Shown in pieces: positions 1 to 32,402 of a DNA stretch of 32,402 bases (the stretch's first letter is position 1; every line of letters begins with the position of its first letter). Location of the stretch: NCBI GenBank assembly GCA_945869475.1, contig CAMBOV010000021.1, positions 1 to 32,402 of the forward strand, in the 5' to 3' direction. The notes under the pieces are model-generated. The model did no database searches. It was given only the letters and a program-made list of their open reading frames with translations, and had not been told where the DNA came from. Origin of the DNA: Singulisphaera sp. GP187 (GTDB lineage Bacteria > Planctomycetota > Phycisphaerae > Phycisphaerales > SM1A02). Position numbers and translations under genes: made by a program.

Positions 1-589
1 TCAACTGCTCTTCGACGAACAACTTGTTCGAGGCAGCCTTCGAATTGCGGTTGTTTACGTTGTACTTCACGATTTCGCTCAGCGCAGCGTTTGCGAGATC
101 AGCCGCAGACTGCGCACCGCTCGCCTTCACAGAGAGTGTCAGCAGTTGCTGGCCACCAGATTTTGATTTTCCGGTCGTCACAGAAATCGTCTTGGCGAGT
201 TGCTCGAAGTCGAGTGGCGCTTCGCCCGTGCCGCCGAAGATTCGCTCGAGAAATGGAGGGCTTTGCAGCAGTGCCGAGAAATACTCCGGGGATGAATTCT
301 CACTGGTTCCCTCGACGGCTCCAACCATCCCACCCATCCCCACCATCGCCCCCATTCGATTTGACATCGTCGCAGTGCGCGATGGCAAGAAAATCGTCGA
401 GGCGGTGAAACTCTCGGCAAGAGTCATCGAATACCCCGCCGTGCCAGCCACCGCCACGATTGTTCCAATGATGATCATCCACCTTCGACGCAACAAGATG
501 TTGACAACCTGCAGCGCCGTGATCGCTGGAGGCTCTTGCTGCCACTGTTGGCAATCCTGTTGGCCATCCTGTTGCATCTCAGTGCTCAT
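1..589 (-). CDS. Wzz/chain-length determinant-like protein, 3' end outside the window
   Basis: The frame is open from ATG at 589 to the left edge (196 residues) and continues beyond it. A polar Gln-rich N terminus (residues 1-28) is followed by ILLRRRW and a membrane segment at about 36-56, then a periplasmic part. Near the edge it has the Wzz-type sequence LANAAL..IVKYNVNNRNSKAASNKLFVEEQL. Wzz/PCP proteins set polymer length and, in longer forms, carry a C-terminal tyrosine-kinase domain; whether this one does cannot be seen. A Met/Gly-rich stretch (residues 75-90) is unusual. The start lies 2 nt after the stop of the SLBB export gene, so the two are very probably co-transcribed and act in the same polysaccharide export machine across inner and outer membranes. 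Family assignment is fairly sure; the exact polymer is unknown. Confidence 0.8.
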   Translation of the reverse strand, partial: MSTEMQQDGQQDCQQWQQEPPAITALQVVNILLRRRWMIIIGTIVAVAGTAGYSMTLAESFTASTIFLPSRTATMSNRMGAMVGMGGMVGAVEGTSENSSPEYFSALLQSPPFLERIFGGTGEAPLDFEQLAKTISVTTGKSKSGGQQLLTLSVKASGAQSAADLANAALSEIVKYNVNNRNSKAASNKLFVEEQL

Positions 590-591
590 AC

Positions 592-3318
592 TTACTTCGC
601 CTCGACGATCGGCTTCGCAGTCACAACCACGATGCTTCCAGCAGGAATCTCGGGGTTGAACGCCTCGCCGGCCTTCTTCACGAGAAGTCCGCCATCGGAA
701 AGATGCACGATCACATTGTCGACATCGGCGCTCGGCGTGAACCCGCCGCAGAGACTCAAGTAATACCCCAGCGGCGCTCCCTCGATGAACTGCACCATCG
801 CAGGCTTCGCGATCGCCCCCTTGATCTCGACAGTTTCCATCCGCTCGCTCTGCCGTTCAAAGGGCACATCGATCGTGCTGCCCGACGAGATATTCACGTC
901 GGTCAACCCATCAGCGATCTGCGCCGAGTTGTTCGCCGAGTAGACCATCGTCTTCCAGATATCTGCCTTGTCGAGATAGCCGCCGCAGAGCGCGATGTAT
1001 TGCGCGAGCGTCTGGCCCGCTTTGAACTGAACGACCAGCGGCCTCTTCACTGCCCCTCGAATCTCAATCGTTCCTGGGTTCGTTGGGATAAAAATCACAT
1101 CGCCATTCTTGAGGACGATGTCATCGATCGATCCAGGACGCGCGAGCGCAGCGCCGAGATTGATCGTGATCTCGTACGTCGCCGCACTCGTGCCAGGCGC
1201 GAGATTCACAATACTTCGACTGCGCGTGACCATCGCGCCTTCAGGCAGAGCCTCCTTGCGAAGCCCGCCAGCTTTCTTGAGCAGGCTCGAAATCGTCTCA
1301 TCCTTCGTGGCGAGCGAATAGCTGCCCGGATACAAGACCTCTCCGCGCACACTCACCACATCAAGCGGCTCCCACCCGAGCACATTGCGCACCGTGACGC
1401 GGTCAAACGCCCGCAGTTGAGTCTTCTTCGCCGCAGGTGACTTGAAGTAACCGGCATCAACCGGCACGACGAATGTCGGATAAATCCGGTCAGGTCCAGC
1501 GGCGCGAGTGCCATCGCTCTCTTGACGCGCGATGACCGCTTCGACCTTATACGCATCTGGTCGCAATCCACCCGCAAGCACGATCAAGTCTTCGAGTGTC
1601 AGATCTTGCGCCATCGCGTAGATGCCCGGAGCCTTCACAAGCCCATCGATCGTCACCTGACGCTTCATCGCGAGATCTTCGAACGAATAGATTCGAACCA
1701 CATCGTCTTCCTGCAGCGGGATGTTGGCCTCTGCGTTGCCCACAAGTAACTCTGCAAGGCTGAACGGAACGATCTGTTCGCCGACAGTGCCTGGCACCTT
1801 TCGGATGATGTGCGCGAGGTCCATGAATGTCGCCTTGCGGAACGCCTCATCCTGGAACCCGCCACGCGTGAACACAAGGTCGTACAGCGTCATGTTCTTT
1901 GCGAGCACAACCTTGCCCGGTTCTCGCACGTGGCCGTCGAGCGAGACGTACCGATCCTTTCCGGTCATTCCGAAGGACGATTGCACGAAGACCTCGTCGA
2001 GTTCATTCAGCGTGAAATCCTTCTCTGGATTGCTGATCGCACGCATCTCGCCACCACCGGCAGATTCGTAGAGGTCGTTCAGCGAGAAGAGCGTCAGAGT
2101 CTTCGACCAGTCCTCTTCGGTGCGAACAAGGTCTGCGCGTGGCAGGTAAACATCTTCACGCAGCCCGCCGCCCTTGGCGATGAGTTGAGTCACGGTCATT
2201 CCATCGCGCCACTCATAGGTTCCGGGTCGCATCACTCCGTCGCCGCGAATCGAGACGATGTTCTTGCGAGCCTGAACATTTCGTGAGACTGTGATTGTGT
2301 CGCCATCGATCAACTCAAAGCCGCTCGCACCCTTGGCGAGCAGTGCGTCGAGATCGATATCTAGGTAGGCCTCGCCCTTGTTTGGCACGAACCGACGCAA
2401 CTGGCTTTGCTTCAGGTAGGCGTCGCCGGTCGTTCCACCCGCGTACTCCATGAGTGCGGCGAGCCCATCGCTCGGGAGTAACTCGTAACTGCCGGGGCGT
2501 CGTACCTGTCCAGTCGCGCTCACCGTACGCGCCTTGAGCGGGACGATGAGATAGTCGCCGGGTTGCAACCTGATTTTCCTGAAGTCGATCGTTCCTGTGA
2601 GGAAGAACTCATAGAGGTCGACAAGGTCCGTCCGTCCGTCATTGCGGCGAATCATGATCGTGCGCAACGATCCACTGTCGCGCACGCCACCAGCGTTATG
2701 CAGCAGGTTGATCACGTTGGCGACGGCTGAGCTCAGTGTGTACGCCCCGGGAACCTTCACTTCACCCACGACATACACGAGCAGTTTGCGCACTTTTCCG
2801 AGTTTGACGTCGACGAATGCACTGCTCTTCGTTGGGTCATCTGAATTGATGTACGCCGCGTAAATTTGCGACAGCGACCGGTAGATCAGCGGGCGCAACT
2901 CTTTGAGCGTGACTCCGTTGACCTGAATTCTGCCGCCATCTTCGGGCAGATCGAGCACCCCTTCATCGCTCACCGTCAACACGAACTTTTCGACGAGCGC
3001 ACCCCAGATCGAAATCACAACTTCATCGCCGGCGCTCAAGACATAGAGCTCATCCACTGGACCATCCGTGATCGGATCGCCCCCCGAACGAAACATGTCG
3101 TATCCAAAGAGAAGGGTCGCCTCAGCCGCCGCGCCTGTGGCACCATCAGCCGCTGTTGGCGCCGCCGCGCCTGTGGCACCATCAGCCGCTGTTGGCGCCG
3201 CCGGAGCCGCCGCGCCACCTCCTGCTACCTGCATCGCGAGCGCGACGGGCGTTGCGAAAAGCGCAGTGAGAACCAACACAATCATCGCCCGTAGAAGCCC
3301 ACACGATTGTTGCATCAT
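592..3318 (-). CDS. Polysaccharide export protein with eight SLBB domains (Wza-like)
   Basis: This 908-residue secreted protein has a signal peptide (about residues 1-28, MMQQSCGLLR... to ALA). An Ala/Pro/Gly linker encoded by two exact 36-bp repeats follows. The Poly_export domain starts at YVLSAGDEVVISIWG (about 88-103). Eight SLBB-type beta-grasp repeats follow, recognisable by G-V-x-x-P-G-x-Y turns (VYVVGEVKVPGAY, VSATGQVRRPGSY, VSIRGDGVMRPGTY, VSLDGHVREPGK, VTIDGLVKAPGIY, VSVRGEVLYPGSY, IEIRGAVKRP, VEIKGAIAKP). Wza has about 380 residues and two to three SLBB domains, so this is a long version. Known Wza proteins form the periplasmic/outer-membrane channel for capsule or EPS. The ATG at 3318 overlaps the epimerase stop by 4 bp (ATGA), which fixes the start and suggests translational coupling. 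The neighbouring Wzz and WecA-like genes fit the same pathway. Confidence 0.9.
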   Translation of the reverse strand: MMQQSCGLLRAMIVLVLTALFATPVALAMQVAGGGAAAPAAPTAADGATGAAAPTAADGATGAAAEATLLFGYDMFRSGGDPITDGPVDELYVLSAGDEVVISIWGALVEKFVLTVSDEGVLDLPEDGGRIQVNGVTLKELRPLIYRSLSQIYAAYINSDDPTKSSAFVDVKLGKVRKLLVYVVGEVKVPGAYTLSSAVANVINLLHNAGGVRDSGSLRTIMIRRNDGRTDLVDLYEFFLTGTIDFRKIRLQPGDYLIVPLKARTVSATGQVRRPGSYELLPSDGLAALMEYAGGTTGDAYLKQSQLRRFVPNKGEAYLDIDLDALLAKGASGFELIDGDTITVSRNVQARKNIVSIRGDGVMRPGTYEWRDGMTVTQLIAKGGGLREDVYLPRADLVRTEEDWSKTLTLFSLNDLYESAGGGEMRAISNPEKDFTLNELDEVFVQSSFGMTGKDRYVSLDGHVREPGKVVLAKNMTLYDLVFTRGGFQDEAFRKATFMDLAHIIRKVPGTVGEQIVPFSLAELLVGNAEANIPLQEDDVVRIYSFEDLAMKRQVTIDGLVKAPGIYAMAQDLTLEDLIVLAGGLRPDAYKVEAVIARQESDGTRAAGPDRIYPTFVVPVDAGYFKSPAAKKTQLRAFDRVTVRNVLGWEPLDVVSVRGEVLYPGSYSLATKDETISSLLKKAGGLRKEALPEGAMVTRSRSIVNLAPGTSAATYEITINLGAALARPGSIDDIVLKNGDVIFIPTNPGTIEIRGAVKRPLVVQFKAGQTLAQYIALCGGYLDKADIWKTMVYSANNSAQIADGLTDVNISSGSTIDVPFERQSERMETVEIKGAIAKPAMVQFIEGAPLGYYLSLCGGFTPSADVDNVIVHLSDGGLLVKKAGEAFNPEIPAGSIVVVTAKPIVEAK
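3125..3196. repeat. Two exact 36-bp tandem repeats in the SLBB gene
   Basis: Positions 3125-3160 and 3161-3196 are identical, and a third partial copy continues for about 7 bases. In the minus-strand reading frame each unit encodes a 12-residue Ala/Gly/Pro/Thr-rich segment (APTAADGATGAA) between the signal peptide and the Poly_export domain. Because 36 is a multiple of three, copy number can change without breaking the frame. Confidence 0.95.
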
Positions 3319-4283
3319 TCAAGTGTAACGAGCCGCGCGAGCGTCTCGTCAATCGATCGCGTGCGCACCGCGCCGAGCAATCCACGAACCTTCGTCAGGT
3401 CTGGAGTGCGCCGCTCCATGTCTTCGAAACCAACTCCATACACCTCGCCGTAGGGAAGATGTGTTATCGGCGACTGACTCGCGCACTTCGCCACAATCTT
3501 CGCCGCAAGTTCACCAATGGTGATCTCTTGGTCATTGCCAACATTCACAACGTGCCCGATCGCTGCTGAGCACTCCATCAATCGCACGAGTACATCGATC
3601 GTGTCGGCGACATGATTGAAACATCGCGACTGCGTGCCATCACCGTGCACGATAAGAGGTCGTCCCGCCTTCGCGGCCTGCACGAACGCCGGAATGACCA
3701 TCCCATAATTCGCCCGCTGTCTCGGTCCAACCGTATTGAAGAGCCGCGCGATCACCACCGGAAGGGCTCGTTGATCGTGATAGCCCAGCGCAAGAAACTC
3801 ATCGAGCGCTTTCGTGCACGCATACGACCAGCGTCGAGTCGCCGTCGCACCGAGTCGCCAATCGTCGCTCTCCGCAAGCGGCTTCGTCTGAGCCGATCCC
3901 ATCTTTCCGTAGACCTCCGAACTGCTCGTGATCAACACTCGAGTCGAATTTTGCGCGCACGCCGCGAGTACGTTCTCGGTGCCGCGCGTGTTGGTGACGA
4001 TCGTCGAAATCGGCTGCTCCATCACGAGTTTCACACCCACCGCGGCGGCGAGGTGATAGACGCGGTCGACGCCGCTCACGGCATCGTTCACTGCGTGAGC
4101 CTCTAACACGTCGCCGATCTGCAGGCGAAACTTCGAGTTGCCAGTGAGGGCGTCTAGGTTGCTCGCGACCCCAGTCGAAAGGTCATCAAATGCCACGACA
4201 TCATCGCCACGCGCGATCAACGCCTCGCACAGGTGACTTCCGATGAATCCAGCGCCGCCTGTCACGAGTGATCGCAGTGTCAT
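3315..4283 (-). CDS. NAD-dependent sugar epimerase/dehydratase (extended SDR)
   Basis: The protein has 322 residues from ATG at 4283. It has the Rossmann motif TGGAGFIGSHL (8-18), the SSSEVYG strand (120-126) and the catalytic YxxxK (Tyr154, Lys158 in SYACTK). RLFNTVGPRQ is typical of UDP-glucuronate decarboxylase, GalE and dTDP-glucose dehydratase relatives. These enzymes convert nucleotide sugars in the cytoplasm for glycan assembly; the exact substrate cannot be read from the sequence. I chose ATG 4283 because the Rossmann motif normally sits within ten residues of the N terminus. A GTG at 4358, just after the vapC-like stop, would add 25 residues lacking any recognisable feature. Its stop overlaps the SLBB start by 4 bp, and length is normal for the family. 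Confidence 0.85.
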   Translation of the reverse strand: MTLRSLVTGGAGFIGSHLCEALIARGDDVVAFDDLSTGVASNLDALTGNSKFRLQIGDVLEAHAVNDAVSGVDRVYHLAAAVGVKLVMEQPISTIVTNTRGTENVLAACAQNSTRVLITSSSEVYGKMGSAQTKPLAESDDWRLGATATRRWSYACTKALDEFLALGYHDQRALPVVIARLFNTVGPRQRANYGMVIPAFVQAAKAGRPLIVHGDGTQSRCFNHVADTIDVLVRLMECSAAIGHVVNVGNDQEITIGELAAKIVAKCASQSPITHLPYGEVYGVGFEDMERRTPDLTKVRGLLGAVRTRSIDETLARLVTLE

Positions 4284-4361
4284 TTCAGCAGCAAGAGTAG
4301 GGGAGTTCTGTGCGCACGATCGCATCACGTCGCGGGCAACGTGGACCGCGGCGCTCACACA

Positions 4362-4775
4362 TCATCCACTCGCAAGAGGAACCCCAACAGCCTCGGCTGC
4401 CGCACGCAGCCGCCTATCGAACGTTGCCAGTCCACACCGAAGCGAGATGGCGCTCTCGAGATATGCCGCGTCGTAGGCACTCAGATTGTGCATCGCTGCG
4501 AGCGCCGCGATGCGCCTCGTCGCTGCGATCGTCGGTGATTCAAGGGTCCTGACCCTCAGAAACTCGAAGGCCCCCAGTACCAGGTCAAACTCTGCTGGTT
4601 CGAGTCGCTGTGAAACGAGGGCGCGAGAGCAGGCGTTGAGAATCTCGTAGATCTGCAGGGGAGGGGCGACCGCACCATCATCCGCAGCAGCTTGCATGAA
4701 GATTCGCCGCGCGAGTGGCGACTCGGGCTCATCAAAGAGCAGCGACAGCACAACCGACGAATCGACAACAATCAC
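4362..4775 (-). CDS. PIN-domain toxin (VapC-like ribonuclease)
   Basis: The protein has 137 residues from GTG at 4775. The PIN fold is shown by acidic residues at Asp5 (VVDSSV), Glu44 (IYEILNA), Asp102 (SAYDAAYLE) and Asp120 (ATFDRRL), the Mg-binding set of VapC RNases. The start is decided by a GAGGGA ribosome-binding site 6-7 nt upstream and by a 4-bp overlap (GTGA) with the antitoxin stop, the usual VapBC arrangement; an earlier in-frame GTG at 4796 has no such support. VapC toxins cut tRNA or rRNA and are held inactive by the cognate antitoxin. The pair lies between two surface-polysaccharide genes on the same strand, so it is probably an inserted module. All four acidic residues are intact, so activity is expected. 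Confidence 0.88.
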   Translation of the reverse strand: MIVVDSSVVLSLLFDEPESPLARRIFMQAAADDGAVAPPLQIYEILNACSRALVSQRLEPAEFDLVLGAFEFLRVRTLESPTIAATRRIAALAAMHNLSAYDAAYLESAISLRCGLATFDRRLRAAAEAVGVPLASG

Positions 4776-5041
4776 CGACGTCCCTCGTCGCGCCACTTCA
4801 GGAGATCCTCCAGCGTCAACGGCTTCGCGCCCACGTTCGTGCCACCCCTCGCAGCAAGTTTCGCGCGAATCTCGTCAACTCGTGCCATCCGCTCTTCGAG
4901 GTCATCCTTCTGCACTGGTGCGACGATCACACGAAACCGCCGGCCACGCCGGATGACGATCACTTCGTCTCCACTCTGCGCGTAATCAAGAAGTTTCGAA
5001 AAGTCAGTTTTCGCCTGTAAGACGTTGTACGTTCTGGTCAT
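4772..5041 (-). CDS. Phd/YefM-type antitoxin partner of the PIN toxin
   Basis: The protein has 89 residues from ATG at 5041. The N-terminal half is a Phd/YefM DNA-binding fold: MTRTYNVLQAKTDFSKLLDYAQSGDEVIVIRRGRRFRVIVAP matches the family pattern of A-k-x-x-f-s-x-l-l and G-e-e-v-x-I-x-r-x-g. The C-terminal half (about 45-89) is charged and helical, as expected for the toxin-binding tail. In the family the antitoxin neutralises the PIN toxin and represses its own promoter with it. It overlaps the toxin start by 4 bp. Its upstream DNA at 5051-5069 contains nested perfect inverted repeats that fit an operator. Its start follows the WecA-like stop by only 38 nt, so readthrough from the polysaccharide operon is possible as well. 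Confidence 0.85.
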   Translation of the reverse strand: MTRTYNVLQAKTDFSKLLDYAQSGDEVIVIRRGRRFRVIVAPVQKDDLEERMARVDEIRAKLAARGGTNVGAKPLTLEDLLKWRDEGRR

Positions 5042-5050
5042 TCCAGAAGG

Positions 5051-5069
5051 CTAGTCATCTGACTAGTCA
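5051..5069. promoter_or_regulatory. Nested palindromes, probable toxin-antitoxin operator
   Basis: CTAGTCA-TC-TGACTAG (5051-5066) is a perfect 7-bp inverted repeat. Overlapping it, TGACTAGTCA (5060-5069) is a perfect 10-bp palindrome, giving at least three TGACTA half-sites in 19 bp. It lies 10 bp upstream of the antitoxin start. On the minus strand TTGACT lies at 5071-5076 and TAGCCT at 5048-5053, separated by 17 bp, so the palindromes would fill the spacer of a promoter. Such a promoter would give a transcript starting almost at the ATG. Binding by the antitoxin complex is inferred from the family. Confidence 0.7.
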
Positions 5070-5079
5070 GAGTCAATGG

Positions 5080-6510
5080 TCACTTCACCATCCATCCAAT
5101 GGCCAACCTCACCACCACTCCCACGAGCGGATATCCCACCAAGAAAATCCCCATTGCCGCCCGTGAGAAGAGCCGATCTGGACTCCACACCGCCGCAATC
5201 ACGACAACCGCGAGCACCGCGCCAATGACCGAACTCGCGATTGTCGCGCGCGCGCCCACAACGGTGAACCGCCACGACTGCACATAGGCGCCTCGCAGCG
5301 CATTCGCGCCGACACAGCAGGCGAGAGCCACTGGCAGCGACCATGACACCGAATTCGCCAACTCTGGCGGGATGGCAAACTCCCATCGAATCAGATAACC
5401 CGCATTCAACACCGCTGCGATCGTCACCACATCGATGAACACTTTCAGAAACGGCGTGAACGCCGCGGCTCGCACATGCGCCGCGCCATCGACGCGAATG
5501 CACATACGAAGCAATAGCGCCGCGAGCACTGCGAAGAGTGCGACGAGTGCAACGCTTGCCGCGAGAGGCGAACCCATTGCCACAGCGGCGAACGCTCCGC
5601 CAACTCCCAGTAGCGCAACGCATGCGACGATTCGCACCAGTGCCTGTTCTGAAACGCCCAACTGCACCAATCGATGAGTCGTGTGATCTCGACCACCTCT
5701 CATGGGACTCTCTCCTCGTCGAACACGCGAGAGCGAGACGACCGTCATGTCGAGAAGCGGAACGAGAAGGCATCCCAGTGCAACTGCCAGTGCGACCGGA
5801 AGTGCCACGCTCCTCGCGCTCAGCAGCACCAGTGCGGCGAGCATGAATCCCAGAAAGAGTGATCCAGCATCTCCCATGAAGACGCGCGCGCGCGGCAGGT
5901 TGTGACCGAGAAATCCCCCGACCGCTCCCGCGCAGATCAACGCGATAAGCGCGACGAATGCGCTCGAGGCACTGACGGCACTCACCGCCGCGACGCCAAA
6001 CAATCCGATCATGACAGCCGTTGCCGCGACACCGTCCATGTTGTCGAGCATGTTCACGGCGTTCATCACCGCCACGATCCACAAGAGTGCGAGCACTGAG
6101 TCGGTCGGCGCGCTGCCCGTGATCTCAATTCCGCCGGCGAGCCAGAGGAATGCTCCCGCACAGGCGCATTGCGCGGTCAACTTCGTGCTCGGCTGAAAGT
6201 GAACGAGGTCGTCCCACAATCCAGCGGCAGCCGCACCGACGCCCCCAACGATGAGCGCGATCACAACTGCAGCATTCACACTCGTCGCGTCGCGAAAACT
6301 ATCGAGCGTCCCGCGCGTCAGAGCGAATGCGACGAGAAACGCAACGACGATTCCCACGCCGCCAAAGTTCGGAGTCGGCACCGCATGCCAACGATCACTC
6401 CGAACCGCGGCGAGAAGTCCCCGTCGTCGAGCGACGATGCAGACGAATCGAATGAGTGCCCACGAGAGAAACGAAGCAACCAGTGCGGCGAGAAGTCCTT
6501 CGATAATCAT
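5080..6510 (-). CDS. WecA/MraY-type polyprenyl-phosphate sugar-1-phosphate transferase with C-terminal CapD-like membrane domain
   Basis: This is a 476-residue multi-pass membrane protein. It has the conserved cytoplasmic motifs of the family: VPTPNFGG (44-51), DD at 100-101, NMLDNMDG (153-160), FMGDAGS (211-217) and the GGRDHTTHR loop (272-280). These enzymes move a HexNAc-1-phosphate from UDP-sugar to undecaprenyl phosphate, the first step of a lipid-linked glycan. WecA proteins end near residue 350. Here about 115 further residues (from about 360) form four or more membrane segments with LIRWEFAIPPE and RGAYVQSWRF, closely resembling the N-terminal membrane domain of CapD/FlaA1-type proteins, without their catalytic SDR domain. 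ATG at 6510 is the only sensible start. It follows the FG-GAP gene by 38 nt that consist of short tandem repeats. Confidence 0.88.
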   Translation of the reverse strand: MIIEGLLAALVASFLSWALIRFVCIVARRRGLLAAVRSDRWHAVPTPNFGGVGIVVAFLVAFALTRGTLDSFRDATSVNAAVVIALIVGGVGAAAAGLWDDLVHFQPSTKLTAQCACAGAFLWLAGGIEITGSAPTDSVLALLWIVAVMNAVNMLDNMDGVAATAVMIGLFGVAAVSAVSASSAFVALIALICAGAVGGFLGHNLPRARVFMGDAGSLFLGFMLAALVLLSARSVALPVALAVALGCLLVPLLDMTVVSLSRVRRGESPMRGGRDHTTHRLVQLGVSEQALVRIVACVALLGVGGAFAAVAMGSPLAASVALVALFAVLAALLLRMCIRVDGAAHVRAAAFTPFLKVFIDVVTIAAVLNAGYLIRWEFAIPPELANSVSWSLPVALACCVGANALRGAYVQSWRFTVVGARATIASSVIGAVLAVVVIAAVWSPDRLFSRAAMGIFLVGYPLVGVVVRLAIGWMVK

Positions 6511-6513
6511 CTG

Positions 6514-6555
6514 CCCATACTCATCGACCCATACTCATCGACCCATACTCATCGA
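6514..6555. repeat. Three exact 14-bp tandem repeats between two genes
   Basis: The unit CCCATACTCATCGA is repeated three times (6514-6527, 6528-6541, 6542-6555), with CCC starting a fourth. On the minus strand the unit reads TCGATGAGTATGGG. The stop codon of the FG-GAP gene (6549-6551) lies inside the third unit, so the array spans the end of that gene and nearly all of the 38-nt spacer before the WecA-like start. Purine-rich GAGTATGGG parts may also influence translation initiation of the next gene. Confidence 0.95.
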
Positions 6556-9125
6556 CCCAAGTTACTCAGCGGTTCTTCGCCGACACCAAGGACGGTTGAT
6601 CCACCAGGCATCTTGTCGAGCACGCGTGAGAACGTGGCGCGCATGTTGCCGCGACCATCAGTCAACGCCTCCCATTCAAGGCGCATCACGAGTACTTCTT
6701 CTCCGCCCTTCGAGAACATCAAATCGGACGTTCCATTGTTGTCGAAGTCCGCGGCGATGTTGACGTTCCATCCTTCGAGGCTGCAAGGCCACGGAAGCTT
6801 GTAGCGCACGGTGCCATTGGGACGCATGAACCAGAACTCCTTCTCGTTCTCGGCAGACTCCCAGAGCAGATCGTTGGTGCCGTCACCATCAAACTCTTGC
6901 GCCGCGAGCAGTCGCTGATCCTTTCCATTGTCAGCCAACGGCAGAACGATCGCTCCGACTTCGGTGCCTGGCTCAGGATCAATGCGCACGAGTGTTCCTG
7001 CTTCCACGTCGCGGGCGATCAAGTCGGGATTGCCGTCGCCCGTCACGTCAGTTGTGAAGAATGTCCACTCGCCTGGCGTCATTGTCCAGTCGATGCGGTC
7101 TGTGATCGCCCCAGAGTTGACCACCCAGAAGACCGCGTTCACACCGTCGGCGCGCAAGAAAGCAGGGGCGTCAAAGCCAGTGCCAGACCAGTCACCGATG
7201 CCGATGAATCGGTCGCCGACAGCGGTCGTGCCAACAGTCACGGTTTCGGTGATTCGGTTTCCGAGGCGAAGCCACGCCTTCACCTTGCGAGTTGCAGGAT
7301 CGCGAAAGAGAACGTCGCCCGATCCATCGCCATTGACATCGCCGACTCCGAGCACTTCCCACGAAGGGTCGTACGAGCCGAGAAACTCGAAGGCGGTCAG
7401 TCCAGAATCGTGAAGTCCATCGGTCATGATGATGCCGATGCGCGCCGCGGCGCGATCAATCGTGAGCACAGATGCCCGCACCAATCCCCATGGACGAGTG
7501 GTGGGAGTCGCTGGAATCGCGGGCATATTGCCCAGTCCGCCAGAACCCAATCCGGTCGAAGGTGTGACGCCACCAGGGGGAGTGGTCGTTGTGTTCGTTG
7601 TCGGGGCAAATCCATCAGCTCCTGGTGCGTGAGCGGTGGGCGGAGTTCCAAGTGGAAGCACGTTTGGAAGCGGGTCGCTGCTGTAATCCCACGCGAACAC
7701 ACGCGTTGAAATCAATCCAGCAGGATTACGACTGCCCAACACTGCGCGCATTCCATTTGAGCTCACAGCAGTTTGCTCGCCGACCGATTGCGAGGTGATC
7801 ACCGAGGTCGACCAGAGATCGGATGGTTGAAGTGTCCATACTCCTGCAGTGCGCACGAAATCGAAACCAGCTCCGGCGTTCACGAGCGTCGTTTCATACC
7901 CAGGCGCGCCGACGATCACTCGTGCGCCCTCGTTCACGCCATCGTTCGCGAGCGCGAGCGAGAATCCAAAGACATTGCCACCGTTTGATTCCCGCGCGAA
8001 GAGTTCTTCGCCATCTGCGACCCACTTCCCGGCGGCGAATCGAAACATGTACACCGATCCGTTGTTGAGGCTCGTGATTCCCTTTGCATCGCGATCGACC
8101 CCAGGAGCGCCGATGGCGATTGTGTCGCCGAGTACCGCGACTGCGCTGCCGAAGCCATCATCACGCTCGCCATTGAGCGCCGAGAGAATCGCTTCGGGAG
8201 TCGTCGACCACGTGCCGAGCTTGCCTCCACGGCGATAGACGTAGGCCGATCCGCAATTCAATCGATCTTCGATGTCTGCGACTTGTGATCCAACCACCAA
8301 GACGTTTTCGTCAAGTGAGAGTTTCGTGCCGAAGTTGTCCTGACCAATCACGTCGGCGGGAATCAAGAATTGCTTCTGCGGGAAGGTGTTGCCCGACCCT
8401 TCGTAGATGTAGACGCCACCCTGATTCGCAGCGCCGCGGAAGGGCGATCCCACAGCGATGCGTGTGTCGCCCTCGGCGACGACATCGACCGCAACCGATC
8501 CGCCGAAGAATCCAATCATTTCTGGATCGCTCGGACTGAGAATTCGGTTGGCGACGCGCGCGTCACCGTTGATATTGCCCCACAGGTTGTCGGTCGCATT
8601 CAACTGAAAGACGTACGCCTTTCCAGCGAGCGCGACCGCGCCCGTCGACACCACGGGTGCGCCAACAACAATCGTGTTGCCGCTCACGGCGACTGACCAA
8701 CCGAAGAGCGAGAGTCCTGCTGGAGTTGGTGTGCCTGCAATGATGGTTGGTGGACAATCAAGTTTCTGAGCGTGCGTCCATCCCTCGGGAGCTTGGTATC
8801 GATAGATGTGCACCGCTCCAACGGCTGCAGCATCTGCAACGGTTGTGTCGGACGCGCCGATGACGAGCAGTGTTCCCGCTTCGTTCATCGCCGCGGCACT
8901 GCCATATCCATCTCCGATGACGGCGGGCAAAGCGCGAAGGATGTCCGCGGCGACTTGCCATCCAGCAGGTTCGACAGCCGCAGCGGCGCTTGTGTCTCGA
9001 GCGCCAGTCACGCGACCAAATGCGTCGATGACGCGTTGAGCGTGTGCAGCCGGCGCGACCACGCCGACCAACAAGAGTGAGCGCAAGACAACGGTCGCCG
9101 GAAGAGTGAGATTCATCATGGTCAT
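6549..9125 (-). CDS. Large secreted FG-GAP beta-propeller / VCBS repeat protein
   Basis: The protein has 858 residues from ATG at 9125 (alternatives at 9119 and 9116). A signal peptide (about 1-29, ending AAHAQ) is followed by seven FG-GAP blades (e.g. DGYGSAAAMNEAGTLLVIGASD, FGWSVAVSGNTIVVGAP, FGTKLSLDENVLVVGSQ), as in an integrin-alpha-like propeller. A Thr/Pro/Gly-rich linker (about 510-560) follows. At least five C-terminal VCBS-type repeats carry Ca-binding loops such as DVNGDGSGD, DVTGDGNPD, EFDGDGTND and DFDNNGTSD. It is probably exported and calcium-stabilised; its ligand is not predictable. The longer open frame to 9419 lacks a signal peptide and overlaps the upstream gene, so I reject that start. 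It lies between a small ATPase-domain gene (28 nt upstream) and the WecA-like gene, suggesting a surface role linked to the polysaccharide. Confidence 0.82.
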   Translation of the reverse strand: MTMMNLTLPATVVLRSLLLVGVVAPAAHAQRVIDAFGRVTGARDTSAAAAVEPAGWQVAADILRALPAVIGDGYGSAAAMNEAGTLLVIGASDTTVADAAAVGAVHIYRYQAPEGWTHAQKLDCPPTIIAGTPTPAGLSLFGWSVAVSGNTIVVGAPVVSTGAVALAGKAYVFQLNATDNLWGNINGDARVANRILSPSDPEMIGFFGGSVAVDVVAEGDTRIAVGSPFRGAANQGGVYIYEGSGNTFPQKQFLIPADVIGQDNFGTKLSLDENVLVVGSQVADIEDRLNCGSAYVYRRGGKLGTWSTTPEAILSALNGERDDGFGSAVAVLGDTIAIGAPGVDRDAKGITSLNNGSVYMFRFAAGKWVADGEELFARESNGGNVFGFSLALANDGVNEGARVIVGAPGYETTLVNAGAGFDFVRTAGVWTLQPSDLWSTSVITSQSVGEQTAVSSNGMRAVLGSRNPAGLISTRVFAWDYSSDPLPNVLPLGTPPTAHAPGADGFAPTTNTTTTPPGGVTPSTGLGSGGLGNMPAIPATPTTRPWGLVRASVLTIDRAAARIGIIMTDGLHDSGLTAFEFLGSYDPSWEVLGVGDVNGDGSGDVLFRDPATRKVKAWLRLGNRITETVTVGTTAVGDRFIGIGDWSGTGFDAPAFLRADGVNAVFWVVNSGAITDRIDWTMTPGEWTFFTTDVTGDGNPDLIARDVEAGTLVRIDPEPGTEVGAIVLPLADNGKDQRLLAAQEFDGDGTNDLLWESAENEKEFWFMRPNGTVRYKLPWPCSLEGWNVNIAADFDNNGTSDLMFSKGGEEVLVMRLEWEALTDGRGNMRATFSRVLDKMPGGSTVLGVGEEPLSNLGR

Positions 9126-9153
9126 TTGTTTACGTCTCTTTCGATGTGCAAGT

Positions 9154-9792
9154 TCAAGCCGCGTCTTCGTTGTTGTAGGCAAGACGGAATGCTGGGATGG
9201 TCGCCGAGAGAAGAGTTCCTGGGCCGAATGGCACAGTGCCGATCTCAAGCCTACCACCCAAGGATTCTGCAGTCGCCGCTGAAAGTCCGATCGCCGCATC
9301 GGCGCTTGGAACATGTCGGTGCTTGGTGCCATCCAAGACATGCAGTCGAAGTAGCGCCCCGTCGAGTCGCACACAGAGTGCGATCTCGTGCGCGTCGCCT
9401 GAATCTTCGCCGTCAGCACTCACTCGGGCGTACGAGTCGATCGCGCGCCGCAGCATTCCATAGAGGATCGTGCCGACGGGTCCAGCGACCAAACCCGCCG
9501 AATTCGGGTCAATTTCGACGCGAATGCGTATTCCCGCGCTATCGACGCGCGGCAACATCGATCGCACAAGATTCAAGACTTCCGCGCCGATCGTCGGCAC
9601 TCCTGTGGGAGCCGCTCGATCGAAGCGCAGCGGTGATCCGCGATCGTTCGCTGAAAGGTGGTGCGCATCAAGATCAGCGCAACCGCCATCATCCATCACG
9701 TCCTCGCGTGGACCAAGCCGCAACTGTGACGCCCAATCCGTTGTGCGAATCGTTTCAGGTTTCGAATCCGGACGAATATCGAATGAACTCAT
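9154..9792 (-). CDS. Stand-alone histidine-kinase-like ATPase domain protein, degenerate
   Basis: The protein has 212 residues from ATG at 9792, with GGAGGC 7 nt upstream. Residues 66-205 resemble a GHKL/HATPase_c domain: a helix at 70-80, GTILYGMLRRAIDSYARV (107-124) at the N-box position, HVLDG (151-155) at the G1 position, and GLSAATAESLGGRLEIG (169-185) with GPGTLLSATIPA at the end, as in sensor kinases. There is no phosphoacceptor His domain and no membrane segment. The N-box Asn that binds Mg-ATP is not evident (Arg/Ala there), and G1 lacks the usual DxGxG, so nucleotide binding is doubtful. The first 60 residues are polar and unrecognised. It is the first gene of the minus-strand polysaccharide group and could be a partner-switch regulator or inactive scaffold. 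Confidence 0.65.
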   Translation of the reverse strand: MSSFDIRPDSKPETIRTTDWASQLRLGPREDVMDDGGCADLDAHHLSANDRGSPLRFDRAAPTGVPTIGAEVLNLVRSMLPRVDSAGIRIRVEIDPNSAGLVAGPVGTILYGMLRRAIDSYARVSADGEDSGDAHEIALCVRLDGALLRLHVLDGTKHRHVPSADAAIGLSAATAESLGGRLEIGTVPFGPGTLLSATIPAFRLAYNNEDAA

Positions 9793-9999
9793 GCGGTGCC
9801 TCCTACGGACACAGTCCGATATGGCGGCGAGAATGCAAGTCGAGCGCGCGTTTTCTCGCGGACGGCTCCCCCCGCGCCCCTGCGGGTGAAAAACCTTCCC
9901 AAATCGGGCGGTTTTTTCACCTGCAGCCGCAGGCTGTACCCCTGCGAAAGAAGGATCGGTTTTCGTTTCCAGCCTCCGCACACCCTTACCGTGGAGGTC
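9793..9999. other. Divergent intergenic region
   Basis: This 207-bp region separates the ATPase-domain gene (minus) from the DUF559 gene (plus). It contains a short hairpin CGGAC-ACA-GTCCG (9806-9818) just upstream of the ATPase-domain ribosome-binding site and the palindromic repeat element at 9880-9926. GTGGAGGTC immediately precedes the ATG at 10000. I see no clear promoter hexamers and no small gene. Confidence 0.6.
9880..9926. repeat. Imperfect palindromic repeat element, copy 1
   Basis: CTGCGGGTGAAAAACC (9880-9895) can pair with GGTTTTTTCACCTGCAG (9910-9926) with one wobble pair and one bulge, around a 14-nt loop. The segment 9893-9926 matches 10984-11017 at 32 of 34 positions, in the same orientation. 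The U-run lies inside the stem and not after it, so it does not look like a simple terminator; a REP-like element is more likely. Confidence 0.75.
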
Positions 10000-10980
10000 A
10001 TGCCAACGCCTCATCTCTCGCCCCAAGTATCGATCGACCTGATCAAGCTTGCGTCGGCGCAGGCTGGAGTCGTGACACGGGAGCAACTCCGTCGGCACGG
10101 GACATCTGATCGCGTGACGCAACGCAAGGTTCGATTGGGACTTTGGTCCAATCGCCTCGGCTGCGTTCAGATTGTCCAAGCACGTCCAAGTGCGGATTGG
10201 GCTGATGCAAGCGCCCTGTGCCTTCGATTCGGAAAGCGGGCGATCATTACATCGCGGTTGGCAATCCGCCTCGCGGGATATGACGTTGCGCGGATCGAGA
10301 ACGAGCCACTCACGATATTGATCCCTTGTAGATCCGGTCGCCGACGCATCATTCCACCACGCGGCGGGAGGGCGATATTCGCGATTCAGAGATGGAAGCA
10401 AGAAGAGAGCCCGCCAGGAAAAGTGACTCATCGTTCTGGAGTGTCGTTTCGGTCGCCAGTGGACGCGCTTCTCGACGCGCTCGCCACAGAACCGCGGCGA
10501 TCCGCGAGCGAATTGCTCGACTGGGCATTGCAGATGCGATTGGTGAGTGGAAAGGACCTCGGCAACGCCGTCGACCTCCGTTCGCGGCGGCAGCGCGTGG
10601 GTATTCCCGTTCTCCGCCATTTCGCCACGCGGTGCGGGAGCAACGCACGCTCGGAGGCTGAACGCCGTTTGCATCGACTCCTGCGTCGTGAACGCATCGC
10701 GGGGTGGACCGCAAATCTTGCGGTGAGAAGTCGATCCGGTAAGCGCGCGGAACTCGATGTCGCCTGGCCCGACGAGCGCGTCTGCATCGAAGTGGACGGT
10801 CGTGCGTTTCACACTGATGCGGTGGCATTCGAACGAGATCGCTCGCGCAGGAATTGGATCTCGCTCGAGGGTTGGCTGATGTTGCAATTCACTTGGACGC
10901 AGATCACGACCGAACCCGAAGAAGCCGTGCGCGTCATCCGGAGGGCGCTCAAGTCACGCGAAGTACGGGTGTCCAGGTGA
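10000..10980 (+). CDS. AbiEi-like wHTH plus DUF559/PD-(D/E)xK-fold protein
   Basis: The protein has 326 residues from ATG at 10000, preceded by GTGGAGG. Residues 10-60 (IKLASAQAGVVTREQLRRHGTSDRVTQRKVRLGLWSNR) match the winged-helix N terminus found in AbiEi-type antitoxin-domain proteins. Residues 217-320 match the DUF559/Vsr-like endonuclease fold: Glu219 (SEAERR), Asp253 (ELDVAW), Glu264-Val-Asp266 (CIEVDGRAFH), then a helix and LMLQFTW. Known relatives are orphan genes of uncertain function, common in actinobacteria; a DNA-acting role is inferred. No partner AbiEii toxin lies next to it. The gene is bracketed by direct copies of a palindromic repeat, so it may have been gained as a unit. 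The longer open frame upstream (from 9796) runs through the repeat and has no support. Confidence 0.8.
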   Translation: MPTPHLSPQVSIDLIKLASAQAGVVTREQLRRHGTSDRVTQRKVRLGLWSNRLGCVQIVQARPSADWADASALCLRFGKRAIITSRLAIRLAGYDVARIENEPLTILIPCRSGRRRIIPPRGGRAIFAIQRWKQEESPPGKVTHRSGVSFRSPVDALLDALATEPRRSASELLDWALQMRLVSGKDLGNAVDLRSRRQRVGIPVLRHFATRCGSNARSEAERRLHRLLRRERIAGWTANLAVRSRSGKRAELDVAWPDERVCIEVDGRAFHTDAVAFERDRSRRNWISLEGWLMLQFTWTQITTEPEEAVRVIRRALKSREVRVSR

Positions 10981-11017
10981 GATACCTGCCCAAATCGGTC
11001 GGTTTTTTCACCTGCAG
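10974..11017. repeat. Imperfect palindromic repeat element, copy 2
   Basis: The left arm CAGGTGAGATACC (10974-10986) includes the stop codon of the DUF559 gene (TGA 10978-10980). The right arm GGTTTTTTCACCTG lies at 11001-11014. The core 10984-11017 differs from copy 1 at two of 34 positions. The copies stand as direct repeats on either side of the gene. Confidence 0.75.
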
Positions 11018-11061
11018 GCGGTCAGGCGCGCAGGCGGTCAGGCGCGCAGGCGGTCAGGCGG
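11014..11061. repeat. Three 16-bp tandem repeats at the MoxR gene end
   Basis: The unit GCAGGCGGTCAGGCGC is at 11014-11029 and 11030-11045, with a third copy at 11046-11061 differing only in the last base. It starts inside the right arm of palindromic copy 2 and covers the stop codon of the MoxR gene (TGA complement at 11054-11056). Confidence 0.95.
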
Positions 11062-12088
11062 GAACGCGGGCGTCCGCGGTCAGCGTTTCAATCGCATTTT
11101 TCACGATTGAATCAGGGTTGACCCCTTCGGCTTCACCTTCAAAGTTGATCAGCATCCGGTGGCGCAGTCCCGGCAGCGCGCATTTCTGGATGTCTTCGAC
11201 GTTGACGTGTCCCCGTCCAGCGAGCAGTGCATAGACCTTCGCCCCCAGCGCGAGGGTCTGCGCCGCGCGTGGGCTCGCGCCAAAGCGCAGATATCGATTC
11301 GTCATCGGCGTCGCGAACTGTCCCTGCGGATGGGTCGAAAGCACGAGGCGCACGGCATAATCCTGCACGTGCGGGGCGATCTTCACATGCCTCACGAGCT
11401 TCTGATGTGAGAGGATCGCAGCCGCGTCGAGCACCCGTTCGATCGCTGGCGTCTCGCCCGCAGTCGTGCGATTCAAGATTTCAGAGAGTTCTTCACGCGT
11501 CGAGTAACCCACTTCGAGCTTGAAAAAGAATCGGTCGAGTTGTGCTTCGGGCAGTGGATACGTTCCTTCTTGCTCGATTGGATTCTGCGTCGCCATCACC
11601 AAGAATGGCTTGTCGAGAATGTGCGTGGTTCCGCCGACGGTCACACTGCGTTCCTGCATCGCCTCCAAGAGCGAGGATTGCGTCTTTGGAGTCGCGCGGT
11701 TGATTTCATCGGCGAGCAAGATCTGCGTGAACACAGGTCCCTTGCGAAACTGAAAATCCCGTCCACCATCGCGTTCAACAACGATGGTCGTGCCAGTGAC
11801 ATCGGCGGGCATCAAGTCAGGTGTGAACTGAATGCGATTGAAGTCGAGTGACAACGCTTGCGAGAGCGAGCGCACGAGCAGAGTCTTGCCGAGCCCCGGC
11901 ACCCCCTCAAGGAGCGCATGCCCGTTCGCAAAGAGCGCGACGAGCACGCCATCAACCACGTCGTGGTGGCCGACGACTGCCTTCTGTATCTCTTTTCGCA
12001 CCCGAGCAAAGTCCTGCTGAAATCTCGCCGCGTGCTGTTCAATTGTTGCTGTTGTTGTCTCGCCCATTGGGTTTGATAGTAACGGCAT
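11054..12088 (-). CDS. MoxR-family AAA ATPase
   Basis: The protein has 344 residues. It has Walker A GVPGLGKT (62-69), Walker B ILLADEIN (123-130), sensor-1 region ATQNPIEQEGTYPLPEAQLDRF and a C-terminal lid domain with YLRFGASPRAAQTL, all typical of MoxR ATPases, which act as chaperones for maturation of secreted or membrane complexes. The usual partners (DUF58 and VWA-domain genes, transglutaminase) are not on either side here, so its client is unknown. It is convergent with the DUF559 gene. ATG 12088 and ATG 12067 are both possible starts; neither has a strong ribosome-binding site, and the choice affects only seven residues before the first helix. Confidence 0.9.
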   Translation of the reverse strand: MPLLSNPMGETTTATIEQHAARFQQDFARVRKEIQKAVVGHHDVVDGVLVALFANGHALLEGVPGLGKTLLVRSLSQALSLDFNRIQFTPDLMPADVTGTTIVVERDGGRDFQFRKGPVFTQILLADEINRATPKTQSSLLEAMQERSVTVGGTTHILDKPFLVMATQNPIEQEGTYPLPEAQLDRFFFKLEVGYSTREELSEILNRTTAGETPAIERVLDAAAILSHQKLVRHVKIAPHVQDYAVRLVLSTHPQGQFATPMTNRYLRFGASPRAAQTLALGAKVYALLAGRGHVNVEDIQKCALPGLRHRMLINFEGEAEGVNPDSIVKNAIETLTADARVPA

Positions 12089-12147
12089 CTGCGCAGCAGA
12101 CCCGCCTCAGCCGCTCGCGACGCGCGCGCGTTACACTCGCGACGCTG

Positions 12148-12270
12148 GCAGTCGTTCACCAGTGCGATACGAGTTGGAGGAATGCGGTGCAATTCCGCAG
12201 TGATCGCGTCACCGTAAGCGCTGAGTTGGGTTCATCCCTCTCAGCGCAAGCCGGGTCGACCAACTCGAAT
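12148..12270 (+). ncRNA. Cobalamin (B12) riboswitch
   Basis: The conserved core is present: GGAATGCGGTGCAATTCCGC (12179-12198), then CGCGTCACCGTAA (12205-12217). This matches the GGAA..GGTGcAAnTCC..CGC.ACtGTAA consensus. Pairings found by eye are an outer 8-bp stem CGAGTTGG/CCAACTCG (12170-12177 with 12260-12267), GCGG/CCGC (12184-12187 with 12195-12198) and an 8-bp stem GCGCTGAG/CTCAGCGC (12218-12225 with 12240-12247). A B12-box-like AGCCGGGTCGACC lies at 12249-12261. The 5' boundary is approximate. No T-run terminator follows. A pyrimidine tract (12291-12305) could pair with the AAGGAAA ribosome-binding site at about 12339, so translational control is more likely. It precedes the secreted protein gene at 12351. 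Confidence 0.87.
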
Positions 12271-12350
12271 CGCCTTCGTGTCTCTTGTTGCCGTTCCCTC
12301 CCTTTGGATCCCTGCGCGAAACAGGTGCTCCGCATTTCAAGGAAACTTCC

Positions 12351-12902
12351 ATGTCCATTTCGCGATTCATCGTGAGCGCTTCTGCGCTCGTTGTCTCTGT
12401 CACGACACACGCAGCGATCATCGGCAACCACTCGGTTGGCTCAGGTGCAAATTCTGCGGTGATTCAGATCGATCAAGAGGATGGCGACGGCTATCTCTTC
12501 ACAGTCGCATGGGATGGCGCTGCGTACGACAGTTTGGATGCGCTGTTCGCCATCGACATCGCGATGGACTCTGTCTCGATGACCTTCGAGACTTTTTCGT
12601 TCGGCACGATGCTGACGGGCATCACGATCGACGGCGACACCGACTTCGGCACCGGCGATCTCTGGCCAATCGAGAACTACTGGCACTTCTGGTTGCGCGA
12701 CACGGGCGCGTGGGATCAAGCGCAATTCGGCGCGAGCGATCGGCTGCTCTTCAACGGAGCATCCGATGCATGGACCTTTGGATCGCCAACACCGCCGCAG
12801 AGCGTTCCCGCTCCAGGCGCAGTCGTGCTCAGCCTTTTTTCACTTGCAGCTTTTCGAGCACGCTGTCGATCAGTCCATACTTCAACATCTCAGCTGAAGT
12901 GA
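12351..12902 (+). CDS. Secreted PEP-CTERM-like surface protein under a cobalamin riboswitch
   Basis: The protein has 183 residues from ATG at 12351, with AAGGAAA about 6 nt upstream. A signal peptide (1-21, ending THA) is followed by a compact acidic domain (about 22-148). The C-terminal VPAPG motif, a hydrophobic stretch [12 protein letters not shown] and an Arg cluster FRARCR form a PEP-CTERM/exosortase-type sorting signal, here with a 9-residue tail beyond it. The segment [21 protein letters not shown] to AWTFG loosely recalls the DUF4430/transcobalamin C-terminal pattern. That likeness is by eye only. Riboswitch control means expression is expected when B12 is scarce, so a surface cobalamin-capture role is a reasonable inference. 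The last 74 bp overlap the clpP gene on the other strand. No exosortase or B12 transporter is visible in the window. Confidence 0.78.
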
Positions 12903-13431
12903 GCCACATGTTTCGCTCACAATCTTCAGCGATGCGCTCTTTGGTTTGGCCAGTCTGCACTGCATAGATGTTGTAGAGCTGGTCGCGAAGACGCAAGATG
13001 TGCCGCGCCTCGATTTCGAGGTCGGTTGCTTGTCCTTCGAGCACACCACCGAGCAGTGGTTGGTGCATCAGGTTTTCTGAATTCGCAAGGGCGAATCGTC
13101 GTCCCTTTGTGCCGCAGCAGGCGATCACGCTGCCCATACTCGCGGCTTGTCCGATGATGTAGGTCGCAACAGGGCACGGAAGAAATCGAATCGTGTCAAC
13201 AATGCCGAGTCCCGCAGTCACGCTGCCACCTGGGCTATTGACGTAGATCGAGATCTCACTCTTGGCATCCTCGTTGGCGAGAAACAACAACTGCGCCACG
13301 ATGAGGTTTGCCATCCCATCGGAGACCTGTCCTCCAAGAAAGATGATTCGGTCATTGAGGAGGCGCGAGTAGATGTCGTACGCGCGTTCGCCACGGCCTG
13401 TTTTTTCAATCACGATTGGGATGATGCTCAT
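12829..13431 (-). CDS. clpP: ClpP-family serine peptidase, paralogue 1 (Asp-to-Asn triad)
   Basis: The protein has 200 residues, normal ClpP length, starting with the classic [33 protein letters not shown]. The nucleophile Ser98 (GQAASMGS) and His123 (LMHQP) are present. At the Asp position of the family motif D-T-E-R-D it has D-C-E-R-N (Asn174), so the third triad residue is Asn, a change known from Listeria ClpP1. ClpP forms two stacked heptamers and degrades proteins delivered by ClpX/ClpA/ClpC; no Clp ATPase gene is in the window. It is the third and last gene of a three-clpP minus-strand operon (3-nt gap from paralogue 2). Its 3' end overlaps the PEP-CTERM-like gene convergently by 74 bp. 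Confidence 0.93.
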
Positions 13432-13434
13432 AAG

Positions 13435-14067
13435 TCAATCCTTGGAAAGGGTGGGAGTTGGAAATCGATCAATGATTCGGTCGATGAGCCCGTACGAGAG
13501 CATCTCGGGTGCGTTGAGCCAGAGGTCGCGATCACAATCGAGACCAATTTGTTCTGCGCTCTTGCCAGTCGCGTCGGCGTAGAGAAGATTGCACTGCTCT
13601 TCAAGGCGCAGCATGCGACGCGCCTCGATTTCGAGATCGGTCGCTTGCCCTTCGATCTCGTCAAAGTAGCGACCCTGGTGCATGAGGTTCCATGCATGTG
13701 GCATTGCGAATCGTTTGCCCTTCGCGCCGCAACACGCAATCACGCTCATCATGCTCGGTGCCGAGCCGACGATATACGTCGCAACCTCGCACGGAATGAT
13801 GCGCATTGTGTCGATGATCGCGAGACCGTCGCTCACACTGCCACCTTGTCCATTGATGTACATGCTCACTGGAGCGTCAGGCTTGTCATTGGCCAGAAAG
13901 AGCAGCTGCGCAACGATCGCGTTTGCCATCTCTGACTCGACCTCACCTGAACAGAGCACGATGCGGTCGGCAAGCAACCGTGAGACGATGTCAAACTCGC
14001 GCTCGGAATAGCCCGACGAATCAATGACGTGGGGCACCAACAGAGGTTCGTCTTCCATCACAACCAT
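13435..14067 (-). CDS. clpP: ClpP-family serine peptidase, paralogue 2
   Basis: The protein has 210 residues from ATG at 14067. The triad is complete: Ser105 (GSAPSMMS), His130 (LMHQG) and Asp181 (DCDRDLW). It differs from typical ClpP at the residue after the nucleophile motif (SMM, where most have SMG) and in the substrate-binding loop (INGQGGSV, most have INSPGGSV). This suggests altered specificity or a mainly structural role in a mixed ring. The N terminus (VPHVIDSSGYSEREFDIVSRLLADRIVLCSGEV) aligns with the handle region of ClpP. It lies 6 nt after the stop of paralogue 3 and 3 nt before paralogue 1, so all three are almost certainly one transcript, which favours hetero-oligomers. Confidence 0.92.
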   Translation of the reverse strand: MVVMEDEPLLVPHVIDSSGYSEREFDIVSRLLADRIVLCSGEVESEMANAIVAQLLFLANDKPDAPVSMYINGQGGSVSDGLAIIDTMRIIPCEVATYIVGSAPSMMSVIACCGAKGKRFAMPHAWNLMHQGRYFDEIEGQATDLEIEARRMLRLEEQCNLLYADATGKSAEQIGLDCDRDLWLNAPEMLSYGLIDRIIDRFPTPTLSKD

Positions 14068-14073
14068 GCACGT

Positions 14074-14688
14074 TCACTTCTTAGTTTTGTCAGGAAACGA
14101 GGCAACTTCATCGACGAGACCGTACGTCTTGGCTTCGAGCGCATCGAAATACTTGTCACGCTCGCCATCCTTCGCGACACGCTCGAAAGGTTGCTTCGTG
14201 TGGCGCGCGATGATCTCGTTGAGCAGTCGCTTCGACTTGAGAATCTGTTCGGCTTGAATCTGAATATCGGTGGTCTGTCCAGTGACACCGCCGTAGGGTT
14301 GATGGATCATCACCTTGGCGTGAGGAAGAATCGTGCGCTTTCCAGACTGTCCAGCGCAGAGAAGCACGGCACCGCCCGAATAGGCTCGCCCGATACACGT
14401 CGTCGCAACTTCGCTTGAGATGTACTGCATCGTGTCATAGATCGCGAGGGTGTCATCGACCGCGCCGCCGGGACTGTTGATGTAGAGGTTGATGTCCTGA
14501 CCCTTTTTCTGGTTCTCGAGATACAGCATCTGCATCATGACTCGAGCAGCGGATGCATGATTGATCTCACCCACAAGAAAAACCACCCGGTTTTCGAGAA
14601 GCAACTCGTCGAGCGTCATCTCGCGGGTGCGTTGGTAACTCGTCGAATTGCGTGCTTCGACAGCTGAACGATCAGAGGGAATCTGCAT
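14074..14688 (-). CDS. clpP: ClpP-family serine peptidase, paralogue 3
   Basis: The protein has 204 residues from ATG at 14688. The triad is complete: Ser104 (GRAYSGGA), His129 (MIHQP) and Asp178 (GERDKYF). The nucleophile context YSGGA differs from the usual ASMGA, while the INSPGGAVDD loop and IHQPYGG are canonical. The N terminus (YQRTREMTLDELLLENRVVFLVGEI) keeps the YxRxRExTLDE pattern seen in a recognised ClpP subgroup. It is the first gene of the three-clpP operon. The start at 14688 has no clear Shine-Dalgarno sequence. A longer open frame reaches 15063 but its extra part is antisense to holA and unlike any ClpP. Confidence 0.92.
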   Translation of the reverse strand: MQIPSDRSAVEARNSTSYQRTREMTLDELLLENRVVFLVGEINHASAARVMMQMLYLENQKKGQDINLYINSPGGAVDDTLAIYDTMQYISSEVATTCIGRAYSGGAVLLCAGQSGKRTILPHAKVMIHQPYGGVTGQTTDIQIQAEQILKSKRLLNEIIARHTKQPFERVAKDGERDKYFDALEAKTYGLVDEVASFPDKTKK

Positions 14689-14759
14689 AAGGCGAGCGAG
14701 GATAGGGGAAGGATGCAAATCAGTTCGAGCCAGTTCGGCCGGTGACTTAGTATGGCGTT

Positions 14760-15776
14760 GTGACCCAGCATGCTCCCGATGCGCATCATCGAATCGTCGT
14801 CCTGCATGGCAAGGATTCGTTCCTTCGGCTTGAGTGGACGCGGCGACTTCGCACCGCGCTCGAAGCAAAGCACGGAGGTGTGGATGAGTTTTCGTTTGAC
14901 GGTGCGACCGCATCCCTCGCGAGTGTGCTCGACGAACTTCGCTCGTATGGGTTAATGGCATCCCACAAGTTGGTCGTCGTCGACAACGCAGATGCTTTCT
15001 TCGCCGGCGAAGAGCGCCGCCGCGCAATGGAGCGCTACGGCGAATCTCCGATGGCCGAAGCAACCCTGCTGTTGCGCTCGCAGAACTGGCGTCCTGGAAA
15101 CTTTGACAAGATCGTCGCCAAGGTTGGCCTCGTGCTCAAATGTGAGTCACCTGGATCAGCCGACGCTGCACGCTGGTGCATTAGCCGATCTCAGCGAGAG
15201 CACAAGATCACCATCGAGGCAGACGCGGCAACGCTGCTCGTTGATCGCGTCGGAAGTGACCTCGCGCGGCTTGACATGGAACTCGCCAAACTTGCAGTCA
15301 GCGCGCTTTCTGCTGGTCACTCAAGCATCTCGTGCGCGACGGTTGTCGAGCTCGTTGGTGCAAGCCGTGAAGAGCAAGCGTGGGAGATTCAGGATGCGAT
15401 CCTGAGCGGCGAGTCTGGACGTGCTGAGGCAAAAGTAACTGAATTACTGCGGATTTCTAGGGCTCCTGAGGTGATGGTGGCGTGGGCTGCGATCGACCTC
15501 ATGCGCAAGATTCACGCCGCCGCTGTGCTCGTTTCAGTGGGTCACACTGATGGGCAGATCGCTCGCGATCTTCGACTCTGGGGAGAGTCAACTGCACCGA
15601 TTCTGCGCGCCGCGCACACGGTCGGAGCTCAACGCGCTGCGGGATTGCTTCACGAAGCGATCTCGGGTGACTACCGGCTGAAAACAGGCGGAACGCCCGA
15701 TGGCGAAAGGATGCTGATTGGCCTCGCCTCAGTGCTTTCTGGCGCGCTTGGGGCACTCAAAGCAGCACGAATCTGA
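14760..15776 (+). CDS. holA: DNA polymerase III delta subunit
   Basis: The protein has 338 residues from GTG at 14760, the normal HolA length. It begins HRIVVLHGKDSFLRLEWTRRLRTALEAK, the degenerate AAA+ N terminus of the delta subunit, continues with VLDELRSYGLMASHKLVVVDNAD (the family's lfs..rlvvv) and SDLARLDMELAKLAV (family DlarLenELeKL), and ends with a helical C-terminal domain. Delta opens the beta clamp during clamp loading. It is transcribed divergently from the clpP operon with 71 bp between. A -10-like TAGTAT at 14748-14753 would place the transcript start at or next to the GTG, so the mRNA may be leaderless; no Shine-Dalgarno sequence is seen. Confidence 0.88.
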   Translation: MTQHAPDAHHRIVVLHGKDSFLRLEWTRRLRTALEAKHGGVDEFSFDGATASLASVLDELRSYGLMASHKLVVVDNADAFFAGEERRRAMERYGESPMAEATLLLRSQNWRPGNFDKIVAKVGLVLKCESPGSADAARWCISRSQREHKITIEADAATLLVDRVGSDLARLDMELAKLAVSALSAGHSSISCATVVELVGASREEQAWEIQDAILSGESGRAEAKVTELLRISRAPEVMVAWAAIDLMRKIHAAAVLVSVGHTDGQIARDLRLWGESTAPILRAAHTVGAQRAAGLLHEAISGDYRLKTGGTPDGERMLIGLASVLSGALGALKAARI

Positions 15777-16058
15777 TATTTTTTTAGTCCTATAACAGTG
15801 TCAAAAAAGCCTTGCAACGCAAGAAAAGCGCGGTGTATCGCATTGGCACGTTAGAAACCACCTTTTCACCTAGACAGCATTTGAAGATCGTCTTATAGTC
15901 CCGACTTCAGTTTTCGCCCAGCAATGGTCGATACTGAAAAATCTGAATCGTCCCTCGTCAACGTGACGGGGGGCAACGAACTCAGATGTCACAAAAGGGT
16001 TCACCAATCGCGTCTCGTATCAAGAACGGTGAATTTCAAAACAGGAGCACAGTTACAC
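15777..16058. other. Intergenic region and porin 5' leader
   Basis: This 282-bp AT-richer region lies between holA and the first porin. It begins with ATTTTTTTTAG right after holA (15778-15788), preceded by a weak stem GTGCTTT...AAAGCAGCAC inside the end of holA, a possible weak terminator. A small hairpin CTTGC-AAC-GCAAG lies at about 15812-15824. The promoter is at 15871-15899, and the leader of about 150 nt contains an in-frame ATG at 15924 without ribosome-binding site. No separate gene is seen. Confidence 0.6.
15871..15899 (+). promoter_or_regulatory. Sigma-70-type promoter of the first porin gene
   Basis: TAGACA (15871-15876) and TATAGT (15894-15899) are separated by exactly 17 bp and differ from TTGACA and TATAAT by one base each. 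Transcription should start near 15906, giving a leader of about 150 nt before the porin start at 16059. Confidence 0.75.
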
Positions 16059-17480
16059 ATGACACTTACTAAGTATGTTGGCATTCTTGCCAGCGGTCTC
16101 GCCCTCACCGGCGCGGCATCTGCACAAGGCACAGACGCCATGAGCGAAATGGCTCAAATCAAGGCGGAACTCGCAACTCTCAAGGCCCAAAACGGCGACA
16201 AGTGGCTCACCGAAGAGCGCGCTGCTGAGATCAAGTCACTCGTCAAGGATGTCCTCGCGGACTCCGAGACCCGCACCAGCCTTCAAGGCTCAGCGGCGAC
16301 TTCGGGTTACAACAACGGATTCTTCATCTCAAGCGCTGATGGCAACTTCAAGCTTCAGATGAACGTCCTCGAGCAGGTTCGTTTCACTTGGAACAACCAG
16401 GCCGATTCGAATCAGAATCCACCTGATATTCAGAACCAGAACGAGTGGGGTTTCGAGAATCGTCGCACAGCGATGACCTTCTCGGGCAACGTCGTTGACC
16501 CAAGCTGGACCTACATGGTTCGCACGAACTACGGTTCGGCAATCGATCCATACACGCCAGAGCCAGGCCTAGTTGTCCTTCAGGACGCATGGGCTGCGAA
16601 GGACTTCGGCAACGGATTCGGCCTCAAGGTCGGTCAGTTCAAGAGTCCATTCATGGCAGAGTCACTTCGCAACGACGGCGCGCAGCTTTCTGCTGAGCGT
16701 TCACTCGTTGACTATTACTTCTCTGGTGGTTACGTGCAGGGTCTTGCACTGAGCTATTCGTCGGATCAATTCCGCGCGACTGGTTCATACAACAATGGCC
16801 CTCGCGGACAGAACAGCACTTGGTATGCAGGAAACTCGAGCGTTTCAGCCTCTGGTCGCGTCGAGTTCAAGGCGAGTGGTAGCTGGGCACAGTTCGACAC
16901 AGAGTCATCCGCCAAGAGCGATGAGTCTGGCTTGCTCATCGGTGCTGCAATTCAGTACTACAACAACCGCGGAGTCAACGGAACAAACATTGCTGTTCCG
17001 AGCGTGGTGTACGGAGATTCAAACATTCGTTACTCAACAACTGGCGCAATTGACTGGACTGTTGACGCGACCTTCAAGTCGGGCGGCATGAACGTCAGTG
17101 CAGCGTTTGTTGGTGCTAATTACACACAACAGCCCGCAGGCGTTACTGGTGACGATGTCGACAGCTACGGAATGGTTGTTCAGGGTGGCTACCGCTTCAC
17201 CGACAGCCTCGAAGCCTTCGGTCGCTGGGAGTGGATGAACGTTGCCAACGGAGCGAACACTGTTGGTGGTCCAAATGAAGCGACAGACGTGAACAACGTT
17301 CTCACCTTCGGTGTGAACGCGTACGTCTCGACCAACATCAAGTGGACGACCCAGTTCGGCATCTCGCTCTCGGACATCGGTAACGGTGCTGACTTCGACG
17401 GCGCTGGATACCGCGAAGACTTGAACACGTCGGCAAGCGACCAGTTCAACATCATCTCGCAGCTTCAGGTCAGCTTCTAA
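16059..17480 (+). CDS. Outer-membrane porin, OprO/OprP-like, paralogue 1
   Basis: The protein has 473 residues from ATG at 16059, with AGGAG at 16043-16047. A signal peptide (1-23, ending ASAQ) is followed by a short coiled coil (SEMAQIKAELATLKAQ) and the segment GDKWLTEERAAEIKSLVKDVLADSETRTSLQ. A beta-barrel with alternating aromatic/polar strands follows, and the last residue is Phe (QLQVSF), the usual outer-membrane assembly signal. Features such as VLQDAWAAKDFGNGFGLKVGQFKSPF match phosphate-selective porin O/P-type proteins; the true substrate is unknown. In-frame codons extend back to 15924, but the signal peptide fixes the start. It has its own strong promoter and is followed by a strong terminator, which fits an abundant protein. 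Confidence 0.87.
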   Translation: MTLTKYVGILASGLALTGAASAQGTDAMSEMAQIKAELATLKAQNGDKWLTEERAAEIKSLVKDVLADSETRTSLQGSAATSGYNNGFFISSADGNFKLQMNVLEQVRFTWNNQADSNQNPPDIQNQNEWGFENRRTAMTFSGNVVDPSWTYMVRTNYGSAIDPYTPEPGLVVLQDAWAAKDFGNGFGLKVGQFKSPFMAESLRNDGAQLSAERSLVDYYFSGGYVQGLALSYSSDQFRATGSYNNGPRGQNSTWYAGNSSVSASGRVEFKASGSWAQFDTESSAKSDESGLLIGAAIQYYNNRGVNGTNIAVPSVVYGDSNIRYSTTGAIDWTVDATFKSGGMNVSAAFVGANYTQQPAGVTGDDVDSYGMVVQGGYRFTDSLEAFGRWEWMNVANGANTVGGPNEATDVNNVLTFGVNAYVSTNIKWTTQFGISLSDIGNGADFDGAGYREDLNTSASDQFNIISQLQVSF

Positions 17481-17550
17481 GTTGACTCTGGGTTGAGACA
17501 CGGTTTGACGTTGGTTGGAGCAATCTCCAATCAACTTGATAGAGACGCAA

Positions 17551-17585
17551 GGGGCCGATCCGCAAGGGTCGGCCCTTTTTCTTTT
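17551..17585 (+). terminator. Strong intrinsic terminator after the first porin
   Basis: The stem GGGCCGATCC / GGGTCGGCCC (17552-17561 and 17565-17574) with a short GCAA-type loop is followed by TTTTTCTTTT. The stem is GC-rich, about 10 bp with one G-T pair, and lies 70 bp after the porin stop. Confidence 0.92.
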
Positions 17586-17591
17586 CCGGTT

Positions 17592-17600
17592 TGTTAGTAT
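17592..17600 (+). promoter_or_regulatory. Possible extended -10 promoter of the second porin
   Basis: TGTTAGTAT (17592-17600) is a TGN-extended -10 element directly downstream of the terminator. It would start transcription near 17607, only a few bases before the ATG at 17613. No good -35 hexamer is present because that position falls in the terminator stem. Support is limited. Confidence 0.4.
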
Positions 17601-17612
17601 TGCCGATGAAGT

Positions 17613-19229
17613 ATGGTGTTCACAACCGCAATCGTCGCACACTGTTTTTTCGCCGCGTCAACCGCACAGGTTGCGGTTCCTGCAGGACAATCTGACCAGA
17701 CCAGTCGGCAAATCGATGACATGGCGCGTCGGCTCGAAACGCTCGAAAAGCGCAATGCCGATCTGCAGTCGCAGGTGGTTGACCTCAAAGCTCAGAGCGG
17801 CGATCAGTGGTTAACGCAAGAACGCGCTGCCGAAGTGCGCGCGATCGTGCAAGATGTTTTGTCTGATAGTGCAACCCGCTCATCGATGCAATCCAATGGC
17901 GCAACCGCTGGATGGGACAACGGTTTTTTCATCGCGAGTGCGGACAATCGCTTTCGACTCGAAGTTGGCGGGCTCGTACAAGCTCGATATGTGTGGAGTT
18001 CTCAGCGATCGCCATACGTCACCTCGAGCCAGATCGCGCCGAACGCACGAATCAACTTCGACAAGGTCGAGAATCGATCGGGATTCGACGTTCACAACAC
18101 GGAACTTTGGGCGCAGGGTCATGTGATCTCGCCCGACATTCAGTACATGATTAAGGGGATTTTTACGCAGAACCAAGATACGGGAGTCCGGATTGGAAAT
18201 CCCAATGCGACGCCGAATCCACAGCCATTCATTACGAATTCGACAGCCGGTGGAATCCAGTTGCTCGATGCATGGGTGCGCGTCAATCTCACCGACGATT
18301 GGTCGATTCGAGTCGGTCAGTTTCGTGCCCCATTTGGTCGCGAGTTCTTGGTTCTCGAGCAGTATCAGATGGCGGTCGACCGCTCGCTTGTCTCGTTGCA
18401 CTACGGAATGGGCTACACGCAGGGGCTTGAGCTTGAGTATCTCTCGAACGAGGCGCGCTGGCGTTTCTCGGTGAATGACGGAGGCACCGACATGCTTGCG
18501 GGTCCCGCGCAGGTGGTGGGTTCTCAGCCGATGAATTCATCGTGGGATGCGCAGACTGTTTCATGGGGATTGACAACACGGTTCGACTGGAAGGGCTCGG
18601 GCGGTTGGGCACAGTTTGATCAGTTCACCAGCCCAGACGGAAGCGAACCAGGATGGCTCTGGGGAGTTGCCTTGAACGCACAGGTGACAAAGCCCAACGA
18701 GTCACTTCCGCTGACTTCTGGTGCTGGTACCGATTCAAACAGCAACGGTTTGATCGGCTTCACCACCGATTTCACCTGGCAGTTTGGTGGAGCATCACTC
18801 TTTGCGAGTGCCTACTACAACTATGTGAATTCAAACGCCGCATACTTGCAGCAGAATGCTGCTGGAGCGACCTACGTCGACGCAGGCAAGGTCAACGCAC
18901 TCGGATTTACTCTGCAAGCGGCGATGTATCTCGCGCCAAAGTGGGAAGTGTTTTCTCGGTACGAGTACATGCATACGACGGCATCCAATTCTGGTGAGTC
19001 TGCGCTGCTCGGCAATGTCGTGGACAACTATCTCTTTCAGCAACACCACATGGATGTTGTGACCATCGGCGTGAACTACTACCTCGATGGGCAAGACGTA
19101 AAGATCACAACAGACTTCGGATTTGGACTGACGCCGATGTATCCAGCGTATGCAGTGCCGGCGACCGGTTGGCGCGTCTCCGAGTCGGATGAGTTTGTCG
19201 TGCGCGCGCAGATGCAGTTGCTGTTTTGA
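17613..19229 (+). CDS. Outer-membrane porin, OprO/OprP-like, paralogue 2
   Basis: The protein has 538 residues from ATG at 17613. A signal-like N terminus (about 1-24) precedes a longer coiled coil (RQIDDMARRLETLEKRNADLQSQVVDLKAQ). The same N-terminal block as in paralogue 1 follows (GDQWLTQERAAEVRAIVQDVLSDSATRSSMQ), then NNGFF/DNGFF-type barrel entry and a beta-barrel ending in Phe (MQLLF). DAWVRVNLTDDWSIRVGQFRAPFGREF is the family's conserved strand region. It is about 65 residues longer than paralogue 1, mainly in loops such as NPNATPNPQPF and AQVTKPNESLP. The terminator between the two genes means they are expressed separately, perhaps under different conditions. Function as a pore is confident; substrate is not known. 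Confidence 0.86.
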   Translation: MVFTTAIVAHCFFAASTAQVAVPAGQSDQTSRQIDDMARRLETLEKRNADLQSQVVDLKAQSGDQWLTQERAAEVRAIVQDVLSDSATRSSMQSNGATAGWDNGFFIASADNRFRLEVGGLVQARYVWSSQRSPYVTSSQIAPNARINFDKVENRSGFDVHNTELWAQGHVISPDIQYMIKGIFTQNQDTGVRIGNPNATPNPQPFITNSTAGGIQLLDAWVRVNLTDDWSIRVGQFRAPFGREFLVLEQYQMAVDRSLVSLHYGMGYTQGLELEYLSNEARWRFSVNDGGTDMLAGPAQVVGSQPMNSSWDAQTVSWGLTTRFDWKGSGGWAQFDQFTSPDGSEPGWLWGVALNAQVTKPNESLPLTSGAGTDSNSNGLIGFTTDFTWQFGGASLFASAYYNYVNSNAAYLQQNAAGATYVDAGKVNALGFTLQAAMYLAPKWEVFSRYEYMHTTASNSGESALLGNVVDNYLFQQHHMDVVTIGVNYYLDGQDVKITTDFGFGLTPMYPAYAVPATGWRVSESDEFVVRAQMQLLF

Positions 19230-19268
19230 GCGGGGGTTTTCTCGGGGTTGAATCGCTACGATCGCATC

Positions 19269-22200
19269 ATGTCGTTGGGAGAAATTGTTCGCTTTGAAGT
19301 TCGCGCTGCGCACGGACAGCGTGATCCACGCGCAGATGCGCTCGCGCGCTCGGCAGGGGTCGGCGAGGCGAGAATTGCGCACAGTTCGGTCTACCTCATT
19401 GAAGGAACGCTCGACGCGAACCAGTGCAATCGACTGGCGCGTGAGCTGCTCGCAGATCCTGTGACGCAAGTCTGGAGTTGGAAGCGCGTTCACGGCTCGA
19501 CGAGTGGTCCAGCGGCACACCTCGTTGAGTTACCCGAGGCGATTGTCGAGGTGCATCCACTGCCTGGGGTGATGGATCCCGCAGCTGAGAGCGTTCGAGC
19601 GGCAGCGATGGCGCTGCTGGGCGATGAGATCGAAGTACGCACCGGCGCCCGCTTCGATTTTTGGGGAGTGTCGCAAAGTGCTGCTCGCGCAATTGTCGAA
19701 CAACATGCAGCAAATCCGGTGATTCATGGAGTTTTCGACGAGCCACACCATCCGAGCTCGTTTCCGCACGGCAGCGATTACACCTTGAGTGTTCGAGAAG
19801 TCGCGCTTCGAGAGTTGGGCGACGCAGCCCTCGAGAGTCTCTCGCGCGAGGCGCACCTTTTTCTCTCGCTCGAAGAGATGCGGACGATTCAGTTGGAATA
19901 TCGGCGCCTTGGGCGCGAGCCGCGCGAAGTCGAGCTCGAAACGATCGCGCAGACGTGGAGTGAACATTGCGTTCACAAGACACTGAAGTCGACGATTCGA
20001 TACAGCGGTGCGTTGTGCGGCGCGCACGCGCGACCCGGTCACGATGCACAGAGTGATGGATCGGTGATCATCAACAATTTGCTCAAGACGACGGTCGCCG
20101 CGGCAACGCATGAGTTGATGGGCACGAGGCAACTTCTGCCTGGACCCGGAGTGGACGTCGCACTGCCCTCGATCGACTGGTGTCTCTCGGTGTTCGTCGA
20201 CAACTCTGGAGTGATCGCCTTCGACGATGAGCACGCGGTCTGCTTCAAAGTTGAGACGCACAACCATCCCAGTGCGATCGAGCCGTACGGTGGCGCTGCA
20301 ACAGGCATCGGTGGATGCATTCGCGACATCGTTGCAACAGGGCAGGGGGCGAAACCGATCGCCTCGACGGACGTCTTCTGCGTCGCCAATGGCGATCTCA
20401 CCGATGTGCCGCGAGGATGCATCGCGCCTAAGCGCGTCTTGTCGCAGGTCGTCGCTGGAATTCGCGACTATGGCAATCGCATGGGGATTCCCACACTGAA
20501 TGGCGCAGTCTGGTTCGATGACCGGTACGTGGGCAATCCGCTGGTGTATGCAGGATGCATCGGCATCATGCCGCGCACGCGCACCCACGGCACAGTGGTC
20601 GATGGCGACGTGATCGTGGCGATCGGCGGAAGAACTGGCCGCGATGGAATTCACGGCGCGACGTTTTCGAGCGCTGAATTGACGGATACGCACGCGGACG
20701 AATTCAGTCATGCAGTGCAGATCGGAAACGCGATCACTGAGAAAGTCGCGCTCGACGCGATTCTTGCCGCGCGCGATCACGCGAGTGGTTGCCTCTATCA
20801 CGGGATGACTGATTGCGGCGCGGGTGGATTCTCAAGCGCAATTGGCGAGATGGGTTCATCGATCGGCGCCGAGGTGCACCTCGATCGCGCGCCAGTGAAG
20901 TATGCGGGAATGTCTCCGACAGAAATTTGGATCAGCGAGGCCCAAGAGCGATTCGTGCTCGCAGTGCCCGGTGAGAATCTCGCACTGTTGCGCGTGATCT
21001 GTGAGCAGCACGAAGTTGAGATGTGCGAACTTGGCACGTTCGGGACGCAAGACCAGAACATTGTCTTGCGCTGGCAGGGCACTGAAGTCGGTCGCCTCGA
21101 TACGAAGTTTCTGCACACGGGAATTCCATCGCCGGTGCGCGAAGCGGTGTGGGATCTCGCGTGGTCTCGAGAGAATGCACGATTCGCTGGATCGCGCTCT
21201 CTCGCGATGGCGCGTGCTGCGAGCCAGCGCACCGAGACACTCTCGCACTCGCTCTGCGCACTTCTCGCTCATCCAAATATCGCGAGCAAGGCGTGGATCA
21301 TCAGGCAGTACGACCATGAGGTTCAGGGAACTTCCGTCATCAAGCCGCTCGTTGGTATCGGGGAAGGTGGTCCAAGTGATGCGGCGGTGATTGCGCCCGT
21401 GACGGGAAGCACGCGCGGACTCGCCATCGCCAATGGACTCGCCACTGGACTCGCGAATGATCCCTATGTGATGGGGCTCGCCGCGATCGACGAGTGCGTC
21501 CGCAATCTCGTCTGTGTTGGCGCAGATCCGACGCGCATCGCGATCCTCGATAATTTCTGTTGGCCATCGTGTCGCGATCCAAGAAATATGGGAGCGCTCG
21601 TGCGCGCCGCGTGGGCGTGCTATGACGCAGCGAAGGCCTATCGCACGCCATTCATCTCTGGAAAAGACAGCCTCAACAATCAATTCGTGACTGACGATGG
21701 AAGAACGATTCAGATTCCTCCGACGCTGCTGATCAGTGGATTCGCGATCGTCAACGACATCAACAATGCCTGCACGATGGATTTCAAGAGCGCGGGCAAC
21801 GCAATCATCATGGTCGGCACAACATCGTCACGAATGGGTGGATCGCACTACGCACTGATCACAGGGGGCGACGAAGCAGGAACGCTCGAGATGCCGATGG
21901 TTGACTTGACTGCCTCGCCCAAGATCGCGAGTGCCGTTGCACAGGCGATTGCGATGAAGTGCGTGCGAAGTGCTCACGATTGCAGTGAGGGCGGTGTCGC
22001 AGTCGCTCTTGCCGAGATGGCGTTCGCGGGAGGGATTGGCGCCGCGGTCGACCTCGCGACGTTGCCAACGATCGGCAGTGTGCTCGACGAGCGATCACTC
22101 GCGTTCGCCGAAGATCCATCGCGCTACCTGCTCGAGGTGAGCCCAGAAGATGTCGACAGACTCGGCGCGCACTTCGCCGCGGCGGGCGTTGCTCATGCTG

Positions 22201-22313
22201 TGATCGGTCGCACGATCGAAGCGCAGGAGTTGCGCATCATGCACCGCGAACAGTTGCTCGGTCACCCCACACTCGCTGAGTTGCGGACGGCGTGGTCGAA
22301 GGGAGTCGCATGA
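19269..22313 (+). CDS. purL: Phosphoribosylformylglycinamidine synthase PurL with two N-terminal PurS-like domains
   Basis: The protein has 1014 residues from ATG at 19269 (a TTG at 19248 would add seven). Residues 5-71 and 90-156 each have the PurS pattern (e.g. VRAAHGQRDPRADAL...LLADPVTQVW and VHPLPGVMDPAAESV...HAANPVIHGVF). Then comes PurL: WSEHCVHKT, FKVETHNHPSAIEPYGGAATGIGG, FISGKDSLNNQF and SAHDCSEGGVAVALAEMA. The enzyme makes FGAM from FGAR, ATP and glutamine-derived ammonia in purine synthesis. Stand-alone small PurL is about 730 residues and needs separate PurS. Here PurS-like parts are fused, while the glutaminase PurQ is separate and overlaps the stop by 4 bp. No clear ribosome-binding site is seen; TACGAT at 19257-19262 could be a -10 for a leaderless mRNA. 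Confidence 0.93.
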   Translation: MSLGEIVRFEVRAAHGQRDPRADALARSAGVGEARIAHSSVYLIEGTLDANQCNRLARELLADPVTQVWSWKRVHGSTSGPAAHLVELPEAIVEVHPLPGVMDPAAESVRAAAMALLGDEIEVRTGARFDFWGVSQSAARAIVEQHAANPVIHGVFDEPHHPSSFPHGSDYTLSVREVALRELGDAALESLSREAHLFLSLEEMRTIQLEYRRLGREPREVELETIAQTWSEHCVHKTLKSTIRYSGALCGAHARPGHDAQSDGSVIINNLLKTTVAAATHELMGTRQLLPGPGVDVALPSIDWCLSVFVDNSGVIAFDDEHAVCFKVETHNHPSAIEPYGGAATGIGGCIRDIVATGQGAKPIASTDVFCVANGDLTDVPRGCIAPKRVLSQVVAGIRDYGNRMGIPTLNGAVWFDDRYVGNPLVYAGCIGIMPRTRTHGTVVDGDVIVAIGGRTGRDGIHGATFSSAELTDTHADEFSHAVQIGNAITEKVALDAILAARDHASGCLYHGMTDCGAGGFSSAIGEMGSSIGAEVHLDRAPVKYAGMSPTEIWISEAQERFVLAVPGENLALLRVICEQHEVEMCELGTFGTQDQNIVLRWQGTEVGRLDTKFLHTGIPSPVREAVWDLAWSRENARFAGSRSLAMARAASQRTETLSHSLCALLAHPNIASKAWIIRQYDHEVQGTSVIKPLVGIGEGGPSDAAVIAPVTGSTRGLAIANGLATGLANDPYVMGLAAIDECVRNLVCVGADPTRIAILDNFCWPSCRDPRNMGALVRAAWACYDAAKAYRTPFISGKDSLNNQFVTDDGRTIQIPPTLLISGFAIVNDINNACTMDFKSAGNAIIMVGTTSSRMGGSHYALITGGDEAGTLEMPMVDLTASPKIASAVAQAIAMKCVRSAHDCSEGGVAVALAEMAFAGGIGAAVDLATLPTIGSVLDERSLAFAEDPSRYLLEVSPEDVDRLGAHFAAAGVAHAVIGRTIEAQELRIMHREQLLGHPTLAELRTAWSKGVA

Positions 22314-23155
22314 AGGACGCACAACCGCGAGCGCTGGTCATCACCGCCCCCGGCATCAATTGCGATCTCGAATTGTGCGCGGCGTTTTCGGCAGCAGGAG
22401 CAAAGCCACACAGCGAGTTGCTTCAGACGTTGATGCGTACTCCATCGATGATTGAGGCGTATGACCTAATCGGATTGCCCGGGGGATTCAGTTACGGTGA
22501 TGACATCGCGGCGGGCCGCATCATGGGAGCGTTGATCGCGAAGTCGATCTATCCAGCGCTGCGGGACGCCGTGTTGCGCGGGGTACCGATGATCTGTCCA
22601 TGCAATGGATTTCAAATCGCCGTGCAGTCTGGGTTGTTGCCTGGGCCTAGCGGAAGCTGTGATCTCTGGCCAGAGAGTGCGGCGCCTGCGACGGTGGCGC
22701 TTGCAAACAATGTCTCAGCATGTTTCACCGATCGATGGACGCACGTCGAGATTCCGCGCGACACAGTCTGTATCTGGACGAAGGGCATCGATGTCGAAGC
22801 GCCAAACGATGTGCTTCCGAGTGCACACGGAGAGGGTCGATTCGTCGCCACTCCCGCGGTGGTTGAACGGCTCGAGGCGGCGGGGCAAGTTGCGCTTCGA
22901 TACGCCGCGAGTGACAACTTCAATGGATCGGTCGGCGCAATCGCTGGGATGTGCGATCCATCAGGATTGATCTTCGGTCTCATGCCGCATCCTGAGCGGG
23001 CGACCCGCTGGACGCAGCATCCACAGTGGACGCGCATGAACGCCACCGTTCGCTCACAAGAACCTCTTGGACTTCGCATCTTCAAGAACGCAGTGCGGTG
23101 GGTGCGCGAAGATCAGCGCGGTGCTCACTTCGAACTCGGCGCGTCAGCTCTCTAA
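22310..23155 (+). CDS. purQ: Phosphoribosylformylglycinamidine synthase glutaminase subunit
   Basis: The protein has 281 residues from ATG at 22310, which overlaps the purL stop (ATGA) and has GGGAG upstream. It is a class I glutamine amidotransferase. LPGGFSYGDDIAAGR (56-70) is the PurQ signature, the nucleophile is Cys98 in PCNGFQ, and His228/Glu230 lie in MPHPERA. It supplies ammonia to PurL. It is longer than the small PurQ of Bacillus (about 227), closer to the glutaminase domain of large PurL. The gene ends 12 bp inside the convergent rsmA gene. Confidence 0.93.
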   Translation: MKDAQPRALVITAPGINCDLELCAAFSAAGAKPHSELLQTLMRTPSMIEAYDLIGLPGGFSYGDDIAAGRIMGALIAKSIYPALRDAVLRGVPMICPCNGFQIAVQSGLLPGPSGSCDLWPESAAPATVALANNVSACFTDRWTHVEIPRDTVCIWTKGIDVEAPNDVLPSAHGEGRFVATPAVVERLEAAGQVALRYAASDNFNGSVGAIAGMCDPSGLIFGLMPHPERATRWTQHPQWTRMNATVRSQEPLGLRIFKNAVRWVREDQRGAHFELGASAL

Positions 23156-23989
23156 TCCGCTGCCGCGCATCGCCATCAGTTCGAGCATTTGGGATGGCGT
23201 CAACTCTTCAGGACGCATCGCAGGATCGATTCCAGCGGGCCACTCACTCGTGCGACCAAGGATTGATCCAAGTTGCTTTCGGCGTTTTGTGAAGAGGGTC
23301 TGCATGAACGCGCTCAACGCGAGAGCATCGAAGAGCACCGGCGACTCGAGTCGTTCGATCGCAATCATCGAACTCGTGACCTCGGGTGCTGGCCAGAAAC
23401 ACGACGGCGCAAGGTCAGCAAAGATCTCGACGCGCGCGAGCAGCGACGAGAGAATCGAGAGTGGGCCATACGCGCCCGTCCGCGGTTGCGCGGTCAATCG
23501 ATCGGCGACTTCGCGTTGAATCGTGACATATTGGCCGGTGCAATCCTGTCGATGAGTCAGCAGCAGAATCATGAGGGGCGTCGCCGCCTGGTAGGGGAGA
23601 TTCGCGATGAGTCGAAATGGCTTTCCGAGAAATCGCTCGTCAATGGCACGCATCAGCGCGCGCGAGAGTTCATGCTTTCCGTCGAGGCAATCAGCGACCA
23701 CAAGTGAGACGCGTCCCTCTGAACGAGCGACGACGCGCTCTGTGACGATCTCGGCCATGTCGCGGTCAATCTCGCACGCGACGATGTGTGCGCCAACTTC
23801 GACGAGTGCTTCGGTGAGCGCGCCGGTCCCTGGGCCGACTTCGAGCACGCACTCTCCTGGTTGAACACCCGAACGCGCAATGAGCCTTCGAATCTGATTG
23901 TGATCGTGCAAGAAGTTTTGCCCGAATCGATGGCGTGGGCGAATGCCACGCGCGTCGAGCATGCCGCGAATCTCACTGAGCGTCTGCAC
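23144..23989 (-). CDS. rsmA: 16S rRNA dimethyladenosine transferase
   Basis: The protein has 281 residues from GTG at 23989. RHRFGQNFLHDHNQIRRL is the family's N-terminal signature, VLEVGPGTGALTEAL the SAM-binding motif I, and NLPYQAATPLM the catalytic motif IV. RsmA (KsgA) dimethylates two adjacent adenines near the 3' end of 16S rRNA during 30S maturation. It lies 6 nt after the TM2-domain gene, in one operon with rny. It overlaps purQ convergently by 12 bp, leaving no room for a terminator between them. Confidence 0.93.
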   Translation of the reverse strand: MQTLSEIRGMLDARGIRPRHRFGQNFLHDHNQIRRLIARSGVQPGECVLEVGPGTGALTEALVEVGAHIVACEIDRDMAEIVTERVVARSEGRVSLVVADCLDGKHELSRALMRAIDERFLGKPFRLIANLPYQAATPLMILLLTHRQDCTGQYVTIQREVADRLTAQPRTGAYGPLSILSSLLARVEIFADLAPSCFWPAPEVTSSMIAIERLESPVLFDALALSAFMQTLFTKRRKQLGSILGRTSEWPAGIDPAMRPEELTPSQMLELMAMRGSGLES

Positions 23990-23995
23990 GATTCG

Positions 23996-24331
23996 TTAGA
24001 ACCACTCGCGGCGGTTGACGATGTAGACGCGGCAGAATTCTTCATCGCTCTTGGTGAGATAGTTGATCCCCTCAACGAGCCCGATGATCGCCATCACCGC
24101 CCAGCCGACGTAGGGCAGGCAGATCAAGCACCCGAGCACTGATCCAACAATCGAGACTGCCAGCATGATGATGCCAGCTCTCGTGTAGCCCAGTACGAAC
24201 TTGTGAACTCCCAAACACCCCAACAGAATGCCGAGCACGCCCGCGACGACCTTCTTGCTCTTGGCCTCTTCAAACTGCTGTGGATTGAACTGAGCAGGTG
24301 GTGTTGAGAAGGTTGGTGGGGTGTCGTCCAT
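23996..24331 (-). CDS. TM2-domain membrane protein
   Basis: The protein has 111 residues from ATG at 24331, with AAGGAG 9 nt upstream. A Pro-rich cytoplasmic N terminus (MDDTPPTFSTPPAQFNPQQFEEAKSKK) is followed by the TM2 pattern: VVAGVLGILLGCLGVHKFVLGYTRAGIIML, a second membrane segment and VGWAVMAIIGLVEGINYLTKSDEEF. TM2 proteins are two-helix membrane proteins of unknown molecular function. It sits between rny and rsmA (gaps 26 and 6 nt), so it is likely co-transcribed. Because RNase Y is a membrane-anchored enzyme, a link is possible but not shown. Confidence 0.85.
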   Translation of the reverse strand: MDDTPPTFSTPPAQFNPQQFEEAKSKKVVAGVLGILLGCLGVHKFVLGYTRAGIIMLAVSIVGSVLGCLICLPYVGWAVMAIIGLVEGINYLTKSDEEFCRVYIVNRREWF

Positions 24332-24357
24332 GCGATTGCGCTCCTTCGTCGTGTAGC

Positions 24358-25947
24358 CTACCGCGCCGTTGCTTCGGCGCGCACTTCGCGAAGCACCGAG
24401 ACTTTGATCTCGCCGGGAAAGGTCATCTCACTCTCGACACGCTTGGCAATCGCAGCTGCGATCATGTGCGTCGTCGCATCATCTGCTTTGCGCGCATCAA
24501 CAATCACGCGAATCTCGCGCCCCGCTTGCACCGCGAACGCCTCGGTCACCGAGGGCTGCTCGTACGCAATTGCCTCGAGTTGCTCGAGTCGCTTGATGTA
24601 AAGCTCCATCGATTCGCGACGTGCGCCTGGGCGCGCACCCGAGAGTGCATCGGCTGCCATGACGATGGGGGTGTACGGAGTTGTCGGCGGAATATCGGAG
24701 TGGTGGCCGCCGATTGCGTTGAGCACAGCTTCCGTTTTTTCGCCGTGTCGCGCGGCGAATTCCATGCCGATTGCAGGATGCCCCCCCTCGACCTCATGAT
24801 CCATCGCCTTGCCGATGTCATGCAGAAACCCACAGCGCCGCGCGATCGCGCCGTTGAGTCCGAGTTGATCGGCGATGAGCTGCGAGAAGAACGCAACCTC
24901 GAGCGAGTGTTGCAAGACGTTCTGTCCAAAGCTCGTTCGAAAGTGCAACTTGCCCATTGCTTCGATGAGCTTGGGATGCAATCCACGAATGTCTGCTTCG
25001 AGCGCTGCTTCAGTACCGTGCTGGATGATGCGCTGGTTGATGTCGCGACGCACCTGCTCGACGACCTCTTCGACGCGAGTTGGATGCACCCGTCCATCCT
25101 GCACGAGTTTCTGAAGAGTCTCAGCGGCGATCGCTTGGCGAACGCGATCAAAGCAGGAGACGCTGATCACCCCTGGTGTGTCGTCGATCATGATGTCAAC
25201 TCCGGTCGCCTTTTCGATCGCGCGAATGTTGCGCCCTTCACGACCGATGATGCGTCCCTTCATCTCTTCGCTTGGGATCTTGATGCTGCGAATTGTCGAA
25301 TCTGTGACGGTGTCGGCTGCGTATCGCTGAATCGCCATCAATGTGATTTCTCGCGCCCTTTCGCGAGCCTTTGCTTCGGCCTCGGTGATGATCTTCTGTT
25401 CGACCACCGCCGCCTCTCGGTGGCTACTCGCGCGAACGTCTGCGAGAAAGATCTCGCGTGCTTGCTCGTGGGTCAGTCCTGCAATCTCGCCGATGCGCCG
25501 CTGGATCGACTCGCGCTCTTGCGTGACCGCCGAGAGTGCCTTTGTGACCTCTTCGCTCTTGGAGACAAGCGACTGCTCCTGCGCGTCGAGTCGACCTTCT
25601 CGATCATTGATGTGTTCAAGCTTGCGCTCGAGCGTCTCTTGAATCTTCTGGCTGCGTGCCTGTCCCTCTTGAATTCCCTGCAACGCGCCCTTCACCTCGC
25701 GGTCGACCTCCGTTCGACGCTCAGCCGCCATTCGCTCGGCGGCAAGTTGGATGTCTTTGGCGAGGCTGTTCGCGGCAACTTCTGCGCTGCGCAGGAGCTC
25801 GCTCGACTGCTCCTTCGTTCGGCGAAGACTTCGCCCGGTGAAGAGTCCGATCGAGAGCGCGCCAATGACGAGTCCGATGAGTAACGCGCCAGCGATCAGC
25901 ACGGCTTCGAGCAGTGTCAGGTTGATCAATTCAGTCTGTCCTGTCAT
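24358..25947 (-). CDS. rny: Ribonuclease Y
   Basis: The protein has 529 residues from ATG at 25947; AAAGGGG lies 8-9 nt upstream, which is why I prefer this over the start at 25989. An N-terminal membrane helix (about 8-35) precedes a long charged coiled coil (about 40-195), a KH domain (IPSEEMKGRIIGREGRNIRAIEKATGVDIMIDD), and an HD domain with FLHDIGKAMDHEVEGGHPAIG. This is the full RNase Y order and length. The enzyme starts mRNA decay by endonuclease cleavage at the membrane. It is the first gene of rny-TM2-rsmA. The ribosome-binding site overlaps the inverted repeat CCCTTT-C-AAAGGG (about 25957-25969), which might mask it. Confidence 0.94.
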   Translation of the reverse strand: MTGQTELINLTLLEAVLIAGALLIGLVIGALSIGLFTGRSLRRTKEQSSELLRSAEVAANSLAKDIQLAAERMAAERRTEVDREVKGALQGIQEGQARSQKIQETLERKLEHINDREGRLDAQEQSLVSKSEEVTKALSAVTQERESIQRRIGEIAGLTHEQAREIFLADVRASSHREAAVVEQKIITEAEAKARERAREITLMAIQRYAADTVTDSTIRSIKIPSEEMKGRIIGREGRNIRAIEKATGVDIMIDDTPGVISVSCFDRVRQAIAAETLQKLVQDGRVHPTRVEEVVEQVRRDINQRIIQHGTEAALEADIRGLHPKLIEAMGKLHFRTSFGQNVLQHSLEVAFFSQLIADQLGLNGAIARRCGFLHDIGKAMDHEVEGGHPAIGMEFAARHGEKTEAVLNAIGGHHSDIPPTTPYTPIVMAADALSGARPGARRESMELYIKRLEQLEAIAYEQPSVTEAFAVQAGREIRVIVDARKADDATTHMIAAAIAKRVESEMTFPGEIKVSVLREVRAEATAR

Positions 25948-26209
25948 GAAGGGAACCCCTTTCAAAGGGTCAATCCCAAAAACGACCATGACAGTCGATG
26001 CGAAGCAGGAAATCAGGCGCAGGCGGAATCGTGCAGTTCAGATGTATGCAGACTCTCGCGAGTCTGTCGGGGGAGTGCCCCGAATTTCCTGCCCACTCGA
26101 CTGTGAGTCGGGGAGGCGGGTGAAAAAGTGCGACGGCAGAGTGCCGCAGCACAAACAAGGCTATTCGCGAGCGTGGGTTGGAGTCAACGGCAGTTACCAT
26201 CGAAGTTCG
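25948..26209. other. Divergent intergenic region rich in short hairpins
   Basis: This 262-bp region holds the leaders of rny (minus) and the ABC permease (plus). It has several inverted repeats: CCCTTT/AAAGGG (about 25957-25969) at the rny ribosome-binding site, CAGACTC-TCGC-GAGTCTG (26049-26066), CGACT-GTG-AGTCG inside a larger CCCCGA...TCGGGG stem (about 26079-26114), and CGGCA-GAG-TGCCG (about 26138-26150). I see no clear promoter pair and no gene. Confidence 0.55.
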
Positions 26210-28018
26210 ATGAGCGGACCACTCTTGCGGATCTTGCGCGTGTTGCCGCTCAATCCCATCACCGTACGAATCGTGCAGGGGGGATCGACTCGCTCACGGC
26301 ACATGCTGATTCGTTCGGGTTATCTCGCCCTCATGGTGCTCGTCTTGCTCATGGCGCTCCTTGGCGCAGGAACGACGCTGCGCGAACTTGCGCAGCGTGG
26401 CGCAGGGGCGTTCGCGATCGTGAGCACTGGACAGATCTTCCTGATCTGCATCTTGGCCCCCGTCTTCATGGGAGGAGCGATCGCGCAGGAATCCAACCCG
26501 CAGACGTGGGATGTGATGCTGACCTCGCCTCTGAGTTCGCTGCAGATCGTGCTGGGCAATCTCTTTGGACGGCTCTTCTTCGTCTTCGCATTGCTCGTCT
26601 CGACTTTTCCTCTCTTCGCAGTGACGCAACTCTTCGGCGGAGTTCCGGGCTCTGCAATCCTCGAGAGTTACGCGATTGCGGCTGCAAGCGCCCTCGTGAT
26701 GGGAGCGATCGCGATCACGCTGAGCGCGACTCGTTCGGCGGGTCGACGGTCTATCTTTGTTTTCTATTCGGCGGTGGTTCTCTTTCTCTTCGCGACGTAT
26801 GCCATCGACATCGGGTTGCGCAATCCCGTGGCTGTCGGAAGCGAGGCGGTCTTCACGACGGTGATGACTCCGCTGAATCCGTTTCTCACGCTCAAGGTGC
26901 TTCTTGAATCAAACGCGTACGTGCCGCGCGATGTTGCAGGCACATCGCAGTTCTGGCCCGTTCGCTTCTGGCTTGGATCACCCATCGCTGCACAACTCTG
27001 GTTCTGCTGCCTGCTCTCGCTCGCGCTGATTTGCTATTCGACGCTGCGAATTCGCATTCTCGGCGGCGCGCTTCTGGGTGGCAACAAGAGTGTGCGCGGA
27101 GATTCAGGGCGTGATCCGCGACATGTTGGAACGAGTCCGATCGCGTGGCGCGAGGCGCATTTGCGCGGCCAATCACCGATGGCTCGCGCGCTTCGGTGGA
27201 TCTTCATTGCACTCGCGATCTCGCTTGGCCTCGGCATCGTACTGCTGCTTCGCGGCGGGACACTCACCGCACAACAGGCGCGCATCGCTCTCGCGGCACT
27301 CTTGGGCGCAGAGGTGCTCGTCGTTGTTCTCGCGGCGCTCAACATGAGTGCGACGGCGGTCAGTCGCGAGCGCGAAGACAAGTCGCTCGATATTCTGTTG
27401 ACGACGCCAATTCAACCTGGCCCATATATCTCTGGAAAACTGCGAGGATTGGTGCAATATCTGCTTCCACTCATCGCAGTTCCATGTGCGACCCTCGGCA
27501 TCGCATCGCTCTACGCCCTGACGAATGGATTTGGTCGAGTCGGCGGCGCGCTAGTCACGGAGTCGATCGGAACGACGACGGTGCAGGTGCCGCTAGTGCT
27601 TCCAGAAGCTGCGATCGCGTTGCCGATTGTCTTGACAGCATTTACTGCTCTGTGCGTCATGATCGGGTTGCAGTGGTCGGTGAAGAGTCGCGGCACCATT
27701 GGATCGGTCTTCGGGGCAACTGCAGTCATTCTCGCCATCGGCGCGACGGTCGGAGTGTGCGGAGGCGCGGTCGGCTCAAACATCCCCTACGTCGGCGCGG
27801 TGATCAATGCGTTGAGTCCTATGAATCTCGTGTTGATGGCCGTCGAACCCGCAACAATGATCTCGGCGAGTCTCGAGTCGCCCGTTGGCAGGCGCGTCTC
27901 GATTCTCGCAGGAGCGGCGATCGCAGCGCTCGTCTACTGCTCGGTCGTGTATGGACTGCACACGTCGATCAAGGCGAGTTTCATGATGACCGTACGCCGA
28001 CTTGCTGGAACAGCGTGA
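26210..28018 (+). CDS. ABC-2-type transporter permease, two-lobed
   Basis: The protein has 602 residues from ATG at 26210, with about twelve membrane segments in two similar halves. The first half has QESNPQTWDVMLTSPLSSLQIVLGNLFGRLFFV and the second REREDKSLDILLTTPIQPGPYISGKLRGLVQYLLPL, the cytoplasmic loop typical of ABC-2 permeases and gliding/ABC-2 relatives. Such proteins export substrates driven by a separate ATPase. No ATPase gene is next to it here, so its partner must lie elsewhere. The ATG is not well supported by a ribosome-binding site; Met at 26303 (MLIRSGYLAL), just before the first helix, is an alternative. The substrate is unknown. Confidence 0.82.
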   Translation: MSGPLLRILRVLPLNPITVRIVQGGSTRSRHMLIRSGYLALMVLVLLMALLGAGTTLRELAQRGAGAFAIVSTGQIFLICILAPVFMGGAIAQESNPQTWDVMLTSPLSSLQIVLGNLFGRLFFVFALLVSTFPLFAVTQLFGGVPGSAILESYAIAAASALVMGAIAITLSATRSAGRRSIFVFYSAVVLFLFATYAIDIGLRNPVAVGSEAVFTTVMTPLNPFLTLKVLLESNAYVPRDVAGTSQFWPVRFWLGSPIAAQLWFCCLLSLALICYSTLRIRILGGALLGGNKSVRGDSGRDPRHVGTSPIAWREAHLRGQSPMARALRWIFIALAISLGLGIVLLLRGGTLTAQQARIALAALLGAEVLVVVLAALNMSATAVSREREDKSLDILLTTPIQPGPYISGKLRGLVQYLLPLIAVPCATLGIASLYALTNGFGRVGGALVTESIGTTTVQVPLVLPEAAIALPIVLTAFTALCVMIGLQWSVKSRGTIGSVFGATAVILAIGATVGVCGGAVGSNIPYVGAVINALSPMNLVLMAVEPATMISASLESPVGRRVSILAGAAIAALVYCSVVYGLHTSIKASFMMTVRRLAGTA

Positions 28019-28056
28019 ACTCGTGCTCAACCGTGGGACGGCAAGCGACAGTTCGC

Positions 28057-28095
28057 TAGAATCAAAATTCCAAAGGTTTCGAAGCATTCAAGGAG
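28057..28095 (+). promoter_or_regulatory. -10 element and ribosome-binding site of aconitase
   Basis: TAGAAT (28057-28062) matches the -10 consensus at five of six bases; the -35 position (about 28034-28039, TGGGAC) is poor. AAGGAG (28090-28095) lies 9 nt before the GTG start at 28105 and decides that start. Confidence 0.5.
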
Positions 28096-28104
28096 CCCAC
28101 CGCC

Positions 28105-30804
28105 GTGACGACTCTCGACCCGTTCAACGCCAAGTCCACACTGAACACGCCAAGTGGTCCGCGCACGATCTACAAACTCGACGCACTGAAATCGATCGGA
28201 TCGATCGACCGTTTGCCCTATTCGATTCGCATTCTGCTTGAGAGTGTGCTTCGCAATCTTGATGGACGCATCTACACCAAAGAGCATGTGCGCGCGATTG
28301 CGAACTATGACCCTGCCACTCCGAGCGACGAAGAGATTCCGTTCATGCCAGGTCGTGTCGTGTTGCAAGATTTCACAGGCGTTCCATGCGTGGTCGACCT
28401 CGCTGCAATGCGTGGTGCGATGCAGCGCATGGGTGGCGATCCAACGCGAGTCAATCCGCTCGTGCCGTGCGATCTCGTGATCGATCACTCCGTGCAAGTC
28501 GATGCCTATGCAAGCAGCGTTGCGCTCACGATCAATAATGACCTTGAATTCAAGCGAAATATGGAGCGTTACGAGTTTCTGAAATGGGGCCAGGGGGCGC
28601 TGAAGAATTTTCGCGTGGTGCCGCCCGGAACCGGCATCGTGCATCAGGTCAATCTCGAATATCTCGCCAAAGTCGTCTGGGAGAAAGACGGGGTGCTCTA
28701 TCCCGACAGTGTCGTTGGCACCGATAGCCACACCACAATGATCAACGGCCTTGGTGTGCTCGGCTGGGGAGTCGGCGGTATCGAAGCAGAAGCGGTGATG
28801 TTGGGACAGCCCATCTACATGTTGATTCCCGAAGTCGTTGGCGTTCGGCTGACCGGAAAGCTTCCCGAAGGAACGACTGCGACCGATCTCGTTTTGCGCG
28901 TCACAGAGATGCTGCGCAAGCATGGCGTGGTGAACAAATTCGTCGAGTTCTTCGGTGCGGGACTCGCAGAGATGCCGCTCGCAAATCGGGCGACGATCGC
29001 AAACATGGCGCCTGAGTATGGCGCGACATGCGGATTCTTTCCGATCGACGAGCAGACGCTGGCCTACCTGCGCCTCTCGGGGCGTGACGAAGCGCTCGTG
29101 CAGACCATTGAGATGTACGCCAAGGCACAAGGATTGTGGCGCGATGACTCGCGACAGATTTCGTACGCAACGGTGGTCGAACTCGATCAGTCCACAATTA
29201 CTCCGAGTCTCGCTGGTCCCTCTCGCCCACAGGACCGCGTCGAGCTCACGTCAATGCAGAAGACCTGGAAACTCGCGCTACCCAAGCTGAAATCTGGTGC
29301 GAAGTCAGCGGCGCCTGCTCCGGCGACCGCGCTTGCAGATGATGGCGTTGCAGTCATGATGGATGGCACCGAGTTCATCCTCAAGCATGGCGCGGTAGTG
29401 ATCGCGGCGATCACGAGTTGCACGAACACAAGCAATCCGAGCGTGATGCTCGGCGCTGGACTTCTCGCCAAGAAGGCGCGCGCGCTGGGACTTCAGCGAA
29501 AGCCGTGGGTCAAGAGTTCGCTCGGTCCAGGTTCGAAGGTCGTCACTGAATATCTCAAGAAGTCTGGATCGATGAACGCACTCGAAGAGCTCGGCTTCAA
29601 CGTTGTTGGCTATGGATGCACCACCTGCATCGGCAACAGTGGACCCCTTCCAGCGGCCGTTGAGAGTGCGATCAAGGGCAACGACATGGTGGTTGCGAGC
29701 GTCTTGTCGGGCAATCGAAATTTCGAGGCGCGCGTGCACCCCGATGTGAAAGCGAATTATCTCGCGAGCCCGCCACTCGTGGTTGCCTATGCGATTGCTG
29801 GCACGGTCGACATCAATCTCGCGACCGATCCGCTGGGTCATTCACAGGATGGCACCCCGGTGTTTTTGCGGGATATCTGGCCATCGCAAGCCGAAATCGA
29901 GGCCGTCGTCGCGTCGAGTGTGACCAACGAGCAGTTCCGAACGCAGTACGCACATTGCTTCGATGGAAGCGATGAGTGGAAGGCGATCGCTACCGGCGGT
30001 GGTGATATGTACGCGTGGAACGAGAAGAGCACGTATATCCAAGAGCCACCATTCTTCACGACGATGACGCTCGCAGAGCCAGCGCCGATCAAGAGCATTC
30101 ACGCGGCGCGTTGTCTCATCAAAGTTGGTGACAGCGTGACAACGGATCACATCTCGCCAGCAGGCAGTATCAAGACCGATGGTCCTGCAGGAAAGTATTT
30201 GCAAGCGCACGGCGTGGCAGTTTCGATGTTCAACAGTTATGGAAGTCGCCGCGGCAATGATCGCGTGATGACGCGCGGCACATTTGCAAACACCCGCATT
30301 CAAAATCAACTCGCGCCTGGCACGATGGGTGGCGTCACCACCGACTTCACCGATGCGAAAGTGAAACCGATTTTTGAAGCCGCCGAGAGCTATCAACGCA
30401 CCGCGACGCCGCTGATCGTGCTCGCCGGGAAGGACTACGGAATGGGATCGTCGCGCGATTGGGCGGCGAAGGGAACCTTCCTCTTGGGTGTGCGCGCCGT
30501 CATCTCTGAGAGTTTCGAGCGCATTCACAGGTCGAATCTTGTCGGGATGGGTGTGATGCCGCTGACCTACAAGACGGGCGAGAGTGCGCAGAGTCTCGGG
30601 TTGACCGGGGATGAAACGTACGACATCGAACTTCCCGCCGATCTCAAGCCACGTCAACTCATCAAGGTCTGCGCCAAGCGCGCGTGCGGCGAAGTTGTGA
30701 ACTTTCAGGTGACGTGCCGAATCGACACTCCAGTCGAGGTCGACTACTACCGAAACGGCGGCATCCTGCACACCGTCTTGCGCCGCATGGCCGAATCGAA
30801 GTAG
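28105..30804 (+). CDS. acnA: Aconitate hydratase A
   Basis: The protein has 899 residues from GTG at 28105, the usual AcnA/IRP length. The [4Fe-4S] cluster ligands are Cys439 ([10 protein letters not shown]), Cys505 and Cys508 (GYGCTTCIG). Other signatures are [48 protein letters not shown] and the swivel domain [16 protein letters not shown] with [18 protein letters not shown]. It converts citrate to isocitrate in the TCA cycle. It has its own leader and seems monocistronic, followed by a ComF-like gene after 65 nt. All cluster ligands are present, so it should be active. Confidence 0.95.
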
Positions 30805-30869
30805 CACGGCGCGCAAGAAATAGGTGCGTGTTTCGCGAGTTCGTCGCGCGCAGCGTTACTGTCGCGTGC

Positions 30870-31676
30870 ATGCACTTTCACTGGGGATTGCGCGCATCTT
30901 CGCCTCGACTCACACGGCTCATTCGCACGCTCTTGGTTGCTGAGCGACAACTCATCGGAAGTCGTCCTCGCGCAGTTTCGGCACTCCCAACCCCCGATGC
31001 GCTGAGCACCTGGTGCCATCGATGCGGTTCGACCGTGCACGACTCGCGTGGGCGCGTGCAATTCAACGCGATCGCATATGGATGCGTGCGGTGCGCCGGC
31101 CGTCGAATCGAGCGCGATCGCACCGTGCGCCTCGGCCGATACGACGGAGCGTGGCGTGATGCAGTTCTCGAAGTCAAACACTCGGGCGACCGCGCGCTCG
31201 CGCAGAGGCTCGGTCGACTTCTCGCAGAACAGTGGATGCGTGAAGTCGAGTCAGCACCGAAGTCGTCACGACTCACGCTCGCTCGGGCGCTGCTCGTACC
31301 GATCCCAATGCCGCTCGCTCGCAGGATCGAGCGGGGGATCGACCACACCGCAGAAATCACGCGGGGGATTTCGAGCACGACGGGCATTCCCATTCACAAC
31401 TGCCTGACCCACGACTCGGGCCCCGTGCAGGCAGAAATGACTGAACTGAGCAGGCATGGACGGCTGCAGCGGATCCATCCAAATGCGAAGCCAAATGCGA
31501 AGCTAATCGCGAAACAGCCCGATTTCGGATGCCATCCGCTGCTGATCGTGGTGGATGACGTGTTGACGACAGGATCTACACTTTTGCAAGCGAGCAATGC
31601 CCTCAAGTCACTCTTTCCGAGTGCGTCGATCGCGGCACTCGTCGTCGCAGTCGCGGACAAGCGTAGAAACGCTTGA
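30870..31676 (+). CDS. ComF-family phosphoribosyltransferase-like protein
   Basis: The protein has 268 residues from ATG at 30870. An N-terminal zinc ribbon has Cys49/Cys52 (CHRCG) and Cys72/Cys75 (CVRCA). Then come YDGAWRDAVLEVKHSGDRALAQRLGRLLAEQW and VPIPMPLARRIERGIDHTAEI, the ComF pattern, and the PRPP-binding loop LLIVVDDVLTTGSTLL (224-239). ComF proteins take part in DNA uptake or related DNA metabolism; the exact reaction is not established. The loop normally reading R-G-f-N-q is RGIDHTAEI here. No good ribosome-binding site is seen and upstream in-frame starts run into acnA, so the start is uncertain. Confidence 0.86.
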   Translation: MHFHWGLRASSPRLTRLIRTLLVAERQLIGSRPRAVSALPTPDALSTWCHRCGSTVHDSRGRVQFNAIAYGCVRCAGRRIERDRTVRLGRYDGAWRDAVLEVKHSGDRALAQRLGRLLAEQWMREVESAPKSSRLTLARALLVPIPMPLARRIERGIDHTAEITRGISSTTGIPIHNCLTHDSGPVQAEMTELSRHGRLQRIHPNAKPNAKLIAKQPDFGCHPLLIVVDDVLTTGSTLLQASNALKSLFPSASIAALVVAVADKRRNA

Positions 31677-31822
31677 TTTGTAGTCATTTTGGAGAGTGGA
31701 ACTGGTCCAGACGAACCCTCGGTAGGGGCCGAAAAACTATGGTTCTCGGACGTATGTTCTGCTCTGCATTTTGGCGCCGAGAGCTGGCCGCCCACTTCCT
31801 CATCGTCGAGTTCTCAAAGCTG

Positions 31823-31850
31823 TTGACAGATCAGCGTTTTGCGTTACACT
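31823..31850 (+). promoter_or_regulatory. rRNA operon promoter
   Basis: A perfect -35 TTGACA (31823-31828) and TACACT (31845-31850) are separated by 16 bp, upstream of boxA and 16S. Transcription should start near 31857. Confidence 0.72.
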
Positions 31851-31907
31851 TGCCGACCCTGCTGAAACGAGCAGGCCAGATTCGCTTTGTTTACAAGGTG
31901 TATCTGG

Positions 31908-31922
31908 TGATCTTTGACAATT
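31908..31922 (+). promoter_or_regulatory. boxA-like antitermination site
   Basis: TGATCTTTGACAATT resembles the boxA core TGCTCTTTAACA of rRNA leaders and the CTTTGAcAAtTGAaTAG motif common before bacterial 16S genes. It lies about 55 nt after the predicted transcript start. Confidence 0.7.
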
Positions 31923-32252
31923 GAGTAGTTGGATCGCCGCGAGGATGTGGCCACTGTCATGCGCTTTCATAGAGTGCATGAAAAGTGGAAAATTTCTCCC
32001 GCCACAGCGGGAGGAACTAAGCATCCTCTGTGATGTCCAAGTGAATGGTCATTTCCGAGACCTTCCCAAAGCCGAGTTCAAAAGACGAAGCAAAGGGCAA
32101 GGATGTTTGGTCAAATCCAGCAATGCCAATTGCTGGTCGCCGATTCGGATCGGTGTAGTCGACCGACCTGCAGTGAGCCATCTAAAAAATGTTTCACCGT
32201 GGGTCGCCAGGCAACCTTCTTTCGAAGTTTCGGACGCAAGTCCGTGAATCAT

Positions 32253-32402
32253 CAATTGAAGAGTTTGATCCTGGCTCAGATTGAACGCTGGCGGCATAGC
32301 TAAAACATGCAAGTTGAGCGAAGCAGTAGCAATACTGACTGAGCGGCGTAAGGGTGAGGAATACATTTCTATGTACCCCAAGGTCGAGGATAGCCAAGAG
32401 AA
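32253..32402 (+). rRNA. rrs: 16S ribosomal RNA, 5' end (partial)
   Basis: AATTGAAGAGTTTGATCCTG starts at 32254, followed by GCTCAGATTGAACGCTGGCGGC, the universally conserved 16S 5' end, including the 27F primer site. The gene continues past the window. Helix regions around CATGCAAGTTGAGCG and AAGGGTGAGGAATACA differ from the usual CATGCAAGTCGAACG and GTGAGTAACAC, pointing to a divergent lineage, in line with Planctomycetota. The 5' boundary is set by alignment with E. coli numbering and may be off by a few bases. Confidence 0.96.

Follow-up and report, generated by a model that had tools for sequence, protein, structure and literature searches.

The window, by which we mean the whole stretch of 32,402 nucleotides analysed here, carries a cobalamin riboswitch directly ahead of a gene for a 183-residue protein, termed protein A. 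This arrangement had been proposed for 12148-12902 in the original prediction, and it was confirmed by an RF01482 match and by covariation of the leader, with coordinates that fit. The features of the locus are as follows.

12162 to 12276, plus strand: compact, RF01482-like cobalamin riboswitch aptamer core (RF01482 match at 12165-12272; our own model R1 at 12162-12276)
12204 to 12208, plus strand: loop bases TCGCG, read as L5, complementary to a downstream hairpin loop
12311 to 12325, plus strand: hairpin CCTG-CGCGAAA-CAGG, taken as P13/L13 and lying 25 nt ahead of the ATG
12339 to 12343, plus strand: ribosome-binding-site-like AAGGA, read from the sequence
12351 to 12902, plus strand: gene A, an open reading frame from the ATG at 12351 to the stop at 12902, for a 183-aa secreted protein predicted to resemble the transcobalamin beta domain
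12351 to 12413, plus strand: signal peptide of A, about residues 1-21, by inspection
12417 to 12791, plus strand: beta-grasp-type domain of A, residues 23-147, from the predicted structure
12804 to 12869, plus strand: sorting-type tail of A (VPAPG, hydrophobic stretch, Arg cluster), from the sequence and a regular expression

Gene A is the only gene able to follow the riboswitch, as the next gene runs the opposite way, and it is neighboured in the window by genes of the AAA/MoxR type and by Clp genes. A pair of neighbouring Clp protease genes (PF00574) spans 12829-14067 on the minus strand; the 3' end of the first (12829-13431) overlaps the 3' end of gene A at 12829-12902, including part of the sorting tail, which puts a constraint on both frames.

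A permissive scan of 12000-12450 (451 bases) matched RF01482 at 12165-12272 with 41.6 bits against a gathering score of 50 (E 2.3e-6), and the whole-genome search gave RF00174 at the leader with 23.2 bits against 31.5 (E 7.1e-4). No cobalamin-like element in the window reached an Rfam gathering score in the default scan, from which the leader is missing because it scores below the curators' threshold. The covariance-model check on the leader thus gave a match below the gathering score, and the core can be called well conserved, as it had been, only in a looser sense than that of passing Rfam's threshold. Over the whole genome at E <= 0.1, the window leader was the single RF01482 match.

Covariation was evaluated on 20 aligned upstream regions (alignment A3, with L019 omitted as trimmed short, L009 as truncated, and L024 and L025 as a longer type), and R1 was trained on the window sequence and 19 related sequences. 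Base pairing was observed in 93.5% of cells, against 24-41% when the partners were slid by 1-3 columns, and double-sided changes occurred in 13 of 23 pairs (shuffle mean 8.8; 13 was reached by 1 of 500 shuffles), while none of 500 shuffles reached the covariation score of the leader alignment; both controls lean toward structure, since the alignment that was tested also supplied the structure and its sequences are related. Folding the whole leader as a single sequence gave z -2.7, which was not counted as aptamer evidence. Two terminator-like sites, against 0.9 expected, were likewise not used as evidence, and no promoter-like sites were found.

Downstream of the aptamer, the loop of the hairpin at 12311-12325 is complementary to the bases at 12204-12208, and we read the two as an L5-L13 kissing loop. 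A hairpin with an L5-complementary loop was present at 15 of the 23 loci with gene A (the window and 14 of 22 others), where mononucleotide shuffles gave 1.5 as the expectation and the loci are related rather than independent; in 13 of these 15 loci, the hairpin ends 12-33 nt before the ATG. The hairpin is likely part of the expression platform, and its closeness to the ribosome-binding site suggests control at the level of translation.

By single-sequence search, 23 genomes proved to carry a homologue of A, out of 61 searched (37 of the family and 24 from other families of the order, with the window's own genome included). The original prediction would have been undermined by homologues consistently lacking the riboswitch; a cobalamin-riboswitch match was present upstream of 22 of the 23 loci, several of them weak. 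Beyond the window, 18 of 20 A loci showed a match just upstream on the strand of the gene at E <= 0.5, of which 13 had E below 0.007 and five between 0.012 and 0.29, with L019 alone above the gathering score. Three more of the 23 loci gave 74.9 bits (L024), 67.0 bits (L025), both above the RF00174 cut-off, and 19.1 bits (L016, E 0.24). In genome G013 (L009/L033), the aptamer directly before A has kept its 5' half and lacks its 3' half, and riboswitch regulation of A may have been lost there.

Searching 294 genomes from across the phylum with a profile added 12 A loci from 11 genomes, nine of them with a riboswitch: eight have a match upstream, seven of these above the cut-off and reaching 112.9 bits, and at the ninth, L215, the riboswitch (90.3 bits) heads its operon and is likewise above the cut-off. 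In all searches together, the RF00174 threshold was reached upstream of A relatives at L019, L024, L025, L051-L056, L061 and L215, and L057 (G045) had a weak match only (18.2 bits). Two of the 12, L059 and L060, match only profile positions 130-177 and 134-178; they are taken as sorting-tail matches and kept in the count, and neither had an Rfam cobalamin match at E <= 0.5. With R1, the element was detected before A in 21 of 22 named loci, at least 7 of these 21 evidently lying on the same contigs as training loci, L033 being the truncated form and L046 starting inside the gene. When the 61 genomes were searched with RF01482 without regard to proteins (E <= 0.1), 22 matches were obtained, 16 before A and 6 before protein B (described below), none above the gathering score; one of them, in G030, was first labelled 'other' and stands before B. 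Because its helices covary, RF01482 matches recur before A or B and the L5-L13 hairpin accompanies it, the element is more than a look-alike: the window leader RNA is a cobalamin riboswitch, beyond chance.

The signal peptide claimed for A was seen by inspection, residues 1-19 being of low confidence in the predicted model, and a hydrophobic export-type segment opens all 23 homologues (by inspection, with start codons chosen by hand). The predicted VPAPG tail also held up, in that a regular expression for P-x-P/T-[A/G/S], a hydrophobic stretch and basic residues matched 23 of 23 homologues. Curated tail models recovered few members at E <= 1 (PF07589, 3/23; TIGR02595, 2/23; the MYXO-CTERM model TIGR03901, 5/23), and the window protein matched neither PF07589 nor TIGR02595. 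Exosortase (PF09721) is encoded in the window's genome (G000) and in 36 of 37 genomes, so A combines the two marks of a PEP-CTERM/exosortase substrate, a tripartite tail and an exosortase in the same genome.

Pfam gave zero matches for window protein A and nothing consistent across members, and PDB sequence searches with A alone or with its profile returned nothing credible. An AlphaFold2 model built from a 23-sequence alignment had pLDDT >= 90 for 116 of 183 residues and covered the core. The top PDB matches of this model in Foldseek were haptocorrin (4.5e-4), 3u7z from Ruminococcus (9.6e-4), intrinsic factor (1.3e-3) and then transcobalamin, only haptocorrin and 3u7z falling at E <= 0.001. 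By VIA alignment, 15 entries stood out with Z 11.4-13.1, rmsd 2.2-2.6 A and 96-107 aligned residues, the next fold following at Z 6.2; these 15 are 14 animal B12 carriers and 3u7z. Sequence identity between A and the beta domains of the animal carriers is 13-17%. The element order of the model (two strands, a helix, a hairpin, further strands) agrees with that of the transcobalamin-like clade, with the hairpin after the helix, as given in PMC1796856. Based on the predicted model, A would have the fold of the beta domain of transcobalamin, intrinsic factor and haptocorrin.

The earlier hint at DUF4430 stood as far as this fold is concerned and failed at the level of the Pfam family, as none of 23 members matched PF14478 at E <= 1 and no match was found in the window's genome. 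Structure comparison likewise placed A with the DUF4430/transcobalamin fold and not with BtuG or BtuH, which had been listed with DUF4430 for comparison. The NCBIfam model SCO2322_fam (NF040672) matched 18 of 23 members at E <= 1, with a best E of 8.4e-5 and scores far below the cut-off of 85 bits (10.9 bits for the window protein), and comparison of the A profile with eight planctomycete DUF4430 proteins gave 73% probability (E 3.1e-5). A weak link of A to SCO2322/DUF4430 is thus suggested at the sequence level. In the 2007 study of Burroughs (PMC1796856), bacterial transcobalamin-like SLBB members were proposed to scavenge B12 or its precursors.

A had been taken as the sole riboswitch target, and this was not borne out, as the genome carries a second riboswitch (54.3 bits) outside the window that controls a different secreted protein, protein B.

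Contig C1 of the window's genome (G000), 120577 to 121758: second riboswitch locus (L001/L122), with the riboswitch followed by the secreted, BtuH-like protein B and a prepilin-type DUF1559 gene

The tail of B is a GC-type dockerin-like segment (E 2.3e-6, 27.9 of 29 bits). A profile of 44 B domains matched residues 392-611 of the Bacteroides BtuG1 chain 8blw_B (E 1.9e-8), the part which PMC10404256 assigns to the BtuH domain; BtuH2's own sequence was not among the profile matches at E <= 10. For this profile (alignment A2), 53 B open reading frames were reduced to 51 by a length filter and to 49 by removal of redundancy, and 44 were aligned after the five most divergent had been omitted. Foldseek put the structure predicted for B (mean pLDDT 96.0) nearest to 8blw_B (E 7.8e-6), and VIA placed BtuH2 (7biz) at Z 12.2 (rmsd 3.0 A, 136 residues) and 8blw at Z 11.9, followed by unrelated carbohydrate-binding modules at Z 9.1. 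B is a secreted protein homologous to the B12-binding BtuH domain; according to PMC8941943, BtuH2 binds B12 directly.

Most of the length of B was covered in 24 of 25 family genomes and part of it in the 25th. Each of these 25 family f1 genomes had at least 30 to 56 matches to P0002, the extras among those listed lying mainly in the dockerin end, and these genomes appear to possess a large dockerin-bearing secretome. A was missed in 15 of 37 family genomes by the single-sequence search, one of which (G026) has A by profile. A looks accessory, because it was missed in many family genomes while B was found in all 25 of those listed above.

The 61 genomes gave 61 RF00174 matches above the cut-off. 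Downstream of 60 of these riboswitches, B was found in 53 cases, A and no B in six, and neither in one (within 6.5 kb), some of the downstream stretches being short because of contig ends; the 61st riboswitch (G022 C26) stands before A. In total, A and/or B stand downstream of 60 of these 61 riboswitches. The labels were assigned with profiles against 866 open reading frames downstream of riboswitches, on which the B profile was also iterated, and the E-values refer to this small set. A prepilin-type gene was flagged in 38 of 60 by a simple motif test that misses some, for example that of G018, and the prepilin-type gene of the window's genome matches DUF1559. The operon orders include riboswitch-A-B (L051-L054), riboswitch-A-B-prepilin type (G040) and riboswitch-prepilin type-A (G215). 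Since they share riboswitches and operon arrangements, A and B form one B12-linked set.

Taken as one marker for the synthesis of corrin de novo, CbiC was found in 0 of 61 genomes and in 7 of 14 control genomes, and judged by this marker these bacteria seem unable to make B12. A use for the vitamin is indicated in the window's genome by MetH (TIGR02082, 1220.7 bits against a cut-off of 1010.85). A FecCD-type permease is present in this genome and in 58 of the 61; in the window's genome its neighbours are a gene resembling those of substrate-binding proteins (NF038402, 31.0 of 30 bits) and, by inspection, an ABC-ATPase-like open reading frame. The best NCBIfam matches of the permease include BtuC but also F420 and iron transporters, none above its cut-off, and B12 is one candidate substrate of the transporter.

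The TonB-dependent barrel PF00593 occurs in 20 of 37 genomes (11 of 23 from the family and 9 of 14 from other families of the order), and eight of the 12 family genomes without it carry A (completeness 85-95%). A single TonB-dependent receptor occurs in the window's genome; it comes closest to the TonB-Xanth-Caul type, has a carboxypeptidase-like domain and is not identified as a B12 receptor by the models. Among 30 TonB-barrel matches in the 37 genomes, only that of G048 shares a contig with, and adjoins, an above-cut-off riboswitch. The absence of BtuB is provisional and does not extend to the whole order.

Taken together, A probably has a part in the extracellular capture of vitamin B12, and we are fairly confident that it is a riboswitch-controlled cobamide-capture protein of the cell surface which works together with B. 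Surface capture is the best-supported function because of the transcobalamin fold of A and the BtuH homology of B, and the same two findings favour the likeness to the surface B12 binders of Bacteroidetes that had been drawn in the original prediction. When intracellular cobalamin is scarce, the riboswitch would be unbound and the leader open, so that the P13 hairpin, which lies close to the ribosome-binding site, stays free and translation of A proceeds; with cobalamin bound, P13 would pair with L5, in keeping with repression by B12, the sign and level of regulation that we infer. A would then be exported and its C-terminal tail processed by exosortase, which should leave the protein at the cell surface displaying one transcobalamin-type beta-grasp domain that would bind cobamide. 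B, secreted under the other riboswitch, would concentrate B12 jointly with A for uptake, and the captured B12 would be imported across the inner membrane and reach MetH. The hand-over of cobamide after A may proceed through the co-regulated prepilin-type protein, a candidate for the outer-membrane step.

Such a B12-repressed surface capture system may not need BtuB at all. A fuller version without BtuB, in which capture proteins of two folds, A and B, anchored by a sorting tail or a dockerin and in some genomes joined by propeller-like proteins, pass cobamide to the co-regulated prepilin-type protein, which would help it across the envelope to the ABC importer, is conceivable and put forward tentatively.

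It is rather unlikely that A serves as a secreted helper which takes cobamide over from B, relays it to the machinery of uptake and is not the primary catcher. The accessory distribution of A, with B present in genomes where A was not detected, and the operons that A, B and the prepilin-type gene share in some genomes speak for such a role; in the window, however, A alone can follow the riboswitch, and the title of PDB entry 5np4, 'Beta domain of human transcobalamin bound to cyanocobalamin', implies that a beta domain can hold B12 alone. Against surface capture by A as the preferred reading weigh the accessory look of A, the weak showing of its tail with the curated models, the one TonB-dependent receptor of the window's genome and the alpha/alpha toroid, which A lacks and with which the beta domain of the mammalian carriers jointly binds B12 (PMC1796856).

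Less probable still is a role of A in binding another small ligand or a matrix component, with B12 regulation reflecting surface remodelling when B12 is scarce. PEP-CTERM-type proteins are often matrix-associated, which would suit this explanation. So would the caution of a reviewer, printed with PMC1796856, that domains of the transcobalamin clade may have other, diverse ligands. Yet 60 of the 61 above-cut-off riboswitches of the order lead to A and/or B, B belongs to a B12-binding family, and two B12-binding folds under one type of control point to B12 as the ligand. That the leader matches a riboswitch by mere chance and A is an ordinary PEP-CTERM protein is highly improbable, for although both window scores lie below the Rfam gathering values, the leader covaries and the element recurs before homologues, above the cut-off before the divergent ones.

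Surface capture of B12 by A and B, the preferred reading, can be set beside known systems. A shares its predicted fold (Z 11.4-13.1) with the beta domain of the animal B12 carriers; unlike them, it is a lone bacterial domain that carries signals for export and sorting and lacks the alpha/alpha toroid. With the transcobalamin-like SLBB clade and DUF4430, A has in common the predicted fold, a probable extracellular location and the B12 scavenging predicted in PMC1796856; it differs by its riboswitch linkage and its PEP-CTERM-type tail, and the operons of that clade, as described there, contain CbiO/CbiQ-type transporter genes, whereas A has AAA/MoxR-type and Clp neighbours. Bacteroides BtuG, BtuH and BtuJ are also riboswitch-controlled extracellular B12 binders, according to PMC8941943, PMC10404256 and PMC12751083. 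B is homologous to their BtuH domain, whereas A has a different fold. Furthermore, the Bacteroides proteins are lipid-anchored, whereas A and B would be held by a sorting tail or a dockerin, and in contrast to the Bacteroides surface system no btuB lies beside the riboswitch in the window.

In Bacteroides, surface capture of B12 under riboswitch control is thus already known, and the proposal that transcobalamin-like domains of bacteria scavenge B12 dates from 2007. Within the open-licence PMC literature, three points are apparently new: a free-standing transcobalamin-type domain combined with a cobalamin riboswitch and a sorting tail, the company of BtuH-like proteins that A keeps in planctomycetes, and the order-wide occurrence of cobalamin riboswitches that lead almost always to secreted A or B. 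Regulation and fold independently indicate a B12 role for the unnamed protein family A. In A, a bacterium has a predicted transcobalamin-type domain controlled by a B12 riboswitch, and the above-cut-off cobalamin riboswitches of the order (61 genomes sampled) almost always precede genes for secreted proteins and not btuB. The BtuH domain is extended beyond the Bacteroidetes and Firmicutes named in PMC8941943. It also becomes testable how B12-dependent planctomycetes without a recognisable BtuB acquire B12. If the fuller version without BtuB is true, the fold with which the animal carriers grip cobalamin also serves a free-standing surface protein of bacteria that does the same job.

The one above-cut-off riboswitch followed by neither A nor B (L135, G048 C22, riboswitch at 85453-85700) stands before the gene of a TonB-dependent receptor. 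Among NCBIfam models, TIGR01779 for the B12 receptor fits it best (E 5.4e-80, 269.7 of 599.7 bits). The receptor is BtuB-like, and the arrangement in G048 is perhaps an alternative state of the same regulon. By inspection, propeller-like secreted proteins lie between the riboswitch and B in ten genomes (L127, L129, L132, L136, L153, L156, L168, L175, L186 and L187); a profile of seven of their sequences had no BtuG chain among its matches at E <= 1, and the one that was scanned, L127, gave a dockerin match only. At the end of the window, the contig stops inside a 16S rRNA gene (32253-32402).
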